A stretch of 64,000 nucleotides of DNA from Agapetus fuscipes. Lineage: Eukaryota > Arthropoda > Insecta > Trichoptera > Glossosomatidae. The notes under the pieces are model-generated. The model saw only the letters and a program-made list of their open reading frames with translations, was not told the origin of the DNA and did not search any database. Location of the stretch: the NCBI GenBank assembly GCA_951799405.1, contig OX637334.1:6262001-6326000 (forward strand), given 5' to 3'. Below are positions 1 through 64,000 of this stretch, piece by piece; within the stretch, counting starts at the first letter, position 1, and each line of letters opens with the position of its first letter. Both the position numbers and the translations under genes were made by a program.

Positions 1-404
1 GGGGTCTTTGTACTTTTTCTTGAATAAATATGACACAACAGAATGATATTATGTTGGATGATCACGTAGAAAGATAGCTCACTATATTCAATGTTTGACT
101 TTAAAAATGCTACTTTATGCAACTCGACAGGCAGCTCCGATACAAGCGTCCTGTTTGCGTTTTGCCATGTCCATGGACACTGGACAGATACACGTATGTA
201 GGTAGAGACCAGCTTCGGACCGTGACAGAAGGTGGTACGGTTAAGCCTCGCCTGTGCCTAATCTGCAGATATTCTTTTACAGGAAGGGTGGACAGCCTTA
301 CAGTTACATCAACCTCATTACTATGACGTGATATATCAATACAAAATTTTCGAGATAAACGTATTTAGGAGTAATTGTATATTTATAATTCACCAAGCTA
401 TTTT
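1..404. other. No recognised feature
   Basis: AT-rich sequence. The only ORF above 60 codons resembles no family I know and has no supporting context. Confidence 0.5.
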
Positions 405-431
405 GCTGGAAGTCTCATCATCACGGCAATT

Positions 432-543
432 CTTACCTACCGAATATTGGTAATATTTGTATGAAGACCTGTCAATCCAAGATGGCCGCCAGTGAACAGC
501 TGATTAGTCTTCATGCAAATATTACCGATATTCGGTAGGTAAG
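432..543. mobile_element. Palindromic MITE (family D core)
   Basis: Two 37-bp arms at 432-468 and 507-543 are inverted repeats starting CTTACCTACCGAATATTGG, with a 38-bp loop. Related sequence lies inside the longer fold-back elements at 53.4 and 54.0 kb, so this is probably the core of that non-autonomous DNA transposon family. There is no coding capacity. Confidence 0.75.
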
Positions 544-562
544 CCTTATCCCTCGACAATCC

Positions 563-712
563 CAGCGCTTGCACATGCTGCATGTGTGCATACAAAATAA
601 AACAAACTTCAACTCAAGGCAACTCCTGCCGCCTTTGCCTAAAACCGGAGGGGCATCGACAAAAGTGAAACAAGTTTATATAGCATGAGTTTCATCCTCA
701 TACCAACCGATT
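563..712 (+). repeat. Diverged 262-bp monomer, 3' part
   Basis: Matches the distal half of the monomer: the 'tgcacatgctgcatgtg' region, the 'aactcctgccg' block and the 'cataccaacc' end. Strongly diverged single copy. Confidence 0.5.
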
Positions 713-734
713 AGTCAATACAAAAAAAAAAAAA

Positions 735-954
735 GGCTCAACCACTTCAGTTGAAGTGGGGACTTTCCAGCTCCCGAGGGTGCTGAAACTCCTTTCTTGT
801 GAAAGCTGAGTAAACTTTGCCGGCATTTTATTTTGAGCTTGAAAGAAACACCAAAACGGGAATTTATATTTTCTGACACCCTCGCTCGGTGAAATTCGAA
901 CCCGAGCTCTCGATACAGAATGCAAGCACTCTACCAACTGAGCTATCGACCGGT
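735..954 (-). mobile_element. tRNA-derived SINE, family A, 3'-truncated
   Basis: Read on the minus strand it begins with a tRNA-like head (A box TAGCTCAGTTGG, B box close to GGTTCGAATTTC). It continues through the 'gggtgtcagaaa' block and 'ctcagccttcacaagaaa' region to the 'cttcaactgaagtgg' stem. A homopolymer run on the + strand at 721-733 marks the far end. Confidence 0.8.
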
Positions 955-1247
955 CTGCAAGAAGTAATTTTTCGACAGGCAGAACTGAATTGTTCCATTC
1001 ACCATCTTACTACGCTCGGTCCATTCCGTTCTATACGAGAGCTGTTTAATATTCATATACACGCCAAAGCACTAAATAATCCTCCTTCTGGGGGAAGTGC
1101 AAGAAGGAGAGGAGAAGGAAGACACCTGCAAAGTCAGATGGAGCAAACAACGCCAAATTACCACTCGGTCATTCATGAGAGGAATTATCAGATCAACTGG
1201 AGTATTTGAAGTCATCAAAGAGCAACCGCAACAAACTTTCCATCAAG

Positions 1248-1397
1248 TCTTACAGCTACTGGGTCTTGCTTGAGTATTGGCGCTTTGTAGCGATGACCAA
1301 GCTCGTACACCTCTGCGGCACTACAACAAGTGTCATAAATTCCTTGAGTCTCTAGAATCTAGAGATTCTCCCGCACAGGGTTTCTTAAAAAAAACTT
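1248..1397 (+). mobile_element. SINE family B, 3' half
   Basis: Shares 'ctgggtcttgcttgag', 'ggcgctttgtagcgatgacc', 'cggcactacaacaagtgtca' and the 'tcccgcacagg' end followed by A-rich tail with the full copies at 10.8, 21.1 and 44.0 kb. The tRNA-like head is missing. Confidence 0.75.
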
Positions 1398-1523
1398 GCA
1401 TACTATTTTCGTTAGCGAATTTTTCTGTTGCCAAAATTTCATCAATGGAATTTTTGGTTAGCTACATTTTTTAAATCTTCACTTCAATCCAGTCAAATGC
1501 TGTCATTTCATACCAAAAACTAG

Positions 1524-1741
1524 TGTTTGATTCTAACCGAGGGTGAGAGAAATAATCCCTATTTTTGTTTCTATTTCAAACTCAAAACAAAAAACCTGCA
1601 AGTTTACTCAGCCTTCATAAGAAATGAGAACCAGCCACCTCAGGCGCTAAAAAAATCTCCACTTCATCTGAAATGGTTAGCGTACCTCACTTACCTTGAA
1701 TATAATTGGGTTACAAACACCGCATGCAAAAAGTTTCCCTA
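1524..1741 (+). mobile_element. SINE family A, body only
   Basis: Starts just 3' of the tRNA-like head at 'accgagggtg' and runs through the A-rich linker and 'actcagccttcataagaaat' to the 'cgcatgcaaaaag' segment. Diverged, with no B box left. Confidence 0.65.
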
Positions 1742-2082
1742 GATGTGCAGTTTAGTTCATTTATGTCACTCAATACTTAAATTGATGAACGTGGTATCAT
1801 GGGAAGAAATAAATTAATGTTGGAATGAAAAACCACCCGTAACAATGGAAGTCAACGAATTTTCATATTTTTCGTCAACGGAATTTTTCACGTTTCCAAT
1901 TTTCGGTCAACGGCATGTTTTTTACTATTTTTTTACAATCATGAACTAATTTTTTTTATTATTTTTTAACGTTAAAATCAAGGAAAGAAGCAAAATTAAG
2001 GGTGGAAACGAATTAAGAAGCCACACGTAGAAAAATCCTAGAAAACAAACGGTCATAGCACGTTGGTTGTGTATTATTCACA
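1742..2082. other. AT-rich, no gene
   Basis: Nothing coding. Between about 1850 and 1915 the short phrase 'gtcaacg(g)aattttt' recurs three times, which may be the remains of a degenerate simple repeat. Confidence 0.4.
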
Positions 2083-2305
2083 CATCTCTATTTAAGATTC
2101 ATATTAAATGCATACCACATGCAAACACGTCTAAGTTCGTACTTAATCGTGTTCCATTTGAACTTATATCAAAATAAAACCTAAACATCAAATGAACACA
2201 AATTGAAAACTCTTGCCGTCCTTCCGTGAATCTGGGGTGACGTTGGCAGAGTGAATCAATTTTTACAGTTTGGGGGGTCAGGCATATACGAGTCTATAAG
2301 TCAAG
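2083..2305 (+). repeat. Solo 262-bp monomer
   Basis: Diverged copy of the unit found in the Helitron-like elements: 'aagattcatattaaatgcat' start, 'ctcttgccgtccttcc' middle and 'ctataagtcaag' end. Confidence 0.65.
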
Positions 2306-2337
2306 TTGTAAATCGCCACCTTAAAGGTTAAACAGAA

Positions 2338-2550
2338 TAAGTGCTGATTCACTGATTTGAGCAATCGTGGATAAAACATTTTATTGGGAGTAACTTCTCA
2401 TAGTATGTGACCTATTTTTAAGGAAGCTATCTTCTAAGCTATGGGAATTATTTTTTTTTTGTTTGTGTTTTATTTTGTATTAATCTGAGAAACCCATATT
2501 AACTGAACACGCCACGTATTCAATTTTATCTTTAAGGTATCAAAATATAG
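2338..2550 (+). repeat. Unclassified dispersed repeat, copy 1
   Basis: Matches 4966-5195: both have 'tgctgattcactgatttgag', then 'gtaacttctcatagt', then 'gaaacccat', then 'aaggtatc'. Spacing is similar but indels are many. No coding capacity or termini recognised. Confidence 0.55.
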
Positions 2551-3459
2551 TACGCATTTATGTAACTATGGGAAAAAAGTTAAATGAAGGTGTACAACAT
2601 TACAGCTCAACCGCCAAAAACATTGGGTCCTTGTATAGCATACTTTTAAATAAGATAATACGATTTTCGTACAGATTTTTAATATTTCTCATGTGCCTGG
2701 CTGTGACATGACTTAAATTCTTTCATGTCTGGAAAAGTAACAATGTACTGACTCCCACATGAGAGAAAAATCCAGAATATTCCGTGAATGTAAAAGAAAA
2801 TAAACCAAAATAAGTAGTATCTAATATTATATTTTGTTCGTATTTTTCCCCGACCGAAATTAAATATTTTTTCTTACAATGTGGTATTTTTTTTCAACAC
2901 CTACGATTGAAATTTTCCATTTAATAAAATACTCGTAGAAAGATGAGTAGGTAACTACTTCATTTTTTCTGTAAAAATTTGATGAGTTTTTTTAACCTGA
3001 AATTATTATTTTCAGCTCTCATTTCAGTTATTTTTTGCACTATGGGGGGTGAAAGCCTCTGCAGAAATGAATCTATTGATTGCGTCTGAAAGACAGACGG
3101 AATATACCCGTATGTGCTTAAAACAATTCTGTATTTTAGATTAAAGATAAAATATATAGAATGGTACACTTGATAAAGAAATCAAACTTTTTGTAAGCAT
3201 GTTAATCATTTTGTTTATGAAATCTTCATACATATGTCTACATTTTATGTTAGCCGATATACATGCAGGTTGGTAAACCTTCCACATGAAATGAGAACCA
3301 ACTCCCTCAAAAGTATGATACTTCATAGAAAGTACCTTTTAAGTAATAACAATAGTATGATGATTTATTTGATGAGCGCTGCTTTTGCGTGAATCACACT
3401 TCAAGAGCACTCTGCGAGTTTGGTCGTTGCTATAGAAAGCGCTAATTTTCTAGCATGTT
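2551..3459. other. No recognised feature
   Basis: About 0.9 kb of AT-rich sequence. Small ORFs on the minus strand lack any family resemblance. Confidence 0.45.
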
Positions 3460-3625
3460 CCAGTAAGGCTGGATGGACATTTGGTACAGGTATTTGAATT
3501 TTCCAACGCAGCGAAGAGCATATTAAAAGTAAAAATGTTTTTTTTGCTACGCCGCATTCGAACCCACGCTATTCGATTAACGAGTCTGAAACGCTATTTT
3601 CAAGAATTCAGACTATGGATCGGTC
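3460..3625 (-). mobile_element. SINE family B, 5' half, decayed
   Basis: Minus-strand reading gives a degraded tRNA-like head, then a 'gctcttcgctgcgttggaaaa' block (compare GCTCTTCGCTGGGTTG) and 'tccatccagcctta'. Heavily mutated. Confidence 0.6.
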
Positions 3626-4127
3626 AATATAGAAATATATGTACAAAAAAAATAGGTTTTACTTGTAAAATACTACCCTGAACAAGATTATGTGCGTGTT
3701 GTTTCAACGTGAGCTTATGTATTCAAAATAACAAATAATTAACTGCATCCCTGATTCCCATCAGCTTGTTGTTTTTAATCAGTTTAAGGTCACCACAATT
3801 CGCTACTTCACAACCTAAGTGCACAATAAATGTGCAGCTTTTTCTGCGTTCAAAACCACAACCGGTCTTTGAATATTCAATACTCGAATGATATCGCTCA
3901 AAGGACTTTAAGTTCCATCGACTGCCACAAAACATCGACAGATTGGAATCGACAAACCGATCAAACAGTCGATAAACTTCCGACAGCTAGAACTGTGGAA
4001 AGTTCTCAAACAATAAGTCAGCCAGTAAAGGTTACTATAGGCGGTCATATGTGCTTGTCATTTCTGCATTTAACCGTGAAATAACGCAACGCAAGCTGCC
4101 TGTGAATGTTTCATCTCCCAGGCATTT
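3626..4127. other. No recognised feature
   Basis: The two overlapping small ORFs on opposite strands between 3.7 and 4.1 kb have no recognisable domain. Confidence 0.4.
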
Positions 4128-4397
4128 AACGCTCAGATCTAATCTTATTTAATCTAATCTAAGTTGCAAAGATATGTTTCATTGGAGATTTACATTACAT
4201 GCATTCTCACAACCAGACACGTACAAGTTCGCGCTTGCAAATGCCGCCTCATGTGAACCTACAACATAAAAACCAAATCTAAAATGGACATACACCCTGC
4301 AACTCTTGCCGTCCTTCCCTGTAACAGGGGTGACATTGGCAAAAGGAACCATTTTTATAGCATGGGTGGTCAGCCGCATACCAACCTATAAGTCAAG
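4128..4397 (+). repeat. Solo 262-bp monomer, near full length
   Basis: Begins with short 'atcta/atctt' repeats and 'taagttgcaaagatatg', ends 'caacctataagtcaagga'. Very close to the solo copies at 17.9 kb and 12.2 kb, which share 'cattggagatt' and 'cagacacgtacaagttcgcg', so these form a subfamily distinct from the array monomers. Confidence 0.8.
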
Positions 4398-4430
4398 GAT
4401 CTATGGAAACTAAGATAGTCTGACATTATT

Positions 4431-4756
4431 ATTTTTTTAAGAAATCCTGTTTGGGAGACTCCCTGGATTCTAGAGACTCTAGGGGTCTATGACACTTGTG
4501 GTAGTGCCGCAGAGGTGCACGAGCTTGATCATCGCTACAAAGCGCCAACACTCAAACAAGACCCAGGTGCTGTAAGGCTGGATGGACCTTTTTAGTGGCC
4601 GGTCTTTGGTAAAGGCTTTATGTTTTTTTTCAATCCAGCGAAGAGCGTATTTGGAAATATAAATTGTATATTTTTTGTGCTCCGCCGGGATCCGAATCCA
4701 CAACCTTCCATTAACGAGTCCGAAGTGTTGCCACTGGACTACGGACCGGTCCAAGA
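4431..4756 (-). mobile_element. SINE family B, full length
   Basis: On the minus strand: tRNA-like head with box-B-like sequence, the 'gctcttcgctgg' block, 'ctgggtcttg', 'cggcactaccacaagtgtca' and an A-rich tail (poly-T at 4431 on +). Its 5' end abuts a 5S rRNA-like sequence in the same orientation. Confidence 0.85.
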
Positions 4757-4759
4757 AAT

Positions 4760-4881
4760 GCCAACGACACGCGGTGTATCTACCTGAGCGGGCACCCATC
4801 CAAGTAGCATCCGCGCCCAATGTTGCTTAACTTCGGTGATCTGATGAGAACCGGTGCTTTCAACATGGTATTGTCGTTGAC
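4760..4881 (-). rRNA. 5S rRNA-derived sequence, probable pseudogene
   Basis: The minus strand reads as a 5S rRNA from end to end: GTCAACGACAATACCATGTT, then CACCGGTTCTCATCAGATCA, CCGAAGTTAAGCAACATTGG, GCGCGGATGCTACTTGGATG and a terminal GTGTCGTTGGC. The conserved internal promoter region (GATCACCGAAGTTAAGCAAC) is preserved. The distal stem region has extra and altered bases relative to typical insect 5S and the total is about 122 nt, so it is likely a pseudogene or a retroposed copy. About 3 nt separate it from the 5' end of a SINE-B in the same orientation, suggesting a 5S/tRNA-SINE chimera. A 5S-derived SINE head is the alternative. Confidence 0.8.
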
Positions 4882-4965
4882 AAATAGTCAATAATAAAGT
4901 TTTCAGCGCGGATGATAACGATTTGCTATTTTCTTCGCAGCAAAGTCACACGTCTAAGTAACTGA

Positions 4966-5195
4966 ATAAATGCTGATTCACTGATTTGAGAAATCATCGT
5001 TAAAACATAGTATTTGGTGTAACTTCTCATAGTGAGTGAACAAATTATAAGAAAGTGATCATGGAAAACGTCTAAACTACAGGATTTTCACACTATTTTA
5101 AGGTTTTCTCTCGTAAAAAAGGTGCATTTATCTAAGAAACCCATGTTGTCTCAATATGCCACTTATTCAGTTTTACGTATAAGGTATCGATATTT
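4966..5195 (+). repeat. Unclassified dispersed repeat, copy 2
   Basis: Same order of blocks as 2338-2550 ('tgctgattcactgatttgag' through 'aaggtatcgatat'). Confidence 0.55.
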
Positions 5196-5359
5196 AATAA
5201 CAGTTAATAAAATATTAGTGCACCTTTTTTTCCCCTTTTTAATACATGTGTTGCAAATGCGTGGAGATTCCATTTTAGAAATAATGAGAGTAGGTCTCAA
5301 ATGCATCCAAGATAAAAAGGACACGCAAAACGTCAAAAAGGTATTCTACAAGCCATAAA

Positions 5360-5455
5360 CACCTCTGCGGCACTACAACAAGTGTCATAGACCCCTGGAG
5401 TCTTTAGAATCTAGGGAGTTTCCCGCACAGGATTTCTTAAAAAAAAAAAATGTGG
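5360..5455 (+). mobile_element. SINE family B, 3' end fragment
   Basis: Contains 'cggcactacaacaagtgtca', 'agaatctagggag' and 'cgcacaggatttctt' plus an A run. It is 5'-truncated as expected for target-primed insertion. Confidence 0.7.
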
Positions 5456-5949
5456 GTATGATCGAGGGACAGTTAACGCCGATCGACGTTCCGGCGAGTA
5501 TCTACAAGATATAATACATTAAAAGTTGAAAACTGTTCTTCCTTTTTAGATCTGTAGAACATAAGGAGGACTAGAATACAAGATGGATAAACATTGCTTT
5601 AAATTAATCTTAGGATAGAAACAGAAGAAATGACAATTAGTCACGTTCGGTTGTATAATGACGATGTGCAAGAATGGCACACGTAAATGAGCATCTATGT
5701 TAGAAATTAGTCTAACTGCTGCAGTCATTCCAACAATACTCCATTTCTCATCTCCCTAAGTGTCTTAATTTCTTCATCCATCAATGCCGAAGATCTCCAC
5801 AAACAGGACTTATGGAGAATCAGCCAAGTTATCCTGACCACTTACTCAACTTCCTACTTCTGTTACTGTAACTGTTACCCCAGCATCTTTCCACTAAAGA
5901 TGTTCAAAAACCTCTGCACCATGCTGTCTTCTTTTTCTTCTTATTCTTG
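5456..5949. other. No recognised feature
   Basis: No coding or repeat signal that I can assign. Confidence 0.4.
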
Positions 5950-6130
5950 TGCAATATTCATTGAAGGTTGACGATCATCATTTGGATTTGCACCTTCAAT
6001 ATAGCTGCGCAAAAGAGATCATTTGTGTGTCTGCCAAACAACTCTCTTAAGTTCTTCAACCAGGATGGTTTCCTTCGACCTGGAGCTCGTCGTCATTTTT
6101 CTTTCCATAACGATATCCTGGAGTTTTTTT
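5950..6130 (-). pseudogene. LINE C-terminal tail fragment (decayed)
   Basis: The minus strand translates, across a frameshift, to a segment resembling the far C-terminus of the LINE at 61.7-62.2 kb: a Trp-Leu-Lys-Asn-Leu-like block, then an alternation of hydrophobic residues ending in 'QIQMMIVNLQ'. Too short and broken to classify further. Confidence 0.35.
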
Positions 6131-6744
6131 TATGTAGGTACGAGTATCTGACGACACACTTACACGCATGGATTACAGATTGTAGAATTCACCACTCCTG
6201 GTTGTTATTTAATTCACTTTTTAAATGCCAAATATATTTTTCACGATCTTTTTAAAATCAAAGCCAGCTCTATTTACATAATTATTTAAAGGTGATAACG
6301 ACTTGACCAGTGTTTTCCAACTTTATTTTCGCTCATCGCCCTTTTATGCATAAATGCATAATTACATCGCTCTCTTATTTCTAAATACAAATCCTCAAAA
6401 ACAGCATCGAAGGGAGAGGACAGTAGACACAGGTTTTAAGAGACCGCCTCCAAGTTGGGAACCACTGATCAAGACTAAGGCTAGTAAATTCAAAATTTTA
6501 TAGCGTTGGCTGAAAAAAAACATCTACCAGTTTTGAACCTTGTCCCCCAATTATGAACTTAGCCTTTTTAACAAGTTTAAAGAAAACAATGATGCTTTAT
6601 AATCAAAACTCCTTTTGTTCTCGTTTCATCAATTTGCAGTATTATCTACTATAAAGTGGTACAACGGCATAGAGTTCGCATGTTCGGCATAAGTTGACAC
6701 CTTTCGGGCAAATTCTTTGAAACGTGGTATGATGACGTAACTGA
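6131..6744. other. No recognised feature
   Basis: AT-rich and non-coding in appearance. Confidence 0.4.
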
Positions 6745-7076
6745 GAGAACTCAACTAAGCTACACATATAGTGTAACTTTTTGCCTGTGTTATCCCAGAA
6801 GAGAGATCCCAGATGGACAATACGGGATCTATTCATTTTTACGGTTGAGGGAGCAGCCTCACGTCAACCTCTTTAATTGAAGTGGGGGTCGTCCAGCTCC
6901 CGAGGGGTCTGGTTCTTATTGCTTTTGAAGGCTGAATACACCTTGCTGGTAAATATTTTGGGTTTGAAGTAAACACCGAAACAGAAAATCATTTCCGACA
7001 CCCTCGGAAGGATTCGATCCCGAGCTCTCGACATGGAATACAAGCACTCTACCAACTGAACTATCGACTGGACTTT
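6745..7076 (-). mobile_element. SINE family A, near full length
   Basis: The minus strand starts with a tRNA-like head ending in CGGGATCGAATCCT and passes through the 'gacccccacttcaatt' stem to a 3' end containing 'acactatatgtgtagctta'. This 3' block recurs at the ends of the copies at 20.0, 54.2 and 55.0 kb and so defines the family's 3' end. Confidence 0.8.
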
Positions 7077-7793
7077 GAACTGAGCTATAAACCAGACTAT
7101 GAAATTATATTATTAACATACATTTTCCTTTTGTTATTTGAGATTAATTTGTATTACATTTTGTTTTCCTTACATCTATTACATAGTTGATTGATTGTTG
7201 TTACGCTTAAACTCACCAAAAAGAGACTAAGCTCTTGTGTGTGGTGAGGGGCTGCCGGGACGTATGTATGTATTGTGACTTAGAAAACAAATCAGACATT
7301 AACCATGAAATTTTAATCAACTTCTATCCAATGCTACTCTAAGCTCCATCCCCCGATTTGTTTCAACATGAATACCGCTTGTATTTTTGGCTTGTTTTCG
7401 GAGCTCAGTAAAAATTCAAAGGAGTTTACAAGTCAAAACATGAATAATTGCCTTGCAGCGGATGCACTGTTCCGTGATTCTGGAATTTCATCTTTCAGAC
7501 CATTAGTCCGCGCTCAAATTTCATCCGTGAACGTTAAAAATATATATACAACCACTATGGAAATTGGGCCACAATCAGCCTTTATTCATAAATAGGTTTT
7601 AATTTTTAATCCGGCTTAAAGTTAGTGGTTCTACTCAACATAAAAAGTTTAAACCTAATTTTTGGTGTAACTAATCTAATGAATCGGGCCGTAATAGTCT
7701 ACCTATCTGTGCTAATATTTTAAACAGTTTTTGCTCTGAAAATCATGAAACTCGATTTTCTTATTGTATTGTATTTACTTCAATATATTTTTA
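7077..7793. other. No recognised feature
   Basis: Left flank of the first Helitron-like element. A short ORF at 7368-7595 has no recognisable domain. Confidence 0.4.
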
Positions 7794-10533
7794 CTAGGGG
7801 CGTTGCCCCTGGCTGCTACGCAGCCCAACCCCTTAACATTTGGTGAATGTGTATATTGCGCATAGTTTCCTCGCGTTAAAATTCGGAAAACATGTAAAAT
7901 AAAAACATGCAGCCTTTGTAAAAGAAAATCGACCACCCATAGTTTAAAAAATGGTTCACTTTGAAGATTTCAGCTGTGTTTCAGGGAAGATTGGCAAGAG
8001 TTGCAGGGCTTATATTAATTTGAGATTGGGTTTTTATGTTGTAAGTCAACATGCATTATGTGTAAGCGCGAACTTATAAATGTCTGCTTGTGGGAATGCA
8101 TTTAATATGAATCTCGATTGGTATGTATCTTTGCAACTTAGATTATAGAACTTAATAAAATAATTTCCTTGACTTATAGGTTAGTATGTGGCTGACCACC
8201 CATACTGTAAGAATGGTTTACAATGAAAATTTTATCTCTGTTTGAGGAAAAGTCGGCAAGAGTTGCAGGGCTTATGTTCATTTGAGATTAGTTTTTTATT
8301 TTATAAGTCCACATGGGGCATTTGTAAGCGCGAACTTATACCTGTCTGCTTGTGGGAATGCATTTAATATGAATCTCAAATGGTATGTATCTTTGCAACT
8401 TAGATTATAGAACTTAATAAAATAATTTCCTTGACTTATAGGTTAGTATGTGGCTGACCACCCATACTGTAAGAATGGTTAATAATGAAAATTTTATCTC
8501 TGTTTGAGGAAAAGTCGGCAAGAGTTGCAGGGCTTATGTTCATTTGAGATTAGTTTTTTATTTTATAAGTCCACATGGGGCATTTGTATGCGCGAACTTA
8601 TACCTGTCTGCTTGTGGGAATGCATTTAATATGAATCTCAAATGGTATGTATCTTTGCAACTTAGATTAATGAACTAAACAAAATAATTTCCTTGACTAA
8701 AAGGTTAGTATGTGGCTGACATGGGGCATTTGTAAGCGCGAACTTATACCTGTCTGCTTGTGGGAATGCATTTAATATGAATCTCAAATGGTATGTATCT
8801 TTGCAACTAAGATTAATGAACTAAACAAAATAATTTCCTTGACTAAAAGGTTAGTATGTGGCTGACCACCCATACTGTAAGAATGGTTTACAATGAAAAT
8901 TTTATCTCTGTTTGAGGAAAAGTCGGCAAGAGTTGCAGGGCTTATGTTCATTTGAGATTAGTTTTTTATTTTATAAGTCCACATGGGGCATTTGTAAGCG
9001 CGAACTTATACCTGTCTGCTTGTGGGAATGCATTTAATATGAATCTCAAATGGTATGTATCTTTGCAACTTAGATTAATGAACTAAACAAAATAATTTCC
9101 TTGACTAAAAGGTTAGTATGTGGCTGACCACCCATACTGTAAGAATGGTTTACAATGAAAATTTTATCTCTGTTTGAGGAAAAGTCGGCAAGAGTTGCAG
9201 GGCTTATGTTCATTTGAGATTAGTTTTTTATTTTATAAGTCCACATGGGGCATTTGTAAGCGCGAACTTATACCTGTCTGCTTGTGGGAATGCATTTAAT
9301 ATGAATCTCAAATGGTATGTATCTTTGCAACTTAGATTAATGAACTAAACAAAATAATTTCCTTGACTAAAAGGTTAGTATGTGGCTGACCACCCATACT
9401 GTAAGCAATGGTTCACAATGCAAATTTTATCTCTGTTTGAGGAAAAGTCGGCAAGAGTTGCAGGGCTTATGTTCATTTGAGATTAGTTTTTTTTTATTTT
9501 GCAAGTCCACATTGGGCATTTGTAAGCGTGAACTTGTACCTGTCTGCTTGTGGGAATGCATTTAATATGAATCTCAAATGGTATGTATCTTTGCAACTTA
9601 GATTATAGAACTTAATAAAATAATTTCCTTGACTTATAGGTTAGTATGTGGCTGACCACCCATACTGTAAGAATGGTTTACAATGAAAATTTTATCTCTG
9701 TTTGAGGAAAAGTCGGCAAGAGTTGCAGGGCTTATGTTCATTTGAGATTAGTTTTTTATTTTATAAGTCCACATGGGGCATTTGTAAGCGCGAACTTATA
9801 CCTGTCTGCTTGTGGGAATGCATTTAATATGAATCTCAAATGGTATGTATCTTTGCAACTTAGATTATAGAACTTAATAAAATAATTTCCTTGACTTATA
9901 GGTTAGTATGTGGCTGACCACCCATACTGTAAGAATGGTTAATAATGAAAATTTTATCTCTGTTTGAGGAAAAGTCGGCAAGAGTTGCAGGGCTTATGTT
10001 CATTTGGAATGGGCTGTTATGTTGTAAGTACACATGCAGCATATGTAAGCGGGAACTTATACATATCTGCTTGTGAAAATGCATTTAATATAAATCTGAA
10101 ATGATATATATCTTTGCAGCTTAGATTAGATTAGATTAGAACTTATACATGTCTGCTCGTAAGAATGCATGTAATATGAATCTCAAATGTTATATATGTT
10201 TGCAACTTAGATTACAGATTGAAATCCATTTTTATTTGGCTTTTTTTTTATTTTTAATTTGCATGAAATAAAAGAAAATGTAAAAAAAACTTTTACGTTT
10301 TGCCGCTAGATGTCAATATTGTTCCATACATTTTTAGTATGAACAAACAGATTAATTCCTAAAAGTTTTCATACATTTCTAAACACACACGCGTAAGCTC
10401 GCCGCATTGCAGCATATATACAAAAATTAATTTGCTATAGAGCATGAATGTGTTTCATCTGCTGTGATGGCATTGATTTTGAAAATCGAAACTCGACGAC
10501 GAATGACGACGACGAAGGGCAATATAATAAAGG
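7794..10533 (-). mobile_element. Helitron-like non-autonomous element, copy 1
   Basis: Read on the minus strand it starts TCCTTTATTATATTGCCC at 10533 and ends GCCCCTAG at 7794, flanked by A on the 5' side and T on the 3' side. This is the classic Helitron insertion pattern (A^T, 5'-TC, 3'-CTRR). Near the 3' end lie two short hairpins (stems GGCTGC/GCAGCC and AGGGGC/GCCCCT). The last stem runs into CTAG, closer than the usual 10-12 nt spacing, so assignment to Helitron rather than a Helentron/HINE relative is an inference. It encodes nothing. The interior is a satellite array bounded by a unique ~330-bp 5' module and a ~180-bp 3' module, both nearly identical to those in copy 2. Confidence 0.7.
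7930..10205 (-). repeat. 262-bp satellite array inside Helitron copy 1
   Basis: The phrase 'tttgcaactta' recurs at about 8133, 8395, 8657, 8803, 9065, 9327, 9593, 9855 and 10116, giving a 262-bp period. One unit (8657-8803) lacks about 116 bp. The unit next to the 5' module is cut to about 86 bp, exactly as in copy 2. Confidence 0.95.
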
Positions 10534-10554
10534 ATAATCTATCTCAATATTCTA

Positions 10555-10735
10555 TATCAGCTATAATCTATCTATAATCTAAGTTGCAAGAATATATTCA
10601 TTCAAAGCTCTCAGATGTATGCCCACAAACAAACACGTGTAGTTCGCGCTTACAAATGCTGATTGTGTACTTACAAATAAAATCCAAACTCAAATGAACA
10701 TAAGCCCTCCAACTCTTGCCGTTTTATCATAAGCC
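10555..10735 (+). repeat. 262-bp monomer, 5' two-thirds
   Basis: Starts 'taatctaagttgcaag' and stops at 'aactcttgccg', just beyond the 5' end of the Helitron-like element and in the opposite orientation to its array. Confidence 0.65.
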
Positions 10736-10761
10736 CTGCAATTCATTATCCTTAATTGGAG

Positions 10762-11088
10762 TTTTTTTTTTTTTTTTAAGAAATCCTGTGCGGGAGACTC
10801 CCTAGATTCTAAAGACTCTAGGGGTCTATGACACTTGTTGTAGTGCCGCAGAGGTGTACGAGCTTGGTCGTCGCTACAAAGCGCCAATACTCAAGCAAGA
10901 CCCAGTTGCTGTAAGGCTGGATGGACTTTTGGTGACCGGTCATTGGTAAAGGTTTATGAATTTTTCAACCCAGCGAAGAGCACATTCGAAATATTAATGG
11001 TATATTTTTGTGCTCCGCCGGGATCCGAATCCACAACCTTCCATTTACGAGTCCGAAGTGTTGCCACTACGGACTACGGATTGCAAGG
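10762..11088 (-). mobile_element. SINE family B, full length
   Basis: Poly-T at 10762 on the + strand is the A tail. The minus strand then carries the complete family B sequence up to the tRNA-like head near 11085. Short and undisrupted, so fairly recent. Confidence 0.85.
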
Positions 11089-11496
11089 ATATATAACATT
11101 GACTATTAATATTCGCATCCATATCTCAGAAATAAGATATATTGGCAAGAAAAAATATTTGTACCACTATGGGTGGTCAAACGTACCAACTATTTACTAA
11201 AAAAGAAAACCTGCAATTTGAAAAAAAATGTTTTCCGGAACTGTTAATATGTCGTTATATTTTTTATTACTAGGAGTTTTGAAAGCTTACTATTCTTTCT
11301 ACCATTTCATCATTTTCTCAAGGCGTTGATGTCCATAATTTTTTTTAATACATTTCTTACATTACTCTCACTCCGTATATGAAAAAAAAAACTCAAGCTG
11401 AAATCTAAGTCTGAACTTTTATTTTTCGCAGTTTAACTTAAACGTGATTAAGCTACACGTACATTGAAACTCATTGCTTTGTTCTTCCCAAAAGGC
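11089..11496. other. No recognised feature
   Basis: AT-rich, no ORF of interest. Confidence 0.4.
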
Positions 11497-11762
11497 TCGT
11501 AGGCGGTGAGTAGAACCTTTTTATTTTAACAGGTAAGTGAGCCAGCCTATTACCATCCACTTCACTTGAAGTTGGGAGATTCCCAGCTCCCAAAAGGGCT
11601 GGTACTAATTTTTTGCGTAGGCTGAAAAAACCTTGCCGGTATTTTATTAAGGGTTTGAAATAAACGCTGAAACGGGAAAATATTTCTGATACATTCGGTG
11701 GGATTCGAATCCGAGCTCTCACAAAAAATGCAAACACTATATCAACTGAGCTATCGACCGGA
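11497..11762 (-). mobile_element. SINE family A
   Basis: tRNA-like head (CTCAGTTGATATAG, GGATTCGAATCC on +) at the 11.7 kb end, then the family body to 'aggtaagtgagccagcct'. The head is mutated in the A box. Confidence 0.75.
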
Positions 11763-11871
11763 CACTTACGTTACCTATAAAAATTGCAAAAACCTAAACT
11801 AAGCCCATATGAAACTCTAAATTTTGTACCGTTAATAATAAAATACTTAAATATACTTCTACAAAATATCT

Positions 11872-12345
11872 AATCTAAGTTGCAAAGATATGTTACATTG
11901 GGGCCGTCCATAAATTACGTCATCGATTTTGGCTGATTTTCGACCCCCCCCCCTCCCCTTACAATCATCCTATAGTCATTATCTAATGACCCCCCCCCTC
12001 CCCCCCTCTTGCTGTAATAATGGATGAGCTTAATAATTAATAATGTTATATTACTTACATAATATTTTGTATATTTTGTAGAAATTTGTATTTACATGAA
12101 CGACGTCACTTTTGGTACTCGTACATCATTTGCCATCATCCGCAGACCAGACTCCCCCCCCCCTTAATGCGAATGACGTAATAAATGGACAGCCCCATTG
12201 GAGATTCACATTACATGTATTATCACAACCAGACACGTACAAGTTCGCGCTTGCACATGCCCCACGTGACAGGAGTGACATTGGCAAAGTAAACCATTTT
12301 TACAGCATGGGTGGTCAGCCGCATTACAAACCTATATGTCAAGGA
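11872..12345 (+). repeat. 262-bp monomer split by a MITE
   Basis: The monomer begins 'taatctaagttgcaaagat' at 11872, is interrupted after 11900 and resumes at 12196 with 'cattggagattcacattaca', ending near 'cctatatgtcaagg'. The break duplicates CATTG. Confidence 0.85.
11901..12195. mobile_element. MITE, 295 bp, nested in a monomer
   Basis: Terminal inverted repeats start GGGCCGTCCATAAATTACGT at the left and, read from the right, GGGCTGTCCATTTATTACGT. The target site CATTG is duplicated at 11896-11900 and 12196-12200. The interior has two C-rich runs. The family is not assigned. The empty-site structure is inferred from intact monomers at 4.1 and 17.9 kb. Confidence 0.85.
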
Positions 12346-12989
12346 ACATGCACGACAAATTACATTTTATAAATCAGTAAATAATAATATAGCACAGAAA
12401 AAAGTTTTAAAAAAAAAAGTAATAAATTTTGAAATTTTGAAATCGTAACAAGAGAGAGAGAGAGGGAGAGAGAGAGAGGGAGAGAGTAAATGAAGCGAGC
12501 GGTAATTTCAACAAATTCCCTGAAAACTGGCACAAGGTGAGATGTTTTTGTAATTAACGGCCGAATGATGGCAAGTTTATGACAACCCCGGGAATTTCAA
12601 CGCAATCCCTTTGCCCGGCTTTATTACACATCCGGAAAATATAAAAGTTTAGTGAAAAATGAATTATTATGGCCTTGTAAACAAAAAACAACTTACTTAA
12701 AAAAAAGTGTGGAAAGAGTTTTCAAATAAAGCTGTATAAGACAATGAAAAATATTTTTTTGTGTGCCTAAAAATAAAGATGTATAATATATATATATGAA
12801 TTTTCTAGAGTTAGTGCATTCACAGAGTGAAAATTCATTTTAATTTAAATTAAAAAAACTTTTTTAAAACACAGTTTTATTTTAATTTTTTTTGAGTTAA
12901 CAAGGCCTAAGCGCTATTGGACTTTATCCGTCCATCTTCAGTTATTATATTTTTTTAAGAGTTCGGTGGTTAACACAATGGAAGTCCAT
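12346..12989. other. AT-rich, with a GA microsatellite
   Basis: A (GA)n tract with interruptions lies at about 12450-12487. Otherwise nothing recognised. Confidence 0.5.
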
Positions 12990-14270
12990 TTTTGTCTCTA
13001 ATTTCTATCTAATATTTTGTTCTTTATCTTTTTTATGTATTGCTTTTTTACTTTCTTGCTATAGCCGAAGGCTATAAAGAAAGTTATGATTTGGTGTGAA
13101 AAAAAAAATTCGAGGTTTTCACGGAAATGAGTTGTCCTGGTGCAGGACATGCCAAAAAACACTATCTTTCAAAAACGTCCGTCTGTATGTATGTATGTAT
13201 GTATGTATGTATGTATGTATGTATGTGTGTGTGTCACTTTCCAAAGTATAAGACCTAGAGATACCAAATTTTGGCTACATCAACTTTTTTGGACATGTAT
13301 TAAGTATCAATAACATGGCATTACACCAACTTGAAAATTCAAGATGGCTGCCATAAAAAAAAAATATAAAATTGCACTTTTCTCAAAAACGGCTCCAAGA
13401 ATTTTTCTTAAATTTTCAGAGTTGCCATTTATAATTTTTTAAATTAATAAATTAGTTATGGCAATACTCTTACTAATCTGTGTCTATGGGCTGCCATATG
13501 AAAAAAACAAACGATTGTGATTTTCTCGACAGTTAAGGGGTCAACAAAAATATAATGTTCTACAATATTACGGACAACATAAATTTCTACAAATTTACAA
13601 AAAAAATTTTTTGAAAAAATAAATATAAAGCACCGTTTACACGACCTGAAATTTTAAATCGAAAATATTACAAAAACCTAATAAAATGCAAGATATTTAA
13701 ATTTGTTTTAGATTTGATAGAAAGAACAAGCTTATCACTTTAATTCGTTATCATTTTTTTTTTACTTTTTTGAAAATTCAAGATGGCTTCCGAAGAGCTG
13801 AAAATTTAAAATTCGATTTTCTCAAAAACGGCTCCGACGACTTTTCTTAAATTTTTTGTGAATCCATTTATATAATAGTGCTATCTAATAATTATAATCA
13901 TTTCTTCATCATAATCTCGATTTAGGGAGTTGCCATATAAAAGAAAAAAATAATGGAAAAATTCTCGGCAGTTAGAGGGTTAATAAAAAAATAACGTAGT
14001 AGAAATGTAAAATAATAATAATAACCTATATATTGCCATCATTCTTTTTTCCAAAAAGTGAATCAAAAGTATAGCCGCGTTACAAAGTGAAAATTTTCCA
14101 TACAAAATGTATTAGCAATTTTCTTGGTAGTCAAAGGGTTAAAAATAGATAAATGGCTGTGATTCTTAAAATTTTATAAATACCAATAATAATCAGTCGT
14201 TACTTTTTCAAAATATAACTAAAAAGTTTACCCACCATACAAAGTACTAGTTTGCATACAGAAGGGTTCA
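12990..14270. repeat. Unclassified repeat with internal duplication
   Basis: Two diverged copies of a block spaced about 440 bp apart: 'gaaaattcaagatggct' at 13333 and 13773, each followed by 'ttctcaaaaacggctcc' and 'ttttcttaaattttt'. The left part has a small hairpin (CTATAGCCGAAGGCTATAAAG) and a microsatellite. No coding potential. Confidence 0.6.
13185..13236 (+). repeat. (ATGT)n microsatellite
   Basis: About 11 uninterrupted tetranucleotide copies followed by (GT)n. Confidence 0.95.
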
Positions 14271-14276
14271 ATGACC

Positions 14277-14507
14277 ATCTATAATAATCTAGAATATAAG
14301 TTGCAATGAAATATAAACATTCAAAACTAATATGAAATGCATGCCCACAAACAGGTATGTGTAAGTTCGCGCTTACGAATGCTGAATTTGTACTTACAAA
14401 TTAAAACCAAATCTCAAATGAACATAAAACTTGCAACTCTTGCCGACCTTCCTTGAAACAGGGGTGACATTGACAAAGTGAATTATTTTTTACACTTTGG
14501 GAGGACT
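14277..14507 (+). repeat. Solo 262-bp monomer
   Basis: From 'ctagaatataagttgcaatg' to 'cactttgggagg'. It lacks the last ~30 bp, where decayed LINE sequence begins. Confidence 0.7.
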
Positions 14508-15180
14508 GAGAAATGCGAGAAAATTGAGATAAGACTGAATGAAAAAAGAGTGGAGGTCGTGAAAGAATTTGATTATCTGGGAAGCAAGTTTGAGTCGAAT
14601 GCGAAATTGACGAAATAATTGGAAAAGCGCGCTAGTAGAGGAAGAAGTGTAATGGAAACGATTGGAAGAATTGCAAGAAATAGGAAACTTACGAAGAATA
14701 TGAGATCGGCGGTCCACAATGGCATATTGGTTGGTGGAAGTGAGGCTTAATGAATGTGAGCTGAGTAAAGTATGTAAGTACGGTTGAAATGGCTTACCTG
14801 AGAGCAATGGCTGGAAAGACACTGAGTGATAGAGTACGTAATGCTTGAGTGATGAACGAGTGTGGTATAAAAGAGAATATGAGAATGAAAGTACAAAAAA
14901 GTACGATGAGATGGTTCAGACATCTTGAAAGAAAGGATGATGAACAACTAACGAAGAAAGTGTACAAAGGAAATGTCAGAGGAAAGCGCAGAAAGGGATG
15001 GCTGAGGAAAGAATGGTTAGACCAAATAGGTGAGATTGCGAAAGAATGGATTCTGCAGAGTGAGAATAAGAGAAGAGTATGTATGAAAAAGGTGATGACA
15101 GCAAAAAGTGGAGGCGCATCTGCGGAGGTACCGGCCACCCCTAATGAAACGGTGGCAGGATACAGTACAGTACAGTACTG
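14508..15180 (+). pseudogene. Decayed LINE, RT C-terminus
   Basis: With stops and shifts, the + strand encodes a tail typical of insect LINE ORF2: 'FDYLGS' (14568 onwards), a 'SRGRS' and 'NRKLTKNMRSAV' segment, then in one frame 'MRWFRHLERKDDEQLTKKVY' (14907 onwards) and 'RRKGWLRKEWLDQIGEI'. The sequence ends in a 'tacagtacagta' microsatellite at 15162-15178, like other tails of this family at 38.9, 39.9 and 63.4 kb. RTE-like classification is tentative. Confidence 0.75.
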
Positions 15181-16217
15181 AGGTCAACTTGATACTTCTT
15201 TCTCTTGGTATTGATGGTGCACTCCTTGCGTGGTTTTCGAGCTATCTTGCTGAAAGGGAACTTAGGGTTTGTGTGTCGGGCGTTGTTTCATCTCCTTTTT
15301 TGGCGAAGGGCGGTGTGCCGCAGGGCTCACATCTCGGACCCATTTTGTTTAATATATTTGTCAATGATCTCCTGAGCGGGTTTGACGGGGTGAGATTTGT
15401 CATGTTTGCTGATGACTTGAAAATTTACAGAGTGGTTAACTGTATTGGTGACTGCGAGATATTACAAAGAAATATTGACGTGCTTTATGACTGGTGTGTG
15501 AAGAATGATTTAACTTTAAACATAGAAAAATGTCAAGTAATGCGTTTCCACAAAATTAAGAATCCCACGGTGTACCCTTACTCGATTGATGGTACACAGC
15601 TTATGTCGGTTGCGCAAATCAAAGATTTGGGAGTATTGTTGGACGCGGGATTAACATTTGTACCACACATAAAGGCAACTGTGGATAGGGCACTCAGAAC
15701 ATTAGGATTTTCCTTACGACTGTGTGAAAATTTTTATAACGTGCACACCTTTATTTATATTTTTACAAGTTTGGTGAGGCCATTGCTGGAGTATAACTCC
15801 GTGTTGTGGTCTCCTCACTACCAGGTACATATACGTAGTATAGAAAAGGTACAAAACAAACTACTTCGCTTTATCAACTTCAAACTCGGAATACCCATCT
15901 CGGATATCAATTATAACCAACTCCGAGAATCGTATAAACTTGCACCGCTCTCGGCTCGGAGAAGTGCTGCTGACATGGTTTTTCTATACAAACTCATTAA
16001 TGGCTTGACCGACGCGCCCCAACTCCTATCAAAAATTAATTTCCGTGTCCCAATAAGGAACACGCGTAACGTGGATACTTTTGATGTGGCAGACTGTGCC
16101 GTGAACTACCAGTATTACTCGCCTTTTCAGCGACTGCCCAGGGAGGCGAACAAGCTGGAGGTTGATATTTTCTCCACGGGATTCTATACATTTAAAAAAA
16201 AAAAAAATAGTATGTAG
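15181..16217 (+). pseudogene. 5'-truncated LINE RT, jockey/CR1-like
   Basis: This open frame encodes the second half of a non-LTR reverse transcriptase. Visible motifs are GVPQGSHLGPILFNIFVNDL (RT motif B region), then MFADDLKIY (catalytic F-A-D-D), DWCVKNDLTLNIEKC and DLGVLLDAGL, then the thumb segment 'SLVRPLLEYNSVLW'. The endonuclease and the first half of the RT are missing, and the match starts abruptly next to the previous LINE's microsatellite. The long ORF that appears to begin upstream at 15108 is therefore a chance fusion of two elements. The frame ends in an A run (16190-16208). The catalytic motif is intact, but the copy is dead on arrival by truncation. Confidence 0.85.
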
Positions 16218-16345
16218 GTATCCGCATTTTGTCGGTCTCTCATTATCCATTCTTTCCACAGGCCCAAGCCATCTCAACACATTTTTTTTTGTACCTTTAG
16301 TTTCACATCTTCTTTCTTTCTTTGCACAACACATTGTAAATTGTA
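16209..16345 (-). pseudogene. LINE tail fragment in opposite orientation
   Basis: The minus strand encodes 'VLRWLGPVERMDNERPTK', the same kind of tail as 14907-14970. It abuts the A run of the RT frame. Confidence 0.6.
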
Positions 16346-16797
16346 TGTTGTATTGCATTGTATGAAATTTTTTTATAAAAAAATCCTTGAAATTTTAAAT
16401 GATCTTTTGTTTATTCTATTAATTTTAGCAAATTTTACACCTGATTTAGTATATTATGTTTGTGACAACCCTGATCAAATAATGAAGATTTGTTGTTACT
16501 ACAACAATTTTTGTATACAACAATTGCTTACACTGGTTTATGGTTTTTGCATTATTATTTTTAAAGTTTATTGTTATTATTTTTAAATTGTTAGTTCTAT
16601 TGCTTTATAACCATCGTATATTTACATCTTTGTATATTATTTATGTGTCATTTATTTGTGTTATATTTTAAGATATTAGTTTTATACCTATAGATACAGT
16701 ACCTACTTATGTACCTACATATTTATATTTATCGCAATGTTGTAAAAGGCTATATAGCCGTTTATTCTTCTTAAATAAATAAATAAATAAATAAATA
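16346..16797 (+). other. Probable LINE 3' region ending in (TAAA)n
   Basis: AT-rich non-coding sequence ending in about four TAAA units at 16779-16797. It may be the 3' UTR of the RT fragment upstream, but the antisense fragment in between leaves this uncertain. Confidence 0.4.
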
Positions 16798-17221
16798 CCA
16801 ACCTATGAGTCGAGGATCTTTCTTGTGTAATTGGTACTTTTTCAAATAAATCAACAAAATATTTATATTCATTTAAGTATTTATATGCCTATATCCATAT
16901 TGTACGAGTATGCAGGTACACACCGCGGTGGAATAAAATTGATTTATTATTGATATATTACATTTTTATTGAAACGGCATAAGCTGGTAGATGATTCTAG
17001 CTTTACATACGTCATACAGTGGGTAAATTTTTGCAAGAAAGTCGAGTACAGATTCTGTGCAATTTATTTTAGTTATCCTCTTGATAATGGTGCAAGCACA
17101 CTCCGAAAACGCTCAAGATAATAAATCAATTCGTGAATAAAAACATGTTTTTATTTTTGCATTAATAATATAATTTTGTTACATTCTGACTTCTGAAGGC
17201 TGCCTTTTAGGTGAAAGCGTT
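16798..17221. other. No recognised feature
   Basis: The first ~20 bp match the monomer end ('ccaacctatgagtcgagga'). The rest is unassigned. Confidence 0.4.
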
Positions 17222-17560
17222 TCTATAATCTATAATCTAAGTTGCAGAGATATATTGAAATTTTAGGCTCATATGTAATGCGTGTCCACAAGTAGGCACT
17301 GTATTTAGACAGTTAACCAAATCATCTATTGAGTTTTTTATATTGTAGGTCCGCATGCGGCATGTGTGAGCGCGAAATTATGCGTGTCTGCTTGTGGGAA
17401 TACATTTAATATGAATCTCAAATGATACATATATTTGCAGCTTAGATTTAGATTTAGATTTAGATCTATGAACATGAATTTTGCAACTCTTCTGCCGTCT
17501 TCCCTGAAAACAGGGTGGCATTGACATAAGTGAACCAAAACTTTACAGCATGAGGAGTCA
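17222..17560 (+). repeat. 262-bp monomer with internal inversion
   Basis: 17222-17305 is the 5' part on +. 17335-17460 is the 5' half again but inverted ('tctgcttgtgggaata' to 'tttgcagcttaga'). 17462-17560 returns to + with 'gcaactcttctgccg' onward. The result is one monomer with an inverted copy of its first half inserted. Confidence 0.7.
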
Positions 17561-17907
17561 GCGTTAGGTTTGTTTGTTGAATAACTAAGCTAAGTAATTA
17601 GCACTGAATAAATACCAAAATCTTTTTATTTCTAAAAATACTCAAATAATTACAGCATAATTAATTCAGAATGCTTGGAACGAATCTGGTTGGCCTTTTT
17701 TGACATTTACCTTGAGTCGTAAATGAAAGCATCATTAAACATGAGGACAAATGTCTACCCAGAAATATTGAACGTCAAAAACCCTCAGATAAGACACAAA
17801 TGTCAAAATTCGTGCATCATTTTTCGTGAAGAGCGAGTGGCCTGCTCAAAGCGACGCTGGGGTGGAAGCCTCGACGTCCGTCGGTAGAACTAACTGTACC
17901 TATTTGG
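17561..17907. other. No recognised feature
   Basis: No repeat or ORF that I can assign. Confidence 0.4.
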
Positions 17908-18165
17908 TGATCTAATCTAATCTAAGTTGCAAAGATATGTTACATTGGAGATTCACATTACTTGCATTCTCACAACCAGACACGTACAAGTTCGCGCTTG
18001 CACATGCCTCATGTGAACCTACAACATAAAAATCAAATCTCAAATGGACATAAACCCTGCAACTCTTGCCGTCCTTCCCTGAAACAGGGGTGACATTGGC
18101 AAAGTGAACCATTTTTATAGCATGGGTGGTCAGCCGCATACCAACCTATAAGGCTATAAGTCAAG
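17908..18165 (+). repeat. Solo 262-bp monomer, full length
   Basis: Nearly identical in layout to 4128-4397, ending 'cctataaggctataagtcaagg' with a short duplication of 'ctataag'. Confidence 0.85.
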
Positions 18166-18174
18166 GAACATGCA

Positions 18175-18285
18175 CGACAAATGGTGATACGGCGGAATAA
18201 AACATGGCGGCGTATCAACAGCTGATACATTTTTTATAGAACATCGATCAGTTGTTCACTCACCGCCTTGTTTTATTTTGTCCTA
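18175..18285. mobile_element. Fold-back MITE-like palindrome
   Basis: 'aataaaacatggcggcgtat' on the left pairs imperfectly with 'caccgccttgttttatt' on the right around 'aacagctgat'. Ends are imprecise. Confidence 0.45.
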
Positions 18286-18409
18286 TTTGTAAATAGGTAC
18301 GGTAAGATGTACCGATGGCCGTCGAGACTTACACCTGGGCTGGTCACGTCACAAAACAGGACCATGACAGTTGTCCGAAAATGATCGTCCAGTGGTGACC
18401 CAGGATGTC

Positions 18410-18540
18410 CAAGCAGGGAACGGAGAGTTAGGAGACTCCAACTGAGGTGGCTGGATGACATCAAGAGAACTGCAGGCAGAGGATGACCACAGCAGCCGAT
18501 AGACAAAAATGGAGAATATTGGAGGAGAAGACAAGCAGAC
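18410..18540 (+). pseudogene. LINE C-terminal tail fragment
   Basis: The + strand translates to 'RRLQLRWLDDIKRTAGR' followed by a stop, the typical W-x-D-x-I tail of RTE-like insect LINEs. Confidence 0.5.
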
Positions 18541-18599
18541 ACGTATATATTTACACTTACATAAATCACATATTTACTTACAACAACAACAAAAACAAA

Positions 18600-18690
18600 T
18601 CTCAAATGAACATAATCTTAACAACTCTTTCCGACATTTCCTGAAAAAAAGGTAACGTTTGCGAAGCCATTACCATTTTTTCAATCCGAA
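18600..18690 (+). repeat. 262-bp monomer, central fragment
   Basis: 'ctcaaatgaacataatctta' then 'ctttccgacatttcctgaaa'. Truncated on both sides. Confidence 0.55.
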
Positions 18691-18734
18691 ATGTTCATCT
18701 TTGCAACTTAGATAAATGAATCTATAGATTGAAA

Positions 18735-18865
18735 TATTTGACCAGTTAGTCTGGTGGTTAATTCTGTGTAAACTAAGGGACCCGAGTTTGATTCCCGGTG
18801 GGGCACATAAAAATATCATTTTTGTTTCAAAATTTGCTCTTTGCTGTGTTAAAAATTTCATGTGC
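18735..18865 (+). mobile_element. SINE family B, diverged 5' half
   Basis: tRNA-like head with GTTTGATTCCCGGTGGGGCA (B box and acceptor side) followed by 'aaatttgctctttgctgtg'. Old copy. Confidence 0.6.
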
Positions 18866-19696
18866 TATTACGAACAATATTTTTTTAATTATTTAAAAAT
18901 TAATGATTCTTGACTTAAAGATTGGTTTGAGCTGACCCCTATGCTTTAAATATTTGATTCATTTATATCAATGATACCTCAGTTTCATAAAAACGTGGCA
19001 AAAATTGCAATGCCATGTGTGAGTCAACTTATAATTTAATGAATAAACGAGTTGCAAAATAAATGCCACATCAATTATTAATTTTATATCACTGTTTTTG
19101 TTTCAATAGCATTCGTTTCCTTGTTTATTCTTTCCCACACAGAATGTGTTCTTTCAACCGCCGTTCTTTCTGTATCTTTTTAATATTATCTTTCCATATC
19201 CCTTTTCTGTTTTAGTTTCGCATAATAAACCTGCTTTGCGTTGCGTTATAAATAACGGGAGGTAAATCCCGCTGAAAAAGAACGCTACTGTGATGCCTTG
19301 TTCCAACCAAAACAAGGGTTTAGGGCAGCTAATGAGAAATAAGAAGCAAGCTGTCTTCAATTTTAAGAAACAATTGAAAACAGCTTACTGTATTTAATTT
19401 GAAGGTACATATAGAATACATAACACTCTCAGCAAAGATACCAGGAATGTGGAAAATGGATGGACGGTGTCAATCTAGATGCAGCTGCAGGCAGAGGTTT
19501 CAGCTTAGGGCAGCTGATGAGAATGCATACTCAGACCCTCCTCATACCAGTCCTGTGTGTATGTGTCAGAAGGACCCACAGCACATGAAAGCTCATGCAA
19601 AACTATATGGTTTCCCACGCGGTGGAAAGCCTTCCCTTTAAGTAAAAGCTAGGCACGACAAAACAAAAAATTTCAGGTTCGAAGAACTAGAAGTCC
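18866..19696. other. No recognised feature
   Basis: A small ORF at 19399-19641 shows no domain. A 'gatgcagctgcaggcagagg' phrase resembles LINE-tail vocabulary but is too short to call. Confidence 0.4.
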
Positions 19697-19843
19697 TCCA
19701 CGGCTTATGTTGATTGAAGATTTGTGTTCTCATTTTGTAAGTACACATGAGGGATATGTAAGCATGAACTTATGTGTGTCTGCTGTTGGCATGCATTTGA
19801 TATGAATCCTAAATGTAACAGTATCTTTGTAACTTGTATTTCG
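19697..19843 (-). repeat. 262-bp monomer fragment
   Basis: The inverted 5' half: 'tttgtaagtacacatgag' to 'tatctttgtaacttg'. Confidence 0.65.
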
Positions 19844-19849
19844 AAATTT

Positions 19850-20075
19850 TCTTTGCAAAGTGTATTTCAAACCCAAAACAAAATACCGAAAGGTTCACTC
19901 AGCCTTCACATGAAATGAGTACCGGCCCCTCAGTAACACTAAAAAATACCCCGCATCAACTGAAGTGAGTGGTGCAAGGCTGGCCTATCCGTAAAAAAAA
20001 TAGGTTCCACTTGCCCCCCCTTAGGAGAGGACGCGGCAAGAAGTTACACTATATGTGTAGATTACTTGCGTTTAT
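19850..20075 (+). mobile_element. SINE family A, head missing
   Basis: From 'tatttcaaacccaaaacaaa' through 'actcagccttcacatgaaat' to the 3' block 'aagaagttacactatatgtg'. Confidence 0.75.
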
Positions 20076-20504
20076 AATCGCACATACTTTTGCGTGTAAT
20101 TTCCAGAGGCGACGCAATGAGAGCACATTTTATTAGTAAAATTTCCCTGCTGGCTCCGTTTGAACGTACAGGTAATGCAATATTATTAGCGGTGTACTAT
20201 TTACATAACCTACAAACACAGGGGAGTTCTGTCCAATCTCGTTATGTGAAACGTACGTATAGCTGTCAGTCGCACAACGACGGAGGAAAATACGCTGTTT
20301 TTATTTTAAAAACGGAATAAATGTTGCAGAAACTTTTACAGAACAAAAATATTATACTTACATACTTACTCCGTTTGACCTCGTTTTATGACAACTGTTT
20401 TCTTCTTCTTTTTCTTCTGCCTCTTCTGGATATATACTTAATTGTTTAAACATTTTTGCAACTTAGATTATGTATTGTTTTTTTTACCATAGTTCCAACT
20501 TCTT
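20076..20504. other. No recognised feature
   Basis: Contains TC-rich tracts near 20.4 kb. The short ORF at 20090 has no domain. Confidence 0.4.
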
Positions 20505-21125
20505 TTTTAATACTGTTCCTCATTCTTGAGGGTTGTGACCCTTGTGGAAGCAACCGCTCTTCTCCAGTTCTTTCTTGACTGCATTGCCTGCAGCGCTCCA
20601 ACCACTCTCCAGTGCCTGCTGCTGTTTTCATTTGATCGGTCCACTGTATAGAGGATCATCCTCTTCATCTCTTACCTTCCAAGCTACCGATCATAACTAT
20701 TCATTCCAGGATATCCTCATTGCCACAGAAAACATGTCCAAAGAACTTAAGAATACGGCGTGTACATACATATACTGGCCAGAATTAAGACAAACGTAGC
20801 CTTGGACTCGTTGGTACGTTTATCGGCTTGGGAGCATGCGCCTCCAATACCTACGACATTTCAAAAGCATCATTTTTTCCCTTTCTACTGCTCTTATGGT
20901 CCATGTCTCAGCATAGAGTAAAATGCAGTGGACCAGACTCTTGACCAGTTTTATTTTGGTGCTGTTACTCAGACCCCGGTCTTTCCACATTTTATCCAAC
21001 TTAGCAATGACACTTTTGGCAATGACGATACAACGTCTAATTTCTCCTTCTCAAATTCGTCCATTGCCAATTTAAGATCAAAGGAACTGGAACTCGTTTA
21101 CGATTTCCACACCTTAAAATGAGTT
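20505..21125 (-). pseudogene. LINE C-terminal region, decayed
   Basis: Minus-strand pieces read 'FDLKLAMDEFEKEKLDVV', 'ASICTRRILKFFGHVF' and, after stops, 'RGRSSIQWTDQMKT' (20.68 kb) with an 'SQPSRMRNS' end. The order and spacing match the thumb and tail of insect LINE ORF2 proteins (R-I-L-x-F-F-G-H-V, then W-T-D-Q-I/M). Several stops and shifts make it non-functional. Confidence 0.65.
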
Positions 21126-21145
21126 TCCAAGATCACCAATTTTCG

Positions 21146-21465
21146 ACCGGTCGATAGCTCAGTGGTAACACTGCGGACTCGAATGGGAAGGTTGTGGGTT
21201 CGAATCCCGGCGGAGCACAAAAAATTTACGATCTATATTTTCAAATTTGCTCTTGGATGGGTTGAAAAATTCATAAACCTTTACCAATGACCGGTCACCA
21301 AAGATCCATCCAGCCTTACAGCAACTGGGTCTTGCTTGAGTATTGGTGCTTTGTAGCGACGACCAAGCTTGTTCACCTCTGTGGCACTACAACAAGTGTC
21401 ATAGACCTCTAGAGTCTCTAGAATCTAGGGAGTCTGCCGCACAGGATTTCAAAAAATATATTTAT
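21146..21465 (+). mobile_element. SINE family B, full length
   Basis: tRNA-like head (TAGCTCAGTGGTAACACTGC, GGGTTCGAATCCCGGCGGAG) through all family blocks to 'ccgcacaggatttc' and a short A-rich tail. Good reference copy. Confidence 0.9.
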
Positions 21466-21845
21466 TTTTTGATCGATCTACAATTTCGTTTCGCAAAGTC
21501 AAAAAGTATACCTTTTGCAGAACACTCTACAAATTATTAGCTAAATATTATGATGCTAAACTAAATTTGCGGTCCATTGTTGAGCACTCATTGTACGGCT
21601 GGGCTAACCTTTGAGGCGTCCACGTCCATTGTATCCTTGAAAATTCCCACTCGGACTTTAATATATTTCGGTTTTGGTTAAGATCAAAGCGTGAAGCCTG
21701 AATACGTACATTACTACGTCACTAAGTACATTTAAGGCTTCGCGTACAACAGAAAGCGTTTTTAGCGCGCGTCAGGGCGATAAAACGTCCCGTTCTAGCG
21801 TCGCGTTGTAGCACTGTGTTGTGTTGTATTGAACATGCTTACACC
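21466..21845. other. No recognised feature
   Basis: Somewhat GC-richer than its surroundings at 21.7-21.8 kb, but nothing is assignable. Confidence 0.4.
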
Positions 21846-22092
21846 AGTTCGTCCCCCCAGTGTTTGTTTGGCTTATGCACCATTTGATTGATAGATGACC
21901 TTTCAAGGGAATTGTCTTAAGAATCACATTCTACACAATATGAGCTAAGAAAAAAACATAAAACACGATAATGTGAGAGTTAAATGTCCCGTTTTCATAA
22001 GACACATTGGTCTAGTGAACATACAAAAATTGCTCATGTGAAGTTGCCTCATATGGGCATAAGACAAACAATCACTAAAGTGACGAGCTGTC
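21846..22092 (-). mobile_element. MITE family C, copy 1
   Basis: Ends are inverted repeats with 'agtgtttgtttggcttat' at the left and 'ataagacaaacaatcact' at the right. The interior 'agctaagaaaaaaacataaa' and 'cataagacacattgg' recurs in copies at 26.3, 45.1, 56.2 and 57.9 kb. Confidence 0.7.
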
Positions 22093-22167
22093 CAACAGAG
22101 TAAACGCGCAACCAGTACGCGACGCTCTGACGTCTCGTTATACTTTGATACAAAATGTTCTTTGATG

Positions 22168-22397
22168 CTGGGCGTTTGGTATGAGGTTAACCCCAAATTC
22201 TGTAAAAACTTGGTTCTTTTTTGCCAATACCACTTCGTTTTCAGGAAAAGGCGGCAGGATTGCAAGATGTTCATGCGACGTTTGATTTTGTCTGTATGCA
22301 CGCATGCAGTATGTGTACACACGAGCTCACATGTGTCTGCAAGAATGCATTTTATATAAACCTTAACTTTAAATATATCTTTGCAACTTGAATTATA
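22168..22397 (-). repeat. Diverged 262-bp monomer
   Basis: Inverted relative to the + consensus: 'ggcggcaggattgcaaga' to 'atatctttgcaacttgaa'. Confidence 0.65.
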
Positions 22398-22607
22398 AAT
22401 TTTAACTGTGTTATTTACTAAATATATAAATAAAAATAACATAGTATACAAATTCATAATTTTCTTTGGTTAAGAGCATAGCCTTAATTCAAAAACAGAA
22501 GAAAGTTTCTACCTTCCGCAAGAACTAAAACCATCTCTTAGCAGGCTTTGTTTACAATCACCTGTACTTCGAGTATAAAACGTTTAAACTCAAACGCAGC
22601 GTAAAAC

Positions 22608-22925
22608 ATATAAACTGAAACAGCGCCCGAAGAGAGCGTTTGAGTTTTCATACATTTTCAGGAAAACGCTATAGTTAAGTTTAAATTGAAAGTTTTCAGG
22701 GGTAGTGTTTGCATTGAATAACAACAAAACGACCATTTTAAAGCGTTATCATACAAAACAATAATATAAACTAAAACAGCACGAGAAGTGAGCGTTTGAG
22801 ATTCCATACATTTTTGGGGAAACGCTATAGCTTAGTCAAAATTAAAAGTTACTTCGGTAGTGTTGGCATTGAATAACAACAAAACGGCCATTATAAAGCG
22901 TTTTCATAGAAAACAATCATCTTAG
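22608..22925 (+). repeat. Tandem duplication, ~156-bp unit
   Basis: 'ataaactgaaacagcgcc' at 22610 and 'ataaactaaaacagcacg' at 22766 start two copies. Each contains 'gagcgtttgag', 'aaacgctatag', 'cattgaataacaacaaaacg' and 'aaagcgtt'. Confidence 0.75.
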
Positions 22926-23385
22926 TTTTGATTGTTCTGAAATGATGTATAGTGAGAATTTGTATGGTTGTACTGTGGCTGTATTTGTACTACACACCTT
23001 CTCTCAGGGGTCAGTCTCCCCTCCACTGACCCACGCCCTGTATATCCATCCCATCCGGGGATGTGTCACAGGACTCGCATGCAAAAGTTATGTGAGATGC
23101 GAGTGGCAGAAGGCCCTCCCGTGAAGCTACACTTTCCCAAGTGTTTACACAAAGCAAAGGAGGCTCAGAAATCACTAAAAGATTATGGCCGTGGGGTTTA
23201 GGGCTCGAGGATTTTAATTTTACAAACAAAAATGCAAAGTGATTCTGAGCGTCTTAACATATGACTTAAGGCCTAAATTCGAGATGTTACTACTGAGACT
23301 GTTCGGGAGGTGCTCTCCAGACTAAGTGGCCAACCACCATAGAGGTGGGAAAGAATAAAGAAAAGAAGAAAGAAAATCGGTCTAA
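22926..23385. other. Unassigned, includes LINE 3' flank
   Basis: The right part probably holds the 3' UTR of the R1-like LINE, which is transcribed leftward. The left part (23.0-23.2 kb) has short ORFs on both strands with no domain. Confidence 0.4.
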
Positions 23386-25807
23386 TTAGACAGACGAGTT
23401 CTCGCCATAGCTAGCACAAAACTTTGAAAAAGCCCCAAAGTTAGATTTGTTGGCCACAAAGTCCGCATATCCGATCGGGCCGATGGCCGGTCTGACAGCG
23501 TTGAAGAGCGCCTCACGACCAGGCTGCAAGGCTTCGCAGTCCCACAGGATGTGTCGCACATCCTGCAGCGTCGCTCCGCACTCACAACCCGACCCCCTTG
23601 AGAGGCCAAGCTGGAAGAGCCTGGCCCTAAATTTACCGTGACCAGTCAAGAACTGACTGGTCCAATGGTCCGGGACCAACCAAGGAGCCTCGTATCTCTC
23701 ACGGACCGAGGGAAAGAAAGAAAAGGTGGTTCTGCCTTTGTCGGAGGAATCCCATCGTTTTTGCCACACGCGGAGAGCCATAAGCACAACCAGTTTCCGA
23801 GTTCCAGAGGATATTCCTCGGGTGGGGGGATCAATGCTATCTTCGCCGATAGTAGCGGTGAGGCCGCGTCTCAAAAGACTTATGGCGTTGGCAACCTGGA
23901 GGTGAAGATCCAGAGGAAGGACACCGGCAAGAACGGGGAGACAGTCCGTTGACGCGGATCTGTACGCCTTGGTGAGCAAGCGGAGAGATAATCTCTGGCC
24001 GGAAAGGATGACACGCCGCTGTAGACTCAAAAGGCTCTTATCAGCCCAGCAGCCGGCTGCGTAGAGTGCTGTTCCGATGAAGGTTGCCTGATACAAGATA
24101 CGGAGTGAACGACCTCTAAGTCCCCAAGTGACGTGAGAGAGCCTAGCAACCTTGCCGAAGGCGCCATTACCCTTCTGGATAATGCGCTTTGCGTGTTCGA
24201 CGAAAGATAGATTACCGTCCAAGGTAACTCCAAGGTAAGTTACTGCTTGGGACAGTTTCACTCTGGAGCCCTCGAAATCGATAATAGGGGGGCGAGCAGG
24301 ACTGAGACGACCCTTGAGGAGGATGGCCTCGGTTTTGTGGGGGGCAAAGGAGAGTTTATTGCGTGTACCCCAGGAGTGGATAGCTTGCAGGGCAAGTTTA
24401 GCCGATGATTCGAGGGAACTTCTGCTGTTCGCCTCAACAGTGAGGAGGGCGTCATCGGCATATGCGCGCATTTCACAGCCGGAAGGAAGTGGTAGTGATA
24501 AGAGGTCATCGAAGAGCACATTCCAGAGCATAGGGCCTAGGACAGATCCCTGGGGGCAGCCCCGTGTAATGTCTCGGACGATGATATTTGGGCCCGCATC
24601 AAAGATGATGCTGCGCTCCGAAAGGTAGCTGGCAATGGAAGCATAAAGGTTGCCAGGGACCTGTCGAAGTCTAAGCTTCGCAAGTACCATGGGCCACCAT
24701 GCGCCATCAAAGGCACCAGATATGTCAAGCATCACTGCAAGGACATACTTGCAGCGGGAGGCCTGAACAGCAGCAAGGACAGAGCGGATGGCATCCTCGG
24801 TGGAGATGCCGGGCCTAAAACCGAATTGATGACACGATATGGGGAAACCGGCTGTTTTGAAGTGAAACTCGATTCGAGAAGCGATGAGCTTTTCAAGCAC
24901 TTTGCCGAAAACGGGCAATAGAGAGATAGGGCGATATGCCTTAGGATCAGTCGGGGGCTTAGAGGTGAATTTGGGGATAACCTTGAGGAGGCCCGTCTTC
25001 CAGCATCGCGGGAAGACGCCCAGTCGAAGACATTCTGAAAAGAGTGAGCAGATGTCGTTCGGCGCAACAGCCCAAGCCGCCTTGGCAATTAAATTGTCGA
25101 TGCGGTCAGGGCCGGGCGCTTTACGTGTTGTCAGCCCACAAAAAATTTTGTTGAGTTCCTCCACGGATGGCAGGGTGGAGGAGGGAACATTCATGGGAAG
25201 AGCCGTAACACGGCGGATTTGAAGGTCGTGGTCCGTGTCCGCCTCAGGCTCATCCCGGGAAAGGAGCGAGTCAAGAAATGCGCCGGCGGTTTCCGCCAGC
25301 GAGCTCGTGACCACCCCGCTCCCAGGAGCCCTAATACCGCATAACACGCCACCCATCGGAGTGGTGTGAGCCACTGAGCGATAGGCAGCGCCCCATGGGT
25401 CCGGGTTAGCCGAGGCTGTGACGAATTCCCGCCAAGATTCTCTCTTAGCTACGAGGAGTTTCCTCTTGTAGCCAGAGATCCTCCCGCGCACGGAACGTCT
25501 AAGGAACTCAACAGGAGACATGCCATACATAATGTAAAAGTCAGTGGATGAGCAGTGAGAGCATGAGGAAGGAGCTTGACTCGATATAACTCTAGGAACA
25601 ACATTTAAAGACTCGATATAAAGCAAGGTTTCGTGGATTTGTGCAGGTGGGAGGCCACAGGGACACTCCCGGCCGGCAACCGTGTTTCGCAGGTCGCGAC
25701 GCAGCCTGTTCACACTAGCCTTCAGCCGAGAGAGCTCCTCAGTCCACCATATAGCAGAGCGGGGACCCCTACGGGGACCACGCCGACCCAGAACATCCGC
25801 AGAAGTG
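23386..25807 (-). pseudogene. R1-clade LINE ORF2, 5'-truncated but open RT frame
   Basis: A long open frame covers the RT and C-terminal domains of an R1-type non-LTR retrotransposon. In order: 'AIWWTEELSRLK' at the 5' edge; RKAPGPDRIDN (RT N-terminal motif); KAYRPISLLPVFGKVLEKL; HQFGFRPGISTEDAI; 'AVMLDISGAFDGAWW'; RGCPQGSVLGPMLWN; the catalytic YADD near 24451-24462; and a C-terminal C-x-C-x8-H-x4-C knuckle (23.54-23.59 kb). The frame has no stop across about 800 codons, but it has no start: it meets a TAA next to 25807 and lacks the apurinic-like endonuclease domain and ORF1. The GTG near 25713 is simply the first alternative start inside the truncated frame. R1 family elements often target rDNA, but no 28S sequence is seen here. 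Its GC content is clearly above its surroundings, suggesting a fairly young insertion. Confidence 0.9.
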
Positions 25808-25878
25808 TATTAAGGAAGAACATGTATTTGTACTGTGAAACTGTCACAGTTCTCATCAAGATCTTCATCATCATCATA

Positions 25879-25926
25879 CTTCACGCTGAAGAAGCCCATC
25901 GTAGAAATGGGCGAAACGTCCGGAAG
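25879..25926 (+). ncRNA. Hammerhead-ribozyme-like motif
   Basis: CTGAAGA (25886-25892, fits C-U-G-A-N-G-A) is followed by a 6-bp stem GCCCAT/ATGGGC with a 7-nt loop, then GAAA (25913-25916) and CGTC. The flanks CTTC-A-CG and CGGAAG could form stem I with one bulge. This resembles the small type I hammerheads of Penelope-like and related elements, with a minimal stem III. One extra A (25893) sits between the core and stem II, and would probably lower or abolish cleavage. Known family features are distinguished here from my inference of function. Confidence 0.4.
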
Positions 25927-26101
25927 CTCCAGCTCCCACAGACCACGGCAACAGATCCCGGAAAACATCACTCCAGAACTGATGATTGGTAGAATGCATA
26001 CGTTAAATGCCAGAGGTCTATGGTTCGATCCCACCAAGGGTTTTGGAAATCCTCAAGAGTTGTTTTTGGGATCGGTTGCCGTGGTCTATGGAAGCTGGAA
26101 C

Positions 26102-26148
26102 TGCTGGACGTTTCGCTCATATCTACGATGGGCGTCTTCAGCTTGAAG
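26102..26148 (-). ncRNA. Second hammerhead-like motif, degraded
   Basis: The minus strand has CTGAAGA, an extra base, GCCCAT with a mismatched partner ATGAGC, then GAAACGTC. Stem I pairing is weak. It is the other arm of the inverted repeat. Confidence 0.25.
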
Positions 26149-26199
26149 GTGAAGTGATGTAAATGGAACTGTTGGAAATGATTTACGGTTTCGATGTGT

Positions 26200-26265
26200 A
26201 ATTCAACCCCAAAATCAAAATACAATCAAGGTTTACTCAGCCTTCACAAGAAATATGAACCAACA
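26200..26265 (+). mobile_element. SINE family A fragment
   Basis: 'gtttactcagccttcacaag' preceded by the A-rich linker. About 65 bp. Confidence 0.55.
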
Positions 26266-26316
26266 ATTGTTAACCTTTAAGTTAATTCTTAAATGCTGTT
26301 TTGTTCTTTCATTGCA

Positions 26317-26545
26317 GAGCCATATCGTCTCCTCAGTGCTTGTTTGTATTATGTCCATCAGAGGTAATTTCACATAAACAATGTTTGTATGTGTACTGAA
26401 TTATAGCAATTCTCACATTATCGTATTTTACGGTTTTTTCTTAGCTCAAATTGTGTAGAATATTATTCTTAAGAAAATTAATTTAAAATGGCATTTTTTA
26501 ATTAAATGGTAGATAAGCAAAACGAGCACTTGGGGGACGATATTT
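26317..26545 (+). mobile_element. MITE family C, copy 2
   Basis: 'tcagtgcttgtttgtattat' left end, interior 'tttttcttagctcaaattg', right end 'gataagcaaaacgagcac'. Opposite orientation to copy 1. Confidence 0.7.
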
Positions 26546-26730
26546 TAGCCTAAACAGACCCACTTTCAAATTTGACTTAAATACATTTGCACTTATCTCA
26601 GCCCTCAGCTCGTGCGGCAAAGCATTCCACAACACAGGACCAGCAATGCAAAAGGTATTATCCAAATAATCTACAGTATTACACAGGAAACAGGAACAGT
26701 TGCAAATCTTACATGTCTGCATAATCCCGC
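26546..26730 (-). pseudogene. Jockey/CR1-like LINE C-terminal fragment
   Basis: The minus strand encodes 'FCIAGPVLWNALPHELRA', then 'ANVFKSNLKVGLF', the widespread tail of CR1/jockey-type ORF2 proteins (x-W-N-x-L-P, then F-K-x-x-L-K). It abuts the MITE directly. Confidence 0.65.
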
Positions 26731-27122
26731 CGCAAGCACTTAGACCCCGACTAATTTGATTGTTTTCCGTGGGGCCCGGCTAGGTTCACCCAGCCTTATC
26801 TGCCTTCTCCTGGTCTCTGACTCCATCGACACAAAACACTCTTAATTATTCGTCAATTCATCAGCGACCCAACTACTTTGTAACTCAATCCTGGCGTTTC
26901 ACCGAAAACGTATGAAATCTAAAACACTCACCAGAGGCGCTGTTTAATTTTCAGTATATTTTTTGTTGAAACGCTGCTGTGGAGCTACATTATGTACTTG
27001 GGGCCTGGGGCGGTGGAAAACGCGCCAATCAGTATTCCGCGAGCGCTCCACTGACATACCTTCAGAGAAACAGGGATGGCACTGGAAAAGCTACGAAAAT
27101 CCCAACCGCCCAAAATCCCTAT
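26731..27122. other. No recognised feature
   Basis: Mixed composition, no assignable repeat. May include further LINE remnants on the minus strand. Confidence 0.35.
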
Positions 27123-27425
27123 CCATATAATGCTACTTTTTACCGCGTTAACCCCGAAGGGTTTCGCGTGTGGATAGTGGAACCTATTTACTTTCACAGG
27201 AAACCACTTAATTTGAAGTGGGGGTTTCCCAGCTCCCGAGGGAGCTGGTACTCATTTATTGTGAAGGCTGAGTAAGCCTTGCCGGTATTTTATTTTGAGG
27301 CGCTGAAATAAGCTGCAAAATGGAAAATCAACTTTTTTTGGAATTTTAACATCCTCGATGCGATTCGAACCCGAGCTCTCGGCATAGAATGCAAGCACTC
27401 TACCAACTGAACTATCGACCGGCAA
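27123..27425 (-). mobile_element. SINE family A, near full length
   Basis: tRNA-like head at 27357-27422 (GATTCGAACC on +), family body, and 3' part with 'accgcgttaaccccgaaggg' on +. Confidence 0.8.
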
Positions 27426-27447
27426 TCCCAAATTCTAATCCCAATCC

Positions 27448-27530
27448 AAAAGCGTGAATTAACACATGTCTGCTTGTGGACAAGCATTGAATATGAATTT
27501 TAAGTGCTTTTATATTATCTTTGCAACTTT
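27448..27530 (-). repeat. 262-bp monomer fragment
   Basis: 'acatgtctgcttgtgg' to 'tatctttgcaacttt'. Confidence 0.6.
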
Positions 27531-27792
27531 CATAAATATAGACAATTTTTAATAGCAGAATCAGTCGATAATATTAAAAGAGTGCTTCATCGTTTGTTTT
27601 TTTTAATTTTTGGCAACCCTTGATAATGAAAAACTGCGCGTTGTATGTAGCTAAACCCCATCGCTTTAATGTAATACGAATCTTTGTAAGCTAGAAAGAG
27701 ACAGATGCTGATGACTATAAACCAAAAGCTCTACACCGGTGGGCCGCGTATCTTTAGAAATGTTGTAATCCGTGGGAAGATTAGAGGAAAAA

Positions 27793-28180
27793 ATTGAAAT
27801 TGCTAAGGTATGTTGCATTTAAGATTCATATTAAATGCATTCTCAAAAGCAGACATGCAGACAGAACTTCGTGCTGATATTTGTGGCATGGGACCTTACA
27901 ACAACAACAACAAAAATCTAGAATGATCATAAGCTCTACAAATCTTGCCGATTTTCCTTCAAAGAGGGATGACATTAGCAAAGTGCATAATTTTTTACGG
28001 TATGATTGATCAGCCAACAAAATCGAAAAAAAAAACGAAGGAGTCATCCTAAAATCTATCATTTAAGTTGCAAAAATATTACAAACATACAAAATAAAAA
28101 GTCAACCTAAAATGAACATAAACCCTGCAATTCTAGCTGACCTTAATGTAAAAAAGGGAGTGTCATTGATATAAAGTGGA
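27793..28180 (+). repeat. 262-bp monomer plus a second partial
   Basis: 27793-28017 runs from 'ttaagattcatattaaatg' to 'gattgatcagcc' with an (AAC)n expansion at 27.90 kb. A second, shorter piece follows at 28066-28180, starting 'ttgcaaaaatattac'. Both strongly diverged. Confidence 0.6.
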
Positions 28181-28449
28181 GGTCTTTCGTGGTAAAAGCT
28201 TGAGAGCCACTGCTCGAAGCGGTACAAACAGAATTTCAGCCCAAGATATTCGTACTGAGCCTTCGCTTAAACAAAATTAAAATTAAAATTTAATCTTGTT
28301 CAAGTACGGCAGTGTAGAGAACAGGAAACATGCGTTTTATTTGTTAGGGAACCTCGTCGCAACGCGTCTTTATGTGGGGTTGAAGACTTTAACCTTAGTC
28401 TACCCTTTACCGAGAAAAATACTTATTAAATTCATTCACTAAAATTACA

Positions 28450-28665
28450 CCCGGCCCGTAATGGTTAACGCTATGGTCTTGTTATTAAAAGGTCGTGAGC
28501 GTAATTTCCAGAAAGTAAAAATATATGTTTTCAGAAATGCTCCTTGTTGAGTTGAAAAATTCCTTGCCCCTACCAAAGACTGGTCACAAAAGATCAATCC
28601 AGCCTTATAGCAATTAGATCTTGTGAGAGAACTAGCACTTTGTATCGATGACCAAACTCGCAAAA
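28450..28665 (+). mobile_element. SINE family B, old copy
   Basis: Mutated head, 'tgttgagttgaaaaattcc', 'agactggtcac', 'tccagccttatagcaatt' and 'gtatcgatgaccaaactcg' in the right order. Confidence 0.6.
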
Positions 28666-28734
28666 AACATCCGGTCGATGATAGCTCGATTAAAAGAATG
28701 CTTGATCCACTGGAGATGCAATTTATCTGAATAA

Positions 28735-29097
28735 AAAGATGTCCAGTCGGTAGCTCAGTTGGTAGAGTGCTTGCATTACATGCCGAGAGCTCGGGTTCCG
28801 TGCCACGACAAAATATCCACGCGTCATTTTGGCGCTGGACATTATGTCGGTGAACATTTTGTTAAGTGGAAATTTTGTTACGGGGACATTTTGTCGTGGA
28901 GCCCTCGCGTTCGAATCCCACTGAGGGGCATCAGAAATGATTTCACGTGTCGGAGTCTTATTACCAACCCAAAATAAAATAACAGCAAGGTTTCGTCAGA
29001 CTTTACAAAAAATAAGTACCCGCCCTGTCAGAAACTAGGAAGCTTTATCTAGAGGGATAAGCGTAAAACCGTCCCCTTACCTGTCAAATAAATAGAT
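28735..29097 (+). mobile_element. SINE family A interrupted by a palindrome
   Basis: The head at 28741-28795 (TAGCTCAGTTGGTAGAGTGC) is cut just before the B box. The B box and rest resume at about 28903 (GTTCGAATCCCACTGAGG) and run to 29097. The intervening ~105 bp are a separate palindromic insert. Confidence 0.75.
28796..28902. mobile_element. Small palindromic insert inside a SINE
   Basis: Starts CCACGACAAAATATCC and ends GGACATTTTGTCGTGG, so the termini are inverted repeats. The middle has further 'cattttgt' phrases. A short SINE piece around the B box seems duplicated at the edges. Confidence 0.65.
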
Positions 29098-29172
29098 TCC
29101 ACTCCTCGGTGGGATACGAACCCGAGCTCCCGGCATGTAATGCAAACACTCTACCAACTGAGCTTACGACCG
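29098..29172 (-). mobile_element. SINE family A, tRNA-like head only
   Basis: The minus strand reads TAAGCTCAGTTGGTAGAGTG to GGGTTCGTATCCCACCG. It faces the preceding + strand copy. Confidence 0.7.
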
Positions 29173-29717
29173 AAGTATAAAATACAAAATAATATAAAAG
29201 CATAATTTAATGTTATTTTAAAAATGAACAAGCATTCCCTTCATAGCCAAGAGTCGTTATAAATTGTTCAAAACATAGATTTCCGTTTCTTTTTTATTAT
29301 TTTTTGGGTTCAAATAACTGCTAGTCGATTTCCTTTAACATTTTTCAATACTTGCCCCGGAATCTGGCACACAATATGAGAAGTTGCCTACGGATAAAGT
29401 GCATTTGCAAATGTGGCACTGCAAACTCGAATACAGTGCAAAAGTTTTGCACTTTTTTGTGTCGTCTACGGAAACTTGTGGCAGCTTATTTCGCGTTGTA
29501 AATTTTTGATAAATTGCAAATTTTCTGACATAAATTCTTTTGCTTATTTGGCTTGTCATAAGTTGAACAGTAGCTTTGAAATCATTATTCTATTTGGTAT
29601 TTTCAGTGAACTGCTCTCGGTGAAATTTTCTAAGTTTTATGGCAGCTGTATATTTTGGATAGCGCAATACGGAAGTGTAAATCGAAGAACAAAAATCCTT
29701 AATTACATATAAAATAT
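29173..29717. other. No recognised feature
   Basis: Left flank of the Gypsy element. Short ORFs only. Confidence 0.4.
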
Positions 29718-30147
29718 TGTTATGTAAATATAAATATTGAAATAAGTATGGGTAGTTATAGTGTTATGTAAATAAAATATTGAAATAAGTATGGATAGTT
29801 ATAATTATAGGAATACTGTATTGCATTGGTAGGTAGGATTTTGGTTGTATCTCTAGGTAGTACGTGAAGCGTCGAGAAGTAATAATTACTCTGGAACCGT
29901 CTGGCGACTTTAGTTCTGGATCATACTGCTCTGAAGAGTATAAAGGTGCGAATGGCCTGCAGAGCGGGCCAGTATCATAGCGACTAATAAACACATCGAA
30001 GCCATCTGATCAGTGAACCGAAACCAAGTAGAATAATCGAGAAAGTAGTGTGAAAATAAATATTGTAACAGTGTAAAATAAATAAGTTTTAAAGGAGACC
30101 TGTGTATTTTTAATTTGGAAAGACAATTGAACCCTAATTTCGTAACA
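29718..30147 (+). repeat. 5' LTR of the Gypsy element
   Basis: Starts TGTTATG, ends CGTAACA. The first ~90 bp hold a tandem duplication of a 43-bp unit, also present in the 3' LTR. In the second unit it lacks one T relative to the 3' LTR. Confidence 0.97.
29939..29944 (+). promoter_or_regulatory. Candidate TATA box in 5' LTR
   Basis: TATAAA within 'agagtataaaggtgcg', about 210 bp before the LTR end. The same motif occurs at 36635-36640 in the 3' LTR. Likely Pol II promoter by position; not proven. Confidence 0.45.
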
Positions 30148-30815
30148 ATTGGCGTCAGGTGCGGAATTGTCAAGAAAAATTAAGATCTTCTGTCTAAAAA
30201 TAAATAAAATAAATTAAATAGTGTTAAAATGAACTTTATTCAAATTGAACTTTGTGTGAACTGACTTTTGTGAAAACAAGTGTTTAAATAAATTTTTGTT
30301 AAAAGAAAAGACGCAAAAGCAAGTTGCTTATAAATTCTGGAACATCATATGGAACATAATTCTGGACATAACATAATGACTATTTTACCGCATTGAGAAA
30401 GTCATCAAATTGGACCATAGTTTTTTTATTATTGTGTGTGATTAAAAAAATAAAATAAATAAATAAAAATCTTGAAAAATATTACAAAAGAACGTTCCAG
30501 ATTCATCGAGAAAAAGTTTTTGAATAACTGTGCTTCGTTTACAAGTGTGTGAATGTACATTAAGTACCTACCTGTGTGTTGGAGAGACTTGAGACGAAAT
30601 AAATAATTATGTACTATCAGACATTATTATGTTAAAAATATTGGTGATTTAAAAATAAATATAAAAAAAGACAGTACCTACCAATCAGTGTTATCAGATA
30701 AATTATTATTTTGCTAAAGTACGTATTCAAAACAGCTATATATATAAAACTCAAAACTTGTATTAAATAAATTTGAAAATATTTTTGTTTTGACGTAAAT
30801 TAAAAAAAAAAAAAA
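30148..30815 (+). other. Gypsy leader with primer binding site
   Basis: Directly after the LTR, 'TGGCGTCAGGTGCGGAA' starts at about 30150 and is the expected place for the tRNA primer site, beginning TGG as usual. I cannot name the tRNA. The remaining ~640 bp are AT-rich and non-coding. Confidence 0.6.
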
Positions 30816-32192
30816 ATGGCAACTAAAGTGAACGTCAAGGACCTCAAAGTCACTGAGCTTAAAAATGAGCTTCTGGAGAGGGACCTGGAGACCTCAGGAG
30901 GAAAGGCAGCCTTACAAGCACGCCTCATAGAGGCCTTGGAACAGTCAGGCGAAGACCCGGCATATTTTGTCATGGCGTCTGGAGGGGACCGCGCCTTGGA
31001 CGAGCTAAATATCAGCATCAACAGTAACCTGACAGGACTGAAGACTGAGATGGCTGACAACGCCAAGACCGTGAAGGAGGACCTGACCGGGCTGGAGGAG
31101 AAGATGGCTGACAATGCCAAGACCCTGGAGGAGAAGATGGCTGACAACGCCAAGACCCTGCAGGAGAACCTGTCGGACCTGAAAGTGGAGATGGCTGAAA
31201 ACGCCAAGGCTCTGCAGGAAGACCTCTCCACCATGAAGGAAGACCTCGCCAACATGAAAGAGAAGATGAGCGAGAATCTCACAACCCTGAAGGGAGAAAT
31301 GGAGGAGAAGATGACAGCCCTGAAGGGGGAAATGGAGACTCGGATGTCAAATCTGGAGGTACATCTGCGTGCCGAGCTGACCGACAAGGGCCAGATGGAG
31401 TCCACCAGAATATCCCCCAAAGGCCTTCACGACGAGACCGACCAGGGATGTTCAACTCCAACCAGGATCACAAGAGGGGATGATGACCCTTCCCTAGCCA
31501 AGCACAACCTCCCAACCTTCGACGGGAAGACGTCGTGGGAGGAATACTTGACCCTCTTTGAGACGGCTGCCATGATGGGAGCCTGGAGCCAGCAGAAGAA
31601 GGCTTCGGTTCTCAGCCTGTCGCTCCGAGGAGACGCTCTCAGGGTTCTGCAGGCCATACCCCTGGACAACCGTGGTGACTTTGGGCAGCTGAAGCAGCGC
31701 TTGGATATGCGCTATGGCCACAAGTGCCTGGAGCAGCTGTACAAGTCGCAGCTGAACACAAGGGTGCAGAAGCCCAACGAGAGCCTCCAGGAGTTTGAAA
31801 TGGACATCGCCCGCCTGGTACGAGACGCTTACCCGACAGCCTCCGACGACATCTGTGAGAGCTTGGCAGTGGACAAGTTCCTAAATGGATTGCGGGAATG
31901 GGAGACGCAACAAGCCGTAAAACTGGCCCATCCCAAGGCTTTGAACGAGGCGCTCAGCCAAGCTCTCGAGTTTGAGGCTGTCAAACAGTCCATCAGGGGC
32001 CACGCCAGGGTTCGTGCAGTCGAGGCAGAGGAGGTCAAGCTACCTACAACCGAGGAGCTAATTGAAAAAGTGCTGGAACGTCTGAGACCTCGAAGACGAG
32101 ACCCACGCTGCTGGAACTGCGGACAGCTGGGCCACCTTAGCACCAAGTGTCCCAAGCCTCAGAAACCCAGAAAACAGGCTGCGGAAAACTAG
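30816..32192 (+). CDS. Gag-like polyprotein with SAP motif, coiled coil and zinc knuckle
   Basis: Structural protein of the retrotransposon, 458 residues. Residues ~7-41 (LKVTELKNELLERDLETSGG, then a K-x-x-L-x-x-R-L-I pattern) look like a SAP domain, a DNA-binding helix-extended-loop-helix. Residues ~65-200 are a long predicted coiled coil rich in 'MADNAKT' repeats, which seem to have expanded by internal duplication. From ~231 (LPTFDGKTSWEEYLTLFETA) follows the capsid-like region usual in Gypsy Gag. Residues ~432-445 form a CCHC knuckle, C-x2-C-x4-H-x4-C (CWNCGQLGHLSTKC), for RNA binding. The ATG at 30816 follows an A run and is the first in frame. The stop overlaps the start of pol. The frame is intact. 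SAP in Gag is known from some retroelements, but its role here is inferred. Confidence 0.92.
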   Translation: MATKVNVKDLKVTELKNELLERDLETSGGKAALQARLIEALEQSGEDPAYFVMASGGDRALDELNISINSNLTGLKTEMADNAKTVKEDLTGLEEKMADNAKTLEEKMADNAKTLQENLSDLKVEMAENAKALQEDLSTMKEDLANMKEKMSENLTTLKGEMEEKMTALKGEMETRMSNLEVHLRAELTDKGQMESTRISPKGLHDETDQGCSTPTRITRGDDDPSLAKHNLPTFDGKTSWEEYLTLFETAAMMGAWSQQKKASVLSLSLRGDALRVLQAIPLDNRGDFGQLKQRLDMRYGHKCLEQLYKSQLNTRVQKPNESLQEFEMDIARLVRDAYPTASDDICESLAVDKFLNGLREWETQQAVKLAHPKALNEALSQALEFEAVKQSIRGHARVRAVEAEEVKLPTTEELIEKVLERLRPRRRDPRCWNCGQLGHLSTKCPKPQKPRKQAAEN

Positions 32193-34774
32193 AAAGGGTT
32201 AATGGGAAGGGGCAACCGTTGACCCACGCTGGAGAGGCCCTGAAATCGGCTGCTACTGTCGCAACCGTGAGAGGAAAAGCCAGCAGCATTTTTATCAATG
32301 GCATAATAGATGGAGTAACTCGTGAACTACTGGTGGACACGGGAGCAACCAGGACAATTCTGAGACGCGACATAGTGGCACGAGGTAAGCAGATTGCACC
32401 AACAAAGTGGTCTCTGCACACCGCCACGGGAGAGTCAGCACAGGTGTATGGGGAGACGATTGCCACCTTCCAAATTGGCAGCACCACTTTTGATCATCGG
32501 ACGTTGGTGGCCAACATTGAAGAAGACGTTATATTGGGAATGGACATACTGGACAGATTTGGGTGCAGTTTAAATTTAAAGAAAGGGTCCATTAAAATTG
32601 GAAATGAAGAAGTCATCCTGCAAAGACGGAAAGAACTGGCTGCACGTGTTATCCTAGCCAAGAATACCGAAGTGAAGGGGCGATCCGAGATGATAGTGAG
32701 TGCCCGCCTGGATTCCAGTAGTACAAATGACCAAATCTGTATGATAGAACCGGAGAACATGGACAATGTTAACAAAGGAGTCATGGTGGCAAGAACAGTG
32801 ATTCGCGCAAAGGAGACGACCATTCCTGTCAAGATCATGAATGTGAACAGCTACCCAGTTAAAATGAATGAAGGTTTTGTTTTGGGCAGATGTGAGAGGA
32901 TAACTTCCATTGTGCAACAGATGACAAACATGTCATGCGAAGGAAACAAATTGTCAACACAATTGGAAGCCCTGGTCCACGACGCTTCCCAAGGTCTAAC
33001 CGAGGAAAACAAACGGAGAGTGAGGAGTTTGATCTGCCGCTACCAGAACATTTTCGAGGACTCTAATGGCCGTCTGGGAAGAACCAAGGTAGTGCGACAT
33101 AGCATAGACACCGGAGAAGCGAGACCAATAAAACAGGCTCCAAGAAGACTACCCTTTGCAAAGCGGGAAGAAGCTGACAAGATCATCAAAGACATGAGCA
33201 AGGATGGCATCATAGAACCATCAAGTAGCCCTTGGACATCCCCGGTGGTACTGGTGAAAAAGAAGGATGGTACCACGAGATTTTGTGTGGACTACAGACT
33301 GCTCAACGATGTTACGAAAAAGGATAGTTACCCTCTGCCAAGGATTGACGACACCTTGGACACATTGGCAGGATGCACCATTTTTTCCACATTGGACCTG
33401 AAAAGTGGCTACTGGCAAGTTGAATTGGATGCCAAAGATAAGGAGAAAACTGCATTCTCGACTGGATCTGGACTTTGGCAGTTCACCGTGATGCCATTTG
33501 GCTTATGCAATGCCCCCGCCACGTTTGAAAGGCTGATGGAGAATGTGCTGCGAGGACTGTCATGGGAAACCTGCCTGGTATACTTGGATGACATAATCAT
33601 CCTGGGAAAGGACTTCAACCATCAGTTGAGAAATCTGGAGCAAGTTTTCGGGCGACTACAAGACGCTGGACTGAAGCTCAACCCGAAAAAGTGTAACCTG
33701 TTCAAGAAACAAGTAAATTACCTGGGACACATAGTTTCTCAACGTGGAGTTGAAGTTGACCCTGCCAAAATCAAGGCAGTAAGAGACTGGCCCGTGCTGA
33801 AGGACAAACATGAAACTAGGAGTTTCCTGGGGCTGTGCACTTATTACAGGAGGTTTGTGCCAAGATTTGCGGACATTGCAAAACCGCTCACCAAGCTTAC
33901 GGAAGAAAACACTCGCTTCCATTGGAGTGATTCCTGCGCACAAGCATTTGAAGAGCTTAAGGGAAGATTAACAAGTGCCCCCATCTTGAGCTACCCACGA
34001 AAAGATGGAAAGTTCATCCTGGATACCGACGCTAGTAATGTGGGGATAGGAGGCGTCCTTTCCCAAATACAGGATGGGCATGAGACTGTTCTGGGTTACT
34101 TCAGTAAAGTGCTTTCCAAGCCAGAACGAAATTATTGCGTGACCAGACGAGAGCTTCTTGCCGTGATAAAATCAGTGGAACACTTCCGCAAATACTTGTA
34201 CGGGAGAAAATTCACACTACGGACTGATCATGCTGCACTGGTTTGGCTTCTGAAATTCAAAAACCCAGAAGGGCAAGTGGCTAGATGGATTGAAAGGCTC
34301 CAGGAGTATGATTATGACTCCGAACATAGACCTGGCACGCTTCATCGAAATGCGGATGCATTATCCAGACGACCATGCGCCAGTGACTGCAAACATTGCA
34401 GCAAGATGGAGGACAAGGTAGCAATTGTCCAAAGGACGACCACCGAAGATGAGGACTGGCAAGATGAAAAATTGGCGCAAGACCAACTGAATGATCCGGA
34501 CTTGAAGTATGTGATGGAATGGGCGCGAGAAGGAGAAAGGCCAACCTGGGAAAAACTCGCCCCCTTATCACCAACTGTCAAGGCTTATTGGGCTCAATGG
34601 GGATCCATAGTGATAGAAGGAGGGTTTCTGAAACGAAAGATCGAGAAGGAAGACGGCACACTTAGAAGAAAGCAAACCCTCGTTCCGAGGAGCCGAGTAC
34701 CGGAAATCCTTGGACTGCTGCATGGAGGAACTTCTGGAGGACATCTAGGCGTTAAGAAGAGCTGGAGAAAGTGA
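32147..34774 (+). CDS. Pol: protease, reverse transcriptase, RNase H, start of integrase
   Basis: Overlaps gag by 46 nt in the -1 frame, so expression probably needs ribosomal frameshifting. I saw no canonical slippery heptamer in the overlap. Domains: aspartic protease with LLVDTGATRTIL at residue ~60; RT with ILSxx-type entry 'VKKKDGTTRFCVDYRLLND', FSTLDLKSGYWQV and the catalytic YLDDII at ~478-483; RNase H with LDTDASNVGIGGVLS at ~623 and 'TDHAALVWLLKF'; then the linker and the first half of the integrase zinc finger (H-G-G-T-S-G-G-H). The frame then hits a stop at 34774, and integrase continues in another frame from 34771. This is a single-base frameshift break, not a normal boundary, because the zinc finger is split. 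About 875 residues, as expected for this part of Gypsy pol. Confidence 0.93.
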   Translation: MSQASETQKTGCGKLERVNGKGQPLTHAGEALKSAATVATVRGKASSIFINGIIDGVTRELLVDTGATRTILRRDIVARGKQIAPTKWSLHTATGESAQVYGETIATFQIGSTTFDHRTLVANIEEDVILGMDILDRFGCSLNLKKGSIKIGNEEVILQRRKELAARVILAKNTEVKGRSEMIVSARLDSSSTNDQICMIEPENMDNVNKGVMVARTVIRAKETTIPVKIMNVNSYPVKMNEGFVLGRCERITSIVQQMTNMSCEGNKLSTQLEALVHDASQGLTEENKRRVRSLICRYQNIFEDSNGRLGRTKVVRHSIDTGEARPIKQAPRRLPFAKREEADKIIKDMSKDGIIEPSSSPWTSPVVLVKKKDGTTRFCVDYRLLNDVTKKDSYPLPRIDDTLDTLAGCTIFSTLDLKSGYWQVELDAKDKEKTAFSTGSGLWQFTVMPFGLCNAPATFERLMENVLRGLSWETCLVYLDDIIILGKDFNHQLRNLEQVFGRLQDAGLKLNPKKCNLFKKQVNYLGHIVSQRGVEVDPAKIKAVRDWPVLKDKHETRSFLGLCTYYRRFVPRFADIAKPLTKLTEENTRFHWSDSCAQAFEELKGRLTSAPILSYPRKDGKFILDTDASNVGIGGVLSQIQDGHETVLGYFSKVLSKPERNYCVTRRELLAVIKSVEHFRKYLYGRKFTLRTDHAALVWLLKFKNPEGQVARWIERLQEYDYDSEHRPGTLHRNADALSRRPCASDCKHCSKMEDKVAIVQRTTTEDEDWQDEKLAQDQLNDPDLKYVMEWAREGERPTWEKLAPLSPTVKAYWAQWGSIVIEGGFLKRKIEKEDGTLRRKQTLVPRSRVPEILGLLHGGTSGGHLGVKKSWRK

Positions 34775-35814
34775 AAGAGCGATTTTACTGGATCAACTGC
34801 AGCGAAGACGTCAAAGATTGGTGTCGAAAATGTGTAACCTGTGCAACGGCCAATGGACCGCAAAGGAAAAGGCGAGCACCAATGCGTCAGTACAATGTTG
34901 GCAGCCCCTTTGAAAGAATTGCCATCGACATAGCTGGCCCATTTCCTACAACTGAGAAGGGTAACAAGTACATCATGGTGGTGATGGATTACTTCAGCAA
35001 GTGGGTGGAAGCTTACTCAATCCCTAACCAAGAGGCCGTAACCGTGACTGAAGTTCTAGTTACCGAATTTATCAGCAGGTTTGGCGTACCCCTGGAATTA
35101 CATTCTGATCAGGGAAGGAACTTTGAAGCTGCTATCTTCCAGCAAATGTGTGAGCGGCTAGGGATCTACAAGACCAGGACCACTGCGCTACATCCACAGT
35201 CTGATGGAATGGTGGAAAGGATGAACCGTACCGTGGGGAGGTACTTAGCCAAAGTAGTGTCCAGCCATCAGCGGGACTGGGACCGACATCTGCCTTTGTT
35301 CTTATTGGCTTACCGGTCGGCTGTTCAGGAAACGACGAAGAAGACTCCCAGCAGCATACTGTTTGGGCGAGAAATGCGACTTCCTTGTGATCTCAAATTT
35401 GGCTGCAAACCAGGTGAAGACCTAGCCGGAGAAGACTATGTGACAGACCTTCGCAGGAGGCTGGATGACATCCATGATCAGGTCCGCATGAACATCGGGG
35501 AAGCCAGCGATCAAATGAAGGAGCGCTATGACACCAGAGCTGACAGCATGGGGTACAAAGCTGGTGACTGGGTGTGGCTTTTTGACCCCAAGAGGCGCCA
35601 AGGATACTGTCCGAAACTTCAGCGTTCCTGGGACGGGCCGTACGAGATCTTGGAGCGCATCAACGATGTGGTCTACCGCATAAAAAAGAGACCAAACGGA
35701 AAACCAAGGGTCGTGCACTACAATCGCCTCTCACCATACCTAGGCGATAATGATGACCAACCAGCCCAAAAAAGTACGACAGTGCGTCGCATCCGAAAGA
35801 TCACCAGCCTTTGA
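34771..35814 (+). CDS. Integrase portion of Pol, frameshifted
   Basis: 347 codons open. It carries the C-x2-C half of the zinc finger (WCRKCVTC, residues ~18-24), then the catalytic core with Asp53 (AIDIAGPF), Asp113 (LHSDQGRNF) and Glu149 (DGMVERMNR), i.e. D,D-35-E. The C-terminal part (GDWVWLF, then W-D-G-P-Y-E-I-L, then HYNRLSPY) matches the GPY/F-type module of Gypsy integrases. It joins the upstream pol frame only through the frameshift near 34.77 kb. The ATG at 34771 is therefore an artefact of the break. The end overlaps the macro-domain ORF by 65 nt. Confidence 0.92.
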   Translation: MKERFYWINCSEDVKDWCRKCVTCATANGPQRKRRAPMRQYNVGSPFERIAIDIAGPFPTTEKGNKYIMVVMDYFSKWVEAYSIPNQEAVTVTEVLVTEFISRFGVPLELHSDQGRNFEAAIFQQMCERLGIYKTRTTALHPQSDGMVERMNRTVGRYLAKVVSSHQRDWDRHLPLFLLAYRSAVQETTKKTPSSILFGREMRLPCDLKFGCKPGEDLAGEDYVTDLRRRLDDIHDQVRMNIGEASDQMKERYDTRADSMGYKAGDWVWLFDPKRRQGYCPKLQRSWDGPYEILERINDVVYRIKKRPNGKPRVVHYNRLSPYLGDNDDQPAQKSTTVRRIRKITSL

Positions 35815-36274
35815 GACGTTTTGGGAGAACGCGAAGGCAGGGCAGAAGTTTCGCCATGGAGTGACCACAGAAGTCCACAAGGACTTATTTGAGGTCACTA
35901 GGGACCACACACTGGCATGCAGTGTACCGGAAGATCTAGATATGTCTAGAGGAATTGCACGGGTCTTCCGATACAAATTCGGAGAACCGCAACCCTCGAG
36001 CAGCCCGCAAGGAAGAGCTCTGAGACTACCGAAGGGGCGTCAACAAGCATACTGCCTGGTTGTCCCGGATTCCAGCAACCTGGAAGAGGACTACAAGGCA
36101 TTGTGGGACGGCCTTGTTGAGCTGCGTGACTACATGTTGGAGGATCAGCAGGCGCGTCTGGCAATACCGAAGATGGGTGGCGGCCGCGCTAATCGAGACT
36201 GGCGGATAATCCGGAGTATGATTGAAGCAGTGTTCTCGGGAGTCGGCATCAGCGTCATGGTGTGCTGCGAGTAA
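35750..36274 (+). CDS. Macro-domain-like protein encoded by the Gypsy element (ORF3)
   Basis: 174 residues in the +1 frame relative to integrase, beginning at tandem ATGs (35750, 35753) inside the last 65 nt of pol. From residue ~47 the pattern fits a macro domain of the TARG1/OARD1/Poa1-like kind: 'DLFEVTRDHTLACSVPEDLD', then MSRGIARVFRYKFG (the glycine-turn and helix that contact ADP-ribose), then 'QQAYCLVVPDSS', a 'YKALWDGLVELRDYM' helix, then LAIPKMGGGRANRDW and 'MIEAVFSGVGISVMV'. In TARG1-like enzymes an Asp follows the G-C-G-L motif. Here the aligned residue is Ala (G-G-G-R-A), so hydrolase activity may be lost while binding is retained. It lies in the env position but has no signal peptide or membrane segment. 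The frame is intact. Domain call is by motif reading only; capture from a host gene is an inference. Confidence 0.8.
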   Translation: MMTNQPKKVRQCVASERSPAFETFWENAKAGQKFRHGVTTEVHKDLFEVTRDHTLACSVPEDLDMSRGIARVFRYKFGEPQPSSSPQGRALRLPKGRQQAYCLVVPDSSNLEEDYKALWDGLVELRDYMLEDQQARLAIPKMGGGRANRDWRIIRSMIEAVFSGVGISVMVCCE

Positions 36275-36400
36275 GCGCAGCCGAGAGCCAGTGGGGAGAA
36301 ATCCGTGGACTGCCACTTCTTCCTGACCACAGGGTGTCGACGTGGATCAGCATGCCCCTACCTACACAGAGTCAAGACTGTTCCGGGACGAAACAGTCTA

Positions 36401-36412
36401 GGTGGGGGGTAG
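36401..36412 (+). other. Polypurine tract
   Basis: GGTGGGGGGTAG immediately before the 3' LTR, the expected plus-strand primer site. Confidence 0.75.
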
Positions 36413-36843
36413 TGTTATGTAAATATAAATATTGAAATAAGTATGGGTAGTTATAGTGTTATGTAAATATAAATATTGAAATAAGTATGGATAGTTATAA
36501 TTATAGGAATACTGTATTGCATTGGTAGGTAGGATTTTGGTTGTATCTCTAGGTAGTACGTGAAGCGTCGAGAAGTAATAATTACTCTGGAACCGTCTGG
36601 CGACTTTAGTTCTGGATCATACTGCTCTGAAGAGTATAAAGGTGCGAATGGCCTGCAGAGCGGGCCAGTATCATAGCGACTAATAAACACATCGAAGCCA
36701 TCTGATCAGTGAACCGAAACCAAGTAGAATAATCGAGAAAGTTGTGTGAAAATAAATATTGTAACAGTGTAAAATAAATAAGTTTTAAAGGAGACCTGTG
36801 TATTTTTAATTTGGAAAGACAATTGAACCCTAATTTCGTAACA
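36413..36843 (+). repeat. 3' LTR of the Gypsy element
   Basis: 431 bp, TGTTATG...CGTAACA, nearly identical to the 5' LTR, with the same internal 43-bp duplication. The first difference is in the second repeat unit, the other near 36742. Confidence 0.97.
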
Positions 36844-36904
36844 ATATTTTTTAAATATGTGTCTTAGATCGTAGAGCATAAATTTTAGTTAACAGAACAT
36901 TGTA

Positions 36905-37410
36905 TTTCTTCAGTCAAGTTAAAAACCCAGAGTAAACCATGCCGGCATTAAATTCCTAGATTGTCGATACCCAATCATCATATAACTAAGATCCTTGATC
37001 ATAGATCTTACGTCGCAGCTTCTAATCGTAGATCCTAGACCACAGATCGTAGATATTTGATATAATTGTTCCTTTAAAAACAAGAGTAAGCCATGCTGGT
37101 ACTGAAATTCTACATGGTGGATCCTCAATCATAGAACTTAAATCCTTGATGATGTAGCTTAAATCGTAGATCTTACGTGGTAGATTCTACATCGTAGATC
37201 CTAGATCACAGATCGTAGATATTAGATATAATTGTTCCTTTGAAAACAAAAGTACGCCAAGCTGGTACTAAGATCCTTCGTGGTGGATCCTCAATCATAG
37301 AACATTGATCCTTGATCATCTAGCTTAAATCGTAGACCTTACATCGTAGATGACGTAGACAACGGATCTTAGATATTAGGTATTATTGTACCTTTTACAA
37401 CTAGAGTAAG
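36905..37410 (+). repeat. GATC-rich nested satellite
   Basis: About four copies of a ~155-165 bp unit, with anchor phrases such as 'gagtaa(g/a)ccatgc(t/c)gg' at about 36929, 37083 and 37240. Between anchors the sequence is a mesh of short 'gatcctagat', 'gatcgtagat' and 'gatccttgat' words. Confidence 0.8.
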
Positions 37411-37735
37411 TTTTTTAAATCACATTAAGTATATCTCGGGAATGTTTTCTCAAGCAGAGAGTATATTTAAAAATTGCTTTGACCATTCTGGACCACCGTC
37501 TCTCAAAGTATTTTCTGGGAATTTCGTATGCAAGTCGTCCCAGTGGTCTGCGACGCGCAGGGACTTTAAAACACTGCCGTCTGTTGGAAAAACCTCTTTC
37601 ATAAACTCAACTGACCCTGATTAATTGATAAAAGTCTCGGGCGTCTAGAAACTTTGCGAGATTTCAATTTGCAGTTTAAATTTCACTAAGAGTATTTTAG
37701 CATAATTATTCTCATCGTCCAGTCTGGTCGATAGC
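37411..37735. other. No recognised feature
   Basis: A 60-codon ORF here has no domain. Confidence 0.4.
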
Positions 37736-37970
37736 TCTATAATCTATAATCCATGTTGCACAGATATATTTAATGTAAGATTCATATTTAGTTGATGCCC
37801 ACAAACAGACACGTATGAGATCACGCTCATATATGCCTTGTGAACTTACTTGTAACTTTACTTGAAATGCATGTGAACTTACAGCATAAAAACCAAAATC
37901 TCAAGTTGCTAATTTCACTTCTGAAACATAGTTGACATTGTCAAAGTGAACAATTTTATGCAGTTACGGG
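37736..37970 (+). repeat. Solo 262-bp monomer
   Basis: 'ataatccatgttgcacaga' to 'gcagttacgggag', with a ~35-bp internal duplication ('gaacttactt/gaacttacag'). Confidence 0.65.
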
Positions 37971-37979
37971 AGACATCTT

Positions 37980-38376
37980 CTTCTCTAGTTTCAATCCTGG
38001 GATTGGCTTGCAGCAATTTCTTTCATTCTTCTCCTCCATTCTTCCCTGTCTTGTCCTCCTGGTATTCTTGGTGAGGGCGTCCCCTTGAGTTGGTTCCCTC
38101 AGTCATCGCCTCCATTATGGCATGCAAGAGGCCTTCTTGTCGTATTACATGGCCGATCCATTTTTCACGCCCTACGATCAATGTCCTGAGCAGATGCCTT
38201 CCTCCTTCGATTCTTTGGAGAACCTCCTCATTTGTAGTGTGGTCTCTCCAGGAAATTCCTAGTAGTCTTCTATATGACCACATCTCGAAAACCTCTAGTC
38301 TCCGTTTATCTCTTTTGGATAGGCACCATATCTCGCAGCCGTACATCATGATACTCCATACATAGGCCACATACAT
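37980..38376 (-). pseudogene. LINE RT C-terminal fragment
   Basis: Open for 117 codons on the minus strand: 'YGCEIWCLSKRDKRRLEVFE', then MWSYRRLLGISWRDHTTNEE, 'LIVGREKWIGHVIRQEGLL' and 'GRPHQEYQEDKTGKNGGEE'. This is the widespread LINE segment that follows the RT thumb. It is truncated at both ends and related to the fragments at 45.9 and 61.8 kb. Confidence 0.8.
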
Positions 38377-38383
38377 ACCTATA

Positions 38384-38690
38384 AATTGATAGAAAGCTTG
38401 GTTCCATGCCAGAGGCCGAGGGTTCGATCTTCAGCCAGAGTGGCAGAAATAATATATCGTTTGGTTGCTTACTTTAAGCTCAGAAATAAAATACCGACAA
38501 GGATTCTCTCTCAGTCTTCACAAAATATGACAACTAGTCCTCTCAAATGCTGATAAACCCCCGTATTAAATGAAGGGGTTGGTGTAATGCCGGCCCCATA
38601 AGCTGTGAAAGTAAAAAAGTTTCCCATGGAACTCCTTTGAGCACAACACGCTAAGACGTTGCACTATATTTGCAGATTAGTTGCGTTTTC
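38384..38690 (+). mobile_element. SINE family A, diverged
   Basis: tRNA-like remnant 'agggttcgatct' at 38420, then the body blocks and the 3' block 'ttgcactatatttgcagatt'. Confidence 0.7.
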
Positions 38691-38854
38691 GTTTGCATGC
38701 ACATAAAAGAAAGGGAAGACAGAGAAAAGCTTAGCATTTTTAGATCGTTAAAATTTTGAAAAAATAGGTTTAAGTACCTACTATACAGGGCGAATGTAAA
38801 ACAAGAAAATACGTGAAAAATGTTATGAATATGAAAAAAATTGAGAATAGAATG

Positions 38855-38935
38855 AAATTATGCAAGAATTGGAGTAGAAAATTCTTCAGAGGCTCTGACC
38901 ACCCCTAGCGGAATGGCAATAAAATAACAGTAACA
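38855..38935 (+). pseudogene. LINE 3' tail
   Basis: 'ctgaccacccctagcggaat' followed by 'aataacagtaac', the same terminus as at 63.36 kb. Confidence 0.6.
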
Positions 38936-38969
38936 AAACTGGATACATCGTTTCTCATTGAGCCTAGTT

Positions 38970-39223
38970 CCTTGACGTATAGAATTGTATGAGGCTGACC
39001 ACCTTACTGTACAATAATGATTTAATTTACCAATGCTACCCCTGTTTCTGGGAAGGAAGACAAGATTTGCAGGGTTCATGTTCATTTGAGATTTAAGCTT
39101 TTATTTTGTCAGTAGACATGCGGCTGTAGGTAGGCGTGAACTAAGTAATACTCTGCCTTTAGGCTTTTTTGGTATGTGAATCTTAAATATTAATAGATTT
39201 TTGCAACTTAGGTTATTAAAGAC
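38970..39223 (-). repeat. Solo 262-bp monomer
   Basis: Inverted copy from 'ttccttgacgtatagaat' and 'gaggctgaccacc' to 'agatttttgcaactta'. Confidence 0.7.
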
Positions 39224-39644
39224 TAACAGAACAAAGAACTAGGAAATAATTAAATACTTAGAAACATAAAACATGTAAAATATTTACTTTCCGAGTTTCG
39301 GAGATCCGAATCTAATAATTTTAATTAAAACCGGATGTTCCGTACACTGCCCGGATCTCTAACAAGACAACAGCACGGAATTGATTCACATAGCAGAAAT
39401 GTGCCGGCTGGGTGTTTTATGTGTTGCCTTAGTTTCGCAATGCCATCCACAACTATTTCCTTTGTGTCCAGATGGGAAATCTTCATTTATTTTTCCAAAA
39501 CAAAGCTTTTCCCTATTTTCGCTTCAACATTAAATATTTTACAAAATAAATCTTTCCCAATTTTAGCTACAACGTGAAAAAAAATGTTAAAGAAGTTATT
39601 TTACTTGAAACATGTTTTTAATTTGCCATTTGAGTGAACAAAGC
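39224..39644. other. No recognised feature
   Basis: An 80-codon ORF at 39335 has no recognisable domain. Confidence 0.4.
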
Positions 39645-39817
39645 CTATATTCTAAGTTTCAAAGGTGTACTTATTTTAATATTCATATTAAATGCATATC
39701 CACAGGTCCAGCAGGCATGTATAAGTTCGCGCTTACACATGCTGCATGTGAATTTACAATAAAAAAACCCCAGTTTCAAGTGTACATAAACCCTGCAACT
39801 AAAATCGGGGTGAACAT
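39645..39817 (+). repeat. 262-bp monomer, 5' two-thirds
   Basis: From 'attctaagtttcaaagg' to 'aaaccctgcaac', where a SINE-B head begins shortly after. Confidence 0.7.
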
Positions 39818-39930
39818 CGGTCCGTAGTCCAGTGGCAACACTTCGGACTTGTAAATGGAAGGTTGTGGGTTCGAATCCCGGTGGAGCACAAAAAACATAT
39901 CGTTTATATTTTCAAATATGCTCTTCGCTG
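39818..39930 (+). mobile_element. SINE family B, 3'-truncated
   Basis: Clean tRNA-like head (GTCCAGTGGCAACACTTCGG, GGGTTCGAATCCCGGTGGAG) but stops after 'atgctcttcgctg'. Confidence 0.75.
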
Positions 39931-39985
39931 CATGGCCATCTCTAGCGGAATGTTGACAGAGCTACTGTTACATTTATACAATGAC
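39931..39985 (+). pseudogene. LINE 3' tail
   Basis: 'catctctagcggaatg' followed by 'acagagctactgttac', the LINE terminus seen at 38.9 and 63.4 kb. Confidence 0.5.
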
Positions 39986-40016
39986 ATACTTGTATTTTAC
40001 TGTTTCTTCTTCTTAA

Positions 40017-40240
40017 TAGTCCAGTCGATAGCTGAGTTGGTAGAATGCTTGCCTTCAATGTCGTTGGGCTAGGGTTCGATCTCTACCACGGGTGTCACAA
40101 ATAATTTCCCGTTTCCTGGGAAACCCCGTTCAACTTATTTTCTTAGCGCAAGGCATGTGAAAATAAATAGGTTACACACGCCACATGCTACCCCTTCTTG
40201 GGCAACGCTGCTAGAAGTTTCACTATAGTTGTAGCTTATT
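40017..40240 (+). mobile_element. SINE family A, internally deleted
   Basis: Head 'gatagctgagttggtagaat' and B box 'gggttcgatctc', then a jump to the 3' region 'cttcttgggcaacgctgcta'. Confidence 0.7.
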
Positions 40241-40593
40241 TACATTTTTCGTTTGTTCCAAGTTAATTAAAATGCTTATATTATTAATTTAATTAGCAAT
40301 AATGTATGTTGGTGTGAGGTTAACCAACCATACTGATTACCTCAAATGAAAGTGAAACGAGCAATATGTCAACAAATTGTGACAGCATAAGTGGTTTGTC
40401 TCACAACGACCTATAATTAAGGAACATTGTCTATGTAAGCTAAAAAAAAAGTACAAAATATACAGAAGCCAGTGTAAAAAAAACTCGTAGGTTGATAAAA
40501 TAGACCGGGAAAAAATTGCACGTCATCAAAAATTCATCCATTTTGTACCTGAAAAAATAACGTGTGTTGACTTTGCTTTGACTATGAAACTGT
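40241..40593. other. Mostly unassigned
   Basis: A short inverted monomer remnant near 40.31-40.37 kb ('ggtgtgaggttaaccaacc'). Nothing else. Confidence 0.4.
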
Positions 40594-40783
40594 ACCCTGA
40601 GTACGAGTTTTTTCACTTTACTCGAAGTATTGTGTATTCGAGAAAAATGTATGTGAACTTGTAAAGCACCCCTGGCAAAAAAGGTTTCGACACTTGTTTT
40701 GCCAGGGGTGCTTTACAAGTTCACATACATTTTTCTCGAATACACAATACTTCGAGTAAAGTGAAAAAACTCGTTCTCAGGGT
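40594..40783. mobile_element. Near-perfect hairpin, 87-bp arms
   Basis: Arms 40594-40680 and 40697-40783 differ at one position around a 16-nt loop. The ends read ACCCTGAG...CTCAGGGT and are flanked by CTGT on both sides, a possible 4-bp target duplication. Probably a very young fold-back MITE. Its transcripts would form long double-stranded RNA. Confidence 0.85.
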
Positions 40784-41330
40784 CTGTTCTGTATGAAAAC
40801 TAAAACGACCATTAGATGTGATGTTAAAGTTTCCTTACATTTTTAATGCTTAAAGTGCTGACCGCAAAATAATACGATTTTTTTATGAAAAATTCACATG
40901 ATGGACGCTGACGGTGGCACTTTAGTACCCCGAGTATAAGACATTGCGTAAATCTCACCTCGATCGCGTTAATCGAAAATGTAAAAAAATACAACGAAAC
41001 CTTCCCTAACTATCCCTAAGAATGTGACAAAATGGTTTGAACACGTAGAAATAAGAAACGATTATCTATTTTTCCTTGTGTTTTTGAAAGAACAAAGTTA
41101 TCGATTGGACAAGGATGTACATCAAAGTACTTACATAAATTAGTATACTTATTTTGTCTATCATTAAAATTTTTTAGGTCACTGTTTTGCTATTACCAAG
41201 CTACCTGCTCTAGCTCTTGCCTCCCGGAAGCTGCTTTGGGGTGAATGGCGAAAATTCGTAAGCGAGCTATGTCGGTAAATTACCGGCGGTCATTGTGATT
41301 GCGGACGGACTCCATTTTGTTGTGGCGTGT
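40784..41330. other. No recognised feature
   Basis: No gene or clear repeat. The phrase 'ggactccattttg' occurs at 41.31 and 41.41 kb, suggesting a local duplication at the edge of the satellite. Confidence 0.4.
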
Positions 41331-42005
41331 ACATAGCATGAATAAAGCATAAACATAGAACATTGAGGTGTCGGATACAGCTTTAAGCCATATAATGAAA
41401 CTTGTTAACGGACTCCATTTTGCGGTGGCATGTTTAAAGGCATAGCACAAGTATCGCATGAGCAAAGCATGAATATAGCCTGAGCATGAGCAGAGAAGAG
41501 TATGAGCATAGCGTGATAATAGCATGAGCATATCGTGAGCATAGCGTGAGCATAGCGTAAGTGTAGCGCTAGCATAGTGCGAGTATAGCATAAGCATAGC
41601 ATGAGCATAGCATGACCATAGCGTGAATATAGCGCGAATATAGTATAAACATAGCATAAGCATAGCGTGAATATAGCATAAACATAGCATGAGCATAAAT
41701 AGTATGAGCATAGCATAAACATAGCATGAGCATATTATGAACATAGCATGAGCATATTATGAACATAGCATGAGCATATTATGAACATAGCATGAGCTTA
41801 GCATAAATCAACATAGTATAAGCATAGCATGAGCATAGCATGAGCATAGCGGGAGTATAGCCTAAACATAGCGTAAGCATATCATCAGCATAGCATGAGC
41901 ATAGTATGAGCATAGCACGAGCATAGCGTGAGCAAAGAATAAGCATAGCGTGAGCATAGCATGAGAATAACATTAGCATAGAATGACCAAAGCTTGAGCA
42001 AAACT
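41331..42005 (+). repeat. 12-bp satellite (AGCATGAGCAT-like)
   Basis: About 50 degenerate copies of a ~12-bp word built on 'catagcatgag'. Because 12 is a multiple of 3, it keeps frames open on the minus strand and makes artificial Cys/Met/Leu/Tyr-rich ORFs. Several longer phrases ('gagcatattatgaacatagc') repeat at 24 bp. Confidence 0.92.
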
Positions 42006-42010
42006 TGAAT

Positions 42011-42432
42011 AAAGCTGAAAACACATTAGTTTTGCATAAAAAGGTGAAGAACTTTGTTCTTGGCCGTGCTGATAGACTCAATTGTGCTAAGGTATAAACA
42101 TTAGCATGTCAAAAATATACTTCGAATAAAGCATGAATAAACCTTAATATCGTCTTATGGCATCTGTTGCTTAGGGCTTAATCTTTCGTCAAATGGCCTG
42201 ACTGGGCTCGAAAAAGAGTTTTTTTTTTTTTTTAAACATACGCCATTCAAATTATTATCAACGTCTTGTCCTGACTTCCATAGCGCCGACATAAGACTCA
42301 ACAGCGTTACACTTTATAAACTTAACAAAAAAAAGTATTTGAAAAGTATAGAAGTAAAGTTAAAAAAAAAAAAACTCCAATGAGGTCAATGGCTAAGCCA
42401 TGGACCCTACATAGGGTGCGCCTAACCGCTAT
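42011..42432. other. No recognised feature
   Basis: Two long homopolymer runs (T at ~42.22 kb, A at ~42.36 kb), otherwise unassigned. Confidence 0.4.
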
Positions 42433-43070
42433 GTAGTTAGGGGCAATATATGGTCCGGTTCCATGTTAGAACGACACAGTGACAAAACGACACGTGACAG
42501 AATGACACGACAGAATAACACATGACAGAACAACACATGACAAAACATCACAATGACAAGGCTTCACATGACAAAATATCAGTGGCAAAACATCACAGGG
42601 AAGAACATTACAATGGTAAAACACCACAAGATAAGGTGTTTGTGATGTTTTGTCATGTGATGTTTTTTAATGTGCCGTTTATGGTATGTTCTGTTGAATG
42701 ACAAATATAAAATTACATGAAAAAACTTCACTATAACAAGACATCACAATATAAGATTTTGCGATGTTTTGTCATGTGATGTATTTCATGGTGTGTTCTG
42801 TTTTAGGTATGTGAGGTTTTGCCATGTGATGTTTTTTCCTTGTGCTATTCTGTCATAGTGTTTTATTTTCTGTATTGTTTTGTCATAGAGATGTTTTATC
42901 ATGTCATGTACTGTCATTGTGATGTTCTGTCATGTGTTGTTCCGTCATGTGTCGTTTTGTCATGTGTTGTTCTGTCATGTATAGTTTTGTAATGTGTCGC
43001 TATGTCATGTATCGTCTTGTCCCTGTGCCGGTCTAACCTGTCACCGTAGTTAGGGACATTATATGGTCCG
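42433..43070. mobile_element. Large fold-back element built from GACAAAACATCAC-like words
   Basis: The left half consists of 'gacaaaacatcac/gacagaacaacac' words, the right half of their reverse complements ('tgatgttttgtcatgtg'). The tips form 'ccatgttagaacgacacag' against 'ccggtctaacctgtc'. The whole is flanked by 25-bp direct repeats starting GTAGTTAGGG at 42433 and 43046 with three mismatches. Confidence 0.75.
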
Positions 43071-43311
43071 TGTGTCCCTACACATAAATCCCAAATTTCC
43101 TTTTTAAAACTGGCGGGCGTGAGCGATTTTTTTTTCGTTGCCTTCGCGTATCCGGCAGCCTCGCCAAATTGGACGTAAGTTATACAAAATGCTACAAAAA
43201 AAATGTATGAGAAATACGTGTCCCGGTTTTGAGCTTGAAAATTATGGAGGCCCTAAATTTAATGTTATTTTACAGGACAAAATGAAAACGAGTATTTTTT
43301 TCTCGCAATGA

Positions 43312-43380
43312 ATGGAATGAGGCTGACCATTCATAGTGTAAAAAATGTTTCAAAGAAACGCAGCAAGAGTTAGACATTCG
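43312..43380 (-). repeat. 262-bp monomer fragment
   Basis: 'gaatgaggctgaccattc' to 'gcagcaagagtta'. Confidence 0.5.
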
Positions 43381-43539
43381 GTTTTATTCATACACAGAAA
43401 ATCCATAGCTCAACTGCCGCCAAACATCAATTTTCCATACAAAAAAAATATGATCCATAGACTAGCTGTGGATCAAATGCTTTATGAATAGCACTGATAA
43501 TATTTATTTGCAGTTCAGTCCAAGTGCTTTTTGATTCCC

Positions 43540-43795
43540 ATCTATTATCTAAATTCTATGTTGCAAAGATACATTACCTTAAAAACTCATATTGAATGCA
43601 TACCCACAAACAGACATGTGTAAGTTCGCGCTTACAAATGCTGAATGTGTACTTACAAAATAAAATCGAAAACCAAACAAATGAATATAAGCTCTGCAAC
43701 TTTTGCCGACCTTCCCTGACACAGGGGTGATATTAGCAAATTGAACCATTATTACAATACAGGTGGTCAGCCTCATACCAACCTATAAGTCAAGG
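43540..43795 (+). repeat. Solo 262-bp monomer, full length
   Basis: From 'ctattatctaaattctatg' to 'caacctataagtcaagg'. Confidence 0.8.
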
Positions 43796-43844
43796 AATAA
43801 GCCCTGCATCACTCGTGTTTTTGTTAAAAAAGTAGCCTGACTGA

Positions 43845-43975
43845 TATTTTGGTATGAGGCTTACCACCTTTACTTTAAAAAAATATTCGCTATACCAATG
43901 CTTAGGTAAAGTCGGCAAGTTATATTCATTTAGAATTCGTTTTTTTTTTTTGGAATACATACAGCATTATATGCA
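43845..43975 (-). repeat. 262-bp monomer fragment
   Basis: 'ggtatgaggcttaccacc' to 'ttcgtttttttt'. Confidence 0.55.
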
Positions 43976-44033
43976 ATTTTTTTATGTTAGTTTTTTATGT
44001 AATCAATATCGTGTGTGAAAATAAAACAATTGA

Positions 44034-44349
44034 TCGGTCCGTAGCTCAGTGGTAACACTGCGGACTCTGAATGGGAAGGTTGTGGGTTCGAATCCCGGCG
44101 GAGCACAAAAAATATACCATTTATATTTTCAAATTTGCTCTTCGCTGGGTTGAAAAATTCATAAACCTTTACCAATGACCGGTCACCAAAGGTTTATACA
44201 GCCTTACAGCAACTGGGTCTTGCTTGAGACTTGGCGCTTTGTAGCGATGACCGAGCTCGTACACCTCTGCGGCACTACAACAAGTGTCATAGACCCCTAG
44301 AGTCTCTATAATCTAGGGAGTCTCCCGCACAGGATTTTTTTAAAAAAAA
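44034..44349 (+). mobile_element. SINE family B, full length, well preserved
   Basis: tRNA-like head GGTCCGTAGCTCAGTGGTAA to GGGTTCGAATCCCGGCGGAG with ACTCTGAAT in the anticodon region, reminiscent of tRNA-Gln(CUG). Then all family blocks and a poly-A tail at 44342. Best copy in the window. Confidence 0.92.
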
Positions 44350-44394
44350 CATTGTTTTAATCAGAAATTAGTTTTTTTTAAATACATAAAATTA

Positions 44395-44490
44395 ATTTTA
44401 TGTAAGTGTCGGAACTTGCACCTATCTGCTTGTGGGCATACGTTAAATAATAATCTGAAATGTTAATATATCTTTGCAGCTTAGACATAG
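44395..44490 (-). repeat. 262-bp monomer fragment
   Basis: 'tatctgcttgtgggcata' to 'tatatctttgcagctta'. Confidence 0.6.
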
Positions 44491-44984
44491 ACAATACACT
44501 CATTGTACGGGTATACTAAGTCAGTTATTTTTGTTTCACATTTGTGCAATAAAATCCACATCAGCTGAAAAATCTATAGCTGGCCAAACATTTCAACGAC
44601 ATACAGGTAAAAGTGACCAAGTCACAAGTCACTTGGGAGAGTTCAGAACAAGCTGTGTATCACTAACAAGTAGAGCCCCCGCGTCCAAGGGGCCCCCAAG
44701 ACGTTTTATAAAAATATTCTTAAATAACTTTTTCTTACTCTCGTTTTTATGGTAGGCGAGGATGAAGGGATGGGAGGGACTATGTCTTCTTGCTTACAAG
44801 AAGGGAGTTGGGATCCCTCATGACTTTCCCCGCACCAGGGCCCCCAGTGGTCTTAACCCGGGCCTGACTGTACTTTTATCAAAGACCACCTTATAGCAAA
44901 TGAGTCTTGATTGAGAAATATGCCCAACTAGTGATGATCAAGCATATTGTAGAGGGCTCTTGATTGTAAGTAAGGTCGACAGTG
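44491..44984. other. Mostly unassigned
   Basis: 44.87-44.95 kb has a worn SINE-B piece ('ttatagcaaatgagtcttga'). A 93-codon ORF at 44474 has no domain. Confidence 0.4.
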
Positions 44985-45300
44985 CAGTTGGTAGAGTGCT
45001 TGCATTCCATGCATAAGAGCTCGGGTCTGAATCCCACCGAGGGTGTCAGAAAGAATTTTCCCTTTTAGTGTTTATTTCAAACCCAAAATAAAATACTTAA
45101 AACATGATTATGTGAGAGCTGTTTAAAATATTTTCAAAATCAATTTCTAACATTCATAAGACACATTGGTCCAGTACCTACACAATTAAACATTGCTCAC
45201 GTGAAATTAAATAATCTGTTATGGACAATACTACATGCAGTCCCTCCGTGGACAACGCGGTAAGAAGTTGCTTAATGTGTACAACATAATTGCGTTGCTT
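44985..45300 (+). mobile_element. SINE family A interrupted by a MITE-C piece
   Basis: Head 'cagttggtagagtgcttgca' and body to 'aaataaaatactt', then foreign sequence 45107-45215, then the SINE 3' part ('tccgtggacaacgcggtaag'). Confidence 0.7.
45107..45215 (-). mobile_element. MITE family C, partial
   Basis: 'aaacatgattatgtgagag' and 'cataagacacattggtcc' to 'attgctcacgtgaa', collinear with copy 1 at 21.95-22.04 kb. Both ends missing. Confidence 0.6.
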
Positions 45301-45404
45301 TCAGAATGTGACTAAGTTTCTAAAACGCAAAATATTAAATCTCCAACAAAGCACGAAGGTTGGTTCTACCATTTGCACTTCTTTTTCCTTCATTTTTTTC
45401 ACTT

Positions 45405-45703
45405 TCAGTCAATAGCTCTGTTGGTTGAATGTTTGCGTTCCATGTCAGAGGGTTAGAATTTAATCCCGCCTAAAGAGTCTCGGAAATGATTTCCCGTTTC
45501 CAAGGTTCACTAAGCCTTCACAAGAAATGAGAACCAGCTCCTTCGGGAAAAGTTGGATAAGCTCCAACCTTCAAGTGAAATGGTTTGCGTAAGGCTGGCT
45601 CAGTTACATCTGGAAATAAATCCACATGCCACATGCATAGTGTAAACCTTTTGAGCATAGTGCGGCGGAAGCTGCACGATATATGCTGCTTAGTTGCATG
45701 TTA
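45405..45703 (+). mobile_element. SINE family A, diverged
   Basis: Head 'agtcaatagctctgttgg', body 'cactaagccttcacaagaaa', 3' block 'gaagctgcacgatatatgc'. Confidence 0.75.
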
Positions 45704-45854
45704 CGTTCACTTCAGTATCTTGGTCAAAATATTGCAAATTTCAAAGTACTTAACTCTTTCCACTTTCTCGATGTTTAAACTCTTTAACTGAAAGCATGCT
45801 CCAGAATTATCTAATTGTCTAAATATGATTCATATAGTTTTGTTTACAATTACA

Positions 45855-46215
45855 AATCTCCTGTCTCAATTCTAAGATTGGCTTGCTTCCAATGTTCATT
45901 AATCATTGTTGTCATTCTCCCCTATTTATGGTGATCTGTTTGAGCTTTTCTTGGGATAAACAGCACATATCTTTCAATATATCCTGAAGAAACTCTCGGC
46001 GTGGTCATCCTCAGGCATTTGTCCCCTTGATCACCCCCTTATTTATGGTATGGAAGAGACCTTCCAGGCGTTTTTTTTTATATTTTTCATGCTTACATTT
46101 ATAATAAGGTCCAATTCATATCCAGCTATATCTACCTTTCTCAGTAGTTCTTGGAGGTATGGTATACTCTCTGCCAAAATTATGGTGTCTTCAGCATTGC
46201 GTATGTTGTTAATCA
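45855..46215 (-). pseudogene. LINE RT fragment with ruined YADD
   Basis: The minus strand from 46215 reads 'INNIRNAEDTIILAESIPYL' then QELLRKVDIAGYELDL. This is the RT palm region in which Y-A-D-D has become N-A-E-D. Further left comes the antisense of a tail like that at 37.98-38.2 kb. Internal deletion. Confidence 0.65.
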
Positions 46216-47317
46216 CAGCACCATTAACTTATACTCTATTAGAAATTTCAAGAGATTCAGAGGAAAGTAACCCTCACCAAAAAGATCATTCACATTTAAC
46301 TGGTCTTTAATTTGTATAACAAGTAGCTTTGATTGTAATTCCAAAGTGTCTTGACATGTTTTCCAGTTTTGATGTTTCTTTTTAATACAGGCGTTATTAC
46401 CGAGAAAAAACTTCCGCCGAACCTTCTTATTTGTTATCATGCACTTCTGAACCAAAAACCATTATAATCCATCATTCGAGTTATTAAATTTTTATTTTTT
46501 TTCGTCCTCTCGGCAGTTAGAACTTTTGTTAGTGTGCCGATTTCAATTGACAATTCAACAAACTTCAAATAAACACAATGCCTTTATTTGTAGATGGACA
46601 ACCTAAATATAATGTGTTAAAGATTCACACAAGTTAACTTCATATATAACACTTATTTTCACTAAAAAACCGACCCGATTTATACTTTATTATTCTTTAA
46701 ACGAAAACGACTTCCAACCATTCTTCCAACTCAATATTTTGACAACAATGCAACTGTCAAAACACGTCACAGCGTCCTAGGATAACTACCAACATGTACA
46801 AGAGTATGATCGTTTCAGTTTTTTTCGTAAATTCAAAACAGCAATAAACACTGCTCTTTCTTACTTAAAATCCTTTAAATAAACAGTTTATGGATACCGA
46901 ATTATATTTAAAAATTTGAAAGAGCACTTTAAGTGCATTTATGATGTTTTTTAGTAAATATGCATTGAATTGCGACATACCTTGCACTTTTATCGTTAGA
47001 TATAAATCAGTCATGTACCTCTTCAATTTCATGAGCTCCTGGTATCCGTGACGTCACTTCAGGTCGACGCTGATTGGATGTTAAAATGTCAACAAACCAG
47101 CGTCCTCCGACAAACCACTAGTATGAACGTAACAATTTATATTTTACTAAAAAAAACATTAATAATACTACTTACTTATTATTACTTTCTTTTAAAATAT
47201 TTTGTTATTGCTTACTGAATTTAATTAAGATTTTTAAATGCATAATTTAACGTTATACCTATTGATATTATGAATGAAATGAAATACACTACAGGCTTAC
47301 CTTGTGATATTTCCTTA
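46216..47317. other. No recognised feature
   Basis: About 1.1 kb without assignable sequence. Small ORFs only. Confidence 0.4.
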
Positions 47318-47491
47318 TGGGGCGTCCACACGCTTGCCAACCATTCACAAGTCAAGCGCACAGTGTGTCGTCTAGAACATGCTAGCTGGACAAAAATTTG
47401 TCTAATGGACTAATTTTGTCCAGCTAGCATGTTCTAGACGACACACTGTGCGCTTGACTTGTGAATGGTTGGCAAGCGTGTGGACGCCCCA
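47318..47491. mobile_element. Perfect-hairpin MITE with TTA target duplication
   Basis: Perfect arms of about 78 bp, 18-nt loop. Tips TGGGGCGTCCAC...GTGGACGCCCCA, flanked on both sides by TTA (47315-47317, 47492-47494). TTA duplication is typical of PIF/Harbinger-like elements; assignment is inferred. No mismatch between arms, so a very recent insertion. Confidence 0.88.
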
Positions 47492-47944
47492 TTAGAAATA
47501 AATCTTTCACTTACCTCCTCATATTTCATGTGCTCCGGGTATCCGTGAGGTTATTTTAGTTAGCATTTATGCCCCACAGGTGTCGATGTCTAATTGCTTG
47601 TATGGATTATTTCTTCATCCTTTATTATATTACCCTTCGTCGTCGTCATTCGTCGTCGAGTTTCGATTTTCAAAATCAATGCCATCACAGCAGATGAAAC
47701 ACATTCATGCTCTATAGCAAATTAATTTTTGTATATATGCTGCAATGCGGCGAGCTTACGCGTGTGTGTTTAGAAATGTATGAAAACTTTTAGGAATTAA
47801 TCTGTTTGTTCATACTAAAAATGTATGGAACAATATTGACATCTAGCGGCAAAACGTAAAAGTTTTTTTTACATTTTCTTTTATTTCATGCAAATTAAAA
47901 ATAAAAAAAAAGCCAAATAAAAATGGATTTCAATCTGTAATCTA

Positions 47945-50900
47945 AGTTGCAAACATATATAACATTTGAGATTCATATTACATGCATTCTTACGAGCAGA
48001 CATGTATAAGTTCTAATCTAATCTAATCTAAGCTGCAAAGATATATATCATTTAAGATTTATATTAAATGCATTCCCACAAGCAGATATGTATAAGTTCC
48101 CGCTTACATATGCTGCATGTGTACTTACAACATAACAGCCCATTCCAAATGAACATAAGCCCTGCAACTCTTGCCAACCTTCCCTGAAACAAAGGTGAAT
48201 TTGCAAAGTAAACCATTTTTTAAAGTATGGGTGGTCAGCCTCATACCAACCTATAAGTCAAGAAAATTATTTTGTGTATTTCTTTACATAATCTAAGTTG
48301 CAAAGATACATACCATTTAAGATTCATATTAAATGCATTCCCACACGCAGACAGGTACAATTAGTTCACGCTTACAAATGCCCAATGTGGACTTGCAAAA
48401 TAAAAAAACTAATCTCAAATGAACATAAGCCCTGCAACTTTTGCCGACTTTTCCTCAAACAGAGATACAATTTGCATGGTAAACCATTGCTTACAGTATG
48501 GGTGGTCAGCCACATACTAACCTTTTAGTCAAGGAAATTATTTTGTTTAGTTCTATAATCTAAGTTGCAAAGATACATACCATTTGAGATTCATATTAAA
48601 TGCATTCCCACAAGCAGACAGGTACAAGTTCACGCTTACAAATGCCCAATGTGGACTTGCAAAATAAAAAAAACTAATCTCAAATGAACATAAGCCCTGC
48701 AACTCTTGCCGACTTTTCCTCAAACAGAGATAAAATTTGCATTGTGAACCATTGCTTACAGTATGGGTGGTCAGCCACATACTAACCTTTTAGTCAAGGA
48801 AATTATTTTGTTTAGTTCATTAATCTAAGTTGCAAAGATACATACCATTTGAGATTCATATTAAATGCATTCCCACAAGCAGACAGGTATAAGTTCGCGC
48901 TTACAAATGCCCCATGTGGACTTATAAAATAAAAAACTAATCTCAAATGAACATAAGCCCTGCAACTCTTGCCGACTTTTCCTCAAACAGAGATAAAATT
49001 TTCATTGTAAACCATTCTTACAGTATGGGTGGTCAGCCACATACTAACCTATAAGTCAAGGAAATTATTTTATTAAGTTCTATAATCTAAGTTGCAAAGA
49101 TACATACCATTTGAGATTCATATTAAATGCATTCCCACAAGCAGACAGGTATAAGTTCGCGCTTACAAATGCCCCATGTGGACTTATAAAATAAAAAACT
49201 AATCTCAAATGAACATAAGCCCTGCAACTCTTGCCGACTTTTCCTCAAACAGAGATAAAATTTTCATTGTAAACCATTCTTACAGTATGGGTGGTCAGCC
49301 ACATACTAACCTATAAGTCAAGGAAATTATTTTATTAAGTTCTATAATCTAAGTTGCAAAGATACATACCATTTGAGATTCATATTAAATGCATTCCCAC
49401 ACGCAGACAGGTACAAGTTCACGCTTACAAATGCCCAATGTGGACTTGCAAAATAAAAAAACTAATCTCAAATGAACATAAGCCCTGCAACTTTTGCCGA
49501 CTTTTCCTCAAACAGAGATAAAATTTGCATGGTAAACCATTGCTTACAGTATGGGTGGTCAGCCACATACTAACCTTTTAGTCAAGGAAATTATTTTGTT
49601 TAGTTCTATAATCTAAGTTGCAAAAATACATACCATTTGAGATTCATATTAAATGCATTCCCACAAGCAGACAGGTACAAGTTCACGCTTACAAATGCCC
49701 AATGTGGACTTGCAAAATAAAAAAAACTAATCTCAAATGAACATAAGCCCTGCAACTCTTGCCGACTTTTCCTCAAACAGAGATAAAATTTGCATTGTGA
49801 ACCATTGCTTATAGTATGGGTGGTCAGCCACATACTAACCTTTTAGTCAAGGAAATTATTTTGTTTAGTTCATTAATCTAAGTTGCAAAGATACATACCA
49901 TTTGAGATTCATATTAAATGCATTCCCACAAGCAGACAGGTATAAGTACGCGCTTACAAATGCCCCATGTGGACTTATAAAATAAAAAACTAATCTCAAA
50001 TGAACATAAGCCCTGCAACTCTTGCCGACTTTTCCTCAAACAGAGATAAAATTTGCATTGTGAACCATTGCTTACAGTATGGGTGGTCAGCCACATACTA
50101 ACCTTTTAGTCAAGGAAATTATTTTGTTTAGTTCTTTAATCTAAGTTGCAAAGATACATACCATTTGAGATTCATATTAAATGCATTCCCACAAGCAGAC
50201 AGGTATAAGTTCGCGCTTACAAATGCCCCATGTGGACTTATAAAATAAAAAACTAATCTCAAATGAACATAAGCCCTGCAACTCTTGCCGACTTTTCCTC
50301 AAACAGAGATAAAATTTGCATGGTAAACCATTGCTTACAGTATGGGTGGTCAGCCACATACTAACCTTTTAGTCAAGGAAATTATTTTGTTTAGTTCTAT
50401 AATCTAAGTTGCAAAAATACATACCATTTGAGATTCATATTAAATGCATTCCCACAAGCAGACAGGTACAAGTTCACGCTTACAAATGCCCAATGTGGAC
50501 TTGCAAAATAAAAAAAACTAATCTCAAATGAACATAAGCCCTGCAACTCTTGCCGACTTTTCCTCAAACAGAGATAAAATTTGCATTGTGAACCATTGCT
50601 TATAGTATGGGTGGTCAGCCACATACTAACCTTTTAGTCAAGGAAATTATTTTGTTTAGTTCATTAATCTAAGTTGCAAAGATACATACCATTTGAGATT
50701 CATATTAAATGCATTCCCACAAGCAGACAGGTATAAGTACGCGCTTACAAATGCCCCATGTGGACTTATAAAATAAAAAACTAATCTCAAATGAACATAA
50801 GCCCTGCAACTCTTGCCGACTTTTCCTCAAACAGAGATAAAATTTGCATTGTGAACCATTGCTTACAGTATGGGTGGTCAGCCACATACTAACCTTTTAG

Positions 50901-51400
50901 TCAAGGAAATTATTTTGTTTAGTTCTTTAATCTAAGTTGCAAAGATACATACCATTTGAGATTCATATTAAATGCATTCCCACAAGCAGACAGGTATAAG
51001 TTCGCGCTTACAAATGCCCCATGTGGACTTATAAAATAAAAAACTAATCTCAAATGAACATAAGCCCTGCAACTCTTGCCGACTTTTCCTCAAACAGATA
51101 AAATTTTCATTGTAAACCATTCTTACAGTATGGGTGGTCAGCCACATACTAACCTATAAGTCAAGGAAATTATTTTGTTAAGTTCTATAATCTAAGTTGC
51201 AAAGATACATACCAATCGAGATTCATATTAAATGCATTCTCACAAGCAGACATTTATAAGTTCGCGCTTACACATAATGCATGTTGACTTCCAACATAAA
51301 AACCCAATCTCAAATTAATATAAGCCCTGCAACTCTTGCCAATCTTCCCTGAAACACAGCTGAAATCTTCAAAGTGAACCATTTTTTAAACTATGGGTGG
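47945..51400 (+). repeat. 262-bp satellite array inside Helitron copy 2
   Basis: 'aagttgcaaagata' recurs at about 48032, 48297, 48564, 48829, 49091, 49353, 49617, 49882, 50145, 50408, 50673, 50936 and 51196, i.e. steps of 260-267 bp. The first unit is cut to 87 bp, the outermost ones are more diverged and the central ones nearly identical, as expected for amplification from the middle. Confidence 0.95.
49617..51195 (+). repeat. 791-bp higher-order repeat (three monomers, twice)
   Basis: Units at 49617, 49882 and 50145 reappear at 50408, 50673 and 50936, each exactly 791 bp later. They share private variants such as 'gcaaaaatacata' and 'gcttatagtatggg' in the first unit and 'ataagtacgcgc' in the second. 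Confidence 0.9.
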
Positions 51401-51539
51401 TCGATTTTCTTTTACAAAGGCTGCATGTTTTTATTTTACATGTTTTCCGAATTTTAACGCGAGGAAACTATGCGCAATATACACATTCACCAAATGTTAA
51501 GGGGTTGGGCTGCGTAGCAGCCAGGGGCAACGCCCCTAG

Positions 51540-52089
51540 TGATTAATAATTTCCATTAGGTTGTTTTAGTTCAAAAGTGATACACAGATGTCAATACTTG
51601 CAGTAATTTTTGTCACTTTATCTATTCAAGTTTTATTTACGCCTAGTTAGGTTACTCTAGGTACTTGTAAAGAAAAATACACGGATGTCAATGAATTATT
51701 GCAAATTTTATCTTTAACGTCCATCGACTTCTGACATCCATGAAGTTCTTCGTTTACTGCCACTTAAATCTAAGATTGACGATCATCTTACCTGTTTTTT
51801 CTTTAGATGCTGCAGCCCCAAATAGGCTTTGGTGCTATTATCAGAAGGTTTCATACTATACTCTTTTATGATCTAGGATTTACTCTTGAATCAGATATTA
51901 GCCTTTTTTAAGTTTCTTAATGCTTCTTTTTTTTGTACAGTAATAAAGGACTAATAATTTTTCAAATTAATAATCTATATTTTGTCAAAATTACTTAATT
52001 CGATACATTCTGCATGTGTAAACCAAAAAAAGGTTAAATAAAAATGTATCTTCATTTAACAAAAAAAACCCTCTACCACTATCTATCGA
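51540..52089. other. No recognised feature
   Basis: Right flank of Helitron copy 2. Confidence 0.4.
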
Positions 52090-52165
52090 CGAGATTTGCA
52101 CACACATGCAACATGTATAAGCACGTATCTGTTTGTGGGCATGCATTAAATACGAATTGGTTATC
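52090..52165 (-). repeat. 262-bp monomer fragment
   Basis: 'catgcaacatgtataagc' to 'gggcatgcattaaatacg'. Confidence 0.55.
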
Positions 52166-52442
52166 TTTAACTAAAGATTCCACACTTAGTCACTTCTCCC
52201 GATGCGTAGTCGATATATCTAAGTATATACAATCATTTTCACATTTTCCTTTGAACTTTCTACACCCGCCCGGTATGATATTGGCTCTGGCTTCCCATCG
52301 GAAGGTGTGCTGGGGAAACGTACCAACTTTTGCCAACATCTGCTGCTGCCGGAGAAAGTTTCTCTCCTTGTGGCGAGGGAGATTTGATTTGTTTTTCCCA
52401 CTGCACTCTCTACAGCAATGGTCTTTAACCGGTGGTCCGTCG

Positions 52443-52885
52443 ATCTAATCTAATCTTATCTAAGTTGCAAAGATATATTATTCAAATTAAATGCATGCTC
52501 ACATAAACAGACACGTGTAAGTTTGCACTTACAAATGCTGCATTTTTTTTTAAAATAGATTTGTGGAAGGAATGTAATCCACCAACCTATTTTGCCTGTC
52601 CAGTTGTCTTCATGCGAAAGCAGAAGCTTGTGTGCATGCAACGGCATCTGTTGAACCAGGGTCGAAGTTATCGTCGCGGGATTCGAACCAACGTTATCCG
52701 GTTCCAAATAACCTGACTTGATCCCGCGGCCATAACACCGACGAATGTGTACTTACAATTCAAAAACCAAACCTCAAATGAACTTTTGCCGACCTTCTCT
52801 GAAACAGGAAAGTACATTGGCAAAGTGAACCATTTTTACAGTAGGTATTCTCATTTGCAGGAGGTCAGCCTCATAACAACATTTT
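52443..52885 (+). repeat. 262-bp monomer split by a SINE
   Basis: 52443-52545 and 52746-52885 together make one monomer. The sequence between is foreign. Confidence 0.75.
52546..52745 (-). mobile_element. Third tRNA-derived SINE (family D)
   Basis: On the minus strand: CGTCGGTGTTATGGCCGCGG, then GGTTCGAATCCCGCGACGAT (B box), a ~100-bp body and an A-rich 3' end (poly-T at 52546 on +). Only one copy seen here. Confidence 0.65.
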
Positions 52886-52899
52886 AGTAAAGGAATATA

Positions 52900-53110
52900 A
52901 TCTTTAATCTTAGTTGCAAAGATATATTACATTTATGATTCATATTAAGTGCATGCCCACAAGCAGACACGTACGAGTATAAATTCACGCTTACACATAC
53001 CGAATGTGAACTCACAACATAAAAAAACAAATCTCAAATGAACACAAGCCCTTCAACTCTTACCGACCTTCTCTGAAACAGAAGTAGCAATGACAAAGTG
53101 AATCATGATC
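52900..53110 (+). repeat. Solo 262-bp monomer
   Basis: 'taatcttagttgcaaagat' to 'gacaaagtgaatcatgat'. Confidence 0.75.
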
Positions 53111-53415
53111 TACAAAATATTAAGAATCACTGCCCTGCAATATTTCAAGTACAAAAGATTATTTTCAAGCTCATCCATAGAGTTGTAAAAAATGCATGAA
53201 AATTAAAGCAGCGCCTACATTGAACGGTTGAATTTCCATACACTTTTTGGTTGAGTTTAAACGAAATGCTTTGTACTCGACGTGCACTTCTTCATCAAAC
53301 TTTAATACCAGCTGAAGATTTCTCAACAATATTAATGTTTTGAAAGAAATTGGTTTCCTTTATTGTTCAATAATTCCTGAAATTCTTTAAAGCATTTTCT
53401 TATTGTTTTCTTTCG
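53111..53415. other. No recognised feature
   Basis: Contains 'gaatttccatacactttttgg', similar to a phrase in the 22.6-kb tandem repeat, otherwise unassigned. Confidence 0.4.
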
Positions 53416-53644
53416 GAGCTATTCTTAGACATTTTAGTCGTCGGTTGAGCCCACGCTTTGACACACTAATGATGCATTTGTATGAAGACCTGTCAATTCA
53501 AGATGACCGCAAATGAACAGCTGATACAAATATTAGAAAATTCGGTAGGTAAGAATGACCGTGGTGATGAAATTTTCAGACCGGGCACCATTTGTTTGTC
53601 AAAGCGTGGGCTCAACCGACGACTAGAATGTCCAAGAATAGCCC
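53416..53644 (+). mobile_element. MITE family D, copy with ~47-bp TIRs
   Basis: 'gctattcttagacattttag' at the left is matched by 'ctagaatgtccaagaatagc' at the right, each followed inward by 'gagcccacgctttgac' or its complement. The interior includes the family core seen at 432-543. Confidence 0.8.
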
Positions 53645-53956
53645 CGTTAGACTTTTAGGTTCGTATCCGTACTGTAAAAATTGGTTCACTTTGCAAACGT
53701 TACCCTTGTTTTAGGGAACAGTCTTCACATTCATCACTCTCTTCATGCATGCTCTTAATCATTTACAATCTCACTTCTTTGATCAATATATTTTCTCATC
53801 CACATTGACGCGCTGTACAGCGACAACCAAGCTCACAGAGGACTCTTGAGTTTGATTCACACAAAAACAGCATCATTATACTAGCTGTTCAACACTTTTC
53901 CAGTTACGCACACCAGCAAGCTACGTGCCTAGGTGCATGTACATATAAACTCATAC

Positions 53957-54194
53957 GGGGCTATTCTTAGACATTTTAGTCGTCTGTTGAGCCCACGCTT
54001 TGACAAACTAATAATGCCTGGGCTGGAAGTCTCATCACCACGGTCATTCTTACCTACCGAATTTTGGTAATATTTGTATGAAGACTCAGCTGTTCACTCG
54101 CAGTCATCTTATATTGACAGGTCTTCATACAAATGCATCATTAGTTTGTCATAACGTAGGCTCAGCGGGTGACTAAAATGTTTAAGAATATCAC
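53957..54194 (-). mobile_element. MITE family D, inverted copy
   Basis: Same element in reverse, 313 bp from the first. The left TIR is intact, the right TIR is worn ('ctaaaatgtttaagaatat'). Confidence 0.78.
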
Positions 54195-54211
54195 CGATAG
54201 TTAACTCAACG

Positions 54212-54545
54212 CAACGCAACTAACGCAACTAAGCTGAACATATAGTGTAACTTCTTGCCGCGTTATCTCCGAAGGGGTCGCATGTGGCTAGTTGAACCTA
54301 TTTATTTTTACAGGTAAGGGGGCCGGCCTTACACCAACCACTTCAGTTGAAGTGGGGGTTTCCCAGCTCCCGATAGGGCTGGTACTCATTTCTTGTGAAG
54401 GCTGAGTAAATCATGGCGATTTTTAATTATGGGGTTTGAAATAAACACCGAAACGGGAAATGATTTCTGACACCCTCGGCGGGATTCGAATTCGAGCTCA
54501 CGGCATGGAATGCAAGCACTCTACCAACTGATCTTTCGACCTGAC
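54212..54545 (-). mobile_element. SINE family A, full length
   Basis: Complete from tRNA-like head (54480-54541) to the 3' block with 'acactatatgttcagc'. Good reference copy. Confidence 0.85.
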
Positions 54546-54572
54546 GTAGTTCGTAACATTTTTATTATTATT

Positions 54573-54807
54573 ATCGCTTCGTAGTTTAGTGGTAACACTT
54601 TGGACTCTGAATGGGAAGGTTGTGGGTTCGATTCCCGGCGGAGCACAAAAAATATACCAATTACATTTTCAAATTTGCTCTTCGCTGGGTTGAAAATTTC
54701 ATAAAACCTTTACCAATGACCGGTCACCAAAGATCCATCCAACCTTACAGCAACTGGGTCTTGCTTGAGAATTGGCTCTTTGTAGCGACGACGATCAAGC
54801 TCGTAAA
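54573..54807 (+). mobile_element. SINE family B, 3'-truncated
   Basis: Head TAGTTTAGTGGTAACACTTT to GTTCGATTCCCGGCGGAGCA, body to 'gacgatcaagctcgt', where SINE-A begins. Confidence 0.85.
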
Positions 54808-54808
54808 A

Positions 54809-55075
54809 AGGTCGATAGCTCAATTGGTAGAATGCTTGCATTCCATGCCGAGAGCAAGGGTTCGATCTCAAAGGTTTACTCAGCCTTCACAAGAAATGAG
54901 AACCAGCCCCCCCCCCCCCGGGAGCTGGGAAACTCCCACTTCAACTGAAAGTGGTTAGTGTGAGGCCGGCCCCCTTACCTGTACAAATAAATAGGTCCCG
55001 AAGCGTCACATGCGACCCCTTCGGGGAAACGCAGGCAAGAAGTTACACTATATGTGAAGCTTTGTTGCGTTTATC
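54809..55075 (+). mobile_element. SINE family A, internally deleted
   Basis: Head 'gatagctcaattggtagaat' and B box, then directly 'gtttactcagccttcacaag'. It has a C run of 13 at 54907 and a full 3' end. Confidence 0.82.
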
Positions 55076-55667
55076 GCTGCTTCAGTGCAACTAAGTTCCA
55101 TGTAAGAATAAAGAAAACCACAATTATGCTTCAATTTTTTTTTTGTTATTTTTTGAACACTGAAACCCCCGAATGTGTAACAGTAGGTAGTTTATATCTC
55201 TTACTTATTCATGCGCCGTAAGAGGGGAGGGTATATTACTTATAATAATGTTTCTGTTCCTTTGAAACAATTTGAGCTAAGTAAAAATTATGCCTTGCGC
55301 GGCGGATAACGTAGCAATAAAGAGAGTTAGGAGGGATCCCCATAAAAACCGAAATATAAGCTCGCAGTTTGTACTTTTGTAAGGTTGTATTGTAATATAA
55401 GATGGTTTCTACAATGCACGCAACAAACCGTCACTCATATGAAGCATTTTTGCATGTCACCCCGACCTTGGCAAAAAAAAAAACCCAACACTACGCTCGG
55501 CAGAAACCGGAGCCGAAACACGGATAGAAGAACCGCTAAGAATAGTAATAAAATGTTTGGAGAGTGTGCATTTGCAGTTGCTGATCCTCTGGCGTAGAAT
55601 CACCTACCTCATCATGTGAGAACGATAAAGGACCAGGGAAATTATGAAATGCAATGAAGACTGACGA
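55076..55667. other. No recognised feature
   Basis: A 70-codon ORF at 55385 has no domain. Confidence 0.4.
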
Positions 55668-55845
55668 AGAGGGAAGGACGGCAAGAGTTGCAAGGCTTAT
55701 GTTCATTTGAGATTGGGTTTTTATATTGTAGGTCCACATGCGGCATGTGTTGGCGCGAAATTATACATATCTGCTTGTGGGAATGCATTTAATATAAATC
55801 TTAAATGATATACATCTTTGCAGCTTAGATTAGATTAGACTGACA
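55668..55845 (-). repeat. 262-bp monomer, 5' two-thirds
   Basis: 'gacggcaagagttgcaag' to 'catctttgcagcttagatta'. Confidence 0.75.
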
Positions 55846-56206
55846 AATTTTTGGCAACATTTGCACAAGCATCCTTGGACTACAAATCTTCCATTCTTTA
55901 TAGATGCCGCACTATTCAAACTCTTTTTTACTTTCACGCTCATATTCTCGTTTATGCCGTACTTATTTCAGACCCATCATCAATCATTCAGAGTCATGGT
56001 TTATTTGGCTTTATGTTAAATTGACACTCAGGAATGACCGTCTGCATGCGGCAAAAGATTTTATTATAATATAAGATGGGCACTATAATATTTTATATCA
56101 TACTAGAAACGTACAAGGTAAGGTATAAATCGCTTGATGTCTAAAATTTAATCTATCTAAGTTGCAGAGAAATATAATAGCAAGCGCTTCTGCATTTTCT
56201 TCTTCT
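55846..56206. other. No recognised feature
   Basis: Unassigned AT-rich sequence. Confidence 0.4.
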
Positions 56207-56486
56207 TTCAGTGCGACTCCTTGTCCCCTTAGTATTTGTTTGTCTCATGTCCATCAGAGGTAATTTCACAAGAGCAATGTTTGTATGTGTACTACACCAA
56301 TGTGTCTTATAAAAACGAGAAATTTATTTCTTTTTTAATTTAAAACAATCTTCACAGTATCGTGTTTTAAGTTTTTTTCTTAGCTCAGATAGTGTAGAAT
56401 GTGATTCTTATGACATATTCATTGAAAGGCCATCTTTGAATCAAATAGTCGATAAGTCAAACAAGCACTGGGAGGACGTACTGTCA
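56207..56486 (+). mobile_element. MITE family C, copy 4
   Basis: Left 'cccttagtatttgtttgtct', interior 'ccaatgtgtcttataaaaac' and 'ttttcttagctcagat', right 'gataagtcaaacaagcactg'. The most complete copy. Confidence 0.78.
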
Positions 56487-56504
56487 AACATCGTGGTTTT
56501 ACGA

Positions 56505-56725
56505 AACGCAACGTAATTTCTTACCACGTTGTCGTTGCTTATTTTTACAGGTAAGGAGGCCGGCTTTACCTTAACTATTTCAGTTAAAGTGTGGATTTCC
56601 CAGCTCTTGAGGGAGTCGTTCTCATTTCTTGTCAAGACTGGGTAAGCCTTGCCAGTGTTTTTACTTTGGATTTGTAGTAATCAATGCCAAAAATGAGTAA
56701 TCATTGACACCCTTGGTGGGGACCA
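56505..56725 (-). mobile_element. SINE family A, head lost
   Basis: Body from 'gacacccttggtgggg' (56706) down to 'ttcttaccacgttg', in reverse. Confidence 0.7.
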
Positions 56726-56973
56726 AAACCATTTTCTACAGCATAATTTAAAGAATAATGACTACAAATTTTAGACAATTAAGTATAGGTATTAATTTAA
56801 AAACTAAACAAATTTCAAAACTTAATTTAACTCGGATATTTCACGAACCGTTTAGAGAGAACTTACATCATTCTCGACGTTTCGTCGGCGACGACGACTG
56901 AGGATGAACTGGAACTGCAAATTTTACTTTTTTATTTGCGAACGGACCATTTTTGAAAAAAATCTACCAATCC

Positions 56974-57065
56974 AATCTAATCTTAGTTGCAAAGATATTT
57001 TACATTGGAGATTCACATTACATGCATTTTCACAATCAGACACGTACAAGTTCGCGTTCACCAAT
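56974..57065 (+). repeat. 262-bp monomer, 5' third
   Basis: 'aatctaatcttagttgcaaa' to 'cacgtacaagttcgcgt'. Confidence 0.65.
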
Positions 57066-57605
57066 CATCGGAGTACAAATAATAAATTTTAATTTTATTT
57101 TCTATTACTTTATGTTACTGTTTTGTTGTTTTTGTAACACATTTGCAATTTAATAAGAATAAATTAATTAATGAATATTTGGTTAGGGCTGTTTTTGTGC
57201 TAATCAAATTTAAACAGCTCTGCATGAAGTTGGTTGTCACTATAGAATACGCCTATTTACGCGATGGTAGCGTTAATATTAACGTGATATTTTATACTCG
57301 GATAAAATACTTTTATCTCCATCTATAGGTAAGCATACATTCAAGAGTCACAGCTACATTCGAAAACTTTGCCTCCGATAATTTTTAAACGCCACTTCTA
57401 GAATGGCGTCCATTCCTCTTCCCCGGAAGCTGCGCCACATTCTGGGCATAATTTCTTACTTCCAGACTCCCGGAATGGCGGTAGACTTCTGCTGAATTAT
57501 TCAAGTGCACTTCTGAAGAGCCCGCTATTCCCGACTATGAATATATCAATTATTATGATTTGTCTATGAGATTAGATGTAAAAAATAATGTATGTAAAAT
57601 AAGTT
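57066..57605. other. No recognised feature
   Basis: Unassigned; small ORFs only. Confidence 0.4.
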
Positions 57606-57875
57606 ATAAGTTTATTTCTTCTTCTTTTTCCTCCTGTTATAGATCTAGGATCTGTTTATTGTGGAACTTCCTCCTGTGATGCAGAAGACCAGCTGTTCAT
57701 CCATCTTTTGGGAGGGTGACCTGGTAGACGCTGGCCGTCAAGTTTCTCCTGTGTCACGACTCGGGATATACTTCCTTCGTTCATGCGGTCTACATGGTCC
57801 CTGCAGAACCATCTCCTCTTCCTGCTCCATCTTCCATGTCTTCAGTTTCGCACATGCTTCTGATTTCTGAGTTCC
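57606..57875 (-). pseudogene. LINE C-terminal tail fragment
   Basis: The minus strand gives 'RWFCRDHVDRMNEGSIPRVV', then TQEKLDGQRLPGHPPKRWMN and a Lys-rich end. It is a LINE-type tail (H-V-D-R-M, then G-x-P-P-K-R-W) with one in-frame stop. Confidence 0.6.
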
Positions 57876-57923
57876 TCAGTATATTTAAGTAGCAAAAATA
57901 CTAGAGTAATATATAGACTAGTC

Positions 57924-58196
57924 GTCCCTTCAGTGCTTGTTTGACTTATCAATAAATTAGAATCAAATGTGACATTAAAATGGATTTTTTTTATGAATTA
58001 CAGTCGTCACAATCTGAGCTAGGAAAAAAACCTAAAACACGTGAATGAGAGGGTTTTTTTTTATATTTGAAAAATCGATTTTCAGTCTTTTATAAGACAT
58101 ATTGGGAGAGCACACACACAAACATTGCTCATGTGAAGTTATCTCTATGAAAATTACTCTGCTGGAGATAAGACAAACAAGCACTAAGGTGAGGGG
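57924..58196 (-). mobile_element. MITE family C, copy 5
   Basis: 'cagtgcttgtttgacttat' left and 'ataagacaaacaagcactaa' right: 20-bp inverted ends. Interior collinear with copy 1. Confidence 0.75.
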
Positions 58197-58928
58197 GTAT
58201 AGAAGGTACAAATAGTCGCCAGAAAGAACTAGTTACTAGACCATGCAAAATCAAACTTCTGGAATACCACAGCGCATGTAAAAAAGGAAGTGTTTTACGT
58301 GACACAGAGCAGACCAGATAAGTCAATGTGTGCGAGGGTGAAGTGACCAAATCGTGTAAAAAATGTATAAATTATTCCAAAAAATCGCATATTTTATAGA
58401 CTTTTTTAATTTAATTTAAAGTAAAAATGCCTGATTAATTTTTATTTATTTACCCTGGGTATTGAACAGTAGGTATCATGAAAATCCTGTAAAATATAGG
58501 AATCATTTCTACCATAACCCTCTCATGTTAAAAAGCCTCTCTTTTACATAGGAAACCTCTGTAAATACCGTTCCATAAAATACACACAAGATCAAACTAA
58601 AGTTCAGCCGTTCACTAAATAACGGGACGTGCTTTGGGTGCAGACCTAATCATTTAGAAATAATATCCCATTTTTATACAGTAGTCCAGATTTACGAGGC
58701 ACAATTACAGGGCTATAATATTTGGGATAACTGCCATTAAAACGGGTAATATAGAGGGCCCAGGAGCGGCGCGTTTTTTGATTTACAGTTTGAAAGTACT
58801 ATGTGGAAGGGGACGCGGCTGGACCACAATTCCATAGCCACCTAAATATCAAAGCCATGAAACATGATTTGGCAATAGTGCTTTTCATTTTTTTCTACAT
58901 TTGAAATGTATCTCATCTCATTAGCAGC
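58197..58928. other. No recognised feature
   Basis: Unassigned AT-rich sequence. Confidence 0.4.
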
Positions 58929-59249
58929 ATGGTTGCACAACAAAACACTGTCTTTAAAAGAAACTGGCGACCAGCAGCGACAAAATATGGCTAGCACATC
59001 AAGGTACTACCTCAACAAGAAGATGACAAATTTTATCAAGGTACTACCTCAACAAGAAGATGACAAATTTTACAGAGAAATGGTTAATACATCAAGGTAC
59101 TACCTCAAAAAGAAGATGGCAAAAATTATAGACAAATGGTTAGCACAACAGGGCACTACCTTTACAGAAGGATGACAACAAGCAGAGACAAATGGCTAGC
59201 ACAACAAGGCACTGCTTTTACAAGAGGATGGCAACCAGCAGAGACTAAT
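58929..59249 (+). repeat. 56-bp tandem repeat
   Basis: Units begin ATGG(T/C)TAGCAC at 58987, 59136 and 59192, with variants at 58929 and 59080 and a truncated unit near 59038. The 58906-59175 ORF is created by this repeat. Confidence 0.82.
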
Positions 59250-59964
59250 GCCGGACCCTCAGCGTCCTTCTATTCCCTAACAAATCAGCTGGGAAAGCTG
59301 AACTAATGAAATTTAAATAAATTCTTAGGACAGGCTGCGTTGCCAAAATTTACGGAAATTGACTTGTAAACAAAAAATGACCCTGTTTGTCGCATATCGT
59401 ACCTTGGCACAGTGAAAAATCCCTAGAATTAATTAAAACATATTACTCTCAGCTTATGCTGACATAATAATGAAAAATTGAGTGATTTTACTTTCATTCC
59501 CGCTTTGCTCGGGGAAATGTTTAATTTTGTCAAAAGAATTTCGGGGAATTTTCAACTTTGGCATTCGCCCGCTCGCTCGTATGGACCATACAATATCATG
59601 ACCCAGGTAATTACTTTAATTGTTATAAATTTAGTACATTAACTAGAATTATGAAAATAATTGTTTAAATTTACAATGTGCATTGTATAAGTAGATACTT
59701 TGATAATTTAAAATGTTTGTTTTTTCTTTTTAACTATAACATTTTTTGTTAACACTGATGACGTAAAAATTTAAGCTGGAATTAGAGTCGCTTAACATTT
59801 TTACGTATTGTTATGAATGTATAAGTTTATATCCATGTGTTTTGAAGTTACTTATGATTATGTGTCTATGTGGTTTTTTTTTACTTTCTTATGATTGTGT
59901 GTCTACGTGTATTTACATGCTAGTGATCTTTACAACAATAGTGAAAACATACACGGTTTCTGTA
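59250..59964. other. No recognised feature
   Basis: Unassigned AT-rich sequence. Confidence 0.4.
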
Positions 59965-60355
59965 CCTATAATCCATAATCTAAGTTGCAAGGGTATATAA
60001 ATATTAATATTAAATGCATCCGCATAAGCAGGCACGTATAAGTTCGCGCTTGCCGAATGTGGATTTACAACATAAAAACCCAATCTCAAATGAACCTAAC
60101 TGTAACTCTTGCCGACCTTCCCTGAAACAGCGATGACGTTGGAAAAGTGATGATGATGATTGATGAGTTGATGATTTCTTTATAGCGCCGTTTCGTGATG
60201 TAGTCACTCCAAGGGCGCTTGTGCAAATGATGCCGGAAATTTGCTTGTCTTTAGTGCTTTCTGGAACATTCCATGGTCCTCTAGCTCTCTCACATGAACC
60301 TTTTTTTACAGTATGGGTGGTCGGCCTCATATCATCCTGTAAGTCAATGAAGGTT
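59965..60355 (+). repeat. 262-bp monomer with ~148-bp insertion
   Basis: The monomer starts 'ccataatctaagttgcaag', is broken after 'gttggaaaagtga' (60150) and resumes near 60298 with 'tttttacagtatgggtgg'. The insert begins with a (TGA)n stretch and has no recognised ends. Confidence 0.7.
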
Positions 60356-61210
60356 TCAAATAAAGAAAAAATGTTTTCTCTGTAAAATTAATAGTCAATA
60401 CTTTATTTCATAAGCAAATGTACTTCTCCGTGTGTGAGAACGATATATTATGTAAATGTACGAGTATGTTAATATTGTTATATCCCATAACACAATGAAA
60501 ACACAGCAACGTACAATGTTTTGGTAGTAACTAGTTAATATTATTACGTATCAGGCTAAACTAAAATAGCCGTCAAGGAGGCTAGAATAACTTAGAATGC
60601 GCGTTACTCACCACAAAAAAAAATCTTTGTTAGGTTTTTAGATGGAAAGGTCCCAACAGGATGCACATCTTATTTACTTACATCCCGCCGGCTGTAAGCA
60701 TATAAGATGGCTGGCCGGCCGGCCGGGTTTTTATTTTTATTAACAATGAAAATGAATTCCTGTACAGTCTTAAGCCCGACCAGGTGACATCACATTTATC
60801 CCTCACATTTCAAATATACTAAGTCCATCATTTGTAACCCAATTGACATCAAACTATCCATAAAGAGAGTAATCTACAAATGCTCCGAAAGTTTGTTCAA
60901 TATGTCATTAGATTTTCATTTTTATCTGGATATGGCAGAAGTTGCATACAGGATTCCCGTACATTAACAACGTTCAGCTTTCACAAATTTAATAATAATA
61001 AAATCTTTGTTCCACCCGGTCACGTGGAGGGTGCAATACGTGACTAGCCATATTAAAAGAAATATGTACATTGATCGAAAAATACATATAGGAAAATAGA
61101 AACAGAGAAAGAAAATTCAAACAGAGAAAGAAAATTAATTGAATGAAAATAAGCATTGATCGAAAGAAGCATATAAGAAAATAGTAAATATGAACAGATG
61201 GAGATGAAGA
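60356..61210. other. No recognised feature
   Basis: A short palindrome 'ggccggccggcc' at 60.71 kb, otherwise unassigned. Confidence 0.4.
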
Positions 61211-61687
61211 ATGCGTCGTGGCGGAAAAACCTATGCTAACGGTTTAACAAAAGCATCAATTTCCTGTTGTGAGCTTCAGCATCTCAGTCTTAGTGGTGTA
61301 TCCTTTCAGACTCAGCATTTAAAAATCGTTCACGATACTTTTAAATATTTTATCCCTTACAAACATGACAAATTACTAATCCATGGTGGTGTAACAATGT
61401 TATCTACGTGTTGTTGTATGGTTGCTAGCCATCCATTCTGGAAGCATAATATGCCAACATTTGTGAGGCAAAATTCCCTGGTGCATAAGTGTAATGTAGG
61501 CAAGTCCTACAACTCGTGTCCCGACAAATCGATCACAGACAATCTGCCTACAGATAGCTCGTCCATCGGCAAATCGGTCACACAACAGTTCCTCCACACG
61601 ATTTTAAGTAAACGACATTTCATAAAATTTAACGAGCGACCGCAAATACATCAAAGACCGCCGCAGCGCTTTGATAGCTCGCCTTGA
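61211..61687 (+). other. 158-codon ORF, not recognised
   Basis: I recognise no domain, signal peptide or membrane segment. It is Cys- and His-containing but without a regular finger pattern. Composition is that of the surrounding repeat-rich DNA. It ends just before a 'gcgaaacgtcgg' motif and a LINE remnant, so it may be mobile-element debris. Not proposed as a gene. Confidence 0.2.
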
Positions 61688-61739
61688 GAATGATTTCTGC
61701 TCGTTAAAGCGAAACGTCGGCAGATAAAAAAGCTGCAAA

Positions 61740-62200
61740 CAGACCATGGTCAAACCCGAAAGAACACAAAAACCACATTCACAGATAACGCAGCTACAGA
61801 AAACTCATCCACAGACACAATTGCTTTGTATAGTAGGGAAGGATGGACACTTACACAGGCACTGGAGAGACGAATCAAAGCGTTCGAGATGTATGTCTAC
61901 CGACAAATGCGTCGGATCTCCTGGCGTGATCGGTTCACCAATGAGGAAGTCCTCCAACCTATGCATACCACAAATAAACTTCAGCCAACCATTAAGCAGA
62001 TAAAGCTGATGTACTTCAGTCACAGTATGAAAAATGAGAAATACTGTCTCTTCAATCTCATCATAAAATGTAAGATTGATGGAGAAGAACGCCGAAGGAC
62101 ATCGTGGCTGAAAAACCTGCGACAATTGTTTAACAATAGCACCAAGTCCCTATTTCTAGCGCCCTTGGGGTGGTTAGTGCCGCTAAACGGCGCCGTATAA
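61740..62200 (+). pseudogene. LINE RT C-terminal fragment
   Basis: From 61826 the frame reads 'YSREGWTLTQALERRIKAFE', then MYVYRQMRRISWRDRFTNEE and, after a foreign or deleted stretch, 'RRRTSWLKNLRQLF'. Same family as 37.98-38.38 kb (I-S-W-R-D-x-x-T-N-E-E), and it preserves the far C-terminus missing there. Confidence 0.75.
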
Positions 62201-62215
62201 AAATTGACTAATTAT

Positions 62216-63155
62216 TTTTATTTTTATTAACAGCATTCAAGGTGAAAATAACCATGGTGATAGCCGATCTTCGATAGAAGTGGCACCAAAAGAAGACACA
62301 TTTGTTACGGACAATTTTGTCAAACGACAGTTTATCCAAACGACTTTTCAGTCAACGGCAATTCACTCACTACGAAATAAGCCAACAGATTGCTCCATCA
62401 CAGAAAACTTGCACTCCAAAAAAACTTTATAAATACTGTAGTTTTCTGTGGTGGAGCTGTTAATGTATGACTGATTTGTCCATGGTCGAGCTGTCTACGA
62501 CTGATCGTCGTGGAGCCCCTACAAGTGCACACTGCACAGCTAATACATTTATACAGGAGGACGTTTATTATGACAAGTATTGAACACCTGAAGGCGCGCT
62601 CAATTAGGATACCAAGAACTTGCTGCACTGCCGTGTGCCAACTCCATGTTGTGTGTCGTATTAGTACGTACACACGCTGCGCTGGTGCATTAGAATAATT
62701 TCTACTTGTAGTTCTATCCAGACATCATTCCACCAGGAGTGGCCAGTACTTCCACTTATATGTCTATACTTAAGGGTATGCAATAAGAGTGGCCAATATC
62801 CCAGCAGGTGTGTCTTCACATTGTTCTGTACTTGCACACTTTTTCCATCTTCTCTATATTCATTACTCTCTTCATGCATGCTCTCTTATTTTCTTTCTAT
62901 TTAGGTTTCAGTCATTTGCCATTCCATGTATTGGTTTAAAGACGATAACGAAGAATGGATGATGAACGACCGACAAGAAGAGTGTACAAAGGGATAGTCA
63001 AAGTTAAGCGTTGAAAGGGAAGACTGAGCCAAAAATGAATGGACTCTCCACGTGAATTGACATAGACTAAAATGTGACGTCACTTGGTCTACTAGGGACA
63101 TTGCAAACATATATTTTTCTAGCGGTTGCTAAGGATTGTTGCTAAGGAGACTGGA
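62216..63155. other. No recognised feature
   Basis: 'tcattactctcttcatgcat' at 62.86 kb also occurs at 53.73 kb, suggesting another dispersed repeat. Otherwise unassigned. Confidence 0.4.
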
Positions 63156-63388
63156 GTGTGAAAGGAAAAAGAGGGAAGGGACGACCGAGAAAAGTATGGA
63201 GTGATCAGATTGAGGAGATTGTGAAAGAATGGGATATACAAAGTGAGCGTAAAAGAAGAAATGCATGAAAAAGGTGATGGATATGAATGACTTGAAAGAG
63301 GTATGTAAGGATAGGAAAAAATGGAGGCAGCTCTGCAGAGGTTCTGGTCACCCCTAGCGGAATGGCGACAGAGTTACAGTTACAGAGA
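63156..63388 (+). pseudogene. LINE tail with 3' terminus
   Basis: 'RKVWSDQIEEIVKEWDIQSE' is readable from 63.19 kb, matching the LINE at 15.0 kb. It ends in 'cacccctagcggaatgg' and an (AGTTAC)n tail. Confidence 0.7.
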
Positions 63389-63394
63389 AAAGAG

Positions 63395-63720
63395 GAGAAG
63401 AACAGCACATATGAATGTTGAGGACATGAAAGAAAACAAAGTGGAGACGCATCATCGGATGTTGTGGCCACCCCAATGAGGGAAAGTAGATGGAAACAGA
63501 CACATCTACCAAAACAAATCTTTCTTGGAATTCAGTTTACTTCTTTATAAGGACCTCGGACTTGGCAATGTGGACAATAAATGCAGTAGAGAGGAGAAAT
63601 ATTAACGCGTTCGTAATGTCGTGGCGTATGCTAGGACAGAACAAAGTGAAGACGGATCGTCAGAGGTACTGACCACCCCTAGTGGAATGGTGGCTGGATA
63701 CAAGACATCGGCTTTTGAAT
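63395..63720 (+). pseudogene. Two further LINE 3' ends
   Basis: 63425-63480 ('gtggccaccccaatgaggga') and 63600-63710 ('ctgaccacccctagtggaat', 'tggctggatac') repeat the same terminus, giving three LINE ends in 560 bp. Confidence 0.55.
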
Positions 63721-64000
63721 CACGTCGTCTTCCAGAAGCTTCTACCCATGCCGGCAGACTTTGATTTATCTCTAGCCGGCATAAGCGCTCCGACATTAGC
63801 TGACAACAAAAGCGTCGACTCCATCACGTCCCGTCCCCCACACCGCACAATGGGCCCTCTCCCAGCCCCGGTGATTGTTTCTGATTTGAGTTATGACGTC
63901 ACACAATGAGACGTGGGAGATGACGTCACTGCTCGTGAAGACGAGAAGAAGCTGGATTTACGACTCAGATTTGGAGTTCTACACCCCGAGTATAAAGCGT
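63721..64000. other. No recognised feature
   Basis: GC-richer than most of the window. The 75-codon ORF at 63682 is not recognised. Confidence 0.35.

What the first reader, a model, noticed from the sequence alone, without database searches (positions are those of the whole stretch)
35750..36274. Macro-domain ORF carried by a Ty3/Gypsy retrotransposon
Seen: an intact 174-codon ORF after integrase, overlapping it by 65 nt in another frame, inside the LTRs. Its motifs (MSRGIARVFRYKFG, LAIPKMGGG, C-terminal I-S-V-M-V) fit the macro fold of TARG1/OARD1/Poa1-like proteins. Known: macro domains bind ADP-ribose and occur in several RNA viruses, where they counter host ADP-ribosylation; env, dUTPase or chromodomains are the better known Gypsy extras. 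Inferred: the element captured a host macro domain, perhaps to counter PARP-type defence or process an ADP-ribosylated factor. I cannot tell whether this is already described.
Basis: partly seen in the sequence, partly recalled or inferred. Interest (0 to 1): 0.88.

Follow-up and report, generated by a model that had tools for sequence, protein, structure and literature searches.

The report
Macro domain fused to Gypsy integrase
A family of jumping genes, where named mostly from insects, carries a captured ADP-ribose-handling module fused to the enzyme that inserts it into chromosomes, which points to an unsuspected link between these elements and the host's ADP-ribose signals.

Summary

Pols with this tail form one clade. 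Of 17 full-length related tails, 16 keep TARG1's Lys84 and 15 its Asp125. Three families in this genome, the window's included, lost both, yet dN/dS between two of them is 0.17. I think it most likely an ADP-ribose reader that tethers integrase (inferred). A second Gypsy type in the same genome carries a dyad-intact macro domain between RNase H and integrase. Macro ORFs in fish retroviruses are known; ten paper searches showed no Gypsy case.

The parts
29718..30147 (+). 5' LTR (430 nt), preceded by ATAT target duplication at 29714-29717
   Evidence: 429 identities, 1 mismatch, 1 gap to the 3' LTR
30150..30170 (+). likely primer-binding site next to the 5' LTR; tRNA not identified
   Evidence: Position only
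30816..32192 (+). gag: SAP domain, coiled-coil repeats, Retrotrans_gag, CCHC knuckle
   Evidence: SAP 33.2 bits, cut-off 23.9; Retrotrans_gag 28.1; zf-CCHC 25.1; tandem repeats
32147..34774 (+). pol part 1: protease, reverse transcriptase, RNase H, first half of the integrase zinc-binding domain
34771..35814 (+). integrase ORF (second half of the zinc-binding domain, rve core, p58/SH3 C-terminus); out of frame with its neighbours in this copy
   Evidence: in other copies one frame runs through it
35750..36274 (+). the ORF of the finding; TARG1-type macro domain at about 35867-36262 (residues 40-171)
36275..36409 (+). rest of the native Pol frame after this copy's stop codon; CCCH finger at about 36311-36367
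   Evidence: the same stretch in P0002 passes the Pfam zf-CCCH cut-off, 21.3 against 20.5 bits
36401..36409 (+). polypurine tract, overlapping the end of the Pol frame
   Evidence: bases before the 3' LTR
36413..36843 (+). 3' LTR (431 nt), followed by ATAT target duplication at 36844-36847

Best explanation
The ORF is a piece of a Pol polyprotein whose native order is protease - RT - RNase H - integrase - TARG1-type macro domain - CCCH finger, ending at the 3' polypurine tract. A cellular TARG1-type macro domain was captured by the ancestor of one clade of Gypsy elements and has diversified with Pol since (shown by trees; donor unknown). Mechanism (inferred): the module sits where chromoviruses carry a chromodomain and works as a reader. 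It binds ADP-ribose on chromatin, on a repair factor or on the element's own complex, and so tethers integrase or the cDNA complex, while the CCCH finger contacts nucleic acid. In the window's lineage the two TARG1 catalytic residues are gone but the fold and conserved columns around the expected pocket remain under constraint, so there reading rather than erasing would be what is left.
For: Fold: TARG1 by sequence, by structure, and for a dyad-intact relative 42% identity at 1.3 A over 141 columns. Fusion: P0002, 18 of 103 related Pols with a readable integrase end, 111 of 150 own-genome matches with a 1422-residue frame, 28 and 29 of 29 copies read. One clade: RT tree and macro trees. Position next to integrase in the clade, and next to integrase on its other side in a second element type. 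Constraint after dyad loss: macro dN/dS 0.17 between families A and F (50.3 synonymous, 45.7 nonsynonymous changes; Fisher p 1.8e-13) and 0.10 between family A and an old copy. Of 38 columns conserved in at least 15 of 17 related tails, 20 are kept in all three families and 6 lost in all three, the latter including K84 and D125.
Against: No binding, tethering or insertion-preference data. The macro domain evolves faster than integrase (A-F dN/dS 0.17 against 0.033), and the window's macro is among the most diverged (median identity 0.40). Young copy pairs are uninformative or look relaxed (0.33, 0.30, and 1.2 on five changes). Loss of the dyad need not mean loss of hydrolysis: the review PMC7050489 notes that SCO6735, an ALC1-like hydrolase, lacks both residues. 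Three Pols inside the clade end without a macro domain (P0003, P0020, P0023), so it may be dispensable. CCCH is missing by pattern in 8 of 18 macro tails, one of them truncated.
Confidence: 0.45

Rival explanations
1. An active ADP-ribosyl hydrolase: the family removes ADP-ribose from host or element proteins, or from nucleic-acid ends of the element's cDNA or RNA, countering PARP-type modification. The window's lineage is then a derivative that lost or changed the activity.
For: Of 17 full-length related Pol tails 16 keep K84 and 15 keep D125; of 16 fragments chosen from the hits 16 keep K84 and 15 of the 15 readable keep D125. The three elements that lost one or both residues for which medians were computed (window, P0015, P0019) have the three lowest median macro identities (0.40, 0.39, 0.43 against 0.45-0.56). 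The RNase H-macro-integrase type in the same genome keeps both. TARG1 acts on ADP-ribosyl phosphoesters at nucleic-acid ends (passages of PMC7050489).
Against: All IN-tail families read in this genome lack the dyad (A, B, F) and yet fill it with open copies.
Confidence: 0.3
2. An RNA-handling module: macro plus CCCH bind the element's RNA or host RNA (packaging, 3'-end or export), with ADP-ribose binding incidental.
For: CCCH finger above the Pfam cut-off, weak resemblance to CPSF30 fingers (E 0.0085 with PDB 2d9n).
Against: CCCH absent by pattern in 8 of 18 tails while the macro domain is kept; the second element type has the macro without such a tail position.
Confidence: 0.1
3. A passenger: a captured host fragment tolerated at the end of Pol.
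For: Faster evolution than integrase; three clade members without it.
Against: Retention across a clade with 75-80% RT identity and about 50% macro identity; dN/dS 0.17 with dS 0.98; conserved pocket columns; open frames in 111 of 150 listed copies.
Confidence: 0.12
4. A stand-alone third ORF expressed apart from Pol.
For: Intact ATG ORF in this copy.
Against: Fused frame in the other copies read and in relatives; the CCCH finger lies beyond this copy's stop.
Confidence: 0.02

Closest known systems
TARG1/OARD1/C6orf130 (ALC1-like class macro domain)
   Same: Sequence and fold; most related elements keep the Lys84/Asp125 dyad
   Different: Fused to integrase in a retroelement; window lineage lost both residues
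Chromoviruses (Gypsy with a chromodomain at the integrase C-terminus)
   Same: A captured chromatin-type reader module at the same place in Pol (resemblance recalled)
   Different: No chromodomain among the Pfam hits of the integrase ORF; macro and CCCH instead
Fish epsilon-like endogenous retroviruses with macro-domain ORFs (Basta et al. 2009, cited in PMC4977317)
   Same: LTR retroelement with a captured macro domain (passage; the original paper is not held)
   Different: Retroviridae in fish, described there as an additional open reading frame; here Gypsy, in frame with integrase
Accessory domains of LTR elements: bdelloid ORF3 enzymes (PMC5408684), orchid m6A demethylase (PMC9289625), DNMTs (PMC5890265)
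   Same: Host-type enzyme modules kept by retrotransposons (passages)
   Different: No macro domain mentioned in the first two (term searched: 0 occurrences of 'macro')
DarG antitoxin macro domain
   Same: ALC1-like; weak NCBIfam match of P0002 (24.3 bits, cut-off 250)
   Different: Far below cut-off; bacterial toxin-antitoxin partner

Membership tests
Ty3/Gypsy LTR retrotransposon | LTRs with short target duplication, PPT | tested here: met
Ty3/Gypsy LTR retrotransposon | Pol order protease-RT-RNase H-integrase | tested here: met
   (split over ORFs in this copy); one open frame in 111 of 150 listed copies
Macro domain, TARG1 (ALC1-like) class | Macro fold, closest to TARG1 | tested here: met
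   but no Pfam family at E<=1 for this ORF, and Pfam Macro in 10 of 13 cores at E<=0.1
Macro domain, TARG1 (ALC1-like) class | Catalytic Lys84 and Asp125 | tested here: not met
   P and A in the window, P0002 and 29 of 29 copies read; met in 15-16 of 17 related tails
Macro domain, TARG1 (ALC1-like) class | ADP-ribose binding and hydrolysis | not testable with these tools
   Needs protein
CCCH zinc finger | C-x7/8-C-x5-C-x3-H, Pfam PF00642 above cut-off | tested here: met
   P0002 21.3 bits against 20.5; same motif in the window after the stop
Chromovirus | Chromodomain at integrase C-terminus | tested here: not met
   four Pfam families for the integrase ORF, none a chromodomain
Fish epsilon-retrovirus with macro ORF | Retroviridae Pol, macro as additional ORF | tested here: not met
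   Nearest Pols are arthropod Gypsy/412-like where named; macro is in frame with integrase

The most novel reading that the evidence does not exclude
Gypsy elements have twice placed a TARG1-type macro domain beside integrase, once at its C-terminus and once between RNase H and its zinc finger, because ADP-ribose is a cue or obstacle for integration; one lineage then turned the eraser into a pure reader that steers integrase to ADP-ribosylated chromatin.
Probability: 0.25. Interest if true: 0.92.

Novelty: new variant of a known kind. Interest (0 to 1): 0.78.

Why it matters
It links ADP-ribose biology to integrase in a widespread retroelement group, gives natural pairs of dyad-intact and dyad-lost domains, and suggests a second class of chromatin-reader integrases beside chromoviruses. 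It also warns that some insect proteins annotated 'OARD1-like' group with retroelement tails.

Tried and rejected
Single-element queries against viral contigs found nothing; the macro-core alignment found three phage-contig loci with TARG1-like macro domains, not retroelements. A copy-level pN/pS on the 29 copies was dropped: the copies were chosen by protein score, which biases against nonsynonymous change. My first run of that script forgot to turn minus-strand loci and gave wrong counts; one search replaces it (its frame-naive codon list for the window row is meaningless). The tree with the RNase H-macro-integrase cores put them inside the integrase-tail group on a branch of 2.43, next to two near-identical rows and with a composition warning; the AU test does not reject the integrase-tail group as a clade without them (p 0.413), so whether there were two captures is unresolved. 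Sharifi et al. 2013 and Basta et al. 2009 are not held. PMC6338049 was read in its first quarter only, other papers as passages or listings.

Full report
Observation. The ORF at 35750-36274 exists as described inside an LTR element at 29718-36843 with nearly identical LTRs (429 identities, 1 mismatch, 1 gap) and an ATAT target duplication. Gag has a SAP domain, a capsid-type Pfam match and a CCHC knuckle; pol has protease, RT and RNase H; integrase follows in another frame, and its zinc-binding domain is split over two ORFs.

It is the end of Pol, not a third ORF. The only database homologue of the ORF itself is P0002, 98% identical, in which the integrase C-terminus runs into the macro domain and on into a CCCH finger. 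A pol search scored 7654 hits and listed 120. Of these, 103 have a recognisable integrase end; 20 have a tail over 60 residues, 18 of them macro-type and two not (P0023, P0105); 83 have short tails. In the window's own genome (618,241,784 bases) the ORF matches 150 scored places out of 1062 candidates, a lower bound. By my hand count of the list 111 have an open frame of exactly 1422 residues and 123 at least 1400; the window's has 176. Of 29 other copies read, chosen by score, 28 are open from 300 codons upstream through the macro domain and 29 are open past the place of the window's stop into the CCCH finger. Eight LTR pairs were compared: six complete ones show 0, 1, 0, 0, 0 and 0 mismatches (one also has 7 gap columns); two were cut by the fetched stretch. 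So this is a very recent burst of copies, and the window shows a broken one.

History. In an RT tree of 121 rows the macro label needs one change, branch SH-aLRT 97 (quick method, no mixture model). The clade has 27 rows: 19 with macro (window included), five fragments without an integrase end, and three that I set aside beforehand because they have an integrase end but no macro domain (P0003, P0020, P0023). Counted as absences, these add up to three losses or frame breaks. A tree of 55 macro cores that I picked from the hits separates 34 element rows from 21 cellular or unassigned rows at 100/99, and with three phage cores added at 100/100. The donor lineage is unresolved. Named sources are mostly beetle genera (recalled as such): Callosobruchus, Acanthoscelides, Brassicogethes, Aromia, Pyrocoelia, Aquatica, Gonioctena, Molorchus; also a leafhopper, Macrosteles, and one record labelled Erysiphe pulchra. 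Molorchus and Pyrocoelia proteins show the integrase end fused to the macro domain.

Catalytic residues. TARG1 numbering is fixed by the 41-residue spacing of Lys84 and position 125; PMC7050489 writes Glu125, the PDB chain has Asp there. Of 17 full-length related tails, 16 keep K84 and 15 keep D125. The window, P0002 and 29 of 29 copies read have lost both. In the same genome eight read loci of a second family (B: L060-L065, L076, L077) and one of a third (F: L066) show K84 to R or P and D125 to A. These three families group together (99/95 with P0004). The genome also has three probable cellular TARG1-type loci with the dyad intact (39-42% identity to a hoverfly OARD1).

Selection. Nei-Gojobori dN/dS: A-F macro 0.17 (dS 0.98), integrase piece 0.033 (dS 1.83); A against the old copy L074, macro 0.10; B-F macro 0.19 at near-saturated dS 2.24; A-B saturated. 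Young pairs: 0.33 (A-L075, Fisher p 0.053), 0.30 (B-L064), 1.2 (A-L069, one synonymous and four nonsynonymous changes). So the domain is constrained after loss of the dyad, less than integrase. Of 38 columns conserved in at least 15 of 17 tails, 20 are kept in A, B and F, 12 in some, and 6 are lost in all three, among them K84 and D125. That TARG1 Asp20 and the glycine loop contact ADP-ribose is recalled, not from a call.

A second architecture. Nine matches in the genome (L051-L059) are a different Gypsy type, RT-RH 46% identical to the window's, with a dyad-intact TARG1-like macro domain. In the two loci scanned it lies between RNase H (to about residue 448) and the integrase zinc-binding domain (from about 649). 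Its macro cannot be placed securely, so a second capture is suggested by position and RT but not shown.

Mechanism. Shown: fusion, order, single clade, constraint, dyad loss. Inferred: that the tail reads ADP-ribose and tethers integrase, as chromodomains do for chromoviruses. The main rival is an eraser acting on host or element proteins or nucleic-acid ends, which the dyad-intact relatives favour. Absence of the dyad does not exclude hydrolysis, since SCO6735 lacks both (PMC7050489 passages).

Prior work. Ten paper searches listed no Gypsy element with a macro domain. A passage of PMC4977317 says fish epsilon-like retroviral sequences occasionally carry CNPase or macro-domain ORFs, citing Basta et al. 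2009, not held. The library is open-licence papers only, so an earlier report elsewhere, or a Repbase note, is possible. Hence 'new variant of a known kind'.

Noticed in passing
L051-L059 (G000 contigs C143, C12, C30, C147, C6, C21, C14, C1): A second Gypsy type with a dyad-intact TARG1-like macro domain between RNase H and integrase; nine matches in the genome.
   Followed up: partly
P0124, P0127 (Macrosteles), other hits: Insect proteins annotated as OARD1-like or macro-domain proteins group with retroelement tails, not with cellular OARD1; likely pieces of elements or domesticated ones.
   Followed up: partly
L001-L003 (IMG/VR contigs): Phage-type contigs carry a TARG1-like macro gene with the dyad intact.
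   Followed up: no
window 30994-31294: Gag has imperfect tandem repeats coding a coiled-coil-like stretch after a SAP domain.
   Followed up: no
P0016, P0058, P0097: Arthropod-like Gypsy Pols in records labelled Erysiphe pulchra, Fervidobacterium and a Rickettsia endosymbiont; contamination or transfer.
   Followed up: no
P0023: A clade member lacking the macro domain but keeping the tail end, as if the domain had been deleted.
   Followed up: no
window 4759-4881 (-): 5S rRNA match (81.1 bits).
   Followed up: no
window 15108-16217 (+), 23386-25713 (-): Two further reverse-transcriptase ORFs, LINE-like.
   Followed up: no
window 28746-28798 / 29118-29170: Inverted pair of tRNA-like sequences, 92% complementary, perhaps two SINEs.
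   Followed up: no
LTRs, window 29718-29803: A 43-44 nt tandem repeat at the LTR start; aligned LTR pieces of other copies are longer (467-519 nt), so its number may vary.
   Followed up: no
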